A stretch of DNA of 53,600 bases, taken from assembly GCA_030065055.1 (NCBI GenBank), contig JASJDS010000016.1, positions 1-53,600 on the forward strand, in the 5' to 3' direction. The translations under genes and the position numbers were made by a program. Source of the DNA: Calothrix sp. MO_192.B10. Its GTDB lineage: Bacteria; Cyanobacteriota; Cyanobacteriia; Cyanobacteriales; Nostocaceae. The notes beneath the pieces are model-generated. The model worked only from the letters and a program-made list of their open reading frames with translations. It was not told the DNA's origin and searched no databases. Below, piece after piece: positions 1 through 53,600 of the stretch (position 1 is its first letter; each line of letters begins with the position of its first letter).

Positions 1-152
1 GAAAGAGCCTGTGCAGTCGGTCTGCCGGGGACTGGGAAATCTCAGTCTAGGTCAGAGGCGAAACCCCGCCAGGGAAAAACCAGGAAATCCTCAAAGTGAT
101 TTGGGGAAGTCCCCACCACAATTCACTTGAATTTGGTGGGGGAGGATGTCAC
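1..152 (+). mobile_element. Possible IS200/IS605-type right end (omega-RNA-like 3' hairpin)
   Basis: The stretch has no long ORF but is rich in hairpins. Positions 30-47 can fold into a 7-bp stem, and positions 111-124 pair with 129-141 around a short loop. The second hairpin is followed directly by GGAGGATGTCAC. A G/C-rich hairpin followed by GAGGATGTCA is the usual right end of tnpB-carrying IS200/IS605 elements, where it also forms the 3' part of the omega RNA. That identification is from memory of the family. No tnpB lies inside the window, so this may be the tail of an element starting upstream or a solo end. Another structured RNA is possible. Confidence 0.4.
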
Positions 153-223
153 CGAGTAAGTCAACAATAAATATTCTCAAGGAACAATCTTTTGTGTATG
201 GCTGCTAGCTATCAAAATAACCA

Positions 224-1027
224 ATGAAAATTGTTGATTTAATTACCTGGTTTGAGTCATGGGCAAATCCAGCTTGGCAAGAAAGCTGGGATAACTGTGG
301 TTGGCAAATTGAACCTGGGGTTTTACAGTCCCCAGCGCGGGTATTGGTGTGTCTGACACCGACTTTGGCTGTAATGGAAGAAGCGATCGCTCTGCGGGAA
401 TCTGGTATACCTGTAAATCTGATTTTTGCCCACCATCCCCTCATTTTTTATCCCCCCAAGTCCCTATGTACTGGGGATGCGATCGCAGAAATGGCGCGAT
501 TGGCTTTTACCCACAATATTGGTATTTATACGGCACATACTAACTTTGACCAAGTAGAAGATGGTACGGCGGATGTTCTGGGACAAATTTTATCCCTGCA
601 AGCAAGTACGCCCATAGTACCCACCCAACCAGGTTTAGGATATGGCAGAGTCGGAAACTTGCCCACTTCCTTAACACTACAAGAGCTGCTGACAACTATC
701 CATGCCCGTCTGCATCCTGACAAGCTACTTTTCTCCCCCACCGTTGATTTACAACAGCAAATTTCCAGAGTGGCTGTTTTAGGAGGCTCAGGAGCAAGCT
801 TTATTCAAGCTGTCGTCAAAACTGGCGCCCAAGTTTATTTGACTTCTGATTGTAAATTCCATCAATTCCAAGAAAGCCGCGATGCAGGGCTAATTATCCT
901 TGATGCCGGACATTATGCCACCGAACGTCCAGCTTGCGATCGCCTAGTGGAAAAGTTTCAAGCTTTGTCAGTTGATTGGGTACAGTTAAGCCAAAAAGAC
1001 GAAGATTTTCGCCAATTTTTTCCTTAA
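224..1027 (+). CDS. Nif3-like dinuclear metal-centre protein
   Basis: This 267-residue protein belongs to the Nif3/YbgI (DUF34) family, which folds into a toroidal hexamer with a dinuclear metal site. Visible metal-site signatures are HHP near residues 70-72, AHTNFD near 104-109 and the C-terminal GHYATE near residue 230. The length fits the short form without the inserted PII-like domain. The biochemical role is unsettled: the family is often labelled GTP cyclohydrolase 1 type 2, but that activity should not be assumed. The ATG start follows shortly after the hairpin-rich element at the window edge, and the gene appears to stand alone. Confidence 0.9.
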   Translation: MKIVDLITWFESWANPAWQESWDNCGWQIEPGVLQSPARVLVCLTPTLAVMEEAIALRESGIPVNLIFAHHPLIFYPPKSLCTGDAIAEMARLAFTHNIGIYTAHTNFDQVEDGTADVLGQILSLQASTPIVPTQPGLGYGRVGNLPTSLTLQELLTTIHARLHPDKLLFSPTVDLQQQISRVAVLGGSGASFIQAVVKTGAQVYLTSDCKFHQFQESRDAGLIILDAGHYATERPACDRLVEKFQALSVDWVQLSQKDEDFRQFFP

Positions 1028-1368
1028 TGTAAGGGTACATCAAAAATTGAACAAAGGCAGAAGGCGATTTTCTTTACTCCCCCTGCTCAATAACTCAACA
1101 ACTTAAGAGGATTCCAAGGGATTGGTTCTGTGGTGATTTGGAAGTCCCTAAGGACTAATCTGAATAGCAAACATTTGTTGAGTTTTTAAAATTACACTTA
1201 TATATAGTATTTTTAACTACAAAAAAAACTACAAATATATTAATAGTGATTAGTATCACAAAATATATGTAATAACAATCACCAAAGTACATTATTCCAG
1301 ATCAACAAAAAATGAAGAGAAAAGTTCCACACTATAAGTAACCTAGCCATTACCATTTTTCTATCAAG
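1028..1368. other. AT-rich intergenic region
   Basis: This 341-bp spacer has long A/T runs, especially 1190-1270. No ORF, strong hairpin or recognisable RNA was seen. It probably carries the promoter of the small gene at 1369. Confidence 0.5.
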
Positions 1369-1584
1369 ATGATTCGTACTCTGGTTGACTCTGCTTTTCA
1401 AACTGGATATTTAAGTGTTGCATCTGAAGGTCTTATCCGTCAGGTTCTAACTACAAAAATTTATCAGCCTGAAGATTTAGTAATACTGGCAGATCTGTGG
1501 GATGCAGTGCGTGCAGGTAAAGTGAAACGAGAAGGCTCCTCAGACTTGACCATAGAATTGCTGAAAAAATTCCAAATTGATTGA
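1369..1584 (+). CDS. Small conserved hypothetical protein
   Basis: A 71-residue protein with no signal peptide or membrane segment. It reads as mixed helix: an N-terminal stretch MIRTLVDSAFQTGYLS, a central helix around LVILADLWDAVRAGKVKRE, and a C-terminal helix ending LLKKFQID. Composition and codon use look like a real cyanobacterial gene. Similar short proteins are, from memory, common in filamentous cyanobacteria, but no function is known to me. No convincing Shine-Dalgarno precedes the ATG. Monocistronic. Confidence 0.6.
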   Translation: MIRTLVDSAFQTGYLSVASEGLIRQVLTTKIYQPEDLVILADLWDAVRAGKVKREGSSDLTIELLKKFQID

Positions 1585-2161
1585 TTCTCTTTCGTGAAAA
1601 GGATGAAGCCTATAAAGAGAATGAGTTAAGATTGTATACATAGGGGTTAAACTTAAAGCTAGGTCCCCATATTTCTCAGCCATGCCCATAAATACCAGTA
1701 GGCAAGTCAATCATTCCCAATTATCTCTTGTGCCAGAGTATTTATTATTACATAATGGTAAAAATGACTCACCAACGACTATAAAAATTGTCCGGACTAA
1801 TTATGAATGATGTGACTTCTATCAAAAATATATTCTTGAGAATTAAACTGTGAGAACTCAAGTTACACTGGTGTGATAGTGCAAGTGCTGTAATAACATC
1901 CGTTGTTGCGCTCCTTGTCAATTCACTTAGCTCAGTTAGCGGCTCCCCTTAGGAGCATCTCCATCAGGCGTTTCCCTGGGAACATCGCCAAAGTCCAATA
2001 TTTATGATTGTCATTGATATGGCAATACCTACATAACTTGTAGTTTAGGGTAAATCTCAGCACCTTTGAAGTTTGATGTAGATAACTTCTAAAGAGTGAC
2101 GTATACTGGGAGTATACCTAAATGTTGACAGATTTAACGTTAGAAAAGGCAGAAGCAGTAG
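1585..2161. other. Intergenic region with palindromic repeat debris
   Basis: No convincing gene in 577 bp. Around 1935-1985 lies a short repeat-like segment (CTCCCCTTAGGAG palindrome, then GGCGTTTCCCTGGGAAC) of the dispersed palindromic type seen elsewhere in the window. A 24-codon ORF starts at the ATG at 2122 and overlaps the start of the gene at 2162 in another frame; it could be a leader peptide, but nothing else supports it. Confidence 0.4.
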
Positions 2162-2473
2162 ATGCTACACCGCAAGATTTATCAACTGTGTTGTGATGGG
2201 CGGGATGTATGTGTTTTCTTGCGGGACCAGCAACGCTGGATAGAACGCGCCCGCATCATCGATATCGAAGGAGACTTAGTCACCTTGCGCTATGAAACCG
2301 AGGAAGAAGACGAAATCTGCTCTTGGGAAGAAATGGTTCGACTCGAAAGTATAGGTGCTGTTAATCAAAAATTAGCTTCAGTACCAAGGGGAAATGTAGA
2401 ACCACTGTTAACAGAAGAATGTCCTGAAGCCGAACGCATTCGTAATCCTTACAATGATACCAATCCAGAATAA
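2162..2473 (+). CDS. Conserved cyanobacterial protein, possibly DUF6679
   Basis: A 103-residue soluble acidic protein. The N-terminal half (RKIYQLCCDGRDVCVFLRDQ, then WIERARIIDIEGDLVTLRYE) suggests a small beta-barrel like those that bind RNA or peptides, followed by the acidic segment TEEEDEICSWEEMVRLESIG and an extended C-terminus. I recall near-identical proteins throughout cyanobacteria, grouped as a DUF (probably DUF6679), with no assigned function. A clear rho-independent terminator follows about 100 bp downstream, consistent with a single-gene transcript. Confidence 0.75.
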   Translation: MLHRKIYQLCCDGRDVCVFLRDQQRWIERARIIDIEGDLVTLRYETEEEDEICSWEEMVRLESIGAVNQKLASVPRGNVEPLLTEECPEAERIRNPYNDTNPE

Positions 2474-2576
2474 AAATAGTGCAAAAAGGGATTACTCAGC
2501 AGTCAATCGTCGTCACAATACCTCAAATGCCCAATCGACGATAATATAGGCTGCATACAATTATTCTTTTGACAAT

Positions 2577-2616
2577 ATCCCCTCCCGATCTAATTTCTGG
2601 AGGGGATTATTTTTTG
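2577..2616 (+). terminator. Rho-independent terminator
   Basis: ATCCCCTCC at 2577-2585 pairs with GGAGGGGAT at 2599-2607 around a 13-nt loop and is followed by TATTTTTTG. Stem plus T-tract is a classic intrinsic terminator on the plus strand, ending the transcript of the gene at 2162. Confidence 0.85.
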
Positions 2617-2794
2617 CGTAAGTCCTGTAAGTAATAAGTAATAAAGCGGTTCCCACTCAAATGAGGTTGTACCAGCAGCCAGAATTGCCAAGCCTTTCAG
2701 CTTCAAGTATGTACCTCACCAGATAGAGAAACGCTTTGACCACAGTCTTTGGCAGCTTACTCACGCTTCTGTGTTGTAATCGAAAATAGCTCAC

Positions 2795-3199
2795 CTACTT
2801 ACGCATAGGGGGTCTAGGAGGCATTCTCTGTTCTAGGGGAACCACTGCTATATTGACGCTAAAGTTATCTAAATTGGCTTGAAGAAGTTCTTTTTGGCGC
2901 TGAGTTAAATCTGGTATTTTTAAAACATCCTCAACTGTTTGGTAAGGACCATTCTGAACAATCAATTTTGCCAGAGTGGGGTAAAAACCCGGACATTCTG
3001 TAAAAGCCACTAGATTGGCATTATTCAAATCTATCTTTTGGTCTGATTCAACGCATAACTGAATATTCCCTACTGCCACAATTGTCCCCTGGTGGATATT
3101 AATCCCCTGTGCTGCTACTGATTGAGGTCTGCCAAAAAAACCAAAGCTAGCGATCGCCACTAAGCACAATATGCCTAACCATCTACCTAATCGCTTCAT
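2795..3199 (-). CDS. psbU: PsbU-like photosystem II extrinsic protein (divergent)
   Basis: The 134-residue product has a Sec-type signal peptide (MKRLGRWLGILCLVAIASFG, cleavage probably after AAQ) and then the PsbU helix-hairpin-helix domain: KIDLNNANLVAF, PGFYPTLAKLIVQNGPY, VEDVLKIPDLTQRQKELLQANLDNF. PsbU is the 12-kDa lumenal protein that stabilises the oxygen-evolving manganese cluster. The ATG at 3199 was preferred to an upstream GTG at 3214 because GAGGGA lies just before it. Unusual features are two cysteines in the mature domain (in CVES and TECPG), a shortened N-terminal region and a proline/arginine-rich tail, RMPPRPPMRK. It may be a PsbU paralogue rather than the main PsbU. The pentapeptide-repeat gene lies upstream on the same strand. 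Confidence 0.8.
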   Translation of the reverse strand: MKRLGRWLGILCLVAIASFGFFGRPQSVAAQGINIHQGTIVAVGNIQLCVESDQKIDLNNANLVAFTECPGFYPTLAKLIVQNGPYQTVEDVLKIPDLTQRQKELLQANLDNFSVNIAVVPLEQRMPPRPPMRK

Positions 3200-3305
3200 A
3201 AATCCATCCCTCACGCGATGTGCAACTCTTAAAAGATGAAATTCTACCCTATGGTTAACAGAGAGATTGTAATTGTTATCTGTTGCCAGGGTGGAACAAT
3301 GTTAT

Positions 3306-5021
3306 CTATCTTAATGGAGGTTCCCCAGACCCCACATTAGTTAAATGGACTTTGAGTGCATCTGGTATATTCACCGCAGTTTCCAAGCCCCGCACTCCAT
3401 CCCACTCTAGATTTTCATTCCAAACCATTTGTGCTAAGTTAGCGTCAGTCAAGTCAGCACCACCAAGAATGGCATAACTGAGGTTACTACCACTGAGATT
3501 TGCCCCATTGAGAGTAGCACCACTGAGGTTACTACCACTGAGGTTGCTACCACTGAGGTTGGCATAACTCAGGTCTGTACCAAAAAGAATGGCATCGCTG
3601 AGGTCAGCTTGACTCAGATTGGCTTGATTGAGAATCACTCCACTCAAGTCGGCTTGATTGAGAATTACGGCACTGAGGTCTACGTTGCTCAGGTCTGCAC
3701 CCATCATAATTGCTCCTTCTAGGTTGGCACCGTGGAGTTTGGCACTGTGGAGTTTGGCATAGCTTAGGTCTACAGCACTCAGATTTGCTTCGGACAAATT
3801 AGCACTAAAAAGAATGGTGTCACTCAGGTTACTACTGTGGAGAGTTGTATGGCTCAGGTCCGCACCACTCAAGTCCGCACGACACAGATCCGTACTACTG
3901 AGGTTCGCATCACCAAGTTGAGCATCACTAAGATTCGCGCCAAAGAGAATTGCATGACTCAGGTTCGCTCCCCGTAGGTCAGCGTTTCGCAGGTCAGCAC
4001 CGCTCAAATCTGCATAACTCAGGTCTGTATTCGAGAGGTTAGCAGTATTTAGATTGGCATGGGTGAGATCCCCACGACTGAAATCCGCACCAGTAGCGAT
4101 CGCTCCACTCAAATTACAACTACTGAGATCGGCACGGTTGAGATTGGCTCCACTCAGGTTGGCTCCACTCAAGTTAGCATCTCCAACAGAAGCATTATTC
4201 AGGTTAGCACAACTAAAATTAACCCCTGTGAGGTTGGCATTTCCTAAGTAAGCCGTACTCAGATCGGCAGTACTAAAATTAGCCCCTGTCAGATTAGCAT
4301 CCCCCAGGTATGCACCACTAAAGTTACCACCCTTGAGAAATGCTCCTACAACACTAGTAAAATTACCAATTTCAATGGTATCGCTATAGTTGATAATCCG
4401 CAGCAGTTGGGAGGTAAAAAAGTTGTCTGCATCCCTTTGACCGGATGGATAAAAAATAATTTCTTGGCTGAGATGATCATGCTTTTGACCATAGTGGTGT
4501 AATGCCAAGAGCAATATCAGTACATTCAGTCCTGTATTTATATCTATCTGACGCAGCCCAAGGGTAATATTCTTTGCCTGTAGCTGCAACATTTTTTGTT
4601 GGGGTAAATTATAACCCGGTGGAGCATCAATAAATTCCCCTCCACACCAACGCAAATAAAAATCTTGCAGATGCTGAAAAAGTTTTACCGGCTGGAATCT
4701 ATCCTCATGGGTCAGATTTTCCAGTATTGCTGCTAACATTTTCGGCTTGAGTACTGCGTTACTGAGTAAATCATAAATCTCTAGTGGGATTTGCTCTTTC
4801 CTATCCCCGATTTGCGACCATGTTTGTAATTGTTTTTGCAGCCTGTTCTGGAATTGCCTAGTTTGTAAATTTTCTTTTTCTAAGTTTACATTTTGGCGAT
4901 AAAACGTCATATTTGTATGTTCTTTTTCTTGCAAACACTTTCCCTGAAAATAAATTTTTAAACGTTGCCAGATTTGAAATAAATTTAACATGATTGTATA
5001 TGTTAATACCGATGCATCCAC
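3306..5021 (-). CDS. Pentapeptide-repeat protein with N-terminal helical domain
   Basis: A 571-residue protein. Roughly residues 215-535 are tandem A(N/D)LSx pentapeptides, which form a right-handed quadrilateral beta-helix. The first ~215 residues are not repetitive and look helical (EIYDLLSNAVLKPKMLAAIL; FQHLQDFYLRWCGGEFID; GLNVLILLLALHHYG). This block resembles, from memory, segments next to pentapeptide tails in cyanobacterial NACHT/STAND proteins, but no P-loop is present. No signal peptide or clear membrane span. An internal ATG at 4991 is an alternative start; neither start has a strong ribosome-binding site. Function unknown. The psbU-like gene follows 106 bp downstream on the same strand. 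Confidence 0.8.
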   Translation of the reverse strand: MDASVLTYTIMLNLFQIWQRLKIYFQGKCLQEKEHTNMTFYRQNVNLEKENLQTRQFQNRLQKQLQTWSQIGDRKEQIPLEIYDLLSNAVLKPKMLAAILENLTHEDRFQPVKLFQHLQDFYLRWCGGEFIDAPPGYNLPQQKMLQLQAKNITLGLRQIDINTGLNVLILLLALHHYGQKHDHLSQEIIFYPSGQRDADNFFTSQLLRIINYSDTIEIGNFTSVVGAFLKGGNFSGAYLGDANLTGANFSTADLSTAYLGNANLTGVNFSCANLNNASVGDANLSGANLSGANLNRADLSSCNLSGAIATGADFSRGDLTHANLNTANLSNTDLSYADLSGADLRNADLRGANLSHAILFGANLSDAQLGDANLSSTDLCRADLSGADLSHTTLHSSNLSDTILFSANLSEANLSAVDLSYAKLHSAKLHGANLEGAIMMGADLSNVDLSAVILNQADLSGVILNQANLSQADLSDAILFGTDLSYANLSGSNLSGSNLSGATLNGANLSGSNLSYAILGGADLTDANLAQMVWNENLEWDGVRGLETAVNIPDALKVHLTNVGSGEPPLR

Positions 5022-5465
5022 TGATGTGTTATGATTTCCCAGGAAATTTCTTGGAGCTAATTTTTGTTACTATCTACCTGAAAATTGTATTTTACAAAAC
5101 ATCTTAATGTTGAGATTGTATGAGATAGTGGCTCTAATGGGGAGGAGTTGCCTTGACCCCTAGGGTGTCAATACAAATGTAGGCTAAAATTGGGGCTTTT
5201 ACTTGTCAGTTAACCGTTGTTGTCTATGTCATAGTTTTATGGCTGATTCGGCTTATTTCTTAGTCGAATGTAAAAATCATGTACACAACCTGCTAAAAAC
5301 ATAATTATTTTGGGAACAATACTACAGTACAACTGTGTCAGCAACCAGAAATTTGCTAGGGATGCTAATGCTTCCCTCAGATGAGCTGCTTAATATCAAG
5401 CAACTAGGTGGTTGGTTATAGTAGTACCAATTGGTTGAAGAGAATGCAAGATAAATGGTTTTTGC
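5022..5465. other. Intergenic region between divergent genes
   Basis: This 444-bp spacer separates the minus-strand pentapeptide gene from the plus-strand metalloprotease and should hold both promoters. No ORF, strong hairpin or known operator was seen. Confidence 0.5.
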
Positions 5466-8400
5466 ATGAGATCACAATTAAATAAAAAATTTTGCCAGGA
5501 CATAGATGGGATGAAGAGATTAACCTGTTGTGTTATTTTGTTGCATGGTCTGTTTTTAGGAATATTGCACTCAAGTGCCCAGTCAGTGGCTGCCAATGTG
5601 GAATCCAAAGGCGGCTTCAAGGAAAAAATTGCATTGCCCAAAATGAAACAGGGTTCTTTACCCCGTACCCCAACCCAGGTGCAAATGTTAGAATCACCAA
5701 AGGGCAAAGTTATTCCTACAGCCGCCTCCCTTCCCAACTGGGCATTATCGAAAGTATGGGTAATTGACAACAAAAAACAAGTACAACATCAGCCTTTTAT
5801 ATGGGTAGCGAACAACACTCAATCACCTGGACAGCAGCCATTTTTACAACTAGCTAATAAGGCAGGAAAGCCTAATATTTCCAGGAAAAAGCCGAAAAAA
5901 AAGGATGGTTTGCAACCATTCGACAAAGTAATTAAAGACACTAGAAAAGCATCTGGTCTTTTCACTTTATATCGCCATCCCAAAAAGAATAAAATTTATC
6001 TAGAGATTAAACCACAGCAATTAAATAAAAACTTCCTCGCCACTGCAACCTTGGAATCAGGTATTGGGGAACGGGGTATTTATAGTGGTATGCCCTTAGA
6101 AAACTTTTTATTTTACTTCCAACGGGTAAATAACGAATTAAATTTTGTCGTGAAAAACGTTAACTTTCGCACCCGTGAAGGAGATCCCCAGGCGCGATCG
6201 CTTGCCCGTTCTTTTAGTGATTCTATCCTTTATACTATTAAAATCAAGAGCATTCACCCCCAACGTCAAACCATCCTCATAGATTTAGGGGACATATTAC
6301 TCAAAGACCTAGGAGGATTATCGCAAAATTTGGGAGCGATCGGCAGTCCCAAAAAATCCTATTTTGGCGATGCAAAAGCCTTCCCCAAAAATATGGAAAT
6401 TGAGTCAATCATCAACTTTGTAGCTGGTAAACCAGGCAAGCAGCGTAATTTTACCACCCTTGCCGATAACCGTGGTTTTCGCTTGCGGGTTCACTACAGC
6501 CTTTCTCAGCTACCGCAAAATAACTACCGACCCCGACTAGCAGACAATCGACTGGGTTACTTTATTACCGCTTATCAAGACGTTTCCAACGACGAACGCA
6601 AAGATCCCTTTGTCCGCTACATCAACCGTTGGCATTTAGAAAAGCAAAACCCCAAAGCTGCGATTTCTCCACCCAAAAAACCCATAGTCTTCTGGATTGA
6701 TAATGCTGTTCCCTTAGAATACCGGGATACTATCAAAGAAGGGGTGTTGATGTGGAATAAAGCCTTTGAAGCAGCTGGTTTCCAAGATGCCATCCAAGTG
6801 AAGCAAATGCCAGATGATGCCACCTGGGACCCCGCAGACATCCGCTACAACACCATTCGCTGGATTAACACAGTGGATGGATATTTTGCTATGGGGCCAT
6901 CCCGGGTTAATCCCTTAACTGGAGAAATCCTCGATGCCGATATTTTAGTGGACGGTAGTTTTATCCGGGCAATCAAAACTGATTACAAACGAATTATTCA
7001 ACCTAGCCAAAAACAAAGCCGCACTTCCCTCTCGGCTTTAATGCACAATCGTCTCCTGTGTGCCAATGGATTAGATAATATTGTTTCACCTTCATCACCA
7101 GAGAAAAGTCCCCTCACCCAGCGTTTATCTCAATTAGCAGGCAAGTACGATCTTTGTTATGGGATGGAAGCTGCTAATCAGTTTGCTTTTGGTTCCTTGG
7201 CAATGTCCTTACTCCAAAGCAAACCTCCCACCAGTGCCCAAAAGAAGAAATATGTCCATGAATATTTAAGGTTGATTATTGCCCACGAAGTCGGGCATAC
7301 ATTGGGATTACGCCACAATTTCCGGGGTAGTACCTTACTATCGCCCCAGGAAATGAACGATCGCAAAATTGCTGGGAAAAAAGGTCTGACTACATCGGTG
7401 ATGGACTACATCCCACCCAACATTGCTCCCCAAGGAACCAAGCAAGGTGACTATTTCCCCGACTCCGTGGGTGTTTATGACCACTGGGTAATTAAGTATG
7501 GATATACACCCATTAAAGCTGCATCTCCCATAGCAGAAAAGCCAATTTTAGATCGGATTGCCCAAGAATCCTACAAACCAGAATACAGCTACTCTACAGA
7601 TGAGGATGTATACGACCTTGACCCCACCGCCAACCCTTGGGACAATAGTTCTAATGTATTGGTTTATTCCCAGTGGCAGCTAGATAATGCCCGGTTGATG
7701 TGGACTCGGTTAAATCAACGTTATCCCTTAGAGGGCAATAGTTTCACAGATGTTAGGGACAGATTTGGAACTGTATTAGGCAATTATTTTCAAAATATTT
7801 ACTATATTTCTAAATATATTGGTGGTCAGTCCTTTTACCGGGTACATGGAGGAAATCCACAAAATAGATTGCCATTTCAACCAGTACCCCTGGAAAAGCA
7901 AAGAAAGGCATTAGAAAATTTACACAAGTATGTATTTGCAGAAGATGCTTTTAACTTTTCACCCCAACTACTAAATAAATTAGCACCATCCCGTTGGCGA
8001 CATTGGGGTAGTAATCCCAAAACAGGGCGTTTAGACTATCCCATTCATGACCTAGTATTGTCCATGCAGAGTTTGGTATTGTCAGATTTACTGTCAAGCG
8101 ATCGCCTTTCCCGACTTAAGGATATTGAGTTAAAAAGCGAACCCAAAAAATCCCTGACATTACCTGAATTATTTGATACCTTGCAAACAGGTATTTGGAC
8201 GGAAGTAATCAAGCCCAAGAAAGACCAACCCTTAGAAATTGCTAGTTTGCGCCGGGGTTTACAGCGTCAACACCTCAAAATTTTGACAGACATGGTGTTG
8301 CGAAAAAAATCTGTTCCAGAAGATGCCCGGACGTTAGCTTGGTATAAACTGCGGCAATTGAAAGAAAAATTGGATCGGGTAAATTCCCAAGATGAATATA

Positions 8401-8471
8401 CCAAAGCCCACCTGTTAGAAACCCGCGAACGGATTAAGAAGGTGTTAGATGCACCATTACAGGGGAGTTAA
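5466..8471 (+). CDS. Secreted zinc-dependent metalloprotease (DUF5117/DUF4953 type)
   Basis: A 1001-residue predicted metzincin-like protease. The zinc site HEVGHTLGLRH is at residues 607-617, followed by NFRGS, and a Met-turn SVMDY lies near 644-648. The N-terminal ~400 residues fit the paired DUF5118/DUF5117 regions of this family (LFTLYRHPKKNKIYLEI; ESGIGERGIYSGMP). A hydrophobic export signal is present (LTCCVILLHGLFLGILHSS). The second Met (5511) sits nearer the signal core and is a plausible alternative start. The substrate is unknown; location is probably periplasm, cell surface or outside. It stands alone, divergent from the pentapeptide gene. Confidence 0.9.
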   Translation: MRSQLNKKFCQDIDGMKRLTCCVILLHGLFLGILHSSAQSVAANVESKGGFKEKIALPKMKQGSLPRTPTQVQMLESPKGKVIPTAASLPNWALSKVWVIDNKKQVQHQPFIWVANNTQSPGQQPFLQLANKAGKPNISRKKPKKKDGLQPFDKVIKDTRKASGLFTLYRHPKKNKIYLEIKPQQLNKNFLATATLESGIGERGIYSGMPLENFLFYFQRVNNELNFVVKNVNFRTREGDPQARSLARSFSDSILYTIKIKSIHPQRQTILIDLGDILLKDLGGLSQNLGAIGSPKKSYFGDAKAFPKNMEIESIINFVAGKPGKQRNFTTLADNRGFRLRVHYSLSQLPQNNYRPRLADNRLGYFITAYQDVSNDERKDPFVRYINRWHLEKQNPKAAISPPKKPIVFWIDNAVPLEYRDTIKEGVLMWNKAFEAAGFQDAIQVKQMPDDATWDPADIRYNTIRWINTVDGYFAMGPSRVNPLTGEILDADILVDGSFIRAIKTDYKRIIQPSQKQSRTSLSALMHNRLLCANGLDNIVSPSSPEKSPLTQRLSQLAGKYDLCYGMEAANQFAFGSLAMSLLQSKPPTSAQKKKYVHEYLRLIIAHEVGHTLGLRHNFRGSTLLSPQEMNDRKIAGKKGLTTSVMDYIPPNIAPQGTKQGDYFPDSVGVYDHWVIKYGYTPIKAASPIAEKPILDRIAQESYKPEYSYSTDEDVYDLDPTANPWDNSSNVLVYSQWQLDNARLMWTRLNQRYPLEGNSFTDVRDRFGTVLGNYFQNIYYISKYIGGQSFYRVHGGNPQNRLPFQPVPLEKQRKALENLHKYVFAEDAFNFSPQLLNKLAPSRWRHWGSNPKTGRLDYPIHDLVLSMQSLVLSDLLSSDRLSRLKDIELKSEPKKSLTLPELFDTLQTGIWTEVIKPKKDQPLEIASLRRGLQRQHLKILTDMVLRKKSVPEDARTLAWYKLRQLKEKLDRVNSQDEYTKAHLLETRERIKKVLDAPLQGS

Positions 8472-8541
8472 GGGAATTCAAAAGTCACGCATTCAAAAGT
8501 CAAAAAAACTACATTAATTTTGATGAGTCGCGGGATGTTTA

Positions 8542-8605
8542 GATCCCCGACTTCTATCCTAGGAATTGCTACAATGTGCGGATATTGATTCAGAAGTCGG
8601 GGATC
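8542..8605. repeat. Inverted repeat of the GATCCCCGACTTC family
   Basis: Arms GATCCCCGACTTCT (8542-8555) and AGAAGTCGGGGATC (8592-8605) are exact complements around a 36-bp centre. The same arm occurs as a compact palindrome at 34221-34253 and as a half site near 31297-31312. It is a dispersed palindromic intergenic repeat. Confidence 0.85.
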
Positions 8606-8636
8606 ACCTTACCTAGTCCTCAAAACTAATGAAAAG

Positions 8637-8930
8637 GACTACTGCCTTGTCCCATTAGTCCTGAGAGGTGAAGAAAAAAACCGCAAAGGCGCGTTAGACA
8701 CGAAGTGGCTTCCCGTAGGGTAGGGCTCGAAGGAAGAGAAAGAGAGGATAAATTTGGAACCTGGTTTACCTATCAAAATTAATGGGACAGACCACTAATG
8801 TGGTCGAGTACTACTGTTCCACCACATTAGTTCTGAGGGGTAGAGGAAGAAACCGCAGAGGCGCAGAGAGCGCAGAGGAAGAGAAGGAGAGGATAAATCT
8901 TGAACTTGGTTTACCCGGCAAAATTAGTGC
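8637..8930. repeat. Imperfect direct duplication in spacer
   Basis: Two related segments, about 8637-8785 and 8820-8930, share the order ATTAGT(C/T)CTGAG, AACCGCA(A/G)AGGCGC, GAAGAGAA(A/G)GAGAGGATAAAT and (A/G)GTTTACC. The first copy carries an extra GTTAGACACGAAGTGGCTTC-type insertion. No coding capacity is evident. Confidence 0.6.
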
Positions 8931-8943
8931 GATCGCCCATTAC

Positions 8944-9882
8944 CTATGTAATATTTTTGACTCCATTATCTTGCTGCTGAAGTCTCACATCCAAAATAGG
9001 TGTTTGCACTAGGTGAACAGTTGTGGAAGCTACTGCAACTCTATCCTCTGTTTTATCAATTTCATCGAGAATACGGCTAAAAAGTTCGTCCTTTTTGCCG
9101 CGACGCTTCTTATACTGGACTACATAGCGCAATGTAAATTCCATCCAGTTATCATTTGCTATTAGGGTAACTGCTGGTTCAATTCTGGCATCTTCAATCA
9201 AATACTTATTTACCATGCGCTGCCAATTAGTTCTGGCGATGGGAATATACTCTCCTACAACTTCATCAGCCACTTGATGGAGAATTTTCCTGACTAAACG
9301 GCGATCGCTACCATATTTAATGGGAATGGAGATTTCGTCCCAGACAAAAGGAAAATCACCAGAGTAATTGTATACTGGTTCCTTAAATACAAAACTGTTG
9401 GCAATCCGTACAATTCGCCCATTATACAAGTCAGCTTTCACCCAGTCGCCACATTCCATCAAGGTGGTTCGCAGGATGCTAATATCAATTACATCGCCCA
9501 TTATCCCCCCTAATAGTACGCGATCGCCTGGTCTGTAAAATTGACCTAGGGAGATCGCCGCCCAACCAGCAAAACTAGCAATTACTTCTTGTAAGGCGAA
9601 AGCTACACCCGCACCAATAAACCCAAAGAGAACGGTAAGCTGGCGAAAGCGATCGCTAAATACACTGGCTGCAAATAGCATCATCAATATATAGCCGATG
9701 AAGCTAACTGTTTTACGGAAGTGATAGCGAGTATCCGAATCTGGAATATACCGGGGGACTGTTTTATTGAGAGTACGAAAAATCAGAGAAAGGACGAAAA
9801 TACCAACACTTACGTATATTATTTTGCCCACCATCGGGTCTTTAAGCCACTGTTGAATAACCTTGATAATATCCATTACCAC
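8944..9882 (-). CDS. MscS-family mechanosensitive channel (1 of 5)
   Basis: A 312-residue small-conductance mechanosensitive channel homologue in the cytoplasmic membrane. Two N-terminal membrane helices (VGKIIYVSVGIFVLSLIF; TVSFIGYILMMLFAASVF) precede the pore helix and beta-domain signature GFIGAGVAFALQEVIASFAG, then FYRPGDRV and GDVIDISILRTTLME. The C-terminal domain has the usual alpha/beta MscS vestibule length. The family opens under membrane tension to release solutes, but some members are gated or regulated differently. It is downstream of the LapA-domain gene on the same strand. Confidence 0.92.
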   Translation of the reverse strand: MVMDIIKVIQQWLKDPMVGKIIYVSVGIFVLSLIFRTLNKTVPRYIPDSDTRYHFRKTVSFIGYILMMLFAASVFSDRFRQLTVLFGFIGAGVAFALQEVIASFAGWAAISLGQFYRPGDRVLLGGIMGDVIDISILRTTLMECGDWVKADLYNGRIVRIANSFVFKEPVYNYSGDFPFVWDEISIPIKYGSDRRLVRKILHQVADEVVGEYIPIARTNWQRMVNKYLIEDARIEPAVTLIANDNWMEFTLRYVVQYKKRRGKKDELFSRILDEIDKTEDRVAVASTTVHLVQTPILDVRLQQQDNGVKNIT

Positions 9883-9952
9883 ACCATCCTTATAGGATAT
9901 TGGATTTTAGATTTTTTGAAACAAAATAATTTTTAACTGGGACGCAGAAGTA

Positions 9953-10327
9953 TTAATTAATAGATGAATCTGGAGGAGAATCTAACTGCTCATCCTTTGG
10001 AATCTCATGTACTTCGGGCATAGTTTCTCCCGTGTGTAATTGATTATTAACTTCGGATAATTTATAATTTAGTTCTTCAATTTCATCTTTGTGTTCTTTC
10101 AGCTTACGACTGAGATGTTTGTTTCTTTTTCTAATTTTAATGATAGTCGGCAAAGAAACCAGTAAGCCAAAAAGTACACCAAAAGTAAAGGTCAGTAGTA
10201 GCACTAAAGCCATAGAATCTTGGGAACGCCACCCTAGAAATTGCACCACTACTGGTGCTGAGTTTTGCAAAGCAAAAATCACAGCCATTGTTGCAATTAA
10301 TAATGCTAGTAAAGTCAAGATTCGCAT
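9953..10327 (-). CDS. LapA-domain (DUF1049) membrane protein
   Basis: A 124-residue protein with two hydrophobic segments (ILTLLALLIATMAVIFALQN and LVLLLTFTFGVLFGLLVSLP), then a charged coiled-coil region (KHLSRKLKEHKDEIEELNYK) and an acidic tail. The FALQNSAPVVVQFLGW turn between the helices is typical of the LapA/DUF1049 family. In enterobacteria the name comes from a role in lipopolysaccharide assembly, which cannot be transferred directly here. The ATG at 10327 was preferred over that at 10345 because GGAG lies 7 nt before it. It lies 70 bp upstream of an MscS gene and may be cotranscribed with it. Confidence 0.85.
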   Translation of the reverse strand: MRILTLLALLIATMAVIFALQNSAPVVVQFLGWRSQDSMALVLLLTFTFGVLFGLLVSLPTIIKIRKRNKHLSRKLKEHKDEIEELNYKLSEVNNQLHTGETMPEVHEIPKDEQLDSPPDSSIN

Positions 10328-10422
10328 AACATATCTCCGATTCATTATTAGTTTACTAGTAGTAAAAAATCAAATAAGGAAGCAAATTTCATCCCATTCA
10401 GCTCATGACCAAAAAATAGACT

Positions 10423-10545
10423 GGATACAAGCCCCTGGATTTATCCGTGGAGAGTCAAAAATGAATTTATCAGCCCCTCGATTCATCGATGTAATAATTC
10501 TAAATTCTAAATTCTAAATTCTAAATTCGCTCATTCCCCTTGACT
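10423..10545. repeat. Third, degenerate copy of the inverted element flanking the PH-like gene
   Basis: From GGATACAAGCC through TCCGTGGAGAG and CAGCCC to CGCTCATTCCCCTTGACT the segment follows the same order as 26724-26859. It also carries several TAAATTC heptamer units. It fills the gap between the LapA gene and an MscS gene. Confidence 0.75.
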
Positions 10546-10546
10546 A

Positions 10547-12271
10547 TTAGTGAGTTTCTGACGAATCTGTACCATTTGATGGATTTAAAGGGTTATTGAG
10601 TGGAGAAAAACGAAATCCTGGTGCTTTGTAGTCTTTTGGTAAATAATCTGCTGGGATTGTGGTTTGATTTCCGTCTCGCATGGCTGAGTAATGGGGTGAG
10701 AGAATTTCAATGTCTGCTTCATTGCATTTATCTTGAATATTTTGGTGTAGTTCTGAATATATTTTTGCCATGATGGTGGGTTTATTTGTGTAGGCATTAA
10801 GTTCATAGCTGACATAAAAATCATCTAGGCTAGTTTGCAACACAAATGGAGGGGGTTGCGAACGAATATGGGAGGTTACTAATGCCGCATCTATTAATAC
10901 TTGATGTACTTTCCGCCAAGGCACATCATAGCCGAGAGTAACTGTAGTATTTAAAATTAAGTAATGGCTGGGGTCTTGAGATAAAGCACTATAGTTAATA
11001 ATTTGACTACTTAAAACCGTAGCATTAGGCAGGGTAATCACCACATTTTTGATGGTACGAATCCGCGTCACTAATAGGGTTTTTTCCACAATATCCCCCA
11101 TTGCATCCCCTATTTTAATGCGATCGCCAATCCGAAACGCACGGGTATAAATTAGAATAATCCCGGCAACAATATTGGATACCACAGCAGTAGAACCGAG
11201 GGATAACAGAACACCTAAGAAAACTGATACGCCCTGAAATGCAGGAGTACCAAACCCAGGCAAATAGGGAAATGCCACTACCAACGCCAAGGCAATTATT
11301 AAAAATAATACTAGTTTATAGGTTGGTTCTGCCCATTCTGGGTAAAATCCTGGAATCGATAAGTTTTCATTCGCTAATTCTCGAAATATAGGTCTAATAA
11401 ATCTAATAATGTAGTAGGTAATAAATATATTTAGACCCAATGCAAATATATTAGGAAAATACTTGACAGCTCCCAACCAAAAATTATTTAATGCCCAGAA
11501 AAAATAATTAAATAGATTAGCACTGAGAGGTTTAGTCCACGGGAAAAAACTTAATACTAAAGGGATATAAATATATAAAATACCGAGGATTATTAATAGC
11601 CTAATTAGCCCCAATATCTTATGTAAAATATCAGTAACTTTAGATGCTGATAAAATTTCAATATTTTGAAATCGAATAGCTGGAATATGGGTTTCCCGCC
11701 AACCATCTAACCAGATAGTAAATCGACGAAAAACCTTACCTAAAATTACGAATAAGATAAATGTGGTAACAGTGGCTATGAATGTATAAAGAATGCCCAG
11801 AAGAATACTTTTTAGGCTACGTGCCTCTCGATACTTAGTAATGGCACCACCGAGAATGGGTAAATATTCTTGAGCAAGTTCTTGTGTAGTTTTCCCAGCA
11901 GCTTTACCATCCTTATCGGTAATTGTATAAATTATCTTGTTCCCAGCGACAATATTGGTGGTGTCTGGCTGCTCTGAAATTTGGATCGAATCAACTTTAA
12001 TGGATAGGTCATTGGCGAGAGTTTCAATTCTATGGCTTACAGCCTGTGCCCTCTCTCCTGCTGAAAAGGAACCAACTCCAGCTTTAATTACAAATAGCTT
12101 TTCTCCCCCCAAAACCACAGGGGCACCATCTATTTTGGTAATCGCCGGTGCTTGTTGGGTAAGGGGTGGTGGGCTAACCTGAGAAAAAGCAACAGGGGTT
12201 ACAATCATGAAAAAAATCATCATTGTAAGCCCCAATAATCTAAAAGTAGAGTACTTGAGGCTATATCTCAT
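10547..12271 (-). CDS. MscS-family channel with long N-terminal domain (2 of 5)
   Basis: A 574-residue protein with a signal peptide (LLGLTMMIFFMIVTPVAFSQ), then a periplasmic domain of about 130 residues (GEKLFVIKAGVGSFSAGERA; HRIETLANDLSIKVDS). Several membrane helices and the MscS core follow: VFLGVLLSLGSTAVVSNIVA, then AFRIGDRIKIGDAMGDIVEK and ITLPNATVLSSQIINYS. Plant MSL and other large MscS proteins have comparable architecture. The periplasmic part may tune gating or bind a partner, which is inference. It is divergent from the next MscS gene across a 671-bp spacer. Confidence 0.92.
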   Translation of the reverse strand: MRYSLKYSTFRLLGLTMMIFFMIVTPVAFSQVSPPPLTQQAPAITKIDGAPVVLGGEKLFVIKAGVGSFSAGERAQAVSHRIETLANDLSIKVDSIQISEQPDTTNIVAGNKIIYTITDKDGKAAGKTTQELAQEYLPILGGAITKYREARSLKSILLGILYTFIATVTTFILFVILGKVFRRFTIWLDGWRETHIPAIRFQNIEILSASKVTDILHKILGLIRLLIILGILYIYIPLVLSFFPWTKPLSANLFNYFFWALNNFWLGAVKYFPNIFALGLNIFITYYIIRFIRPIFRELANENLSIPGFYPEWAEPTYKLVLFLIIALALVVAFPYLPGFGTPAFQGVSVFLGVLLSLGSTAVVSNIVAGIILIYTRAFRIGDRIKIGDAMGDIVEKTLLVTRIRTIKNVVITLPNATVLSSQIINYSALSQDPSHYLILNTTVTLGYDVPWRKVHQVLIDAALVTSHIRSQPPPFVLQTSLDDFYVSYELNAYTNKPTIMAKIYSELHQNIQDKCNEADIEILSPHYSAMRDGNQTTIPADYLPKDYKAPGFRFSPLNNPLNPSNGTDSSETH

Positions 12272-12942
12272 ATATGTTTTTTACAACCTATAAATATGCA
12301 AATTATTATGTGGAAATAATTATATAAATTCAATAATAAAAAAAGTAAAAACAAGCAAAAAACTTTACATGGGTGAATGCATCGATCGCAAGTTAAGACC
12401 GTATGTTGTTTGTTAAGGCTATTTTTGATTCAAGTAGTTATTGAAACTGCTCATGACTAATGCCCAAAATATGTTGTGTTTTATGAAGGTATTTTTGAGT
12501 ATAATCAGAGACGATACAAATTTTTACATCAGAGTGCTAAACCTCATCCATGTTGAAACCTGGAGTTTCTAATTATTCAGATGTGTCATTGTGACGCTCC
12601 GTAGACGCGTTAGCGGTAAGCCACTGCGGTGGTGAGGCAGTACCCCAAGTGGAGTAACTGCCGAAAGGGTTTCCCGGCATAAAGCAACTGCCGTCAACTG
12701 CCGTCAACTGCCGTCAAGTGGCGCACCCGTAGGCCTTGGAACAGAGTAACAATCCCAAAGTCACGTTATAAAACTACGGTTTTCAAGGTAGACGAGGTTT
12801 AAACTGCTAATTTTACTGCGCCTAGATTATATTTTGTCAGGGTTGCAGACCCTGACAAACTGACCATTTTCAATCTCAGTCAGCTTTCTGGTTGGCAACA
12901 TTCACTCAGTCTAAGATTTGTGTTGATACGAACTTGAAATAA
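12272..12942. other. Divergent spacer with dispersed repeat
   Basis: No gene in 671 bp. From about 12620 to 12735 lies a repeat with the order GCGGTGGTGAGGCAGTAC, CCAAGTGGAGTAACTGCCGA, CCCGGCATAA and then AACTGCCGTC three times. A related copy is at 36790-36900. The rest is AT-rich and must hold the promoters of two divergent MscS genes. Confidence 0.65.
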
Positions 12943-14646
12943 ATGCCACGACATCTCCATTGTCACCAATCCCTAGTATTCGCCAAGATTCGTGGATTAA
13001 TCCCGCAATTTTTGAGGATTTGTTTGTTTAACATCAATGGCAACATTTCCCTAGGATTTTTAGTTGGAATTTTTGTAGCGACATTTGTGATGGTGATTTC
13101 TATATCACCAGTCCAGGCTCAAATTCCCATACTGTCAAATTTAAAGCTAAATTCTACTGTGTTGACACAAAATTCGGAAAATGCAGTAGTTTCTGATTGC
13201 GTTCGCCTTGATGGACGCTGTATATTCAAAGTTACTGACCAAAAGTCAGATTTATCTAAAAGAATTGAAGAGATTGAGCAGAGACTGCACAATCTTAGTT
13301 ACAGATACTTGCAAACCGACACCACTCAATTCAAGATTCGCCAACAAGCAGTGGGAAATTTACGGGATATATATATGTCCGTGGGGGATAAAGAAGTCCG
13401 TCTATTAACTGTTACGAATTGGGATGCCGAACTGGAAGGTGTCAGCATTGAGTTTAGAACAGACCAGATTATTCAGGAATTACAAGAAGGCTTAGAAAGG
13501 GCAAAACAGGAACGAAAACCAGGGTTTTTAATTAATCAAGGACTAAAGGCTGCTGGGATTACTGTGGTGATGTTCCTGAGCAACTGTATCATCTTTCGCA
13601 AAGAACGTTATTTCAGAAACTCAAAAAAACATTTATCATCCTCAGATTCATCAGAACATCAGCCGATATCAACCCAGCTAAATCGTAGACAACAGTGGAA
13701 CATTACAGAAGTTCAGTATCGGCTTTTGCAAGTAATTAGAGCTGCAATTTGGTTCGGGGGAACTGTATTTATTTTCGGTCTATTTCCTTATACTCGCATC
13801 ATCCAGCTATGGTTTTTTCGCAGTCTCAATATTCCTCTACAAGTTGGACTTGTGGGCTGGATAACCTATGTGCTGATTCGCTTTAGCTATGCCTTAATTT
13901 CCCGGTTGAATTCCATTTTTGCCGAAAATTATTTGCCAACTCAGGAAGCTCATCGTCGCTTACAATTGCGCCTGACAACAATTTCTGGAGTTGCACGGGG
14001 AATTGTAACCGTAAGTTGGATTATTGTTGGAGTTTTAGTGGCACTTTCGGTGACTGGTGTTGATATTGGTCCTTTACTAGCGGGTGCAGGAATTATTGGT
14101 CTGGGATTATCTTTAGCCTCGCAAAACTTAATCAAAGATGCCATTAATGGGTTTTTTATCATTTTGGAAGATCAGTATGCGGTGGGCGATTTCATCAAGG
14201 TGGGAGACGTAGGGGGTATAGTGGAAAGAATGAATCTGCGAATTACCCAGCTCAGAAATTCAGAAGGGGAGTTAATTACCGTTCCCAACAGTGAAATCAA
14301 AATAGTTCGTAACCTTTCTAGTACTTGGGCAAGAGCAGACCTAAATATTCCCATTTCCTACCAGAGTGACGTAAATGGAGCTTTAGAGTTAATTACTCAG
14401 GTAGCGGAACAAATGAGTCAAGATCCGATTTGGCAGAAAACTATTCTTGAATCTCCACAGGTGCTAGGAGTGGATCATTTTGGTACTCAGGGGGTAATAA
14501 TTAGGGTATGGTTTAAAACAGAACCCCTACAGCAATGGAGTGTTTCTCGGGAGTTTCGTCGTCGGATTAAGATAGCTTGTGATGAAGCGGGTATTCCTAT
14601 CCCTTTACCTCAACAGCAGGTATGGTTTAAGGAGTCTCACAATTGA
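12943..14646 (+). CDS. MscS-family channel with periplasmic N-terminal domain (3 of 5)
   Basis: A 567-residue protein with an N-terminal hydrophobic export segment (ISLGFLVGIFVATFVMVISI) before a soluble domain (RLDGRCIFKV; SKRIEEIEQRLHNLSYRYLQ), then membrane helices and the channel core GAGIIGLGLSLASQNLIKDA, YAVGDFIKVGDVGGIVERMN and VPNSEIKIVRNLSS. The N-terminal domain resembles those of large cyanobacterial MscS proteins. The stop codon is 28 bp from that of the convergent gene at 14675. Inference: a tension-gated or regulated solute-release channel. Confidence 0.92.
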   Translation: MPRHLHCHQSLVFAKIRGLIPQFLRICLFNINGNISLGFLVGIFVATFVMVISISPVQAQIPILSNLKLNSTVLTQNSENAVVSDCVRLDGRCIFKVTDQKSDLSKRIEEIEQRLHNLSYRYLQTDTTQFKIRQQAVGNLRDIYMSVGDKEVRLLTVTNWDAELEGVSIEFRTDQIIQELQEGLERAKQERKPGFLINQGLKAAGITVVMFLSNCIIFRKERYFRNSKKHLSSSDSSEHQPISTQLNRRQQWNITEVQYRLLQVIRAAIWFGGTVFIFGLFPYTRIIQLWFFRSLNIPLQVGLVGWITYVLIRFSYALISRLNSIFAENYLPTQEAHRRLQLRLTTISGVARGIVTVSWIIVGVLVALSVTGVDIGPLLAGAGIIGLGLSLASQNLIKDAINGFFIILEDQYAVGDFIKVGDVGGIVERMNLRITQLRNSEGELITVPNSEIKIVRNLSSTWARADLNIPISYQSDVNGALELITQVAEQMSQDPIWQKTILESPQVLGVDHFGTQGVIIRVWFKTEPLQQWSVSREFRRRIKIACDEAGIPIPLPQQQVWFKESHN

Positions 14647-14674
14647 ATTAAGTTTTGAAGGATATAAACATTAA

Positions 14675-15808
14675 TCAAATGGGAATTGGTGAATCTACAT
14701 AAATTGTTGGTTCATTGATTGAAAATTCCATCCCACGAGTGACTAATTGCTGAGAAATTTTGGTATTAGCTAACTCTAATAAACGCTTACGCAACTGAGT
14801 AGAATCTTCGCTTGAACCCAAGATAAAAAAAGTTATCCTGGCACGAGTTCCTGGTTTATCTTCAGGTTGAAAAAAATTTATTTCTGTACTACCTGGATCG
14901 ATACCAAATAGAGCATTAGTACTTGCTTGAATTACTTTTTTCACAAAGGCTTGCCCATGCTTCTCTAAAATATTCACAAAATCTAGATAAAGCAATACCA
15001 TTACCTTTTTACCCCTAGTAATGTTCTCAATATCCTTAGTTGCCATAATTGAATTAGGAACAATTAACAGAGTATTTTTGGCAGCCAGACGAATTTTTGT
15101 GGAGCGCAAACCAATTGATTCTACTCTACCGTATATATCTTCACTATGAGGATTAAAGTTAACGCGAATATATTCTCCAGGAACATAGGGACGGTCTAAA
15201 TATAATACAATTGTCCCTAATAATTGCTCTAAAACCCTTTGGGCCGCAAAAGCGATCGCAATACCACTAATACCCAAACCAGTAAATAATGCAAATAGGT
15301 TTACATTTTGGCTTTGAGCAAAAATTACAACGGCGGTAAATCCGACAATTACATTGAAAATAGTTTCACCGACTAAGATAAAATCATCAGCTGACTTTCC
15401 TAATTTATCAATGATAATAACTCCATAAACACGCACAAATTGCTTAAAAGTACGAGATATTAACCAGGCAATACTAATTGTTAATCCCAGGGAAAGTAAG
15501 AATTTTAAAAACTGGTATAAATCTTGATAAACAGAAATTATATTTAGACAAAAGTTCCATAGAATAAGTGTACCTGTAACTTGAATTGAATTACTCAGAG
15601 GATCAAGTAAATTTTCGTAACTAACAACTTGTTTGGGAAAGAATTGTTTAATCACTAACCTGACTAACAAAGGTGTATAACGACCTAAAAGTAAGGAAAG
15701 TGTGGCAAATATTAAGAATGCTCCGAACCTGAGCCCTAAGGTAACTAAAAAGTTTTGAGCTGCCTCGTCAAGCTGAATAATATTATTTAGCATCAATTCT
15801 ATGTCCAC
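14675..15808 (-). CDS. MscS-family channel (4 of 5)
   Basis: A 377-residue channel homologue with four or five predicted membrane helices (FGAFLIFATLSLLLGRYTPL; FLKFLLSLGLTISIAWLI; VIVGFTAVVIFAQSQNVNLF). The core is GLGISGIAIAFAAQRVLEQL, LYLDRPYVPGEYI and GRVESIGLRSTKIRLAAKNT. LYLDRP(Y/F) and GRVE.IG.RSTKIR are canonical beta-domain motifs. It lies only 8 bp downstream of the neighbouring paralogue on the same strand, so translational coupling is likely. The two share layout and motifs throughout, indicating a tandem duplication, now well diverged. Confidence 0.93.
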   Translation of the reverse strand: MDIELMLNNIIQLDEAAQNFLVTLGLRFGAFLIFATLSLLLGRYTPLLVRLVIKQFFPKQVVSYENLLDPLSNSIQVTGTLILWNFCLNIISVYQDLYQFLKFLLSLGLTISIAWLISRTFKQFVRVYGVIIIDKLGKSADDFILVGETIFNVIVGFTAVVIFAQSQNVNLFALFTGLGISGIAIAFAAQRVLEQLLGTIVLYLDRPYVPGEYIRVNFNPHSEDIYGRVESIGLRSTKIRLAAKNTLLIVPNSIMATKDIENITRGKKVMVLLYLDFVNILEKHGQAFVKKVIQASTNALFGIDPGSTEINFFQPEDKPGTRARITFFILGSSEDSTQLRKRLLELANTKISQQLVTRGMEFSINEPTIYVDSPIPI

Positions 15809-15816
15809 TTTAATTT

Positions 15817-16956
15817 TTATAAATTAATAGGTGAGGAAACATTAATAGTTTTTTCTTCTATGTCAAAACTAATGCCATATTCTTTCAATTTATAGCTAAT
15901 ATTTTGTCTAGCAATATCTAGGAGTTGCTTACGTAATTCCATTGATATTTCTCCTGAACCTAGCAAAAATAAATTAACTTGTGCTTCTACAATGTTTTGT
16001 CCTGAGTTATCAACTATATCTTGAAAATTAACTTGGGTAATGCGATTATCTAACCCAAAAATATCTTTAGTACTATCTAAAATTACTTGGCGAATTAAAG
16101 CTTTTTCTTCTTCAGATATAGCTTTATATAAAGTCAAGTACATTAGGGAAATTACCTTCTTGGCATCGGTAAGATTTTCGATGCTTACCTGAGTCAGAAC
16201 ATTATTAGGAATAATAACTAGACTACCTTTACCAGAAGTCCGAATTTTTGTCGAACGCCAACCAATAGATTCAACTCTACCAAAAGTTCTATCAGGTAAG
16301 TGGACGTAATCATCAACTACAAAGGGACGATCTAGATAAAGTACAACACCTCCTAACAATTGTTCTAAGGTTTTTTGAGCAGCAAAAGCAACTGCTAAAC
16401 CTCCAATCCCTAAACTCGCTAATAAGCCAACTAAATTAATTTGATGTGTTTGAGCAAATATGAAAATAACAATTAAAATGATAGTAGCATTAGCTAAAAA
16501 TTTTGCCAGAATTAAAATCTCACTATCTAGTTTTCGCTCTCGTCTGAGAGCCGCATTTAACAAGTAAATATCAAAAAATTGCCTAAATATCTGAAAACCC
16601 AACCAGCTAATAGTAATTGCTATTGATAAACTAAAAGTAATTTCAAACAATTTTAGCCATTGTTGTAAAGGGGAAAATAAGATTATTATATCCGTAATTG
16701 CTAGAATAATTACCAATAATAGCTGATTTTTATAAGGTGCAAATACCTGTTGATAAATTTCTTTAACTCTAGGGGTAATTAAGCGATGTTTGACAAAATT
16801 AAGAGCTTTCGGAACCCAGATGGCAGTAGTAATTGTAACTATTACAGCTACACTGACAAAGCTGAAAATCATACCTGCCCTAATTATAATGTTATTTGGA
16901 AAATAATCAATCATAGAACTCGAAATTGAAGAAGTAATAATCAAAACCGAAAACAT
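15817..16956 (-). CDS. MscS-family channel (5 of 5)
   Basis: A 379-residue paralogue of the gene immediately downstream. Membrane helices include IIIRAGMIFSFVSVAVIVTI and ATIILIVIFIFAQTHQINLV. The core is SLGIGGLAVAFAAQKTLEQL, LYLDRPFVVDDYVHL and GRVESIGWRSTKIRTSGKGS. C-terminal segments such as VNLFLLGSGEISMELRKQLL match the partner (ITFFILGSSEDSTQLRKRLL). Probably transcribed with the small exported protein upstream (17048-17482) and the MscS gene downstream. Confidence 0.93.
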   Translation of the reverse strand: MFSVLIITSSISSSMIDYFPNNIIIRAGMIFSFVSVAVIVTITTAIWVPKALNFVKHRLITPRVKEIYQQVFAPYKNQLLLVIILAITDIIILFSPLQQWLKLFEITFSLSIAITISWLGFQIFRQFFDIYLLNAALRRERKLDSEILILAKFLANATIILIVIFIFAQTHQINLVGLLASLGIGGLAVAFAAQKTLEQLLGGVVLYLDRPFVVDDYVHLPDRTFGRVESIGWRSTKIRTSGKGSLVIIPNNVLTQVSIENLTDAKKVISLMYLTLYKAISEEEKALIRQVILDSTKDIFGLDNRITQVNFQDIVDNSGQNIVEAQVNLFLLGSGEISMELRKQLLDIARQNISYKLKEYGISFDIEEKTINVSSPINL

Positions 16957-17047
16957 ATTGTTTTAATGAGATAGAAAATTTGATGGGTCTGAAAAGTAAT
17001 AGATAAATACCGATTTATTTTGAAAATAGGTAACGTATCGATTATGC

Positions 17048-17482
17048 TCAAGAAGATTTTAGTGACCCTTGGTAATATTCGTAAACAAAGATGGTGAGGC
17101 GCATATTATGAGGGAGAGGATTTTGTACCCAAAACTCTTGAATCGGATTATCCTGTTCAGCACGAATCTCCAAGGGTTTTCCTGATATGCAAGTATAAAT
17201 ATTGAAGTTATAGCCACAACGAATTGCAACATCCCCCGGTTGTATGGTTATAATCGCTTTGGTTACAGGAGGATTGAGTTTAATTTTTTGGTAAGCTATT
17301 TCCGGTAATACGGTAAGATGATATACCTTCAGGGGTTCGGGTAATTGTGGATCTTGATTACCAGAATCAGGGGATAGGCATGTGCTAGCTTCTATTACTG
17401 GAATTATAAGTAATAGTAATAACCAAAATAAACAGAAAAATATTCTGCGTCTAATTTGTACTGAGGAATGAGAGTTTGACAC
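17048..17482 (-). CDS. Exported hypothetical protein
   Basis: A 144-residue protein with a strong signal segment (FFCLFWLLLLLIIPVIEAS) followed by CLSP; Cys35 could be a lipidation site, although the residues before it (EAST) are not an ideal lipobox. The mature part looks beta-rich (VYHLTVLPEIAYQKIKLNPP; AIITIQPGDVAIRCGYNFNI; MRLTIFVYEYYQG). No family recognised. It starts 91 bp upstream of an MscS gene on the same strand, so it may belong to that operon as an envelope partner; this is inference only. Confidence 0.65.
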   Translation of the reverse strand: MSNSHSSVQIRRRIFFCLFWLLLLLIIPVIEASTCLSPDSGNQDPQLPEPLKVYHLTVLPEIAYQKIKLNPPVTKAIITIQPGDVAIRCGYNFNIYTCISGKPLEIRAEQDNPIQEFWVQNPLPHNMRLTIFVYEYYQGSLKSS

Positions 17483-17839
17483 AACAAGCCTCTCGGCTAA
17501 CCCCTATTAAAGTGAAGAATAAGTTGTGGCTGTTTAATCTATTCCAATTTCTTGCCAACACCTCCATGTAAATTTTCCCATGGTTTTGTCTGAGGCTGTG
17601 ATTTCTTTTAAAGTTCTTTACAAATTTTTCTCAGGTAGAATTGAGACAATAGAGTATGAGTGACCAATTCCCAAGTTGCACTCGCTTTCAAGGATAAGAA
17701 TAAGAAAGCAGTTGTTTTTTGTACTTCGATTTGGATTATAAATTTAACCAACAGTATTGAAATCGAATTGCCAACAAATGAGTCAAGATAAATAATATAT
17801 CGGTGCAACAACTGTCAAAAAAACAAGTAAGCACCTGAG
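17483..17839. other. Divergent intergenic region
   Basis: This 357-bp spacer separates the minus-strand exported protein from the plus-strand histidine kinase. The 67-codon minus-strand reading frame inside it (17608-17811) has no recognisable features and was not called. It probably holds two promoters. Confidence 0.5.
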
Positions 17840-17866
17840 TTGATAGGTAGATTTGGGAAAAAGCTA

Positions 17867-19681
17867 ATGGCTGGGGTAATTCCAAAGGTGCAAAGTTGGT
17901 GGAGTCAAGTATTCAGTGAAAATATCTTGCCCACATCAGATGTCATGAATGCTACCCATGACAAATCTATAGATAGGCAAAGATTGGCTAGCAGACAACG
18001 TTTTTTGCGGCAAAGATTAGACTTGTGGTTGTGGTTGGCACTAATTTGCGTTTTTAGCTTTACCGTCAAAGACATTTATAACTTTTTTTACCCCCTACCA
18101 GAATCCCAGAAAATTCCCGAAGTACTGAGATATCAGTTGCCGATTATTGATGCCGTAATGTTACTGGGTATTTCAGTCTGTTTAGTTACTCGTAAAACTA
18201 AATTTGGTCGTTTATATCCCGGCATATTATTTCTGATCTCCTCTTGGTCAATTAGTCTCATACCCCAGATTTTCCTCACTCTGAATCGATTTGCCATTCC
18301 CAGTCCTCTAACTTGGTCATTGCTATTTCTCAGCCAAGCCACTTTTATGCCAGTGCGCTGGTTATTGCATTTTATATCCCAAGCAGCCGTACTCCTTTAC
18401 TACTTCGGGGTTAACACCACACTAGGGCTAAAACTACCACCGCCAGTGAGTGATAAACCCATTTACAACGTCACCTTGATATTGTATCTATTTTGGCTGT
18501 GTGTTATTTGTGACCTTGGTGTTTATCTTTACGATCGCCTGCAACGCTCTGAATTTTATGCTCGTAAAGAAATAGAAATTGCTTACCAAAAACTAGGAGT
18601 AGCAGAAGCCAAATATCGTAGTATCTTTGAAAATGCTGTGGAAGGTATTTTCCAAAGTACCCCCGGTGGACGCTACATTACAGTCAATCCGGCACTAGCA
18701 CGTATTCTGGGTTACTCTTCTCCAGGGGATGTCATGGCAAATTTCACTGATATTGAACATCAATTATATGTAGAACCCCAGCGTCGTGCAGAGTTCATCC
18801 GCTCAATTGAACGGGAGGGGTTGGTAAGTGAATTTGAATCCCAAATATATCGCCGAGATCGGAGTATTGTCTGGATTTCCGAAAAAGCTTATGTCGTGCG
18901 AGATGAAAATGGTAAAACTCTGTACTATGAAGGTCTAATTGAAGACATAACCAAGCGAAAACAAGCCGAAGAAACACTGAAGTTATTTTTCCATGCCGTT
19001 TCCCATGACCTGCGTAACCCAGTATTGGGTACCCTAATGGTATTAAAGAATTTGTTGCATCAGGCTCAAGTAGAAGAATCCCCCAACTCTTCCCTAATAC
19101 CCGTACCGCGTCAAATATTAGAACGGATGGTACAAAGTAGCGATCGCCAATTGGATTTGATAAATTCGTTGATGGAGGCACATATTAACGAGGTTAAAGG
19201 GTTATTTTTACAACTCCAACCCATACAGTTGCATAGGGTATTGGCAGATACTTTAACGGATTTAGAACCAATCCTGGCGGAAAACCAAGCTACCCTCAAC
19301 AATTTACTCCCTACAGATTTACCCTTGGTTAATGCCGATGCCATTCAACTGTGGCGAGTGTTTTCTAACTTGATTGGCAATGCAGTCAAACACAATCCCC
19401 CTGGATTAGAAATCACCATCAATGCCAAAGTAGAAGGCGATCGCATTCTTTGCACCGTAGCTGATAATGGTGTAGGTATGAGTCAACAACAGTGCGATCG
19501 CTTATTTGAGCCTTATGCTTGGGGTAGTAATCTTCGCAATTCCGTCAGTTTAGGATTGGGCTTGTATTTATGCAAACAAATTATTAATGCCCACGGTGGA
19601 GAAATTGGTGCTAGTAGTACCATGAACGCAGGAGCTACCCTTTGGTTTACTTTATTTATCTCCTCCGTGCAAAGGCAATAA
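17867..19681 (+). CDS. Membrane PAS-domain sensor histidine kinase
   Basis: About 604 residues from the ATG at 17867; a TTG at 17840 would add nine. Order: several membrane helices (about residues 50-210), a PAS domain with PAC motif (YRSIFENAVEGIFQSTPGGR to YYEGLIEDITKRKQAEE), a HisKA dimerisation helix with the phospho-accepting His in FFHAVSHDLRNP (about residue 380), and a HATPase domain with the N box (NLIGNAVKHN), DNGVGM and GLGLYLCKQI. No receiver domain, and no response regulator gene lies next to it, so its partner is elsewhere. The membrane part lacks a sizeable periplasmic loop, suggesting sensing in the membrane or cytoplasm. Confidence 0.92.
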   Translation: MAGVIPKVQSWWSQVFSENILPTSDVMNATHDKSIDRQRLASRQRFLRQRLDLWLWLALICVFSFTVKDIYNFFYPLPESQKIPEVLRYQLPIIDAVMLLGISVCLVTRKTKFGRLYPGILFLISSWSISLIPQIFLTLNRFAIPSPLTWSLLFLSQATFMPVRWLLHFISQAAVLLYYFGVNTTLGLKLPPPVSDKPIYNVTLILYLFWLCVICDLGVYLYDRLQRSEFYARKEIEIAYQKLGVAEAKYRSIFENAVEGIFQSTPGGRYITVNPALARILGYSSPGDVMANFTDIEHQLYVEPQRRAEFIRSIEREGLVSEFESQIYRRDRSIVWISEKAYVVRDENGKTLYYEGLIEDITKRKQAEETLKLFFHAVSHDLRNPVLGTLMVLKNLLHQAQVEESPNSSLIPVPRQILERMVQSSDRQLDLINSLMEAHINEVKGLFLQLQPIQLHRVLADTLTDLEPILAENQATLNNLLPTDLPLVNADAIQLWRVFSNLIGNAVKHNPPGLEITINAKVEGDRILCTVADNGVGMSQQQCDRLFEPYAWGSNLRNSVSLGLGLYLCKQIINAHGGEIGASSTMNAGATLWFTLFISSVQRQ

Positions 19682-19789
19682 TCTGAGTGATTTGACCATA
19701 AAAAAGTATTTTTGCCAAAAAATATCTGTTAATTTGCGGAATCCTCTCAACAGAACTTGGATTCAATATTAGTGAAATGGCATGGCAAC

Positions 19790-19825
19790 GCTCTTCCTGG
19801 TAATTACAGGGAGAGCTCTTTTTTT
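19790..19825 (+). terminator. Rho-independent terminator
   Basis: GCTCTTCCTG (19790-19799) pairs over 10 bp, with one G-T pair, with CAGGGAGAGC (19807-19816) around a 7-nt loop. A T-rich tract TCTTTTTTT follows. It is 108 bp beyond the histidine kinase stop and probably ends that transcript. Confidence 0.85.
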
Positions 19826-20244
19826 GCCAATTCCACCCTGATTTAACGTGAGTTCGACGAAATTTTGAGGCTAAAACCCTTATGAGTCAAGGATTTGTAC
19901 AATTCAAGTGAGGAGCCACTTCCCGAATAGTTGAGAATAAACTCAACAATTAACCTAAACTTAGTAAATCAGTGTGAGTTCGACGGAACTCAGGTTAATT
20001 TTAACTCCGAACACCGAACTCCGAACACCGAACTCAGGTTGATTTAACCCTCTTATGTTACTCTGGGAAGAAAAAAATAAATGTAGGTTGGGTTGAACTC
20101 ATTAGTTGCACCATTCAAGGGCTAGCCCAAATTTCCGCCTAGGAATCAATTCCTAGGCTCAAGGACAAAGTCTGATAAATCAGACGCTTGCAAGGCTTTG
20201 AGTCGGTTTTAACCTACTTGGTTTATCAGCCTGGAAATTCATAT
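19826..20244. other. Intergenic region with repeats
   Basis: No gene. Two copies of GTGAGTTCGACG (near 19850 and 19975) and a tandem CCGAACACCGAACT segment near 20010-20035 are visible. At 20121-20240 lies a palindromic element with CCTAGGAATCAATTCCTAGG and TCTGATAAATCAGA, which recurs inverted at about 35560-35736. Confidence 0.7.
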
Positions 20245-21285
20245 CTACTGAATACGCCAAATCTTAATTTTCCGATCGAATCCTCCACTAGCGAGGGTTT
20301 TCCCATCAGGACTAAAAGCGATCGCACTTACCCAATCGGAATGTCCAGTTAATGTATCCAATAACTTACCCGTACTTAAATTCCATAATTTAATGCCATC
20401 ACGCCCCGCGCTAGCAAGTATAATCCCATTGGGATGAACTGCGATTTTATTCACCCAACTTTGATGACCTTTAAGGGTACGCACCAATTTACCCCCTTGG
20501 AGATTCCAGATTTTAATAGTGCGATCGCGGCTAGCAGTAATTAAATTTTCACCATTGGCAGTGAAAGTTATACTACTTACGGTATGATCATGGGCGGTAA
20601 ATTCGCCAATTAATTGACCACTGGGCAAATTCCATAACTTAATTATCCCTTGCTGATCCCCACTAGCTAAAATTTTACCATTAGGTGCAACTGCCATAGT
20701 ATAAATCGCATTACCGTAGCGAACAATAGTTTTCAGGGGACGCTGTTGTGATAAATCCCAGACGCGAATCCCATCTAAACCACCACTTACCAGTAAATTA
20801 TTATCAGGAGATACCGCCAAAGATAAAACATGGCTTCTATGGGCGACAAAGCTACGATTAAACCTCCGGTTCCGCATATTCCACAGATTAATGGTATGGT
20901 CGCTACCACTACTGGCTAAGGTTTGACCATCCGGCGAAACTACTAAGGATTGTACTGCCGTCTGATGGGCTTTTTTGATTGAACCCATGTGTTTGCCAGT
21001 GCGAGCATTCCACAAACCAATTGCTCCTTCATTATCTGCCCCACCACTAATCAGCACTTTACTATTAGGACTGAAGGTCAGAGATTTGATAGTTCCGGAA
21101 TGTCCCCGTAAGGTACGTACTAATTTGAGATTAGTAAATTGATTGATCCTCGATCCACTGTTTTTGCGATCGCTGGTGGCAGAATGGACATTTTGAGCAT
21201 CAGTAAATAAATTGACACCTACAAGACTAGCGATCGCTATGGGTAAAAAAGCTTTATGTAACCATTTGTAAGAGCGAGATTGCAT
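20245..21285 (-). CDS. Exported WD40-repeat protein
   Basis: A 346-residue protein: a signal peptide (WLHKAFLPIAIASLVGVNLF), a short linker, then seven WD40 units from about residue 55, enough for one closed seven-bladed propeller. Typical blades read GHSGTIKSLTFSPNSKVLIS, GSDHTINLWN and GHSDWVSAIAFSPDGKTLAS with terminal GGFDRKIKIW. WD40 propellers are interaction platforms; this one has no attached kinase or NTPase domain. The export signal suggests the periplasm, unusual compared with the many cytoplasmic cyanobacterial WD40 proteins. The partner is unknown. Confidence 0.88.
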   Translation of the reverse strand: MQSRSYKWLHKAFLPIAIASLVGVNLFTDAQNVHSATSDRKNSGSRINQFTNLKLVRTLRGHSGTIKSLTFSPNSKVLISGGADNEGAIGLWNARTGKHMGSIKKAHQTAVQSLVVSPDGQTLASSGSDHTINLWNMRNRRFNRSFVAHRSHVLSLAVSPDNNLLVSGGLDGIRVWDLSQQRPLKTIVRYGNAIYTMAVAPNGKILASGDQQGIIKLWNLPSGQLIGEFTAHDHTVSSITFTANGENLITASRDRTIKIWNLQGGKLVRTLKGHQSWVNKIAVHPNGIILASAGRDGIKLWNLSTGKLLDTLTGHSDWVSAIAFSPDGKTLASGGFDRKIKIWRIQ

Positions 21286-21505
21286 AAAATTTCAAGAGTC
21301 TATCGCTACCATTTTTATTAGGATACCCAGAGAAAAATGGTGCTATTTAGGCTCTTTTACTGAATATAATTAGTTACTTTGATGTTATTTTTTCTCAGTA
21401 TTTACCCTATAATTAATCACAATAATTTTTGCCCAGCGTGAAATTACAACCTCCTTCTTGATTGACACGGGAGATTGTAGCTCCAGATAAGTATGGAATC
21501 TATAC

Positions 21506-21823
21506 TTAAGAGCGTGGAGGTTTTTTCTTAGGAATACTGAGCATAGGTAGTGTAGATGTAGAGCTTGAGGGTTGGGGAGGTAAGTAATATGGTTGCTGTT
21601 GTTGCACCACAGGTTCTTGAGACAAAGGCTGACGCTGTTGAGCGCGCCACCATCGCCATGTAAGAGCTATACCTGTCGTCCCTAAACCAACAATAAATAA
21701 CGACCAACTATCGTCGAATCCACCAATTAGTGCATCTACTACTCCCATAGTTATAAGTACACTAATTATTGGTTCTTTATGGTAACTTAACTTCAAAAAA
21801 CGAGGTAATACAGCATTCATCAC
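21506..21823 (-). CDS. Small membrane protein, hypothetical
   Basis: A 105-residue protein with one or two hydrophobic segments (IISVLITMGVVDALIGG; SLFIVGLGTTGIALTWRWW) followed by a Gln/Pro/Ser-rich tail ending in IPKKKPPRS. The tail looks disordered and cytoplasmic or surface exposed. No family recognised. The region upstream on the same strand (21865-21960) holds two strong hairpins that could lie in its leader. Confidence 0.6.
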   Translation of the reverse strand: MMNAVLPRFLKLSYHKEPIISVLITMGVVDALIGGFDDSWSLFIVGLGTTGIALTWRWWRAQQRQPLSQEPVVQQQQPYYLPPQPSSSTSTLPMLSIPKKKPPRS

Positions 21824-21864
21824 AGCTTGCTTTTTTCCTATTCACTTTTCCCATGAATTTACCG

Positions 21865-21960
21865 AGAACACCTCACCCGCACTCAGCGTATCTGATGTGT
21901 CGGGTAGGTACTGAGGGACTCACTAGTGCGAGTTTCGGTTCGCACCAGCCTTATATTATT
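21865..21960. other. Structured region with two strong hairpins
   Basis: ACCCGCAC near 21876 pairs with GTGTCGGGT near 21898 (one bulge). GTGCGAG near 21927 pairs with TTCGCAC near 21939 around a short loop. An AT-rich tract (TTATATTATTATAATTTTTC) follows on the plus strand. This could be a leader of the minus-strand gene at 21506, a small RNA, or a repeat. It matches no riboswitch class I know. Confidence 0.35.
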
Positions 21961-22154
21961 ATAATTTTTCTAGTTTGTAGATGATAGTTGTGTATAGACT
22001 TGATAAAGATCGGTTTACCGTATTACCAACTTGAAAATGGTTGTTAGTTGTTAGTTGATAGTTGACGGTTGACAGCTTAGGTGTGGGAGTCGCACTTGAG
22101 ATATATTTTCATGGCTTGGTTGTGGGATTTTCTCGTGGGGGACTAACTTGAAAA

Positions 22155-22304
22155 TAGGGAGGGAAGGAGGGAAAGAGGGAAGGAGGGAAAGAAAATTGAG
22201 TGGAGTTTTCAGTTTTTCGGTTATTTATTCTCAAAGCTGTAGACGCGCAGCGTCCACACTCCATCACTCCATCACTCCATCACTCCATCACTCCATCACT
22301 CCAT
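22155..22304. repeat. Short tandem repeats (GGAGGGAA and CATCACTC units)
   Basis: GGAGGGAAGGAGGGAAAGAG-type repeats occupy about 22155-22194. At about 22255-22304 the 8-bp unit CATCACTC repeats five to six times. The second unit is the complement of GGAGTGAT, tandemly repeated near 51405-51440. The second array abuts the 3' end of the Hli gene. Confidence 0.85.
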
Positions 22305-22478
22305 TTATTTCAAGCCCAGCCAGGATAATACCCCTTGATTGGTGACGTACTCAATTATCACCAATAAAAGGAAACCAATCATGGCGGCTCTACCATTCAA
22401 ACGCTCAGAATATTCATTAAATCCAAATTTAGGCTCCTCTATTTTGGGAGCCACACTAGGTTTTGGTTGGCTAATCAT
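22305..22478 (-). CDS. High-light-inducible protein (Hli/Scp family)
   Basis: A 57-residue protein, MISQPKPSVAPKIEEPKFGF at the N-terminus, then the chlorophyll-binding helix NEYSERLNGRAAMIGFLLLV and a short tail ending in SWLGLK. The ERLNGR (ExxNxR) motif plus the single membrane helix define the one-helix Hli/small CAB-like family, which binds chlorophyll and carotenoid in thylakoids and protects photosystem II assembly under light stress. AGGAG lies 6 nt before the ATG. The stop codon abuts an 8-bp tandem repeat array. It stands alone; such genes are usually induced by high light, though no HLR1 element was identified here. Confidence 0.93.
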   Translation of the reverse strand: MISQPKPSVAPKIEEPKFGFNEYSERLNGRAAMIGFLLLVIIEYVTNQGVLSWLGLK

Positions 22479-23018
22479 TTAAAACTCCTGTGGTGGCAAG
22501 GTAAATTTGATCGGAATTATTTCTCATCTACCTCTAGCTATCATACAAAAAATCTTTACATTTTGTAACTATTCTTTACTTATTTTATAAATGCTTAAAC
22601 TTTAGTCGAAAGGAAAGAAACTGTAACATAATTTCTACACATTGCTTTTTGACTAATTATGAGTAGGATTTATGTAACGGAAAATGTCCTAATACCCCAA
22701 TTTGAAAAAAATGGGACACATGATTGATATGATGTCCGGCAAATCACCCATAATTTAGGACATAGTGCAAAAATCTTAAACATCTTTCTCCCTCTGCACC
22801 CTGCACCCCTGGGGTCTGAATGATAAGTCTTTAACCGAACACGATATGATTGGTAGGGGCACGGCATCTACAAATTTCTTGGTATATGAAATTAATATTA
22901 CCTACGCCGTGCCCGTGAGCGTGTAGTAATTTATGGTGCTTTCCTTAAAATAGCGGTTAAGCGTTGGGTGTTATGGTTAAGGAAAGAGTTTGTTCACTCT
23001 CGAAGGTGCAAATTAGAT
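22479..23018. other. Intergenic region with small inverted element
   Basis: No gene in 540 bp. An inverted element at 22853-22914 begins GTAGGGGCACGGCAT and ends ACGCCGTGCCC; a related copy is at 31046-31105. The segment CCCTCTGCACCCTGCACCCC near 22790 resembles one near 26950 (CCCCCTGCACCCTGC). Confidence 0.6.
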
Positions 23019-23411
23019 TTATTTCTTTGTCAAAAATAAAATTAAAAATATCAGTATTAAAATGGCTTCAGTTCCCAATAAACCATAAATAGTTTGTTTC
23101 TCTTGAGAGTTAGAAGCAAAATAATCAATAAAAATGGTATAAAGAACGAACTGGGACGAGAATGCAAGCAGGAATAAGCCGATACCCCAGACTTTTCGTT
23201 GCCAAAGTCCAATTACTGCTGCTATATCTAGGATAAGGTAGACTATATCAGCAATTCTCCAGAGTGAAGGAGTTTCTAACCAAGGTTTTCCCCCTAAACC
23301 AGCCATATTACCAGCGTGGACAATCGCACCATAAGCGAAGACACAAGCAAGGACTCTTAAATAAATCCCCATCCAATACAGTTCTGTTGCTTCTAGTAAA
23401 TAATTAAACAT
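23019..23411 (-). CDS. Four-helix membrane protein, hypothetical
   Basis: A 130-residue protein with about four membrane helices: YLRVLACVFAYGAIVHAG, WRIADIVYLILDIAAVIGLW, GIGLFLLAFSSQFVLYTIFI and GLLGTEAILILIFLILFLTK. No charged catalytic motif is apparent and no family was recognised with confidence. Codon use and hydrophobic periodicity support a real gene. It is divergent from surE, with a heptamer repeat array in the 169-bp space between them. Confidence 0.7.
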   Translation of the reverse strand: MFNYLLEATELYWMGIYLRVLACVFAYGAIVHAGNMAGLGGKPWLETPSLWRIADIVYLILDIAAVIGLWQRKVWGIGLFLLAFSSQFVLYTIFIDYFASNSQEKQTIYGLLGTEAILILIFLILFLTKK

Positions 23412-23528
23412 ATGCTGGTATAAAAGGTAAGATAAATTTAAAAAATGAATTTGAAAAAAGTATTTTTGTATAGGTATATACCTTGTATCATCTAGAGATT
23501 TTCAAGAGGGTTTCTCGTCAGAATATTC

Positions 23529-23578
23529 TAAAATCTAAAATCTAAAATCTAAAATCCAAAATCTAAAATCTAAAAATT
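23529..23578. repeat. CTAAAAT heptamer tandem array
   Basis: Seven units of CTAAAAT (one CCAAAAT) end two bases before the surE start codon, so they occupy the ribosome-binding region. Shorter arrays of the same unit occur upstream of larB (about 50223-50253). Confidence 0.9.
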
Positions 23579-23580
23579 GC

Positions 23581-24261
23581 ATGACTTTAATTTTAACTAA
23601 CGATGACGGCATTGATGCACCGGGTATTCAGGCGCTGCAAAAAGCGGTAAATGGTCAAAAAGTAATTATTGCCGCTCCTAGAGATCATCAATCTGGCTGT
23701 GGACACCAAGTTACCACAAATCGTCCGATTCAAGTCCACAAACGTTCCCAATCTGAGTATGCCATCGCAGGGACTCCTGCTGATTGCGTAAGAATTGCAA
23801 TATCCCATATCTGCAAAGATATCAACTGGGTAATTTCGGGTATTAATGCTGGTGGTAATTTGGGTGTGGATGCGTATATTTCCGGAACTGTCGCCGCCGT
23901 GCGCGAAGCTGCGATGCACGGTATTCCAGCGATCGCATTATCTCACTATCGTCAAGGAAAGCTTGATTATAATTGGGATTTAGCAGCTAAATGGACAACA
24001 GAAATCTTAGCTGACTTACTTCACCGTCCCCAAGAAACAGGAACTTATTGGAATGTTAATTTACCCCATTTACAACCGGGAGACAGGCAACCAGAAGTCG
24101 TGTTTTGCCAGCCTTGTACTAAACCTTTACCTGTAAATTACCAGATCAAAGGCGATCAATTTTATTATATTGGGGAATACGGTAAACGCGATCGTATTCC
24201 TGGTAGTGATGTTGATGTCTGTTTTTCTGGAAATATTGCAGTTACAAAGCTTCAACTCTAA
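23581..24261 (+). CDS. surE: 5'/3'-nucleotidase SurE
   Basis: A 226-residue SurE phosphatase that dephosphorylates nucleoside 5'- and 3'-monophosphates. The metal-binding motif NDDGIDAPG is at residues 7-15, with GTPADCVRIAI and SGINAGGNLG / YISGTVAAVREA downstream, all diagnostic. The length is slightly short for the family but the conserved core is complete. The ATG start lies directly behind a CTAAAAT heptamer array, so no normal Shine-Dalgarno is visible. Single gene; the next gene is convergent. Confidence 0.95.
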   Translation: MTLILTNDDGIDAPGIQALQKAVNGQKVIIAAPRDHQSGCGHQVTTNRPIQVHKRSQSEYAIAGTPADCVRIAISHICKDINWVISGINAGGNLGVDAYISGTVAAVREAAMHGIPAIALSHYRQGKLDYNWDLAAKWTTEILADLLHRPQETGTYWNVNLPHLQPGDRQPEVVFCQPCTKPLPVNYQIKGDQFYYIGEYGKRDRIPGSDVDVCFSGNIAVTKLQL

Positions 24262-24314
24262 ACCACAATCAGGCAACTGCCTGTGTTTTCCATCGTCAAT
24301 TTGACTGGCACAAA

Positions 24315-24614
24315 TCAATCATCGGATTCTTCTAACAAAGTCATCAAGCGGTCTAAAGTGCGTGTTAGCTGGGTTAATTTTTGGAGGGACTCATCCTGAG
24401 TGTCAGCCAAAGTCTGTACTGCGTCACACAATGCCAAAATTTGATACCCTTGTTGCTGTAACTGTTTTCCCTGTTCTTCTGAATGGACACTAAGAGTATC
24501 CACCCTGTCAGCTAAACGCTCAATAGTTTCTGTAGTAGCAAGTACTGCCTCTCCAATCTGCTCCACAATAGACTCCAGTTTGCTGACTTTTACTTCCGCT
24601 CCTGCTAGAACCAT
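24315..24614 (-). CDS. Coiled-coil protein, hypothetical
   Basis: A 99-residue protein that is almost entirely predicted helix with heptad hydrophobics (KLESIVEQIGEAVLATTETI; LADRVDTLSVHSEEQGKQLQ; LTQLTRTLDRLMTLLEESDD). No signal peptide or membrane span. It resembles short coiled-coil proteins of unknown role in cyanobacteria. GAGG precedes the ATG at a sensible spacing. It is convergent with surE. Confidence 0.65.
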   Translation of the reverse strand: MVLAGAEVKVSKLESIVEQIGEAVLATTETIERLADRVDTLSVHSEEQGKQLQQQGYQILALCDAVQTLADTQDESLQKLTQLTRTLDRLMTLLEESDD

Positions 24615-25246
24615 GCTTTAATACCTCAATTATTAGACATTGCACTACAGTTTCTGCCCATATTTCAATCAATAGGGACATCACATAGCAATTACTATGG
24701 CAATGATTACGTGTATAATTTGTGACTTAGGGAAAATTTACCGCAACCAAGTGTTAATTGCGATCGCTGTTAAATTCATGGGTTAATTTACACCCACTAA
24801 ACAATTTATTTGTTTACACTCAGATGTACTAACTTTTTGCTAGTTACTGTAATATAGAAAACTTTAATTTCTTACATGGAAAGCAATTGAGTCCATTGAT
24901 ACTCCTCGCAGAGCATCAGTAATGTGAAAGATGAGTGTAAAATTTTAGTCTTAACACCCAGTTGACAAAAGATTCTAGCACAGCAATATCTTAACGTCAC
25001 CTTCACCAATATTTGTTCATCCTTCAAAAGAAATATTCATTTAACTTCATCTTTAACTTTAACTGAAGTTTATAAACAATATTGATCCCCAGTTTCTTGA
25101 TAAAGATTCAGTGAATATACGGTAAATTCAGTTCCTCTATAGTTCAACCAAGTTTATAGTCATAAACATCAGTGCTATATCTCATCTCATATTGAATTGA
25201 GAATTTTAGGCAATATTTGAACAATATATAAATATAGATTTGGCTA
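24615..25246. other. Long AT-rich divergent spacer
   Basis: 632 bp without a gene between the minus-strand coiled-coil gene and the plus-strand sugar transferase. One HIP1-like GCGATCGC lies near 24762. No strong hairpin, repeat family or known operator was seen. The length suggests long leaders or distal regulation of the sugar transferase. Confidence 0.5.
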
Positions 25247-25924
25247 ATGTACCAAACATCAATAACAAATATTTTGGTAGATGCTGGTTCTGAAGCTGGC
25301 AAAGTTCAATTCCCTCCCCACCGATCCGTAAACTCTAAATTTAAACGATGTTTGGATATTGTGGGGAGTTTAGTTGGGATGACAATCCTTGCCATTGTTT
25401 TCATCCCCATAGCGGTTGCGATTAAAATTGATAGTCCCGGTCCTATTTTCTTTTCCCAAGAGCGTTATGGACTCCAGGGCCGTCCATTCCGTATATATAA
25501 ATTCCGTTCGATGGTGAATGAAGCCGAACAGCTAAAATCCCTAGTCAACAACGAAGTTAATGGACTCTTGTTTAAAAACAAAACTGACTTTCGAGTGACT
25601 AGGGTTGGTAAGTTTTTGAGAAAAACCAGTTTAGATGAGTTGCCCCAATTCTGGAATGTGCTGTTAGGTAACATGAGTTTAGTCGGGACACGTCCGCCAA
25701 CTGGTGATGAAGTTGCTCATTATAATCAACATCATTGGCAGCGGTTAAATGTAAAACCAGGACTGACTGGTGAATGGCAAGTTAATGGTCGTTCTCGAAT
25801 TATGGATTTTGAACAAGTAGTCGATCTAGACTTGCGATATCAGAAAAAGTGGCATCCAATGTATGATTTACTACTTATTATAAAAACTTTTTACGTAATA
25901 TTAGCTAGAAAAGACGCTTATTAG
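25247..25924 (+). CDS. Bacterial sugar transferase (polyprenyl-phosphate glycosyl-1-P transferase)
   Basis: A 225-residue member of the WcaJ/PglC-like family (PF02397), which transfers a sugar-1-phosphate from a nucleotide sugar to a polyprenyl phosphate, the first membrane step of polysaccharide synthesis. One membrane anchor (DIVGSLVGMTILAIVFIPIA) is followed by SPGPIFFSQERYGLQGRPFR, YKFRSM, LRKTSLDELPQFWNVLLGNM and SLVGTRPP. It is the short monotopic form lacking the N-terminal four-helix region of WcaJ. In Nostocales such enzymes serve exopolysaccharide or heterocyst envelope synthesis. No other polysaccharide gene adjoins it. Confidence 0.92.
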   Translation: MYQTSITNILVDAGSEAGKVQFPPHRSVNSKFKRCLDIVGSLVGMTILAIVFIPIAVAIKIDSPGPIFFSQERYGLQGRPFRIYKFRSMVNEAEQLKSLVNNEVNGLLFKNKTDFRVTRVGKFLRKTSLDELPQFWNVLLGNMSLVGTRPPTGDEVAHYNQHHWQRLNVKPGLTGEWQVNGRSRIMDFEQVVDLDLRYQKKWHPMYDLLLIIKTFYVILARKDAY

Positions 25925-26043
25925 AGTCAAGGGGAATTTAGAATGAGCGAATTTAGAATGAAGAATTTAGAATGAATTGAGGGGCTAATGAGATAAGGAA
26001 AACATTTTTTCTCTCCACGGATGAATCCACACGGCTTGTATCC
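25925..26043 (+). repeat. Left arm of a large inverted repeat
   Basis: 25925-25952 (28 bp) is an exact reverse complement of 26832-26859, and 25982-26043 (62 bp) is an exact reverse complement of 26724-26785. The arms bracket the PH-like gene. The short segments between the matching blocks differ, indicating two element copies in opposite orientation. Confidence 0.95.
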
Positions 26044-26171
26044 AATCTATTTTGGAGAATTTAGTGGATGGCATTGCCAAGGGACACTAGCTTAACCACT
26101 CTATAAGAAGAAGAAGTTGCTGTTGCGTCTACCCAATCACCCTACTCCGATTGAGAATAAGTCCTATAGAT

Positions 26172-26624
26172 CTATATATTTGGTGAATTTAGCGATCGCA
26201 AAAATCTATCTGCTTCTTGTACGCTCATCAGCAAGGAGTAACCATCAGTTGTAGGGAGATAAACAACATTATGGGGTTCTGTGACAAACAATAAAGCCTT
26301 TTCCCCATTGTGGAGTTTAAACCACCCAGAACGGTATCCAGGCAAACTAATACCATTAGTTCTCCTAGTTGGCTGATAGGCTGAACCCCTATTTATATCT
26401 ACCTTATGACTCTGATTCACTACTAGAGATGTTATGGGGATATTACGCCCATAGATATCACCTTTTATACGTAGTTCTGTGTTGGATAGTTCAAACTGTA
26501 CGTGACGGCATGAGTAAGCAGCATAACCCATTAGACAAATGACTGCGGTCATTATGAGGGCAAATAATCCTAGTAACCACAATGCTTTAGCGGGTGCAGG
26601 AATAATCTTGAAGACTTCAGGCAT
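26172..26624 (-). CDS. Membrane-anchored bacterial PH-like domain protein
   Basis: A 150-residue protein with one N-terminal membrane helix (ALWLLGLFALIMTAVICLMG) followed by a beta-rich domain (HVQFELSNTELRIKGDIYGR; GISLPGYRSGWFKLHNGEKA; ALLFVTEPHNVVYLPT) and a C-terminal helix (SVQEADRFLRSL). This order matches bacterial PH domains of the bPH_5 type. Function unknown. It is enclosed by a 62-bp perfect inverted repeat, which may be a mobile-element footprint. Confidence 0.7.
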   Translation of the reverse strand: MPEVFKIIPAPAKALWLLGLFALIMTAVICLMGYAAYSCRHVQFELSNTELRIKGDIYGRNIPITSLVVNQSHKVDINRGSAYQPTRRTNGISLPGYRSGWFKLHNGEKALLFVTEPHNVVYLPTTDGYSLLMSVQEADRFLRSLNSPNI

Positions 26625-26723
26625 TTCAGTTATCAGTTATCAGTTATTAGTTATTAGTTATCTCATGGATATCAAAGTAATTGATTTCTAGATGGGGTTT
26701 TTATTTTTGACCGAAAAAGAAAA

Positions 26724-26859
26724 GGATACAAGCCGTGTGGATTCATCCGTGGAGAGAAAAAATGTTTTCCTTATCTCATTAGCCCTTCGATACCCTACAC
26801 CGAAGGCTACGCCTACATCGATGGGGTAATAATTCGCTCATTCTAAATTCCCCTTGACT
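26724..26859 (-). repeat. Right arm of a large inverted repeat
   Basis: Exact complement of the blocks at 25982-26043 and 25925-25952. Its central part (about 26786-26831) is unlike the left arm and contains CCGAAGGCTACGCC-type repeat sequence. Confidence 0.95.
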
Positions 26860-26864
26860 GGTTT

Positions 26865-26942
26865 CTAGCCTGGAGGCTGGAAATCTATACTGGGAGGCAG
26901 AGCCTCCCTATATGTGTTTCCAGGCTCAGCCTGGAAACGAGT
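26865..26942. repeat. Dispersed palindromic element (TTTCCAGGCTCAGCCTGGAAA)
   Basis: Contains GGGAGGCAGAGCCTCCC and TTTCCAGGC-TCA-GCCTGGAAA palindromes in tandem. The same two palindromes occur in the opposite order at 42072-42146, downstream of tatA. Confidence 0.85.
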
Positions 26943-26998
26943 GAATTTTTCTCCCCCTGCACCCTGCTCAAGAGCATTCACAGCGATTGGTTATTTTT

Positions 26999-27970
26999 TT
27001 ATTTGTCAGTCCCTAAGGGCGTATACTTACCTCCCAATGCCTCTACAATTGTCCTTGTATTGGCTGACATCATTTTCACATAAGAATCACCTTCACTACC
27101 AGCAGCACCAATGGAGTCGGAATATAGCTGACGCGGTGGTAATTTCACCTTGGCTTCAGCTGCGACGGTTTTGATTAAAGCTGGATTAATGGTGGTTTCG
27201 GCAAAAATGGCAGGGATACCAATTTTTTTTATAGCATCTACCAGTTTTCTTACTGTTTGGGCACTTGGTTGCTCTTCCGTACTAATACCAATTAAAGTGC
27301 CAGCAATAGGTATACCATAGGCACGCCCATAGTATTGAAAGGCATCGTGGGTGGTGACTAGTTTACGCTTGTCTGGGGGAATGGTAGCAATCTGTTTGGC
27401 AATCCAAGTATCCAACTGTTGCAGTTCCTGGATTAATTGCTGCGCTTGTTGGGTAAATATTTCCCGATCTTCTGGTGATAATTCAATCAAGGCATCTCGA
27501 ATCACTTTTGTCATGGCGATCGCATTTTTGACATCACCCCACACATGGGGATCGGGTACGGTTTGCCCTTTCTCTTTCTCTAATTGCAAGGGTTTCGCTG
27601 CTTCTCCCACAGCTATTTTACGCCCCTTAGCTGTGGAATTCATTAATTTAATTAGCCCTGGTTCTAAATTAAAACCGTTGTATAAAATTAGTTGGGCTTT
27701 TTCCAGATTTCTACTATCTGCTGGTACGGGTTCGTAAACATGGGGATCTGTACCTGGCTTGAGGATACCAGTTAACTGAATTTCATCTTGGGCAATTTTC
27801 TCAGTCAAATCTGCAATGATGGTGCTGGTTGCAACTACCCTGGGTTTACCATCTGCTGATGTAGAGTTCTGGGAAGTTGGCTGACTGCATCCCCCCATGT
27901 ATATCGCCAAACACACCCCCATCATTACCCGCCAGCAATGTTTACCCATTGACTGAGTGATTCCTCTCAT
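26999..27970 (-). CDS. mntC: Manganese-type ABC transporter substrate-binding lipoprotein
   Basis: A 323-residue cluster A-I metal-binding lipoprotein. The lipobox MGGC places the lipidated Cys at residue 28. Predicted metal ligands follow the PsaA/MntC pattern: His in TDPHVYEP, His in DPHVWGD, Glu in FAETT and Asp in YSDSIG, the His-His-Glu-Asp set typical of Mn(II) rather than Zn(II) binders. No His-rich loop of the ZnuA type is present. It is divergent from mntA across a 77-bp spacer, unlike the single mntCAB operon of Synechocystis. An internal ATG at 27949 is an alternative start. Zinc cannot be excluded from sequence alone. Confidence 0.85.
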   Translation of the reverse strand: MRGITQSMGKHCWRVMMGVCLAIYMGGCSQPTSQNSTSADGKPRVVATSTIIADLTEKIAQDEIQLTGILKPGTDPHVYEPVPADSRNLEKAQLILYNGFNLEPGLIKLMNSTAKGRKIAVGEAAKPLQLEKEKGQTVPDPHVWGDVKNAIAMTKVIRDALIELSPEDREIFTQQAQQLIQELQQLDTWIAKQIATIPPDKRKLVTTHDAFQYYGRAYGIPIAGTLIGISTEEQPSAQTVRKLVDAIKKIGIPAIFAETTINPALIKTVAAEAKVKLPPRQLYSDSIGAAGSEGDSYVKMMSANTRTIVEALGGKYTPLGTDK

Positions 27971-28047
27971 AGACTTGTTATATTATTTTTCATTTTTCTT
28001 TCATTTTTTAGAGTATATTATTTTCATAATCTTTTCATTTTTTATTT
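27971..28047. promoter_or_regulatory. Shared divergent promoter region of mntC and mntA
   Basis: The 77 bp between the two start codons is almost pure A/T with repeated TTTTCATTTTT-like runs. Both promoters must overlap here, so one regulator could control all three genes. No clear metalloregulator palindrome was identified. Confidence 0.6.
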
Positions 28048-28869
28048 ATGTCTCCCTTAGAAAATTTGATTGCCAATACAGCAAGATTGTCTGCTCCCAA
28101 CAATTTCAACATTGAGAGAGTTTTACCCACAGAAGAAGAATATTACTGGATTCAAATCAGTCACCTGGGAGTGTATTACCGCACCCAAGAAGCTTTGAGT
28201 GACATCAACTGTATTATCAAGCCGGGGAGATTAACAGGTATTTTTGGTCCCAACGGTGCTGGTAAAAGTACCATGTTAAAAGCCATGTTGGGGTTAGTTC
28301 CTGGTAATGGGGTGGCATTGTATCAAGGGGAGCAATTGATGAAGCAACTAGATAAAGTTGCCTATGTACCCCAACGCAGTCAGATAGATTGGACATACCC
28401 GGCGACGGTGTGGGATGTGGTGATGATGGGCAGGGTGAAGAAGACGGGATGGTTGCGTAATTTTTCTGCTGTTAGTCGTCGCATAGTTAAGAATGCTTTG
28501 TCAAGGGTGGGGATGATGGATTATCGCCATCGTCCCATCGGACAACTTTCTGGGGGACAGCAACAGCGAGTGTTTTTAGCCCGTGCATTAGCCCAAGAAG
28601 CAGAGATTTTCTGTTTTGACGAGCCATTTGTTGGTATCGATCAAAAAACCCAAGGGGTGGTGTTTCAGGTGTTTCAAGAATTAGCCGCAGCTGGGAAAAT
28701 TGTGGTGGTGGTTAACCATGATTTGGGTGAATCTATTACCCATTTTGATGATTTGATTTTATTGAACCGTGAGTTAGTTGCAGCAGGTTCTCGCAACCAC
28801 GTATTGACTGAAGAAAATTTATACCATGCTTATGGTGGTAGGGTGATTTTCTTCTCCGATGCAGCGTAG
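28048..28869 (+). CDS. mntA: Manganese-type ABC transporter ATP-binding protein
   Basis: A 273-residue ABC ATPase with Walker A GPNGAGKST (residues 67-75), signature LSGGQQQR, Walker B IFCFDEPFVGID and the switch histidine in VVNHDLGES. About 35 residues precede the ABC core, longer than usual for the family. It energises uptake of Mn(II), or possibly Zn(II), with the mntB permease downstream and the divergent mntC binding protein. A tandem-repeat spacer of 144 bp separates it from mntB. Confidence 0.9.
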   Translation: MSPLENLIANTARLSAPNNFNIERVLPTEEEYYWIQISHLGVYYRTQEALSDINCIIKPGRLTGIFGPNGAGKSTMLKAMLGLVPGNGVALYQGEQLMKQLDKVAYVPQRSQIDWTYPATVWDVVMMGRVKKTGWLRNFSAVSRRIVKNALSRVGMMDYRHRPIGQLSGGQQQRVFLARALAQEAEIFCFDEPFVGIDQKTQGVVFQVFQELAAAGKIVVVVNHDLGESITHFDDLILLNRELVAAGSRNHVLTEENLYHAYGGRVIFFSDAA

Positions 28870-28870
28870 T

Positions 28871-28980
28871 GGGGAGGAGTGAGGGAGTGAAGGAGGGAAG
28901 GAGGGAAGGAGTGAAGGAGGGAAGGATTAAATGCTAACAACTAACAACTAACAACTAACAACCAACAACCAACAACCATT
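28871..28980. repeat. Tandem repeats between mntA and mntB
   Basis: GGAGGGAAGGAGTGAAGG-like units fill about 28871-28925, and AACAACT/AACAACC heptamers fill about 28936-28978. The same two families occur together at 48071-48320. They lie inside a presumed operon. Confidence 0.9.
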
Positions 28981-29013
28981 TTCAAGTTAGAGGATTAGAG
29001 AAATATATAAAAA

Positions 29014-29874
29014 ATGATAAATAACGAATTACTTCTGTTTTTGCCTAATGTAATTGAAGCATTACAGTACGAGTTTATGCAGCGATCGCTCATTGTAGCG
29101 ATTCTGGTAGGCTTATTGTGTGCGGTTGTTGGTAGCTACTTGATGGTGCAGCGATTGGCTTTGCTGGGGGATGCCATTAGTCACTCGGTTTTGCCCGGAC
29201 TAGCGATCGCATTTATGCTAGGAATGAATATCTTTGTGGGGGCTTTTATTGCCGGGGTACTGAGTACTATTTGTATCACTTGGGTACGGACGCGATCGCC
29301 TATTAAGGAAGACGCGGCGATGGGGATAGTATTTTCGGCGTTTTTTGCTTTGGGGATTACCTTAATTACGGTCATTCAAAAGGATAATAAAATTGACCTC
29401 AATCACTTTCTATTTGGGAATATTCTCAGTGTTACATCCAGTGAGTTACGGGATACTGCGATTATTACTGCCATAGTATTATTGGTAGTGTTTTTACTAT
29501 ATAAAGAGTTGTTATTTTATACCTTTGACCCCTTGGGAGCGCAGGCAGCAGGATTACCCATCAATAAGCTGAATTTTGGACTGATGCTGTTAATTTCTTT
29601 AACCATCGTCACTAGTATGAAAAGCGTGGGTGTTGTGTTGGTTTTGTCCCTGTTAATTACTCCTGGTGCAACGGCTTATTTATTAGTCAAGCGGCTGAAT
29701 CAAGTTATGTTTTTGGGGGCGATAATTGGGGTGATTTCTAGTATTAGTGGGATGTTTATTAGTGATGCTTTTAACATTCCCTCTGGACCTGCGATCGTTT
29801 TAGTTGTGTCGGGATTCTTTTTGTTGGCGTTACTATTTAGTCCTAGTCATGGGGTTTTGCAGAGACAGAAGTGA
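29014..29874 (+). CDS. mntB: Manganese-type ABC transporter permease
   Basis: A 286-residue permease of the ABC-3 family with about eight to nine membrane helices (IVAILVGLLCAVVGSYLMVQ; DAISHSVLPGLAIAFMLGMN; VFLLYKELLFYTFDPLGAQA; VGVVLVLSLLITPGATAYLL). GDAISHSVLPG is the characteristic motif of metal permeases that pair with cluster A-I binding proteins. It follows mntA on the same strand and completes the transporter with the divergent mntC. Confidence 0.92.
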   Translation: MINNELLLFLPNVIEALQYEFMQRSLIVAILVGLLCAVVGSYLMVQRLALLGDAISHSVLPGLAIAFMLGMNIFVGAFIAGVLSTICITWVRTRSPIKEDAAMGIVFSAFFALGITLITVIQKDNKIDLNHFLFGNILSVTSSELRDTAIITAIVLLVVFLLYKELLFYTFDPLGAQAAGLPINKLNFGLMLLISLTIVTSMKSVGVVLVLSLLITPGATAYLLVKRLNQVMFLGAIIGVISSISGMFISDAFNIPSGPAIVLVVSGFFLLALLFSPSHGVLQRQK

Positions 29875-30093
29875 TGAAGTTTATTGCACGGACAGATTTA
29901 ATATTTTTCCTTGGGTTGACTCTAAAATTGAATCCCGGATAACTGACATTAACTTGGGAAAATTCAGCCTAGTAGTTAATTTGGTCGCGCTCATAGAACC
30001 ATTGGTATTAATACTGATGAACTTCTTGATTTTAAATTAGAGGTGATAATAAAATCAGGAGGTGAAATTTAGAAAAATTTTTGAAGGAAAACA

Positions 30094-30282
30094 GTGAGTA
30101 AAATAGTCATTGCAGATTTGTTTATGGAACTCGATCATAAGCAAACAGAACAAATCCATGGTGGCAGCGGCTACTTTTATGTATATGACATAGAGGAAGG
30201 GAAGTTTATCAAAGTACAACAGCCGGACCAAGAGATCGAAATTCCCACCGAGTTTCTTCCACTATTTGGGCTTACGCCATAG
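30094..30282 (+). CDS. Small protein with double-glycine leader-like N-terminus
   Basis: A 62-residue product starting at GTG, with AAGGA 7 nt upstream. Residues 1-24, MSKIVIADLFMELDHKQTEQ then IHGG, look like a double-glycine leader: amphipathic, acidic, ending in xxGG, as in peptides cut and exported by C39-peptidase ABC transporters. After GG comes SGYFYVYDIEEGKFIKV and an acidic, cysteine-free tail ending in LPLFGLTP. The leader identification is inference from pattern. No transporter, modification enzyme or second precursor lies nearby, so it could be an orphan precursor or an unrelated small protein. The mntB operon ends 219 bp upstream. Confidence 0.5.
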   Translation: MSKIVIADLFMELDHKQTEQIHGGSGYFYVYDIEEGKFIKVQQPDQEIEIPTEFLPLFGLTP

Positions 30283-30502
30283 AATAATGTAGTGATGTGA
30301 CTTTGTGTTACCAAAATAATACGAATTTACTACTTTCTTGTTATCGAGCCATTACAGCTAATCGAAAGGCACTGCTCACCTTACGCTTCCACTCGAAGGT
30401 GCAAGATATGCAAACGCCCCTACCCAAATGCTATAGCTCGCGCTCTCCGTAACAAGGTTAAAATTAAATTAATCGTTCTCTCGCTCTCGGCAAATATTAA
30501 TT

Positions 30503-30979
30503 ATGAGATGGGAAGAAGTTTGTGACAATAAAATTTTACAAGATTTACCCTTCAAAATCGAATTAAATAAATGGGGTCAAATTGTCATGAGTCCCGTAAA
30601 AATTAAGCATTCTTTTTACCAAGGGAGAATTCAACGTTTATTAGAATCCTTATTGAATACGGGAGAAGTGATGCCAGAATGCGCTATTAATACATCAGAT
30701 GGGGTTAAAGTTGCTGATGTTGTTTGGTGTTCAGAGTCACGATTTACTCAAATTGAAGATGAAGTGTCAGCATCAATCGCACCGGAAATTTGTGTAGAAG
30801 TTAAATCCAATGGTAACAGTTTGGAAGAAATGGAATTTAAACAACAATTATATTTAGAAGCTCAAGCTATAGAAGTATGGTTATGTAATGAACAAGGTGA
30901 AATGAAATTCTATAATCAACAAGGTGAATTAGAACAATCTCTATTAGTTCCTCAATTTCCCAAGCAAATTAAACGGTAA
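30503..30979 (+). CDS. Uma2-family (DUF820) putative endonuclease
   Basis: A 158-residue protein of the PD-(D/E)XK-fold Uma2 family, very expanded in cyanobacteria. Visible elements: HSFYQGRIQRLLESLL, VADVVWCS (the D of the PD motif), EICVEVKSNGNSLEEME (the ExK part), QQLYLEAQAIEVWLCNEQGE. It is shorter than the common ~190 residues because the N-terminal strand region is reduced. Nuclease activity is predicted from fold only, and the biological role is unknown. A second Uma2 gene is at 37554. Confidence 0.85.
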   Translation: MRWEEVCDNKILQDLPFKIELNKWGQIVMSPVKIKHSFYQGRIQRLLESLLNTGEVMPECAINTSDGVKVADVVWCSESRFTQIEDEVSASIAPEICVEVKSNGNSLEEMEFKQQLYLEAQAIEVWLCNEQGEMKFYNQQGELEQSLLVPQFPKQIKR

Positions 30980-31319
30980 TTAAACCTCATCCATCTTGAG
31001 AACTGGAGTTTTCCTTCCAGGGAATACCAAAAAAGAAATTATCCTGTAGGGGCACGGCATCTACAATATTCTTGTATAGGTCATAATCTTACTAATGCCG
31101 TGCCCTTTCGCGCCATTGGAATTCGTAAGTAAAAACTATAGGTTTCAAGGTAGACGCGGTTTAAAAGAATGTAGAATTTAGAATTTAGAATTTAGAATTG
31201 CGTTTTGCAACGGAGATTTTACCCCGACGCAAAACGCGCTGCTTGTAGAAGCAGGTGAATTTAACCCCCAAAGTTGGTTAATCTGATTGCTATTGTTTAG
31301 ATCCCCGACTTCATGTCTA
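30980..31319. other. Intergenic repeat-rich region
   Basis: Contains an inverted element at 31046-31105 (GTAGGGGCACGGCAT to ATGCCGTGCCC, as at 22853), a GAATTTA heptamer run near 31170-31200, a palindromic AACGGAGATTTTACCCCGAC / GCAAAACGCG segment, and a half site of the GATCCCCGACTTC repeat just before the STAND stop codon. No gene seen. Confidence 0.7.
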
Positions 31320-33677
31320 TTAACCAAACCGACGGAAGATAAAAGTCAAAATTTGTTTTACCAACAACCACAGCAAGTAAAACGGTAAAATCACTATCAC
31401 CAGTACAATTGCCACAAAATAACCTAACCAACGCTTCAAAATGCCAAGGGGAGTGCGTTGACGTTGCAAGATTGTCAAATTTTCTCGGACTGTCACCGTA
31501 GTGGGATGATTTACCCCTAACACCCGTTGGCACATCTCCAGGGCATCAACATAAAGGGGTTCGGCATCGGCGTAACGCCCTTGGCTATAGTAGAGTAACG
31601 CTAAATTGTTCAAGCTAGTAGCCACATTGGGATGGTCCCCTGCAAACAGCCGCTTTCTCATCTCCAGGGCATCAACATAAAGGGGTTCGGCTTCCGCGTA
31701 ACGCCCTTGGGAACGGTAGAGAAACGCTAAATTGTTCAAGCTAGTAGCCACATTGGGATGATCCCCTGCAAACAGCCGCTTTGTCATCTCCAGGGCATCA
31801 ACCAAAAGGGGTTCGGCTTCGGCGTAACGCCCTTGGCTATCGTAGAGTGCTGCTAAATTGTTCAAGCTTAGTGCCACATCCGGATGGTCCGCTGCAAACA
31901 GCCGCTTTCTCATCTCCAGGGCTTCAACATAAAGGGGTTCGGCTTCGGCGTAACGCCCTTGGCTATCGTAGAGTCCCGCTAAATTGTTCAAGCTCCCAGC
32001 CACATCCGGATGGTCCCCTGCAAACAGCCGCTTTGTCATCTCCAGGGCATCAACCAAAAGGGGTTCGGCTTCGGCGTAACGCCCTTGGGAACGGTAGAGT
32101 TCCGCTAAATTGTTCAAGCTAGTAGCCACATCCGGATGGTCCCCTGCAAACAAAACCTGGCAAACCCCTAGACATTCCTCACGCCAAGGTTCTGCTAATT
32201 GATAGAATCCCTGTCCCTGATAAAATCTTCCCACCCCTACAAATACCCAGGCGACTTCATCCTCAAGGACTGATGCAAGGGAATTTATCTGTCCCTGTTC
32301 TCTTTCCTTGGCTTCTGCGATTAAACGCCTTCCCAGTTCTTCAAGATGGGGATTTGTATCTTTGAAGATTTCGATCTGTTCAGAGGTAGGTGATGGGGGA
32401 ATCTGTCGCGCTATAGTAATCATGGCGGTGGCGAAGGTTCTTTCTAGGAGTGGTTGCATTTCGCCAGACTCCGCCAATTGTGACTGCAAAAACCACCGCA
32501 CTAGGGAATGAATTTGATAATATCCCTCTGTTTCTTCTACCTTTTGCAGCAAGTTGCGTTCGTAGAGTTGCTTTCTTGCTTCGTTGAACTCCTGTGGTGA
32601 CAAATTTAATAAATTGCCTACACAATCAAACTCCGCCTGCGCGGACTGGGATACTTGATCTGAATCAGTTTGTTCAATGTTTTGACTTTTTGTGGCTACC
32701 CAAACCACCAATTCCCAAAGAATCGATTGGGGAGAGAATAAACTCAAGAAGTTTCCTAATTGTTGCGTTAGGGGGTTGAGTCTTTCCCAGGTTAAAGTAA
32801 AGGCGGCTTTGATTCCCAGTTGAGTTGAGTTGAGAGTTTCCCGGTTTTGTAGGGCAGCTTCTGCTAATTTTTGCTCCTGCAACCGTTGTAACATCATGGG
32901 GAGGGATATTTCCGGGTCTTTGACTAAATAACCGCCCACTAAATCTATCCCCAAGGGCAAATATTCCAGACACGCACATATATTTGCTGCGGCTTCTGCT
33001 TGGTTTTCAACTCGTTTGTCTCCCTCTCCTAACAGCCGTTGCAACAGTTCTAATGCCTTTCCTGGTTCTTTTTTTGGGGAGAGAACATCTATGGGGATTT
33101 CTTGAATAAAATTACGGTCTAAATTTCGTAGCCTGGTAGTAACTAATACTCGGAAATGGCTATTGGTGGGAACAGCTTCCCGGAGATTGGCTAGGTCTGT
33201 TACGTCATCGAAGATAATCAGAATAGGTAAGTCAGAATGGGGATAGTTTGACCAACACCAAGCAACCTGTTCCTTCAGGGATAACAGTCTTTCTTGCTTG
33301 TCTTTTTGGGGAATTTCTAAACCCAACTGTAAACTGAAAAATTTTAAAACTTCCCCAGGAAGATTAGTTTCTCTGGCGTTAAACCAAACTATTCCTCCAT
33401 ACTTATCTTCATATCTTCTCGCATATTGGGTAGCTAATTCCGTTTTACCTACCCCTCCCATCCCCGCTAACGCTACATAATCCCCACGCTGCAAGTCTCC
33501 ATGCAACAGGGATAGTTCCCTTTCTCGCCCCACAAAATGGACAGAACCGCGAGGTATATTTTTTGTGGGACGTAACTGTTTTTCCCCGTGAATAATCTGA
33601 GTCCCAATGTAAGCTTGTCCACCAGGCATAACCACCTGACCAATTTTCTCAGCAAACTTCCTGGAATCTTCAGACAT
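31320..33677 (-). CDS. STAND NTPase: NB-ARC domain, TPR array, C-terminal membrane helix
   Basis: A 785-residue signal-transduction ATPase. After a 45-residue leader containing AEKIGQVVMPGG comes FVGREREL, P-loop GMGGVGKTE (residues 72-80), Walker B ILIIFDDV, sensor VTTRLRN, a GLPL-like LEYLPLGIDL and an MHD-like IHSLVRWF. Residues ~500-735 hold five near-identical 42-residue kinesin-light-chain-type TPRs plus a partial one. A hydrophobic segment (YFVAIVLVIVILPFYLLWLL) and basic tail RRFG end the protein. This NLR-like architecture resembles bacterial sensor/defence switches, but no effector domain is fused. The gene at 33705 ends 27 bp upstream and shares the leader peptide, so the two probably act together. 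Confidence 0.9.
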   Translation of the reverse strand: MSEDSRKFAEKIGQVVMPGGQAYIGTQIIHGEKQLRPTKNIPRGSVHFVGRERELSLLHGDLQRGDYVALAGMGGVGKTELATQYARRYEDKYGGIVWFNARETNLPGEVLKFFSLQLGLEIPQKDKQERLLSLKEQVAWCWSNYPHSDLPILIIFDDVTDLANLREAVPTNSHFRVLVTTRLRNLDRNFIQEIPIDVLSPKKEPGKALELLQRLLGEGDKRVENQAEAAANICACLEYLPLGIDLVGGYLVKDPEISLPMMLQRLQEQKLAEAALQNRETLNSTQLGIKAAFTLTWERLNPLTQQLGNFLSLFSPQSILWELVVWVATKSQNIEQTDSDQVSQSAQAEFDCVGNLLNLSPQEFNEARKQLYERNLLQKVEETEGYYQIHSLVRWFLQSQLAESGEMQPLLERTFATAMITIARQIPPSPTSEQIEIFKDTNPHLEELGRRLIAEAKEREQGQINSLASVLEDEVAWVFVGVGRFYQGQGFYQLAEPWREECLGVCQVLFAGDHPDVATSLNNLAELYRSQGRYAEAEPLLVDALEMTKRLFAGDHPDVAGSLNNLAGLYDSQGRYAEAEPLYVEALEMRKRLFAADHPDVALSLNNLAALYDSQGRYAEAEPLLVDALEMTKRLFAGDHPNVATSLNNLAFLYRSQGRYAEAEPLYVDALEMRKRLFAGDHPNVATSLNNLALLYYSQGRYADAEPLYVDALEMCQRVLGVNHPTTVTVRENLTILQRQRTPLGILKRWLGYFVAIVLVIVILPFYLLWLLVKQILTFIFRRFG
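31530..32150 (-). repeat. 126-bp in-frame tandem repeats encoding TPRs
   Basis: Five copies of a 126-bp unit, differing mostly in a few codons, encode 42-residue TPRs reading KRLFAGDHP(D/N)VATSLNNL then YxSQGRYAEAEPLxVDALEM. The nucleotide-level similarity shows recent expansion or gene conversion. Confidence 0.92.
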
Positions 33678-33704
33678 TATTTATACAGTTACCTATCGCC
33701 AAGT

Positions 33705-34103
33705 TTAAAACGACTGATTCTCGATCTTTCCTTTTCCACCAGGCATAACCACCTGACCAATTTTTTCTGCCAATTTTTGTAAATTAGGCATGGAAAGAAT
33801 TTCATTAAATTTGGGATTGGGTTCTGCTTTCGCTGCTGCTACTAATTCCTGCATAGCTTGATTAACTTCAGGATTAGCTTGAGCAGCAGATTCTACTTCT
33901 AATACAGCCTTGCCATAATCAAGTGGTTGTTCTGGTGCTTTCTCGATCCCACTTACAGTCTGGGGAGATTGTTTTCTCAGCTTGACGAGAAACTTACCAG
34001 TCTTGTCCCATAAAGCTTCGGCTACTTTTTCACCCGTTTTTTCCAGTGCTTTAGTCGCAACCACTGAACCAATGGCTATAGCCGCAGTACTTAAAGGTTC
34101 CAT
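33705..34103 (-). CDS. Small protein paired with the STAND NTPase
   Basis: A 132-residue protein. The N-terminus MEPLSTAAIAIGSVVATKAL is hydrophobic/amphipathic and may insert in or attach to membrane; then EKVAEALWDKTGKFLVKLRK, a linker, a helical section (VNQAMQELVAAAKAEPNPKF) and the tail KLAEKIGQVVMPGG. The tail peptide recurs at the N-terminus of the STAND protein encoded 27 bp downstream, and 29 bp of DNA are identical in the two places. I recall this N-terminal block fused to NTPases in other cyanobacteria, suggesting that a single ancestral protein was split. Function unknown; a regulatory or effector module is inferred. Confidence 0.75.
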   Translation of the reverse strand: MEPLSTAAIAIGSVVATKALEKTGEKVAEALWDKTGKFLVKLRKQSPQTVSGIEKAPEQPLDYGKAVLEVESAAQANPEVNQAMQELVAAAKAEPNPKFNEILSMPNLQKLAEKIGQVVMPGGKGKIENQSF

Positions 34104-34532
34104 AAATCACACCAACCACAATTGTATTTTGAGCATATATACAATGGTGACTGACAAATCAGAACTCAAATATAGAAGTTCAAAATACTTAAGATATTCT
34201 CGAAGGGGTGACAGAGTAACAGATCCCCGACTTCTTAAAGAAGTCGGGGATCTAAACACCCGCAACTCAGCAAAATTAATGTGGTTAAGTACTAATACAA
34301 GATGACAAACAGGTATTAAATATAACCATAAGTGAAAGAGCGATCGCTAACTATTACAAGTCGGCGGAAATACAGCAATGGTTTATAAAATGTCAAAGCA
34401 AGAGTTCACAATACTTTTGACTTCCGCGCAGCGGTACTATGGCGTTCCTATTAGCCTGGAGTGATGAAGTTCCATTATTCTTAACCTTGAGATGTAAAAA
34501 TTGCCATATGTAAAGCATAGGAAGAAAGTGAG
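34104..34532. other. Divergent spacer with a perfect palindrome and a dispersed repeat
   Basis: 34221-34253 is a perfect palindrome (16-bp arms AGATCCCCGACTTCTT around one base). 34294-34350 is a 57-bp dispersed repeat ending in AGAGCGATCGCTAA, with a second copy at 38333-38389. No gene. The spacer separates the STAND pair from the pentapeptide gene. Confidence 0.85.
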
Positions 34533-35252
34533 ATGGCAAATGAAGAGTATCTAGCTTTGCTCAAGCAAGGGGTAGATGTTTGGAATAATTGGAGAATCAA
34601 CAATTCAGATAATATAAATCCTGACCTCAGTGGAGCTGACCTGAGTGATACTGACCTCAGTGGTGCTAATCTCACTGGTGTCCAATTATTAGGTGCTGAC
34701 CTAAGTGATACCGATCTCAGCGATGCCCAGCTAGTGAATGCTAATCTTAGTGATGCCATTCTCAGGGATGCTGACCTTAGTAATACCCAGTTAGTAAATG
34801 CCAACCTCAGTAATAGTGACATTATTAATGCTGATTTGAGCAGAGCTAACCTCAGTGAAGCCGAGCTAGTAAATGCCAATCTCAGTAGTGCGGATCTAAG
34901 CAATACCCAATTCGTGAATGCCAATCTCAGTAATGCTGATCTCAATGATGCTGACTTGAGCAATGCCCAGTTAGTGAATGCCAATCTTAGCAATGCTAAT
35001 CTCAATGATGCTGACTTGATGGGGGCTGACTTAAGCAGAAGTCAAGCAAAGGGAACAAATTTTACAGCAGCAATACTGACAGGTGCTTGTTTATCAGAGT
35101 GGAATATTAACAGTGCTACAAAGCTAGATAATATCGAGTGCGACTACGTTTACTTGGAAAGTGGACAGCTTCAACGTCGCCCTAGTAATGGAGAATTTGC
35201 ACCAGGAGAGTTTATCCAGCTATTTCAGAAAGATGAAGAAAATGATAGCTAA
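34533..35252 (+). CDS. Pentapeptide-repeat protein
   Basis: A 239-residue protein: a 30-residue leader (EEYLALLKQGVDVWNNWRIN), then about 30 pentapeptides (residues ~31-185) of pattern A(D/N)LSx, with a higher-order period AxLSNxQLVNANLS, and a non-repetitive tail (EWNINSATKLDNIECDYVYL; NGEFAPGEFIQLFQKD). The leader and tail match common cyanobacterial pentapeptide proteins. The fold is a right-handed beta-helix; the biochemical role is unknown. GAAAGTGAG precedes the ATG. Soluble, no signal peptide. Confidence 0.88.
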   Translation: MANEEYLALLKQGVDVWNNWRINNSDNINPDLSGADLSDTDLSGANLTGVQLLGADLSDTDLSDAQLVNANLSDAILRDADLSNTQLVNANLSNSDIINADLSRANLSEAELVNANLSSADLSNTQFVNANLSNADLNDADLSNAQLVNANLSNANLNDADLMGADLSRSQAKGTNFTAAILTGACLSEWNINSATKLDNIECDYVYLESGQLQRRPSNGEFAPGEFIQLFQKDEENDS

Positions 35253-35822
35253 AAAATGAACAGGGCACAAGCATTCATAGGTGTCAAATTAAGGTAAAAA
35301 TTGCTTCAGGCTTGGCTAACACATCCACCTGGAACTAAAGTTCCAGGCTCATAAACGAAGTCTACTGAAGTAGACTAAAAAATTTTCAGGTGATTCAGTC
35401 ATCTTTAGATGACTTTGTCTACTCGCTGTGGAAATTAATGATACTGTGGGCGAATTGGTGGGGGGTATGACCAATTATGTCCATATACCAGATACCAGGT
35501 ATTTCAGTGCGTTTCAACTGATAACTTGCACCAATGTCGTTTAGCCCACATTCCTACCTGGAAATTTATTTCCAGGCTGATAAACCAAGCACCTTGTACG
35601 CCGAAGGCGTTCCCGTAGGGTAACGCGCTGTTAGCGCAGCTTGTCCGTAGGACATAAGCCTTGCCTAGTCTGATTTATCAGACTTTGTCTTTGAGCCTGG
35701 GAATTAATTCCTAGGCGGACATTTGGGCTCGCAGCTAAATTGTATAAAATAAAAAAATCAGGTGATTGTAGTGCGGGCATCCTGCCCGCTTTATGTATAC
35801 AGTTTAGACGCTTAACAGCTTA
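35253..35822. other. Repeat-rich intergenic region
   Basis: No gene in 570 bp. Contains CCTGGAAC-TAAA-GTTCCAGG near 35328, CCTGGAAATTTATTTCCAGG near 35557, and an inverted copy of the 20121-20240 element (TCTGATTTATCAGA, GGGAATTAATTCCTAGGCGG) to about 35736. In between is a TCCCGTAGGGTAACGCGCTG-type repeat near 35610-35660. Confidence 0.75.
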
Positions 35823-36434
35823 TTATCCCGCGAGTTCACTCTCTTGCTTCTCTTGCTCTGTTTCTGCTGGCTTAGGGGTATCTATTGCCACAACATCTGG
35901 TTCTACAACAGGTTCATCTGAAGGTTGAGGACTTGTTTGCTCTGTTTCTGCTGGCTTAGGGGTATTAATTGCCACAACATCTGGTTCTACAACAGGTTCA
36001 TCTGAAGGTTGAGGACTTGTTTGCTCTGTTTCTGCTGGCTTAGGGGTATTAATTGCCACAACATCTGGTTCTACAACAGGTTCATCTGAAGGTTGAGGAC
36101 TTGTTGGTTTTGCCTTTTTTGAGAATCCAATAGCTGTCAAAACTTCACCAGTACTAACTAAGAAGCGAATCACTCCTTTATCTAAATCTTTCTTACCTCG
36201 CTGTTGAGAAACTTGAATAATTCTTTCTCCCAATTTTTCCCCAACTTCCCTAGCCTCTGACAAGTCAGTGAAAGACTTTTTTTTAGAAACGGTTTTTACT
36301 AGCAGTTCCAACTCCTTATTCCCTTTGCGAGTAGTGGAATTAATTCCTTGTAATGCCACATTTTTCTTAATAGTCTTAGTGATAACTTTCACCAGCTGCT
36401 TATTACTCAATGTTGCCTGACTCTTTTGGCTCAT
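35823..36434 (-). CDS. Hypothetical protein with three 28-residue C-terminal repeats
   Basis: A 203-residue protein. The basic N-terminal part (SNKQLVKVITKTIKKNVALQ; EAREVGEKLGERIIQVSQQR; GVIRFLVSTGEVLTAIGFSK) looks helical and globular. The C-terminal half is three nearly identical 84-bp / 28-residue units with the pattern SPQPSDEPVVEPDVVAIxTP then KPAETEQ, followed by EKQESELAG. The repeats are acidic and Pro/Glu-rich, probably an extended flexible stalk. No signal peptide. Function unknown. The DNA identity of the units suggests length polymorphism between strains. Confidence 0.7.
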   Translation of the reverse strand: MSQKSQATLSNKQLVKVITKTIKKNVALQGINSTTRKGNKELELLVKTVSKKKSFTDLSEAREVGEKLGERIIQVSQQRGKKDLDKGVIRFLVSTGEVLTAIGFSKKAKPTSPQPSDEPVVEPDVVAINTPKPAETEQTSPQPSDEPVVEPDVVAINTPKPAETEQTSPQPSDEPVVEPDVVAIDTPKPAETEQEKQESELAG

Positions 36435-36976
36435 CTTATTATTTCCTTTTGCTTATGAGTCTCAGATTCATCCAGAGGTGAAACATTATTTGCCATTTCC
36501 ACAATGGACTCCAATTATCCTAGGACTAATTGATAAAGCTCAGATTAAGACAAGGATAAGACACTCAAAGCTAGCTGGTAGCTATAGCACTACGCGCAAG
36601 TAATAAGTAATAAGTAATAAGTAATAAGTTTACTGTTCATAGGTTTGCTGCAATAACCATAACACACATCTTGCACCCAAGTATTAATACTGATTTTTGA
36701 TGTTATTAATAAACATATATTTTTATCAACAGCACGAAATATGAGGGTTTTTAGCCTGCGTAGGCAGGCTTTGATTGTATAGCCGAGGCAGTTGCGGTGG
36801 TGAGGCAGTACGGTCTTGGGGTCTCCCCAAGTGGAGTAACTGCCGAAAGGGTGAATCCTGCGGATACGCTTTGCGAGCCCCGGCATAAGCAAACTGCCGT
36901 TCACCCTTCTAGGGTGCAGGTGCAAGATATGAGATAACAGCAAAGAGCGATCGCTAATTGTGATCTCATCACCCCA
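36435..36976. other. Repeat-bearing intergenic region
   Basis: Contains AAGTAATAAGTAAT tandem units near 36598-36625 and, at about 36790-36900, a second copy of the repeat at 12620-12735 (GCGGTGGTGAGGCAGTAC, CCAAGTGGAGTAACTGCCGA, CCCGGCATAA, AACTGCCGT), interrupted by extra segments. A HIP1 site lies near 36947. No gene called. Confidence 0.65.
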
Positions 36977-37456
36977 TTACTTCATCACCTCATCACCTTC
37001 AACTACCTCTGTCAAACGACAACGATTTTCAGCGCTACAGGAAAGTCGAGAGGCACGCTGTTGGACAATAGTATCTAAATCTGGTCTTCCTGTGAGGAAA
37101 AGTCGCAAATCTGCCCAAATAGCGTATAAAGCATCTACCATCGCCCCAATAATCGGTAATTTGGTCACAGCGTAAACCCAACCCATTCCCAATTCTTCGT
37201 ATACCCGTCGAAAAACCTCAACATTTTTGATTACCCTTCCATCTGGTAATACTGCATGAATGCGTCCCATTGCGGTTTCAAAATCAACTCCACCATGATT
37301 TTCAGGAGTGTAGTCATCGGTTGCAATATCGACAAACGCCACTATTCCTCTACCACCATCCCGCTTTTGCAAAAAGTTGACTTCCCGCAAACATAAAGGA
37401 CATTCTCCATCGTAGAGTAATTTGATTTTCCAAGATTGGCTATTGGTTGAAGGCAT
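36977..37456 (-). CDS. DCC-family (DUF393) thiol-disulfide oxidoreductase-like protein
   Basis: A 159-residue DUF393 protein. The signature LLYDGECPLCLREVNFL carries CPLC (Cys19-x-x-Cys22) in a thioredoxin-like position, followed by DGGRGIVAFVDIA, a segment AMGRIHAVLPDGRV and the typical downstream AVTKLPIIGAMVDALYAIWA. The family is annotated as thiol-disulfide oxidoreductase on the basis of the CxxC; substrate unknown. The C-terminal tail is longer than in minimal members. Same strand as the Uma2 gene upstream (98-bp gap). Confidence 0.88.
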   Translation of the reverse strand: MPSTNSQSWKIKLLYDGECPLCLREVNFLQKRDGGRGIVAFVDIATDDYTPENHGGVDFETAMGRIHAVLPDGRVIKNVEVFRRVYEELGMGWVYAVTKLPIIGAMVDALYAIWADLRLFLTGRPDLDTIVQQRASRLSCSAENRCRLTEVVEGDEVMK

Positions 37457-37553
37457 AATATGTGGCTCTTAATAAAATTTAACAATAATTGTAATTGATA
37501 ACCAATTTAGACATGGGTTCCTTGAACTTTATTTCCAGGTGGGTTGCTGCAAG

Positions 37554-38186
37554 TTATTTAATTTGACTTTTCACCCAGTTACGAAATTCTCGAACTAGTT
37601 CTAAGTAATCTTGTTGATTAACCTGTTGTAAAAATCGGGAAATTTCTGCCAGCGGTAGATTGGGAAAAGCTAAACTCTGCTCAACAGTTACATATTGTTG
37701 ACTTTGGAGAACATTGATACTAAAGGAATTACCATCATAACGCCAGATTTCCGGTACACCCATATCCGCGTAGATTGGTAGGCGATTTTCACAACTGCTG
37801 GTAATATCAATTTCCACCACTAAATCTGGTGGAGGGTCTTGTTGTAGGCTGATTCTGTTTTTACCCTTAACTGCATTCAGATTGGTAATGTAAAAACATT
37901 CATCTGGTTCAACTCCACTAAGTTTTGGAAGTTTGAAAGTAGTGGAACCCAGGGGATAAATTCTGATTTCTAGTTCTTCAGCTATAGTTTCCACAAATCT
38001 ACCCATAGCTTTTTTGTAAATTTCATGCTCTGGTGATGGAGCCATAATTTCCAGATTTCCCTGGTTATATGTCAGTCGCAGACGGCGACTATGATTGAGT
38101 TCTTGAAGTAAGGTTTCATAGGTTTGCCAGCTGATACCCGATAGGTGGATAATTTCTACTGGTTGCAAGGCAATAGTACTAGTCAT
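37554..38186 (-). CDS. Uma2-family (DUF820) putative endonuclease
   Basis: A 210-residue full-length Uma2 protein: ISWQTYETLLQELNHSRRLR, PSPEHEIYKKAMGRFVETIA, then GVEPDECFYI (the PD motif), PPPDLVVEIDITSSCENRLP (E-x-D variant of the ExK strand) and YADMGVPEIWRYDG. The PD-(D/E)XK fold implies nuclease activity, which has rarely been shown for this group. It is unrelated in detail to the copy at 30503. Confidence 0.9.
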   Translation of the reverse strand: MTSTIALQPVEIIHLSGISWQTYETLLQELNHSRRLRLTYNQGNLEIMAPSPEHEIYKKAMGRFVETIAEELEIRIYPLGSTTFKLPKLSGVEPDECFYITNLNAVKGKNRISLQQDPPPDLVVEIDITSSCENRLPIYADMGVPEIWRYDGNSFSINVLQSQQYVTVEQSLAFPNLPLAEISRFLQQVNQQDYLELVREFRNWVKSQIK

Positions 38187-38332
38187 GGCAGTATTTTTAT
38201 ACCTTAGAAAGTAAACGAACGAATTTGGGATTCAATCTTCAATCTAACTCAGCGTTCACTCCTTTGATAGAATCAGCCTTTGTTCAACTACCAGATTTAC
38301 GAGGGATAGTATTTGAGCCAATGTCTCACACT

Positions 38333-38389
38333 AGTACAAGATGACAAAAAGGTAGTAAATATAACCATAATCCAAAGAGCGATCGCTAA
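38333..38389. repeat. 57-bp dispersed repeat with HIP1 site, copy 2
   Basis: Matches 34294-34350 with only a few differences, both ending in AAAGAGCGATCGCTAA. It overlaps the stop codon end of the serine hydrolase gene by four bases. Confidence 0.9.
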
Positions 38390-39693
38390 TTTTGGTGTAG
38401 AGTTGTCATCTGATTGAAAACAAGACGAGACATATCAGGAAAAATCTTCTTACTTTTGGCGTAAGCTGGATGATCCCCAAAGATGCTAAGTATATAACGA
38501 GTTTTACGATCTTTGGTGACAACAAAAGCTACTTCTTGCCGAGAAAAACTAGTCCAACCAGCTTTTGAGGCGAAAAATCCTACTTTATCAGGGGAGAGGG
38601 ACTGACCGAAAAAGCTCTCTATCGGATTAAAATCTATGGGATTAGGGGGTATTTTTTGCCACACTTCCGGTCGTATATCTCTTGTAAGTAAACCCAACAT
38701 TGACTCACCATATTCCGGCGCAACAGCTTGACTAGAAACAATTTCATACATCAGTCTGGCTGTTTGGTATGTAGTTATTTTATTACGCTGGGGGTTCTTG
38801 CGATCGCCACGTATTTGTAAGTCAGGTCCGACGGGGGATGTAATATCTAAATCAGTGATGGGAAATGTCTTTTGACTAATATTAATATTTTTATAGTTTG
38901 CTTGTTCAAAAAAGGTATTAATTTTCTCTCTGCGTTTTTTCCATGCTTGTAATTCTGTATTACTGAGTTTTTTACTAGAAGATTTTGTACCTGTAATTCT
39001 ATCTAAGATACGACTCCCTGCATTATTATCTGACTTTAACATCATTTTATTCAGGTCGGCGTTAACTTCCCCATTAAACGGAATTATTCCTGCTTTAATT
39101 TGGGCATTCAGGGCAACCATCCAAAACATTTTTACCACACTCGCTGGATATCTTGGTTGACCTTGTCTATGTCCAGAAATTGTATGATTTTGTAAGTCAA
39201 TTAAGGTAATGGATAATTTTTCTGTTGGTAATTTATGCTTTTTAGCATATGTGATTAATTTGTTAATAATTACATCTAATTGTTTACTCTTATTTAATTG
39301 AGGAGGATTAGTAACATTATAGACCTGGGCTAAATTATTTGCAGTGACTGTAACAGGGGGGGGTACTTGTACAACTTTTATTTCAGGATTCCCTGTGACA
39401 TCAGCCGTTTGATTAATAGTTTTAGGATTATTATTTTCTGGTAATTTTTCTGAGTTATTTACAGAATTATCCACTGGCTGGGAATCTGCAACCTGAGAAG
39501 AATTTTCAACTTGTGTTTTTTCATAGATAGCTTTTTTCAAGAAAAAACTACTGATGCTAAACAAAGATAATATGGATAAAATGACTAAAATAATTAGACT
39601 ATAAAACTGCCAATGAGATAATTGTGATTTTCGAGTTTTACGGATAATTCGACCATTTGATGTGGAATATTTTTGAGGATATTTTATAGCCAT
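38386..39693 (-). CDS. Class A beta-lactamase-like serine hydrolase
   Basis: A 435-residue membrane-anchored protein. The N-terminal helix (FYSLIILVILSILSLFSISS) is followed by a low-complexity Asn/Val-rich linker to about residue 120, then a penicillin-recognising fold: SxxK as SVVK in RYPASVVKMFWMV, SDN in KSDNNAGSRILDRITG, and a KTG-like KAG in FFASKAGWTSF. Catalytic motifs are intact, but antibiotic hydrolysis should not be assumed; periplasmic D,D-peptidase or esterase roles are equally likely. It lies 21 bp downstream of the Ser/Thr kinase gene, suggesting an operon and a cell-wall link. Confidence 0.88.
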   Translation of the reverse strand: MAIKYPQKYSTSNGRIIRKTRKSQLSHWQFYSLIILVILSILSLFSISSFFLKKAIYEKTQVENSSQVADSQPVDNSVNNSEKLPENNNPKTINQTADVTGNPEIKVVQVPPPVTVTANNLAQVYNVTNPPQLNKSKQLDVIINKLITYAKKHKLPTEKLSITLIDLQNHTISGHRQGQPRYPASVVKMFWMVALNAQIKAGIIPFNGEVNADLNKMMLKSDNNAGSRILDRITGTKSSSKKLSNTELQAWKKRREKINTFFEQANYKNINISQKTFPITDLDITSPVGPDLQIRGDRKNPQRNKITTYQTARLMYEIVSSQAVAPEYGESMLGLLTRDIRPEVWQKIPPNPIDFNPIESFFGQSLSPDKVGFFASKAGWTSFSRQEVAFVVTKDRKTRYILSIFGDHPAYAKSKKIFPDMSRLVFNQMTTLHQN

Positions 39694-39714
39694 ATTCTTT
39701 ACATCCGTACAAGT

Positions 39715-41382
39715 CTAGATTTTTTTGTAATCAGATATCTTGATTTGACCATTGATGTATCGCAAGGAATAACGATAACTGTTAGTATTCAAAGAAGTTT
39801 TTCGCCGTTGACCATTTCTATAAAGTGTCAATTCTTCAGTAACAACCACTTCTATTTCTGCTCGATTGTTGCGGGGGATAAATCTGATTACCCGATCTAG
39901 GCTTTGCACGCCATAGGTATAGTAGGCATTATATTTGCGTAGCCAATCTACTGAACTTAAACAATCATCTTCCGGAACCCCACTGGCAATACAACCTTCA
40001 GGATCGGGGGTTTTGCTAATGTTATCCCTATAGGCTTTACCTGTTAGTAGTTGTTCCCCTAGAGTTGTTCTGTAGGGAGGAGAAAACATTTCTTTTTTGG
40101 CTACAAGCCATTGTCTGACAACCCTTGTGGCACCACTGCGTGAAATTACAGATGAACTGCTCTGTGGTTGGGAAAATGTTACTCTAGGCGATGGCGTGGG
40201 AGATGGTTGGGGGCGAATGGGGACAAATACAGTCTTTGTGGGGGTTGGAATTGGTTGTAAATCCGATGCAGGAGGGGAAGGGGAAGCAGTCGGTGTGGGA
40301 GAAGGGCTAGGGTTGGAATCAACCAACTGACGAGAATTTTGCATCATATCCATCATCCACAAACCACCGACCAAAAATACGCCAATCACACTACCAATAA
40401 TCACGGCTTGTTGCCAACTTCCCAATCCATTATGGGAAGAAGGTGTTGGTGGTGGAGATGGAGGAGGTGGAGATGGAGGAGGTGGAGATGGGACTGTGGG
40501 GGGTTGCTGATAACCTGCGGAGGGAGGGGTGGAGGTAGGAGTGACTGGACTTTGCAATGCGTTTAGCATTTCCCCCGTGTTATGGTAGCGATCGCAGGGT
40601 GATTGTTGTACTGCTTTATCCAATACGGCGGCTAAATTAGCACTCACATTCACCGCATAATGTCGCCATCTCAATTCTCCTGTAGCGGGATCTGTGGCTA
40701 ACTCTTGGGGCATTTTGCCTGTAAGTAAATAAATCGCCGTTAGCCCTAAACTATATATATCGCTGGAAAATACTGGTCTACCAACGGATTGTTCCATAGG
40801 CATAAATCCGGGAGTACCGATAACAATGGACTGGGTGGAGTTACCAGAAGGAGTCATCAATGTACCCATAGTTTCCTTGACGGCACCAAAATCAATTAAT
40901 ACGGGTTTACCATCACTTAAACGCAGAATGATATTATCTGGTTTGATATCCCGATGAACCATATGCTGGCTATGGACAAAATTCAGAATCGGCAAAATAT
41001 TAATGATAATTTCCCTGACTTCTCCCTCACTCAATACTCCCTGCTGTTGTACCTTTTGAGTTAAGGTTTGACCTTCAATATATTCTTGAACTAGATAGAA
41101 TAGACCATTTTCCAGAAAATAAGCATATAAACGAGGAATTTGGTCTGTGCTATCCCCTAATTCTTCTAAAATTGCCGCTTCCCGTTGGAATCTTTCCTGT
41201 ACTAGTTGATATACTTGAGGATTATTAGCAACTGGTTTGAGTTGTTTGATCACACAAAAGCGACCAGATGGCATTTGGGTATCTTCTGCTAAAAAAGTTT
41301 CACCAAATCCACCACTGCCCAGAACCCGTACTACTTTATAGCGATTATTTAACAATGTCGGTGTGATCATTATTTTGCCCAC
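39715..41382 (-). CDS. Hanks-type Ser/Thr protein kinase with C-terminal ARC6/IMS-like domain
   Basis: A 555-residue membrane kinase. Kinase domain residues ~13-270: glycine loop LGSGGFGETFLAED, Lys in CVIKQL, catalytic MVHRDIKPDNIIL, metal motif IDFGAV and GTPGFMPMEQ. A Pro/Ser-rich linker (~275-320), a membrane helix (AVIIGSVIGVFLVGGLWMM, ~325-347) and a second Pro-rich spacer follow. The last ~140 residues (VVRQWLVAKKEMFSPPYRTT; TYGVQSLDRVIRF; RYINGQIKISDYKK) match the IMS/ARC6-like domain often fused to cyanobacterial kinases, placed outside the membrane. Targets unknown. An in-frame ATG at 41370 is an alternative start. Confidence 0.93.
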   Translation of the reverse strand: MGKIMITPTLLNNRYKVVRVLGSGGFGETFLAEDTQMPSGRFCVIKQLKPVANNPQVYQLVQERFQREAAILEELGDSTDQIPRLYAYFLENGLFYLVQEYIEGQTLTQKVQQQGVLSEGEVREIIINILPILNFVHSQHMVHRDIKPDNIILRLSDGKPVLIDFGAVKETMGTLMTPSGNSTQSIVIGTPGFMPMEQSVGRPVFSSDIYSLGLTAIYLLTGKMPQELATDPATGELRWRHYAVNVSANLAAVLDKAVQQSPCDRYHNTGEMLNALQSPVTPTSTPPSAGYQQPPTVPSPPPPSPPPPSPPPTPSSHNGLGSWQQAVIIGSVIGVFLVGGLWMMDMMQNSRQLVDSNPSPSPTPTASPSPPASDLQPIPTPTKTVFVPIRPQPSPTPSPRVTFSQPQSSSSVISRSGATRVVRQWLVAKKEMFSPPYRTTLGEQLLTGKAYRDNISKTPDPEGCIASGVPEDDCLSSVDWLRKYNAYYTYGVQSLDRVIRFIPRNNRAEIEVVVTEELTLYRNGQRRKTSLNTNSYRYSLRYINGQIKISDYKKI

Positions 41383-41783
41383 ATCGTTCTGACTAATATC
41401 ACTGGATACATCAGCTATATGGGTAATTCCTGGGATGGATGAGATTTATTCTAGTTTTGGTATCAAATCTTAATATATAGCGCTACGCGCTAGGGAACAG
41501 GGAACAGGGAACGGGGAACAGCAGACTGTCAAAGGATTTCAGGATTTAAAAATGTCCTAACCGCGGAGGCGTAGTGCTATATATAGGGCTGGCTGAAAAA
41601 GTCTTTTGGCGAGGGCAGGGAACTCTTAACAGGAAACAGTGCTATACAATTGGATTAACAAAGTTTTTGTAGAAAAGATTGTCGTCGCCTCACTCGCATT
41701 CATCCCTCCCACACTGACTTTCAGGTCAGATGTGGGACTTCTGCTGTTATTGTTAAAAAAAGGAATTTCGCTGGGAGATTTTT
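41383..41783. other. Divergent spacer
   Basis: Contains GGGAACAGGGAACAGGGAAC tandem units near 41490-41520 and two GCTATATATAG-like motifs. The 77-codon ORF starting at 41639 overlaps tatA in another frame and is not supported. Confidence 0.55.
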
Positions 41784-41957
41784 ATGTTTGGACTGGGATG
41801 GCTAGAAGTGGGTGTGATTGCCATAGTCGCCATAGTGATTTTTGGACCAAAAAAAATTCCCGAACTGGGTAGTACATTGGGTAAAACCTTACGAGGTTTT
41901 AAGGAGGAAATTAATAATCCCAATGACGACACCAATTCGGAATCAGAACAACAATAG
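41784..41957 (+). CDS. tatA: Twin-arginine translocase subunit TatA/E
   Basis: A 57-residue TatA-family protein: one N-terminal membrane helix (LGWLEVGVIAIVAIVIF), the hinge and amphipathic helix signature FGPKKIPELGSTLGKTLRGF, then a short acidic Asn/Asp-rich tail. TatA oligomers form the translocation element for folded proteins across cytoplasmic and thylakoid membranes. GGGAG lies 8 nt before the ATG. No tatC is adjacent. The helix-hinge-FG.KxxP pattern makes the family assignment firm; TatA versus TatB is decided by the short tail. Confidence 0.92.
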   Translation: MFGLGWLEVGVIAIVAIVIFGPKKIPELGSTLGKTLRGFKEEINNPNDDTNSESEQQ

Positions 41958-41988
41958 TTATCAATACTACTGGCGCATTATAAATGAT

Positions 41989-42233
41989 GTAGAGACGCGA
42001 TATACCACGTCTCTACACCATCTAGATATGTAACGCATTCCCCACGTATAGAATGCGGGGGCTTTAATAACTCGTTTCCAGGCTCAGCCTGGAAACACAT
42101 CCTAGGAGGCTCTGCCTCCCATTAAGTCTGGGGGCAGAGCCTCCCTAAAATGCATCTACTTGGTAAAACCTTGTAACGAGGGATCTAGAAAGATTTTTGT
42201 GAAACAGTATCAGTGGCGATCGCTCGCCAATGA
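41989..42233. other. Hairpins and dispersed element after tatA
   Basis: 41989-42016 is a 9-bp perfect hairpin (GTAGAGACG / CGTCTCTAC). CGCATTCCCC followed by GAATGCGGGGGC (42034-42062) can fold in two alternative ways and resembles ends of IS200/IS605-type elements. 42072-42146 repeats the palindromes of 26865-26942. No gene. Confidence 0.6.
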
Positions 42234-44933
42234 CTATACAGTATGAGCCACAGAAGAAGGAATACCAACTGGAGAGTCTACGGTATTTGTAGAGGCATTT
42301 TGTTGGGGAATTTCTTCTTTGACTACACCCCGTGCCTTGATTAAGTTAATCGCACGGGTGACGCTTTCTGGCAATATTACCACCAAACTATTGTCGGGAG
42401 CTTCATCCAAAGCTTTATTGATGGCTTGGGTTTCATCCAGAACTACTTCATAGTTACAATCTGGGTTGACTTGCCGAATCCCTTCAGCAATCAAATCCCC
42501 TGCTGAACCCCTAACCCTACCCCGATTGTCATCATCTTCTTTGATAATAATGCGATCGAAGATTTGCGCTGATAATTTACCTAGGGTGACAAAATCTTCA
42601 TCCCGACGATCGCCTGGTCCACCAATCACACCAATGCGATCGCCTGTTGTCCAATTGCGAACAAAAGCACCCAAGGCTTCATAACTGGCTGGGTTGTGGG
42701 CATAGTCTACTAAAGCATGGTAGTTACCCAAGTTAAACAAATTCATTCTTCCTGGGGTTTGACTCACGGAAGCACGGAAGGTATTTAATCCGGAACGAAT
42801 TTGCTCAATGGTGACATTTTGCACAAATGCTGCCAAGGAAGCTGCCAAGGCATTAGCAATCATAAATGGCGCTTTTCCACCCATGGTTAAGGGAATATTA
42901 TCTGCCCTTTCAATTCTGTGGGTCCAATCCCCTTTGAGGATTGACAAAAAGCCATTTTCATATACTGCTGCCACTCCTCCCCTTTGGATATGGTTCCTCA
43001 CCAACTCCGAATCGGGGTTCATGGTGAAGTAGGCAATATTGGCTTTGGTCTTCTCAGCCATCACCGCTACCCGATGGTCATCCGCATTAAGCACCGTATA
43101 ACCATTGGGGAACACCGCTTCCGCCACAATACTCTTGAGGTGAGCCAACTGATCGATGGTATCAATATCACCCAAGCCTAAGTGGTCAGCAGCCACATTT
43201 AATACCACACCCACATTGGCAGATTGAAATGCCAGACCAGAACGAAGAATACCACCTCTTGCGGTTTCCAGTACTGCTACCTCTACTGTTGGGTCTTGCA
43301 AAATTAGCTGGGCACTCTGGGGTCCAGTATTATCCCCTGCTTCTACTAAGTAATCACCGATATAAGTTCCGTCTGTGGTTGTATAACCTACAACTTTATT
43401 TGTCTGTCTAAAAATATGTGCTAATAAACGTGTAGTAGTAGTTTTACCATTGGTACCTGTCACGCTTAAGATTGGTACCCGGCTCGATTTATCGGCGGGG
43501 AACAGCATATCCATTACTGCACCGGCAACATTGCGGGGAATACCTTTACTGGGAGCTACGTGCATCCGGAACCCAGGAGCGGCATTTACTTCCACAATCA
43601 CCCCATCTACTTCCCGCAAAGGACGACTAATATCAGTGGTGACAATATCAATCCCGGCAATATCCAAACCAATTATTTTTACTACCCGTTGTGCTAACCA
43701 CACATTTTCTGGATGGATCTCGTCTGTGCGATCGATTGCTACTCCCCCTGTACTTAAGTTAGCAGTGGGTCGTAAATAGCACACTTTACCTTCAGGTAAA
43801 ACACTGTTTTCCGTGTAGCCTTGCCGTTCCATTAGCTGGTAGCTAGTACGATCCAGTTCGATTTTGGTGAGTAGGTTATCATGGCCGTCACCACGTTTGG
43901 GGTCTTTATTGGTTTCTTCTACCAATTCAACGATTGTCGATCTGCCATCACCCACAACATGGGCAGGAACTCGTTCGGCTACCGCCACAACTTTGCCGTC
44001 TATAACCAGTACCCGGTGATCCCGTCCCACATAATATCGTTCCACAATCAAAGAACGGGAAATTTGTCTGGCACCATCGTATGCGGCTTCTGCTTCTTGC
44101 CAACTTCTAATATCAGTGGTGATACCTCTGCCATGATTACCATCCAAAGGTTTAATCACAATGGGATAGCCACCAACATATTCAATGGCATCCTCCAATT
44201 CATCAAAAAAGTTAATTACCGTACCCTTTGGTACGGGCACTCCAGAGTCGGCCAAAATTCGTTTGGTTGCTTCCTTATCACAAGCCAGTTCGACTCCCAA
44301 AATGCCGGTGTTTTCTGACATGGTGGCTTGTATCCGCTTTTGATGCGCCCCATATCCCAACTGAATCAAAAAGCGAGCTCCCAGAGGTGTCCAAGGGATA
44401 CCTCTTTTCTCTGCTTCTTGGACAATTGCTTCGGTGGAAGGACCAAGGCTAGCTTCTCGCCAAAAATCTCGTAAATCCTGGATGTCTTGCTCCAATTCTG
44501 CCTTGGGGTAACGACCACGATCTACAATACTTTGACACAGACGCACGGCAGCTCTACCTGCATAACGTCCTGCTTCTTCATTTAAATACTCGAAAACTAC
44601 CTGATACACCCCTGGTGTTGAAGTTTCACGGGTGCGACCAAAGCCAGCATCCATGCCAGCCAGTGACTGGAGTTCTAGGGCTACGTGTTCTACTATGTGA
44701 CCCATCATGGTGCCTTCACGCACCCGCATTAAGAACCCACCACGGCAACCGGGTGAACAAAAATGTCCCTCTAAACTTGGTAGTGCTTCCACTAATCCGT
44801 CGTAGAAGCCAGGGATTTCGTTCGATGGTATGTCCGCAAGGTGCTCTAAGTCGAGGCGCATGACGATCAACTTGTGGCGTCGAATGCTCCAATAATTGGG
44901 GCCGCGTAAGGTCTGGATCTTGAGGATTCTCAT
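42234..44933 (-). CDS. cphA: Cyanophycin synthetase
   Basis: About 899 residues from MRILKIQTLRGPNYWSIRRH; an in-frame extension to 44963 is unlikely because MRILKIQT is the conserved family N-terminus. CphA polymerises aspartate and arginine into cyanophycin using ATP. Order: N-terminal domain, ATP-grasp domain (GVPVPKGTVINFFDELEDAI; YPIVIKPLDGNHGRGITTDI; IDIVTTDISRPLREVDGVIV then EVNAAPGFRMH), and a Mur-ligase-like domain with P-loop VTGTNGKTTTTRLLAH (near residue 491) and LVDYAHNPASYEAL. Length is typical. cphB lies 173 bp upstream on the same strand. Confidence 0.97.
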   Translation of the reverse strand: MRILKIQTLRGPNYWSIRRHKLIVMRLDLEHLADIPSNEIPGFYDGLVEALPSLEGHFCSPGCRGGFLMRVREGTMMGHIVEHVALELQSLAGMDAGFGRTRETSTPGVYQVVFEYLNEEAGRYAGRAAVRLCQSIVDRGRYPKAELEQDIQDLRDFWREASLGPSTEAIVQEAEKRGIPWTPLGARFLIQLGYGAHQKRIQATMSENTGILGVELACDKEATKRILADSGVPVPKGTVINFFDELEDAIEYVGGYPIVIKPLDGNHGRGITTDIRSWQEAEAAYDGARQISRSLIVERYYVGRDHRVLVIDGKVVAVAERVPAHVVGDGRSTIVELVEETNKDPKRGDGHDNLLTKIELDRTSYQLMERQGYTENSVLPEGKVCYLRPTANLSTGGVAIDRTDEIHPENVWLAQRVVKIIGLDIAGIDIVTTDISRPLREVDGVIVEVNAAPGFRMHVAPSKGIPRNVAGAVMDMLFPADKSSRVPILSVTGTNGKTTTTRLLAHIFRQTNKVVGYTTTDGTYIGDYLVEAGDNTGPQSAQLILQDPTVEVAVLETARGGILRSGLAFQSANVGVVLNVAADHLGLGDIDTIDQLAHLKSIVAEAVFPNGYTVLNADDHRVAVMAEKTKANIAYFTMNPDSELVRNHIQRGGVAAVYENGFLSILKGDWTHRIERADNIPLTMGGKAPFMIANALAASLAAFVQNVTIEQIRSGLNTFRASVSQTPGRMNLFNLGNYHALVDYAHNPASYEALGAFVRNWTTGDRIGVIGGPGDRRDEDFVTLGKLSAQIFDRIIIKEDDDNRGRVRGSAGDLIAEGIRQVNPDCNYEVVLDETQAINKALDEAPDNSLVVILPESVTRAINLIKARGVVKEEIPQQNASTNTVDSPVGIPSSVAHTV

Positions 44934-45106
44934 GGGAATAGGTAGATGGAGATTCGGAACCAAAATTCTAGTTTCTTACTGGGATTAACTGCTTCACTGT
45001 TAGCTGCAAACAGTTTTTGACTGTTTACGTCGCTTTATCCTTAATTTATCTAGTGTAACGTCGAAATTCGCAGTCAACTCAGTGTAACCTCAGATACCCA
45101 ATTCCG

Positions 45107-45970
45107 TCAGCTGGACAGGCGGTATACTGCGGGTAAAACGGTACGTTGGTAAAGGTGAAAACAATCACCATGACCAAGGACGTGCAATCGTAGATTGTGA
45201 ATAGTTAAAGGATCGCTAGCTCCCACATGGGGCTCATTGGTGTGAGTCACTTCTGTGGGATCGACAATTGTCACGGAGCCTTTACCTATGACTTGTAACC
45301 AACCATCTCGTTCAAATAAAGCACAGGTATCTTCATCGATACCAATACCCAGTCGATCGGGGTGGGAGGATATAGCACTAATCAGTCTGCCCATGCGATT
45401 GCGGTTGTGAAAGTGTTGATCCACAACCACCTCTGGGATTAGACCTAAGCCGGTTGCCATATCCACAAGAGAGCGATTGGGAGATTCCCCACTACCACCT
45501 CCTGCAATCATATGATGACCCATAACCGCAGCTCCTGCACTAGTACCAGCTAAGGTTAGCTGTCCAGTTCTAACACGCTTACGGATAATTTCCATAGCTG
45601 GGGTGTCGGCTAAAACACCACAAAGACGTAATTGGTCTCCTCCAGTCATAAATACCCCGGTACAGGATTCCAGGGATTCTTTATACTCTCGGTATTCGCA
45701 CTGTTCGCGTTCCCTAATATCTAGTAATTCAACCTTCTTTGCCCCCATGTCTTCAAATATACGAATATAGCGATCGCCAATTATGGATGGTTCGCGGGAG
45801 GCAGATGGAATAATGGTAATATAGGCATCGCTAGCACCAGCACGAGCAAAAAAAGTTCTCAGGATCTCGCGTCCGTGAACTTTGTCTTCTGCGCCTCCGA
45901 TAACTAGAACGGCGGTTTTTGTTGCTTGGGGTGTCCTCATTTCCAGCGATTTAGCTTTTAATTGCGGCAT
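45107..45970 (-). CDS. cphB: Cyanophycinase
   Basis: A 287-residue serine-type exopeptidase that cuts cyanophycin to beta-Asp-Arg dipeptides. Family S51 motifs: VLVIGGAEDKVHGREILR, FMTGGDQLRLCG, nucleophile in TSAGAAVMGHHM (Ser near residue 144), VDQHFHNRNRMGRLISAI and GIGIDEDTCAL. The ATG at 45970 has AGGAG 9 nt upstream and was chosen over a TTG at 45991. It precedes cphA on the same strand, the usual cyanobacterial order, giving coordinated storage and release of nitrogen. Confidence 0.96.
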   Translation of the reverse strand: MPQLKAKSLEMRTPQATKTAVLVIGGAEDKVHGREILRTFFARAGASDAYITIIPSASREPSIIGDRYIRIFEDMGAKKVELLDIREREQCEYREYKESLESCTGVFMTGGDQLRLCGVLADTPAMEIIRKRVRTGQLTLAGTSAGAAVMGHHMIAGGGSGESPNRSLVDMATGLGLIPEVVVDQHFHNRNRMGRLISAISSHPDRLGIGIDEDTCALFERDGWLQVIGKGSVTIVDPTEVTHTNEPHVGASDPLTIHNLRLHVLGHGDCFHLYQRTVLPAVYRLSS

Positions 45971-45993
45971 TGGTGTTTCTCCTGTCAACAACT

Positions 45994-46371
45994 TCAGGTG
46001 AATGAAACAAGGTTAGTAGCCCGATTGTTTGTATAGTGTCCCTGGATAGAAGACACTGTCCGCAGTTTGGATCGACTCCTGAAGTTATGAGCACCAGAAG
46101 CTGCCCTATCCTTATGGTCAGCCGCTATTCCACCTTTCGGTAAGGGCTTTAACCCATGAGAATACAAAGTATTCTCACATAAAGACTTCTGGAAAGCCAC
46201 CACTCCAACTTCTGGGTTGACGGGGGAGACGCCGCTGATTTCATCTGTTCGTTCCCATTCCTCAACACCAGCCGCCTTGTTGCTCACCTGTCTTTTTGTC
46301 CCAAACTGGCCAAATTCTGCTTGGAGGAAGCAGGGATTGACGGGGGTTTTCTTGAGGCTGGCTCGATGCAT
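45994..46371 (-). other. Atypical 125-codon ORF upstream of cphB, coding status uncertain
   Basis: An open frame ends 23 bp before the cphB ATG. Its product (EEWERTDEISGVSPVNPEVG; VAFQKSLCENTLYSHGLKPL; PKGGIAADHKDRAASGAHNF) has no recognised domain, signal peptide or hydrophobic core. The DNA looks richer in G/C than the flanks and contains GAATACTTTGTATTC and two CCCCCGTCAA(T/C)CC motifs, so it may be a structured leader or a decayed mobile-element end rather than a gene. Spacing would allow translational coupling to cphB if it is translated. Confidence 0.3.
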
Positions 46372-46596
46372 CCTGGAAGTTGTTAACCTAGTTTAGATAA
46401 TTAATTTAGATGTAGATGTGACAATATTTAAACATAAATTAAGTAATTAGAAAAATTTTTGGCTCCCTAGGGAATCACAATGTTTCTAATACTTACATAC
46501 GTTATTAATTTAGTCGATCTTTGTTTCACCCGACATCGGCTTGCAGTTTTATTAGGCATTCACATTTAAGATTAGTGTCCTCCAATACGAATTACT
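46372..46596. promoter_or_regulatory. Divergent promoter region of the cph genes and trmD
   Basis: An AT-rich 225-bp spacer between the minus-strand ORF/cphB unit and trmD. No GTA-N8-TAC NtcA site was identified by eye. It probably contains the trmD promoter and possibly the cphBA promoter. Confidence 0.45.
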
Positions 46597-47343
46597 GTGC
46601 GCTTTGATATAGTTACGCTGTTTCCTGATAGTTTTACCTCTGTTTTCAATTCTGGGCTACTTGGTAGGGCCTTGTCAAAACAGATTGCCCAAGTCAATTT
46701 GGTTAACCCTAGGGATTTTACCAATGATAAGCATCGCAAGGTAGATGATGAACCCTATGGCGGTGGTGTGGGTATGCTGATGAAGCCAGAACCCATTTTC
46801 GCTGCTGTAGAGTCGCTGCCTATTTTACCGCGTAGAGAGATAATTTTGATGAGTCCCCAAGGACAAACCATGAATCAACCTCTATTGCGGGATTTAGCCA
46901 GTAATTATGACCAATTAGTTGTAATTTGTGGTCATTATGAAGGGGTGGATGAACGAGTGCTAAATTTAGTCACCCGTGAGGTATCCTTGGGTGATTTTAT
47001 TCTCACTGGGGGAGAAATTCCCGCTATGGCTTTAGTCAATGGTGTGGTACGCCTTCTACCTGGAACGGTAGGTAAAGTCGAATCTCTCAAAGCGGAAAGT
47101 TTTGAAGATGGACTTTTAGACTTTCCCCAATATACCCGCCCAGCTAATTTTCGCGGTTGGCAGGTTCCAAATGTATTACTATCTGGAAATCATGCCAAAA
47201 TTGCCCAATGGCGATACGAACAACAAATTGAAAGAACTCGTATTCGTCGTCCCGATATGCTTCAGGCTTGGGAGGAGGGAAAGCATCAACACCAAGAAAA
47301 TGGTAACCATAAAAATCCAGAAAATTCACCCCATCCAGATTGA
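46597..47343 (+). CDS. trmD: tRNA (guanine-N1)-methyltransferase
   Basis: A 248-residue TrmD of the SPOUT class, which methylates G37 of tRNAs reading CNN/CGG codons. GTG start: RFDIVTLFPDSFTSVFNSGL is the conserved N-terminus. Diagnostic segments: DDEPYGGGVGMLMKPEP, LMSPQGQTMNQPLLRDLA, VVICGHYEGVDERVLNL and SLGDFILTGGEIPAMALVNG, which form the trefoil-knot SAM site. A His/Asn-rich tail (HQHQENGNHKNPENSPHPD) extends beyond the usual end. Not in the rpsP-rimM-trmD-rplS operon found in many bacteria. ispF follows 255 bp downstream. Confidence 0.96.
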   Translation: MRFDIVTLFPDSFTSVFNSGLLGRALSKQIAQVNLVNPRDFTNDKHRKVDDEPYGGGVGMLMKPEPIFAAVESLPILPRREIILMSPQGQTMNQPLLRDLASNYDQLVVICGHYEGVDERVLNLVTREVSLGDFILTGGEIPAMALVNGVVRLLPGTVGKVESLKAESFEDGLLDFPQYTRPANFRGWQVPNVLLSGNHAKIAQWRYEQQIERTRIRRPDMLQAWEEGKHQHQENGNHKNPENSPHPD

Positions 47344-47344
47344 A

Positions 47345-47521
47345 GAAGGAGGAAGGAAGAAGGAGGAAGGAAGAAGGTTTGAGCGGGGTTTTGAGATGGG
47401 GACAAAGGAACCCAACTCAAAACGGACAACCCATAGGGGATGGGGTTTTTGACCCCTATAGTCAATAGTCATCAGAAGTTTGAACAACAGGACGCTCAAA
47501 CCTGGTGACTTCAAACTTCTG
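47345..47521. repeat. GGAAGAAGGA repeats and a long hairpin between trmD and ispF
   Basis: AGGAGGAAGGAAGA units fill about 47345-47380. At 47473-47484 CAGAAGTTTGAA pairs perfectly with TTCAAACTTCTG at 47510-47521 (12 bp, 25-nt loop). No T-tract follows, so it is not a standard terminator. Confidence 0.8.
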
Positions 47522-47598
47522 ACTTCGATAAATCTTGACAAATTACTGATGAGGAACCACAAATAACTACTGATGATACCTAACAAAATAATTCACAA

Positions 47599-48075
47599 AT
47601 GAAGCTCCGCATTGGTAACGGCTATGATATCCATAAACTAGTCAGCGATCGCCCTTTGATTTTAGGCGGGGTAAATATTCCCCATCAATTGGGCTTATTA
47701 GGTCATAGTGATGCTGATGTGCTTACCCATGCCATTATGGATGCCATGTTAGGGGCGCTATCTTTGGGAGATATTGGACATTATTTCCCACCTAGCGATC
47801 CTCAATGGTCTGGGGCAGATAGTTTAATCTTATTGTCTCAAGTAGACAGGTTGATTAAAGAACGGGGGTGGCAAATTAGTAACATTGATTCGGTTGTTGT
47901 TGCCGAAAAACCGAAGCTAAAGCCCCACATTCACAAAATGCGGGATAATTTGGCGGGTGTTTTACAATTAGAACCCAATCAAGTGGGAGTTAAAGCCACA
48001 ACTAATGAAAAGTTAGGTCCCGTAGGACGGGAAGAGGGAATTTGTGCCTATGCTGTTGTTTTACTCTCACAATGA
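47599..48075 (+). CDS. ispF: 2-C-methyl-D-erythritol 2,4-cyclodiphosphate synthase
   Basis: A 158-residue IspF, the homotrimeric zinc enzyme of the MEP isoprenoid pathway that forms the cyclic diphosphate. Metal ligands lie in GNGYDIHKL (Asp10, His12) and in [20 protein letters not shown]; further signatures are [29 protein letters not shown] and [20 protein letters not shown]. Length is standard. The pathway supplies carotenoids, the phytol chain and quinones. Expression is probably independent of trmD. Confidence 0.97.
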
Positions 48076-48320
48076 TGGAGTGAAGGAGGGAAGGAGTGAG
48101 GGAGTGAAGGAGTGAGGGAGTGATAGAAAACTATCAACTAACAACCAACAACTATCAACTAACAACTAACAACTAACAACCAACAACTAACAACCAACAA
48201 CCAACAACTAACAACCAACAACCAACAACTAACAACCAACAACCAACAACTAACAACCAACAACCAACAACTAACAACCAACAACCAACAACTAACAACC
48301 AACAACTAACAACTAATTAT
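48071..48320. repeat. Heptamer tandem arrays between ispF and the binding-protein gene
   Basis: GGAGTGAAGGAGGGA-type units fill about 48071-48123, followed by about 25 AACAACY heptamers to 48315. The heptamers form a higher-order 21-bp period (AACAACC, AACAACC, AACAACT). The array ends about 30 bp before the next start codon. Confidence 0.93.
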
Positions 48321-48346
48321 TTTGGATAGCATCTAGCAAGACTTAT

Positions 48347-50134
48347 ATGATGAAATTTCCTCGGATTTTGCCTTCCATACAGCGTTTTTGGCTACCTATT
48401 ATCCTGACTTGCACAACATTACTCACGGTTGTGGCTTGTAACCCAAGTAATTTTCAATCCAAGGCTGCTAAAGTTCCCCAACTGGTACAAAGTATTCTTA
48501 GCGACCCCAAAACCTTTAACTATGCTTTGAGTCAGGAATCACCCAATATTTTTGGCTTAACTTTTGAAGGCTTAATTACCGAAAACCCCATTACTGGCAA
48601 AATAGAGCCTGCTTTGGCTGAATCCTGGAAAGTTTCTGATGACAAGTTAAGAATTGTCTTTACCATGCGTCCAGGTTTGAAATGGTCTGATGGTAAACCA
48701 CTAACTGTAGATGATGTGGTATTTACTTACAACGACATTTATTTTAATGAAAAAATTCCCGCAGATGCTAGGGATGTATTACGCATTGGTCAAAGTCGTC
48801 AACTACCTAAGGTGAGAAAAGTAGGCGATCGCCAAGTAGAATTTGTTACCCAAGAACCCTTTGCACCCCTATTACGCACTACAGGGTTAGCAATTTTACC
48901 TGCTCACGCCTTACGGGAATCTGTAACCAAGACAGACTCTGAGGATAAGCCCCAATTTCTCACCAAATGGAGTGTGGATACTCCCCCCGATGAGCTAATT
49001 GTTAATGGTCCCTACAAGTTAGAACGTTACGATACTAGCCAACGGGTAGTTTTCCGTCGCAATCCATATTATTGGCGCAAAGGAGAGCAAGGAGAATCCC
49101 AGCCTTATATTGAAAGAATTATCTGGCAGATTGTGGAATCTACTGATACATCCTTGTTGCAATTTCGTTCTGGCAGTTTGGATGCTGTAGGTGTAACTCC
49201 AGAATACTTTTCTTTGCTGAAACGGGAAGAAAAGCGGGGTAATTTTACAATTTACAATGGCGGTCCTACTCCTACACGGTTATTTATGTTCTTTAATTTG
49301 AATAAAGGCAAAAGGGATGGGAAGCCTTTAGTCGATCCCATTAAGTCGCGCTGGTTTAATAATGTTGCTTTTAGACAAGCTGTGGCTTATGGTATTGATC
49401 GCCAAAAAATGATTAATAATACTTATCGTGGTTTGGGTGTATTACAAAACTCCCCAATTGCCGATCAAAGTCCTTATTACTATTCTCCAGAGGAAGGACT
49501 GAAGGTATATAAATATAATCGCGCAAAAGCCAAGCAATTATTAACCAAAGCCGGATTTAAGTACAATGAACAAGGGGAATTATTAGATCAGGATGGAAAT
49601 CGGGTTCGCTTTACTTTACTCACCAATGCCGGCAACAAGATTCGGGAAGCAGTGGGGGCACAAATTAAACAGGATTTGAGTCAAATTGGGATTCAAGTTG
49701 ATTTCACTCCTTTAGCTTGGAGTGCTTACACAGATAAACTTTCTAATACTTTGGATTGGGATGCTGGTATCATTGGCTTTGGTGCTGGTGTGGAACCAAA
49801 TGAGAGTGCCAATCTCTGGACTGCGGATGGCGGATTACATATGTTTAACCAAAAGCCACAAGCCGGACAAAAACCGATTCAGGGACGGGAAATATCTGAT
49901 TGGGAAAAAGAAATCGAGCAGCTTTACATTAAAGGTGCCCAGGAGTTTGATGAAGCCAAGCGCAAAGAAATTTATGCCGAAACCCAACGGATTACCCAGG
50001 AATATTTACCCTTTATTTACCTAGTAAACCCCTACTCTATGGCGGCGCTAAGAAATCGCTTTGAAGGGATTCAATATACTCCCCTTGGTGGCGCTTTCTG
50101 GAATATTCATGAAATCAAAATTACCGAGAATTAA
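48347..50134 (+). CDS. ABC transporter substrate-binding lipoprotein, family 5 (peptide/nickel type)
   Basis: A 595-residue SBP_bac_5 protein. A signal peptide with lipobox VVAC places the lipidated Cys at residue 31. Family signatures are AESWKVSDDKLRIVFTMRPG, LKWSDGKPLTVDDVVFTYND, VNGPYKLERYDTSQRVVFRR, NPYYWRKGE and VAFRQAVAYGIDRQKMINN. It delivers an oligopeptide, or less often a nickel chelate, to an inner-membrane ABC permease, but no permease or ATPase gene adjoins it. larB, for a nickel-containing cofactor, follows 121 bp downstream; a nickel link is possible but unproven. Confidence 0.93.
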   Translation: MMKFPRILPSIQRFWLPIILTCTTLLTVVACNPSNFQSKAAKVPQLVQSILSDPKTFNYALSQESPNIFGLTFEGLITENPITGKIEPALAESWKVSDDKLRIVFTMRPGLKWSDGKPLTVDDVVFTYNDIYFNEKIPADARDVLRIGQSRQLPKVRKVGDRQVEFVTQEPFAPLLRTTGLAILPAHALRESVTKTDSEDKPQFLTKWSVDTPPDELIVNGPYKLERYDTSQRVVFRRNPYYWRKGEQGESQPYIERIIWQIVESTDTSLLQFRSGSLDAVGVTPEYFSLLKREEKRGNFTIYNGGPTPTRLFMFFNLNKGKRDGKPLVDPIKSRWFNNVAFRQAVAYGIDRQKMINNTYRGLGVLQNSPIADQSPYYYSPEEGLKVYKYNRAKAKQLLTKAGFKYNEQGELLDQDGNRVRFTLLTNAGNKIREAVGAQIKQDLSQIGIQVDFTPLAWSAYTDKLSNTLDWDAGIIGFGAGVEPNESANLWTADGGLHMFNQKPQAGQKPIQGREISDWEKEIEQLYIKGAQEFDEAKRKEIYAETQRITQEYLPFIYLVNPYSMAALRNRFEGIQYTPLGGAFWNIHEIKITEN

Positions 50135-50255
50135 TTCGCTTGACGGTTGATAGTTGACAGTTGACGGTTGACAGTTGAAGGTTCTTTCTGATTTCTGCTC
50201 CCTGGATATTTTTATAGATTCAATCTAAAATCCAAAATCTAAAATCCAAAATCGG

Positions 50256-51041
50256 ATGACTGATGAAAAAACATTGCGATCGCTCTTAGAATCCATTGCT
50301 AGTGGTAAAATTACCCCAGACAGGGGTTTAGAGCAGCTGAAGCATCTGGCTTACGAACCCATAGGGGAATTTGCCAAAATTGACAACCACCGCGCCTTAC
50401 GCACCGGTTTCCCAGAGGTAATTTGGGGTCCAGGGAAAACTCCCCCACAAATTGCCCAAATTATGAATGTCATGCGCCAACGCAATTCAGTTGTGATGGC
50501 GACGCGCATTGAACCCGATGTTTATGTGGCCGTGCGATCGCAAGTCAGGGATTTACGATATTATGAATCAGCAAGAATTTGTGCTATAGCTCCCCCAACT
50601 ATAGAACCACGTTATCCCGGCACCATTGGCATTCTCTCGGCAGGTACAGCCGATTTACCCGTGGCTGAAGAAGCCGCCGTCACCGCCGAACTCTCTGGCT
50701 TCCAAGTCCAGCGTCTCTGGGATGTGGGTGTTGCTGGCATTCACCGCTTGCTAGATAATCGCCACTTAATCACATCCGCATCGGTTTTAATTGTGGTGGC
50801 AGGCATGGAAGGAGCATTACCCAGTGTCGTCGCTGGTTTGGCTGATTGTCCTGTAATTGCCGTACCTACCAGTATTGGTTATGGAGCAAGTTTTAATGGG
50901 TTAGCACCCCTCTTGACAATGCTCAATTCTTGTGCTGCTGGCATTGGAGTAGTGAATATTGATAATGGCTTTGGTGCGGCGGTGTTGGCAGGGCAAATTT
51001 TACGCACAGTATCCAAATTACCTAGAGATGGAATCTCCTAA
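50256..51041 (+). CDS. larB: Nickel pincer cofactor biosynthesis protein LarB
   Basis: A 261-residue LarB. The enzyme carboxylates and hydrolyses nicotinic acid adenine dinucleotide at the start of nickel-pincer nucleotide synthesis; it is related to AIR carboxylase PurE. Visible: the N-terminal helical part (LRSLLESIASGKITPDRGLE), FAKIDNHRALRTGFPEVIWG, GILSAGTADLPVAEEAAVTA, VVAGMEGALPSVVAGLADCP and VPTSIGYGASFNGLAPLLTM, all typical. No larC, larE or larA in the window. CTAAAAT/CCAAAAT heptamers occupy the 30 bp before the ATG. Confidence 0.94.
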   Translation: MTDEKTLRSLLESIASGKITPDRGLEQLKHLAYEPIGEFAKIDNHRALRTGFPEVIWGPGKTPPQIAQIMNVMRQRNSVVMATRIEPDVYVAVRSQVRDLRYYESARICAIAPPTIEPRYPGTIGILSAGTADLPVAEEAAVTAELSGFQVQRLWDVGVAGIHRLLDNRHLITSASVLIVVAGMEGALPSVVAGLADCPVIAVPTSIGYGASFNGLAPLLTMLNSCAAGIGVVNIDNGFGAAVLAGQILRTVSKLPRDGIS

Positions 51042-51190
51042 TTTTTCGGGGTAAGTAGGCTGTAACTACTGGCAAATTAGAATTATCAGGTTAAAGTTGT
51101 TTTGGTAACTAGGAAAAATCTCAAGTATGATTTTTTTCTAGAAATCCAGATTGTTAACCGATAAACTACGTAAAACCTTGATTTAAAAAT

Positions 51191-51397
51191 ATGCATCTAT
51201 ATCAAGATTCCATCTCTAATATGGTTGGATATTCACCTATACATGGGAAACTAATAGCACAGACAGTCAAAGACCCCAATGTACTTGGACAAATGCAAAA
51301 ATCCTTCAATGGCTTTGTGGAATCAGGTCAAGTTTGGGCATTGTTGATTGGATTGGTCATTGGCTATATGTTTAAGAGTCTAACCAGTTACGGCTAG
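51191..51397 (+). CDS. Small membrane protein, hypothetical
   Basis: A 68-residue protein with a polar N-terminal half (YSPIHGKLIAQTVKDPNVLG) and one C-terminal membrane helix (VWALLIGLVIGYMFKSL). No known family. Composition and the clean single helix suggest a real membrane-tethered protein. Tandem GGAGTGAT repeats follow its stop codon. Confidence 0.6.
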   Translation: MHLYQDSISNMVGYSPIHGKLIAQTVKDPNVLGQMQKSFNGFVESGQVWALLIGLVIGYMFKSLTSYG

Positions 51398-51530
51398 AGT
51401 GAGGAGTGATGGAGTGATGGAGTGATGGAGTGATGGAGGGAAGGAATGAAAGAATAAATTATCTTCCCCACACTCCCCACACTCCCCACACTCCCCACAC
51501 TCCCCACATTCCCCACACTCCCCACACCTC
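51398..51530. repeat. Two tandem arrays before argH
   Basis: GGAGTGAT units at about 51405-51440 and the 9-bp unit CCCCACACT repeated about seven times at 51468-51528. The second array is open in the argH frame and would read (Pro-His-Thr)n, but it precedes the real start codon. Confidence 0.92.
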
Positions 51531-51564
51531 CCAACTCTTACTTTTCCCTTCTACTATTTCATTT

Positions 51565-52956
51565 ATGACTGAACAGAAAACTTGGAGTCAGAGGTTTGAA
51601 TCTGCCCTACATCCAGCGATCGCTCGCTTCAATGCTAGTATTAGTTTTGACATAGAATTAATTGAATACGACCTCACAGGCTCCATTGCCCATGCCAAAA
51701 TGTTGGCTCACACGGGTATTATTCCCAACACAGAAGCGGAGCAATTGGTAGCAGGTTTAGAACAAATTCGTCAGGAATATCGCCAAGGAAAGTTCAATCC
51801 AGGTATTGAGGCGGAAGATGTACATTTTGCCGTTGAACATCGTCTAGTGGAAATTGTGGGGGATATTGGCAAAAAAATACACACAGCCCGCTCCCGTAAT
51901 GACCAAGTAGGTACGGATACTAGATTGTATCTAAGGGAGCAAATTCAGCAAATTCGCCAACAATTAAGGGATTTCCAAACAGTTCTGCTAGATATAGCTG
52001 AGAATAATTTGTCAACCTTAATCCCTGGTTATACCCACCTCCAACGTGCCCAACCTTTGAGTTTGGCTCATCACCTCTTAGCATATTTCCAAATGGCACA
52101 ACGGGACTGGGAGCGCCTAGGAGATGTATATCGCCGGGTAAATATATCCCCCCTAGGATGTGGTGCTTTAGCTGGAACAACCTTTCCTATCGATCGCCAT
52201 TACTCTGCTAAGTTATTAGAATTTGACGATATTTACAACAATAGCCTGGATGGAGTGAGCGATCGCGACTTTGCCATAGAATTTTTATCTGCAGCTAGTC
52301 TGATTATGGTTCACCTCAGCCGTTTATCTGAGGAAATTATTCTTTGGGCATCAGAAGAATTTAGCTTTATTACCCTCAAAGACAGCTGTGCTACAGGTTC
52401 GAGCATTATGCCCCAAAAGAAAAATCCCGATGTTCCCGAATTGGTAAGGGGGAAAACTGGGCGAGTGTTTGGCCATCTCCAGGCAATGTTGGTAATTATG
52501 AAGGGTTTACCTTTGGCATATAATAAAGACCTGCAAGAAGATAAAGAAGGTCTTTTTGATAGCGTAAATACAGTTAAAGCCTGCTTGGAGGCCATGACAA
52601 TTCTGCTGCAAGAAGGCATGGAATTTCGTCCCCAACGCCTAGCCGCAGCCGTTGCTGAAGACTTTTCTAATGCCACTGATGTGGCAGATTACTTAGCCGC
52701 CAGGGGAGTACCTTTTCGCGAAGCTTATAACCTAGTCGGTAAAGTTGTGAAAACTAGCATTGCTGCGGGTAAATTACTCAAAGATTTGACCCTAGAAGAA
52801 TGGCAACAACTACATCCAGCATTTGCCGAGGATATTTATGAAGCCATATCTCCTCGTCAAGTAGTGTCTGCCCGGAATAGCTATGGAGGTACGGGTTTTT
52901 CCCAGGTTAAACAAGCTATTCTCCATGCCCGCAAGCAAGTCTCTTCTCCAGCATAA
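51565..52956 (+). CDS. argH: Argininosuccinate lyase
   Basis: A 463-residue ArgH starting at [20 protein letters not shown]; the open frame extends upstream to 51430 but only through a (CCCCACACT)n repeat, so the ATG at 51565 is the sensible start. ArgH splits argininosuccinate to arginine and fumarate, the last step of arginine synthesis. Fumarase-superfamily motifs: [40 protein letters not shown] and the catalytic loop [20 protein letters not shown] (serines 279-280). Length is standard. Arginine feeds cyanophycin made by cphA nearby. Single gene. Confidence 0.97.
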
Positions 52957-52970
52957 ATAGAAAATAATTA

Positions 52971-52992
52971 AGGGCGTACAAATGTACGCCCT
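52971..52992. terminator. Hairpin between convergent genes
   Basis: AGGGCGTAC pairs perfectly with GTACGCCCT (9 bp, AAAT loop), 14 bp past the argH stop. Flanks are A/T-rich (CAAATAAG on one side, TAATTATTTT on the other strand), so it could serve both argH and the convergent small gene. The U-tracts are weak. Confidence 0.55.
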
Positions 52993-53087
52993 CAAATAAG
53001 TAATATTAATAATAGGTTGCTAGAACAACCTTGGGTACTACATACATTCGCCTTTTAGACCAGGGATGTAGAGTAGAAAATAGGAAA

Positions 53088-53255
53088 TTAATCAGTATCA
53101 GCAGCAGCTGTTGTACTTTCTTCTTCTTCAGGCTTGGGTGCTCTCTGCTGGAACCGTCTCTGGAAACGTCCTGTAGTAGTCCGTTTACGAAACTTACGGG
53201 CATACGCCTGGTTTCGTAGCGCCTTTTCTTTTTTCGGATTGCGGCGCTTGGCCAT
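53088..53255 (-). CDS. Small basic protein, ribosomal-protein-like N-terminus
   Basis: A 55-residue protein: MAKRRNPKKEKALRNQAYAR, KFRKRTTTGRFQRRFQQRAP, then an acidic tail KPEEEESTTAAADTD. The strongly basic, Arg/Lys-rich first 40 residues suggest binding to RNA or the ribosome, and the acidic tail balances the charge. GAGGTG precedes the ATG. I recall very similar short proteins in other cyanobacteria, annotated hypothetical. Not a standard ribosomal protein that I recognise. Convergent with argH. Confidence 0.8.
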   Translation of the reverse strand: MAKRRNPKKEKALRNQAYARKFRKRTTTGRFQRRFQQRAPKPEEEESTTAAADTD

Positions 53256-53600
53256 ATTCACCTCATTTAATAAACAACTAAAGATTCTAATCCAGGCAAT
53301 TGCTAGTCAATATCAGCTACCTATGCTTTTTGATATAGTTTTAGCCTAGATTACTTGCTAACTTATTTTCAACAGCAATCTAGGATATCGCATTTTTCTA
53401 TGTTATGTCAATTATTTGTTCGTGAAGTACCCCAACTTGCTATAGCCTTCGGCATGGCTTCGCTAACGCTGAAGTTGGTGCATTCCGCCGATTTGGGTAA
53501 ACTACCAAGAAAAACGTTGAGAGCCTCCAGGCTTTAGCCGGAGGATGAAAACGAGCAGAGAGGATTTATCCTCTCGTATCCTATAGGTCAAGTAGGATAT
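53256..53600. mobile_element. Intergenic tail ending in IS200/IS605-like hairpins
   Basis: No gene is supported to the window end. At 53521-53553 GAGCCTCCAGGC-TTTA-GCCGGAGGATGAAAACG forms a hairpin followed by GGATG, the form usual at right ends of tnpB elements. A second perfect hairpin, GAGAGGAT-TT-ATCCTCTC, is at 53558-53575. Before them, 53440-53480 has a CTTCGGCATGGCTTCGCTAA repeat. No tnpB coding remains, so this would be a solo end, or an element oriented beyond the window. Confidence 0.4.

Follow-up and report, generated by a model that had tools for sequence, protein, structure and literature searches.

Bell/NLR bacterial amyloid signalosomes with BASS motifs were reportedly described by Dyrka et al. 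in 2020. Such signalosomes are reported from filamentous actinobacteria and cyanobacteria, where adjacent genes encode a small effector with the motif at its C-terminus and an NLR with the motif at its N-terminus (PMC7889193, in the part of its text available). Signaling by fungal HET-S and PP-motif NLRs follows a scheme like the one proposed below, in that an NLR tag templates an effector tag, although the fungal sequences differ from those here, and BELL and HeLo domains have no detectable homology at the sequence level according to the same source (PMC7889193, available part). Antiviral STAND (Avs) and bacterial NACHT proteins combine a STAND core with a repeat sensor, as the receptor described here does; unlike them, this receptor has no N-terminally fused effector domain (PMC10907252, available part).

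The locus of interest lies in a 53,600-nucleotide stretch of DNA from Calothrix sp. MO_192.B10, referred to as the window, which is the whole stretch analyzed. It resembles a Bell/NLR signalosome in that a small effector gene adjoins an NLR gene, a locus-matched motif is found both at the C-terminal end of the effector and at the N-terminal end of the NLR, and the NLR consists of a STAND NTPase (NB-ARC) and a repeat domain (TPR) (Table 1). The most fitting reading of the two genes is that of a Bell-like effector and an NLR receptor joined by an amyloid-signaling-type (BASS-like) tag. With a probability of roughly three in four, we consider it a two-component NLR signaling unit, probably of readthrough-type descent, the tags of which were later partly homogenized. 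The earlier note on this DNA had called the unit inflammasome-like, a looser description than that of a Bell/NLR amyloid signalosome as known from filamentous bacteria (PMC7889193, available part).

Table 1. Positions of the effector and receptor genes and of their parts in the window
Feature	Positions	Strand	Basis or remark
132-aa Bell-like effector ORF	33705..34103	-	ordinary TAA stop; ORF listing
Effector C-terminal tag (KLAEKIGQVVMPGGKGKIENQSF + stop)	33705..33776	-	ORF translation, tag alignments
785-aa STAND/NLR-like receptor	31320..33677	-	order: tag, NB-ARC, TPRs, C-terminal hydrophobic helix
Receptor N-terminal tag (KFAEKIGQVVMPGGQAYIGTQII)	33591..33659	-	tag alignments
Probable conversion tract, 21-bp receptor-tag core	33618..33638	-	identical to effector tag 33735-33755
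Leader, tag to NB-ARC	33552..33590	-	by eye
NB-ARC NTPase domain (receptor)	32856..33497	-	Pfam E 3.2e-14
TPR array (receptor)	31488..32132	-	126-bp units; Pfam + repeat search
Receptor C-terminal hydrophobic segment	31359..31415	-	mean Kyte-Doolittle 3.06, 19 residues

Both open reading frames are located where the earlier note had placed them, 27 bp apart, and the architecture it gave for the STAND protein was confirmed by Pfam, with NB-ARC at residues 61-274 and TPRs at about 516-730. The C-terminal hydrophobic segment is present as well, at about residues 755-773; it is very hydrophobic and is a probable membrane anchor. In PADLOC, the STAND protein was hit by a TPR model and by PDC-M71B, both confined to its TPR region, the 132-aa protein had no match at E 1, and the pair had no match to a system-specific anti-phage model. 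The 132-aa protein likewise gave no Pfam or NCBIfam match over the cut-off (best E 0.12 and 0.13). It is predicted to be all-helical, with low confidence (mean pLDDT 60.8) and with residues 111-132 unstructured; comparison of the model with PDB folds was uninformative (no significant match, best E 1.5), and the best hit of a profile search of PDB sequences, a designed repeat protein at E 0.048, was not taken up. Its size, its position, a modest N-terminal hydrophobic segment (mean 1.14) and the predicted helical fold suggest that it is Bell-like. It does not end in KLAEKIGQVVMPGG, as had been claimed, but nine residues further on (...GGKGKIENQSF), and the receptor tag starts at residue 7 rather than at the very start of the protein.

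The 29 bp of identical DNA at 33619-33647 and 33736-33764 were found again, and the exact core extends to 30 bp, which is the longest exact repeat within 32279-34103; when the interval was simulated 200 times with a first-order Markov model, exact repeats did not exceed 14 bp. A repeat search expands the two tag copies to a 63-nt pair, offset by exactly 117 bp and 81% identical. The effector/NLR layout recurs in relatives, where the tags differ between loci yet match within a locus. In 17 two-gene loci, local alignments of effector tail and receptor N-terminus scored 45-99, and, with one locus taken per tag class, the true pairing was the best of 720 for six classes, which were set by eye and of which two were seen in one locus only and two resemble each other. 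A counter-case is L124, the effector tail of which scores 82 with another class vs 49 with its own partner. The tag is probably a docking or polymerization signal, and to that extent the common docking tail proposed previously is retained. The pair could instead dock by ordinary homotypic contact, through a death-fold or EAD-like adaptor and with no amyloid templating, which we consider unlikely, though of the alternatives it survives best. Bacterial EADs do join effectors to STAND proteins by homotypic contacts, but nine of twelve are alpha-helical domains (PMC8195603, available part). In the window, no Pfam model scored over the cut-off on the 132-aa protein, and the shared part is a G/N/Q-rich tail of about 23 residues in the low-confidence stretch of the effector model, which fits the published BASS layout (PMC7889193, available part).

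Under the preferred reading of a tag-templated two-component unit, the TPR/NB-ARC protein would sense a trigger and then oligomerize, its N-terminal tags would serve as templates for the cognate tags at the C-terminus of the small Bell-like protein, possibly as amyloid, and the templated protein would stop or kill the cell, probably via the membrane; a role in phage or stress defense may be proposed. In the probable ancestral arrangement, which is that of most relatives examined, Bell, tag and STAND NTPase occupy one frame split by a UGA, with a readthrough-type signal composed of UGA-CUR, an 8-nt spacer and an H-type pseudoknot. Termination at the UGA would yield free Bell effector in the majority of cases, whereas the few ribosomes reading on would produce Bell-tag-NLR, which would give the receptor the same tag without a copy of its own. 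In the lineage of the window, the receptor begins at a separate start codon and bears a tag copy of its own, and the stop is an ordinary TAA; the two tags would later have been partly homogenized by conversion.

In all, 101 loci were examined. The pattern TGA-N6-YCG is present at the Bell stop in 64 of them, a fraction that is not a population frequency because most of the 100 relatives are top-ranked entries of a match list from which some were passed over and which did not extend to all matches. The element consists of the UGA, an 8-nt spacer, a 5-bp stem and a second helix that together form an H-type pseudoknot. Pairing was counted in 42 regular elements, the 22 with irregular loops being excluded (L049, L097, L120 and L136 were additionally left out of alignment A1 and RNA model R1). 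Stem 1 is paired in 199 of 210 cells, and the covariation of stem 1 and that of stem 2 were each reached in 0 of 20,000 permutations. Paired cells, double-change cells and the covariation score were each matched in 0 of 500 shuffles, and the signal collapses when slid; the number of pairs with a double change, six, is unremarkable (72 of 500 shuffles). The same stem 2 does not fit the clade of L076, L078, L083, L084 and L089, and in Nostoc punctiforme NIES-2108 (L174 and L175) the element is altered in its 3' part. A conserved stop context, a spacer and a covarying pseudoknot, the features expected of pseudoknot-stimulated readthrough, are present in the relatives, as judged from 42 regular elements out of 64. 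Rfam at E 1 returned two subthreshold matches only, to one miRNA and one snoRNA family, in eight loci. R1 matches in L107 and L184 (E 0.75) were treated as chance. The exact element pattern was not found in viral contigs, a search that is not sensitive because the pattern catches 27 of the 197 collected loci. Among the collected loci, L143-L172 partly duplicate places in L043-L142.

Murine leukemia virus gag-pol offers a counterpart to the putative readthrough signal of the relatives, though not to the window: a stop, an 8-nt spacer and a compact hairpin-type pseudoknot precede an in-frame second ORF and set a product ratio, which here is predicted (PMC4178896, available part). The virus, however, uses UAG (PMC4178896, available part), whereas the relatives have UGA and a bacterial ribosome. 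The base after the stop is C in 60 of the 64 elements, CTA is the first codon past it in 25 of the 62 loci called in-frame, and UGA-CUA is among the stop contexts known to be read through in eukaryotes. In an Escherichia coli reporter, termination was lowered by G, not C, after the stop (PMC11126739, available part), which counts against the readthrough reading since the relatives have C. When E. coli reads through UGA, it mostly inserts Trp (PMC11126739, available part), the residue expected at the stop position of a fusion product.

Past the TGA, at least 150 codons are open in 58 of the 64 element loci, 56 of which contain a P-loop pattern; of the six others, L077 is cut by the end of the region taken. 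Bell ORFs continue in frame in 61 of 90 cases, vs 8 of 366 for the remaining ORFs of comparable length at these loci. The first start codon lies at least 15 codons past the TGA in 52 of 58 loci and at least 30 in 25 of 58. Over the start-free stretch, L086/L091 gave a dN/dS of 0.33 (104 codons; pairs were kept only at >50% protein identity, a filter that favors low values). An overlapping set of 53 pairs from 25 loci, taken without an identity filter and including poorly aligned pairs, gave a pooled pN/pS of 0.58 in frame 0, as against 1.15 and 1.31 for the two alternative frames, and some close pairs appear unconstrained without the filter (L082/L090 1.62, L085/L090 1.05). The in-frame ORF2 of the relatives therefore shows signs of purifying selection.

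It could be argued that this ORF starts internally or non-canonically and that the element serves translational coupling, reinitiation or RNA stability instead of readthrough. The RefSeq start of a STAND gene on a Nostoc sp. UHCC 0870 plasmid, 114 nt past the TGA, fits that view, as does the presence of some ATG, GTG or TTG ahead of the P-loop in 49 of 56 loci (the first start codon being at or after it in the other seven). However, the frame is held from the codon just past the stop, the codons ahead of any start are under apparent purifying selection in frame 0 only, no start precedes the FVGR motif in 7 of 20 FVGR-type loci, and the frequent CTA is not a usual start codon. In addition, two-gene receptors bear an N-terminal tag, which agrees with a tagged receptor as the product of readthrough. 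We consider an internal start improbable and infer that readthrough takes place in the relatives.

In the window, a leaky stop with an in-frame continuation was not found; the effector ends in TAA, further stops follow and the receptor has its own ATG. By eye, the leader resembles the 3' portion of the relatives' readthrough element together with their linker (GGGGAA...TTA..TCCCACAAAA); R1 gave no match in the leader and none in the genome of the window at E 0.1 (150 of 2398 first-look candidates scored). The two-gene form of the window is probably derived from a readthrough ancestor via tag duplication, and we infer this direction for the window's own clade. An NB-ARC tree of 66 rows, 55 of them different (unrooted, of a quick kind, near-copies included), requires at least 11 changes between the two forms, seven of them forced by starred branches. 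The two-gene receptor of L140 has kept element positions 10-48 in coding sequence without a stop (E 1.9e-5) and appears to be a complete stop-less fossil of the pseudoknot element; only one of the 25 sources that lack the element shows a significant fossil.

These findings reshape the proposal that one ancestral protein had been split by a tandem duplication of about 117 bp. Both halves do share one frame in many relatives, but the ancestor was probably two same-frame ORFs parted by a conserved UGA and pseudoknot. The search for fused homologs thus yielded many one-frame relatives with the UGA in between and no clean sense-codon fusion, because L075 and L079 have a Bell start followed by other sequence and L142 has a broken Bell part. 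Duplication of the tag remains the probable source of the two-gene form, but it is not a recent event, since both proteins are already tagged in L043, L044, L051-L053 and L059. The 21-bp core of the receptor tag matches the window's own Bell gene at 21 of 21 positions and the receptors of L043 and L044 at 9-10 of 21. From this mosaic, a later local conversion is a probable source of about 21 bp of Bell tag in the NLR tag, which fits the near-perfect tag identity.

Were the shared peptide a mere trace of a recent tandem duplication between functionally unlinked proteins, the clean 117-bp spacing and the 30-bp exact core would be accounted for; this is very unlikely given the six tag classes in matched pairs, the duplicated tags of the loci just named and the readthrough loci, where a second tag was not seen (mean score 20.1 vs 19.9 for non-cognate comparisons, 58 loci). 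A bacterial SECIS also consists of a UGA with a hairpin just downstream, a layout that the element resembles, but reading the UGA as selenocysteine was rejected, as SelB exceeded the family cut-off in 0 of 19 genomes (18 element carriers and the window's own) vs 2 of 14 control genomes, and the listed sub-cut-off matches span the N-terminal half, as those of other elongation factors would.

We think it quite likely that, in many cyanobacteria belonging to the same order as the window, the NLR-like receptor is a readthrough extension of its own executioner gene, one mRNA with UGA-CUR and a pseudoknot giving an excess of Bell and a minority of fusion, and that two-gene pairs are repeated escapes from this state. 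If so, bacterial chromosomes and plasmids contain a conserved, structured programmed-readthrough signal, a counterpart of retroviral gag-pol recoding that serves immunity and is hidden by annotation; such a controlled stop-codon leak would be new for bacterial immunity and would link recoding to innate-immune stoichiometry. An open-access literature search returned no paper linking readthrough with bacterial NLRs. The words readthrough and stop codon are absent from the available part of the PMC7889193 review, where the readthrough form and the tag conversion seem undescribed. The repeated switching between readthrough and duplicated tags is natural evidence that the tag must sit physically on the receptor, which makes tag-based signaling directly testable, and the apparently conversion-homogenized tag of the window illustrates one route to keeping matched specificity. 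A bolder proposal is that the receptor dose would go up as a direct effect of translational stress or infection slowing termination at UGA. Readthrough may also explain annotated STAND genes that seemingly have no N-terminus, of which one case was seen.

The dispersed repeat GAAGTCGGGGATCT, which flanks the unit, was set aside as not specific to it because it has 307 copies genome-wide. Within the receptor gene, three of the shifted 271-nt copies in the TPR array are 85-88% identical to the reference copy.

The gene pair in the window is probably a two-component NLR unit with readthrough ancestry, a reading of sequence comparisons to which, as a whole, we assign a probability of about 0.74. 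In the receptor, an NLR-like STAND protein, Pfam places an NB-ARC domain at residues 61-274 together with a TPR array, for which a repeat search gave a unit length of 126 bp. The Bell-like effector had no curated-family match over the cut-off in Pfam, NCBIfam or PADLOC; its AlphaFold model, of low confidence, is all-helical with an unstructured tail, and structural comparison of the model gave no significant match. One peptide, the tag, is present in two versions, as the C-terminal 23 residues of the effector and as residues 7-29 of the receptor. The duplicated junction described in the earlier note is indeed present, as a 63-nt pair that is 81% identical at a spacing of 117 bp, with an exact core of 30 bp (at most 14 bp in 200 Markov simulations). 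The pair likely belongs to the Bell/NLR (BASS-type) signalling family, named for its amyloid-signalling tag motifs.

Features of the window and of related loci (L-numbers, mostly in relatives); tag classes were assigned by eye
Feature	Location	Strand	Note
132-aa effector ORF	34103-33705	-	ORF reading
785-aa receptor ORF	33677-31320	-	starts 27 bp beyond effector ORF
Hydrophobic helix near receptor C-terminus	31359-31415	-	strong hydrophobicity
UGA-CUR + H-type pseudoknot between Bell and STAND ORFs	L115:4891-4938	-	
UGA-CUR + H-type pseudoknot between Bell and STAND ORFs	L128:4927-4974	-	
UGA-CUR + H-type pseudoknot between Bell and STAND ORFs	L195 near 2570		
KIG-type tag	window, L043, L044, L051-L053, L059		two-gene loci
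KIVNY-type tag	L061, L074		two-gene loci
NENWQGI-type tag	L048, L134, L140		two-gene loci
DNYGV-type tag	L096, L100, L101		two-gene loci
LQEK-type tag	L060		two-gene locus
Further KIG-like tag	L124		two-gene locus

A six-frame search with the small protein matched 132 of the 388 genomes of the window's order, and 100 regions around matches, mostly best-ranked, were surveyed along with the window (101 loci). Roughly the first 100 residues of the effector relatives align, and their C-terminal tails are variable. In most of the relatives surveyed, the STAND ORF directly follows the Bell stop in the same frame (62 loci called in-frame, 60 with TGA), and the post-stop consensus is roughly CTR NNG YCG YCY NNN GGG GAR CGG RYA AAG ... 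CCC. By a TGA-N6-YCG test, 64 of the 101 loci carry this element, with C as the base after the stop in 60; the stops of the other 37 are TAA (19), TAG (9) and TGA (9). An 8-nt spacer leads into a 5-bp stem, for which 199 of 210 cells are paired in the 42 regular elements (22 with irregular loops are excluded from this count), and a second helix joins the loop to sequence 3' of the stem; the arrangement resembles an H-type pseudoknot, and its register is at times shifted by one base. The MuLV gag-pol readthrough signal has the same layout, an 8-nt unstructured spacer followed by a compact hairpin-type pseudoknot (excerpts of PMC4178896).

When 3' halves were swapped between loci, the observed pairing was reached in 0 of 20,000 permutations for each helix. 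In an alignment of 36 distinct elements, the share of paired cells is 89.8% versus 81.6% in shuffles (0/500), and it falls to 46-58% when the partner is moved by one base; the six pairs with a double change are not unusual for this set (72/500 shuffles). Compensated changes are found in stem 1 (CCCG/CGGG to CCTG/CAGG) and in the loop helix (GGGA/TCCC to CAGGA/TCCTG or GCGA/TCGC). No Rfam family was found for the element in the eight loci searched, and viral contigs gave no exact match to an insensitive pattern.

The element was noted across L045-L142 and L143-L172. One clade (L076, L078, L083, L084 and L089) has a different 3' half that misfits the second helix, perhaps with a GAGA/TCTC hairpin in its place. 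The frame is kept in L120 and L173-L176, where the pseudoknot has an altered or missing 3' part (for L173-L176 the place is near 5390, behind the match); L174 and L175 come from Nostoc punctiforme NIES-2108. Bell genes are broken or rearranged in L070, L075, L079, L105 and L142 (internal stop, starts joined elsewhere, broken part).

Downstream of the TGA, at least 150 codons are open in frame in 58 of the 64 element loci, 56 of these with a P-loop pattern. A continuation of this length follows 61 of 90 Bell ORFs; among the other, similarly sized ORFs of these loci it follows 8 of 366. The earliest codon that could serve as a start lies at least 15 codons past the TGA in 52 of the 58 loci and at least 30 in 25; in 7 of 56 it is level with the P-loop or behind it and so could not yield an intact NTPase. 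Over the start-free stretch beyond the pseudoknot, dN/dS is 0-0.55 in all 52 overlapping pairs, under filters that include >50% protein identity and so favour low values. Pooled pN/pS without the identity filter is 0.58 in frame 0 versus 1.15 and 1.31 in the other frames (53 pairs of 25 loci, DNA identity 70-99%), and some close pairs are without constraint (L082/L090, 1.62; L085/L090, 1.05). Of ten post-stop proteins put through a domain scan, nine gave NACHT or NB-ARC over the cut-off and one (L056) TPR only. SelB was over the cut-off in 0 of 19 genomes (18 carriers and the window's own). In Escherichia coli, UGA is the most error-prone stop, decoded mostly as tryptophan, and termination is lowered by a following G, not C (excerpts of PMC11126739). 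Six of the 64 element loci are without a long continuation (L077 is truncated by the limits of the retrieved region), and some of these may have decayed. Based on these sequence patterns, real stop-codon readthrough in the relatives is quite probable.

Public annotation can conceal this arrangement, as at the Nostoc sp. UHCC 0870 plasmid, where the RefSeq start of the STAND gene is 114 nt past the TGA and behind the FVGR motif. In the open-access literature searched, we found no publication linking readthrough with bacterial NLRs, and the words readthrough and stop codon are absent from an amyloid-signalling review (PMC7889193).

At E 1e-4, R1, a covariance model built from the element, matched 28 of 386 genomes sampled across the phylum; every one belongs to the window's order, and the search filters used miss weak matches. 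In all 29 loci parsed by script from the 30 returned, the TGA is preceded by a short ORF, judged Bell-like by eye, and followed by 97 or more open codons (just 97-104 in L144, L166 and L169). By eye, a second Bell-like family, with starts such as MADPVTLTA... and MEPITVATI..., precedes the same element in L148, L158, L160, L162, L166, L167 and L170. The window's genome had no R1 match at E 0.1 among the 150 of 2398 first-look candidates scored.

In the two-gene loci, where the receptor has its own start, the N-terminal peptide of the STAND protein resembles the tail of the neighbouring Bell protein. Cognate alignments score 45-99 in 17 such loci and rank first in nine, with members of one class at times scoring equally or higher with each other; the L124 effector tail scores 82 against a KIG-type receptor and 49 against its own. 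When each class is represented by a single locus, the true pairing ranks first among the 720 possible. The mean score is ~71 in two-gene loci; in readthrough loci no tag was found after the stop (20.1 versus 19.9 for non-cognate pairs). From this difference, the receptor seems to require a tag on its own chain, obtained via readthrough or as its own copy.

On an unrooted, quick-method tree built from 66 NB-ARC cores (46 from readthrough and 20 from two-gene loci, near-copies included), the two forms are intermixed, with at least 11 changes, 7 of them forced by starred branches. The form can differ between very close relatives (L061, L066 and L074 are two-gene with their own tag, L062 and L167 readthrough), and the window's nearest neighbour is the two-gene locus L044, followed by the readthrough loci L058 and L047. 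The two-gene receptor of L140 reads tag-ATT-TCG-TCC-GAA-CGG-GAA-CGG-GTA-AAG-TCA-AAT-CCT, which places the pseudoknot within coding sequence directly after the duplicated tag, with the stop absent. L140:2979-3017 matches R1 positions 10-48 (E 1.9e-5), the sole significant match in 25 sources. L140 is, as its codons read, a fossil of the readthrough form, and by eye L190 and L192 retain shorter remnants of the element. These remains point to a change from readthrough to two-gene. For the window's clade, where R1 gives no score and by eye only the 3' part of the element and the linker can be made out, we infer the same derivation.

The earlier note had explained the window's junction by a tandem duplication of about 117 bp. 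That spacing exists; the near-identity of the core fits a later conversion. Receptor tags are KIGAFAAPG(S/A)Q in L043 and L044 and KIGAFAAPGSK in L057 and L059, the effector tags of L043 and L044 are KIGQVVMPGGT, and in the window's receptor tag the effector version is confined to the centre. This centre matches its own effector at 21/21 bases and orthologous receptors at 9-10/21; the 3' flank matches receptors at 19-20/24 and its own effector at 13/24, and the 5' flank discriminates poorly (17/21 versus 19/21). Such a mosaic would be expected from a short conversion following an older duplication, and an assembly error is an unlikely source.

By analogy with known families, a trigger would be sensed through the receptor TPRs, the receptor would oligomerise in an NTP-dependent manner, its tags would template those of the effector, and the effector would then attack the membrane. 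In the readthrough form, one mRNA would set the effector in excess over the receptor, a ratio that would be released in the two-gene form. Against the whole reading stand the uncertain Bell fold, the clade with the deviating helix and the six loci without a long continuation.

The TPR units at 31378-32278 of the window are very similar to one another, which suggests that the sensor was recently expanded or homogenised; another TPR stretch in this genome (G000:C80:10120-10692) is 68% identical at the protein level. The C-terminal hydrophobic helix of the receptor has similar counterparts in L051, L053, L058 and L064 and weaker ones in L044 and L094, with none seen in L043. A second, distant Bell-like ORF of 152 aa in the window's genome (L002:1285-1743, minus strand, G000:C123; E 0.056) has a G-rich tail and no same-strand ORF of at least 60 aa listed behind it within the locus. 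A 203-aa protein at 35823-36434 (minus strand) contains three near-identical TSPQPSDEPVVEPDVVAI(N/D)TPKPAETEQ repeats. Inverted repeat copies containing AGATCCCCGACTTC/GAAGTCGGGGATCT bracket the two-gene unit (31287-31312 and 34240-34265), and this repeat occurs 307 times in the window's genome.
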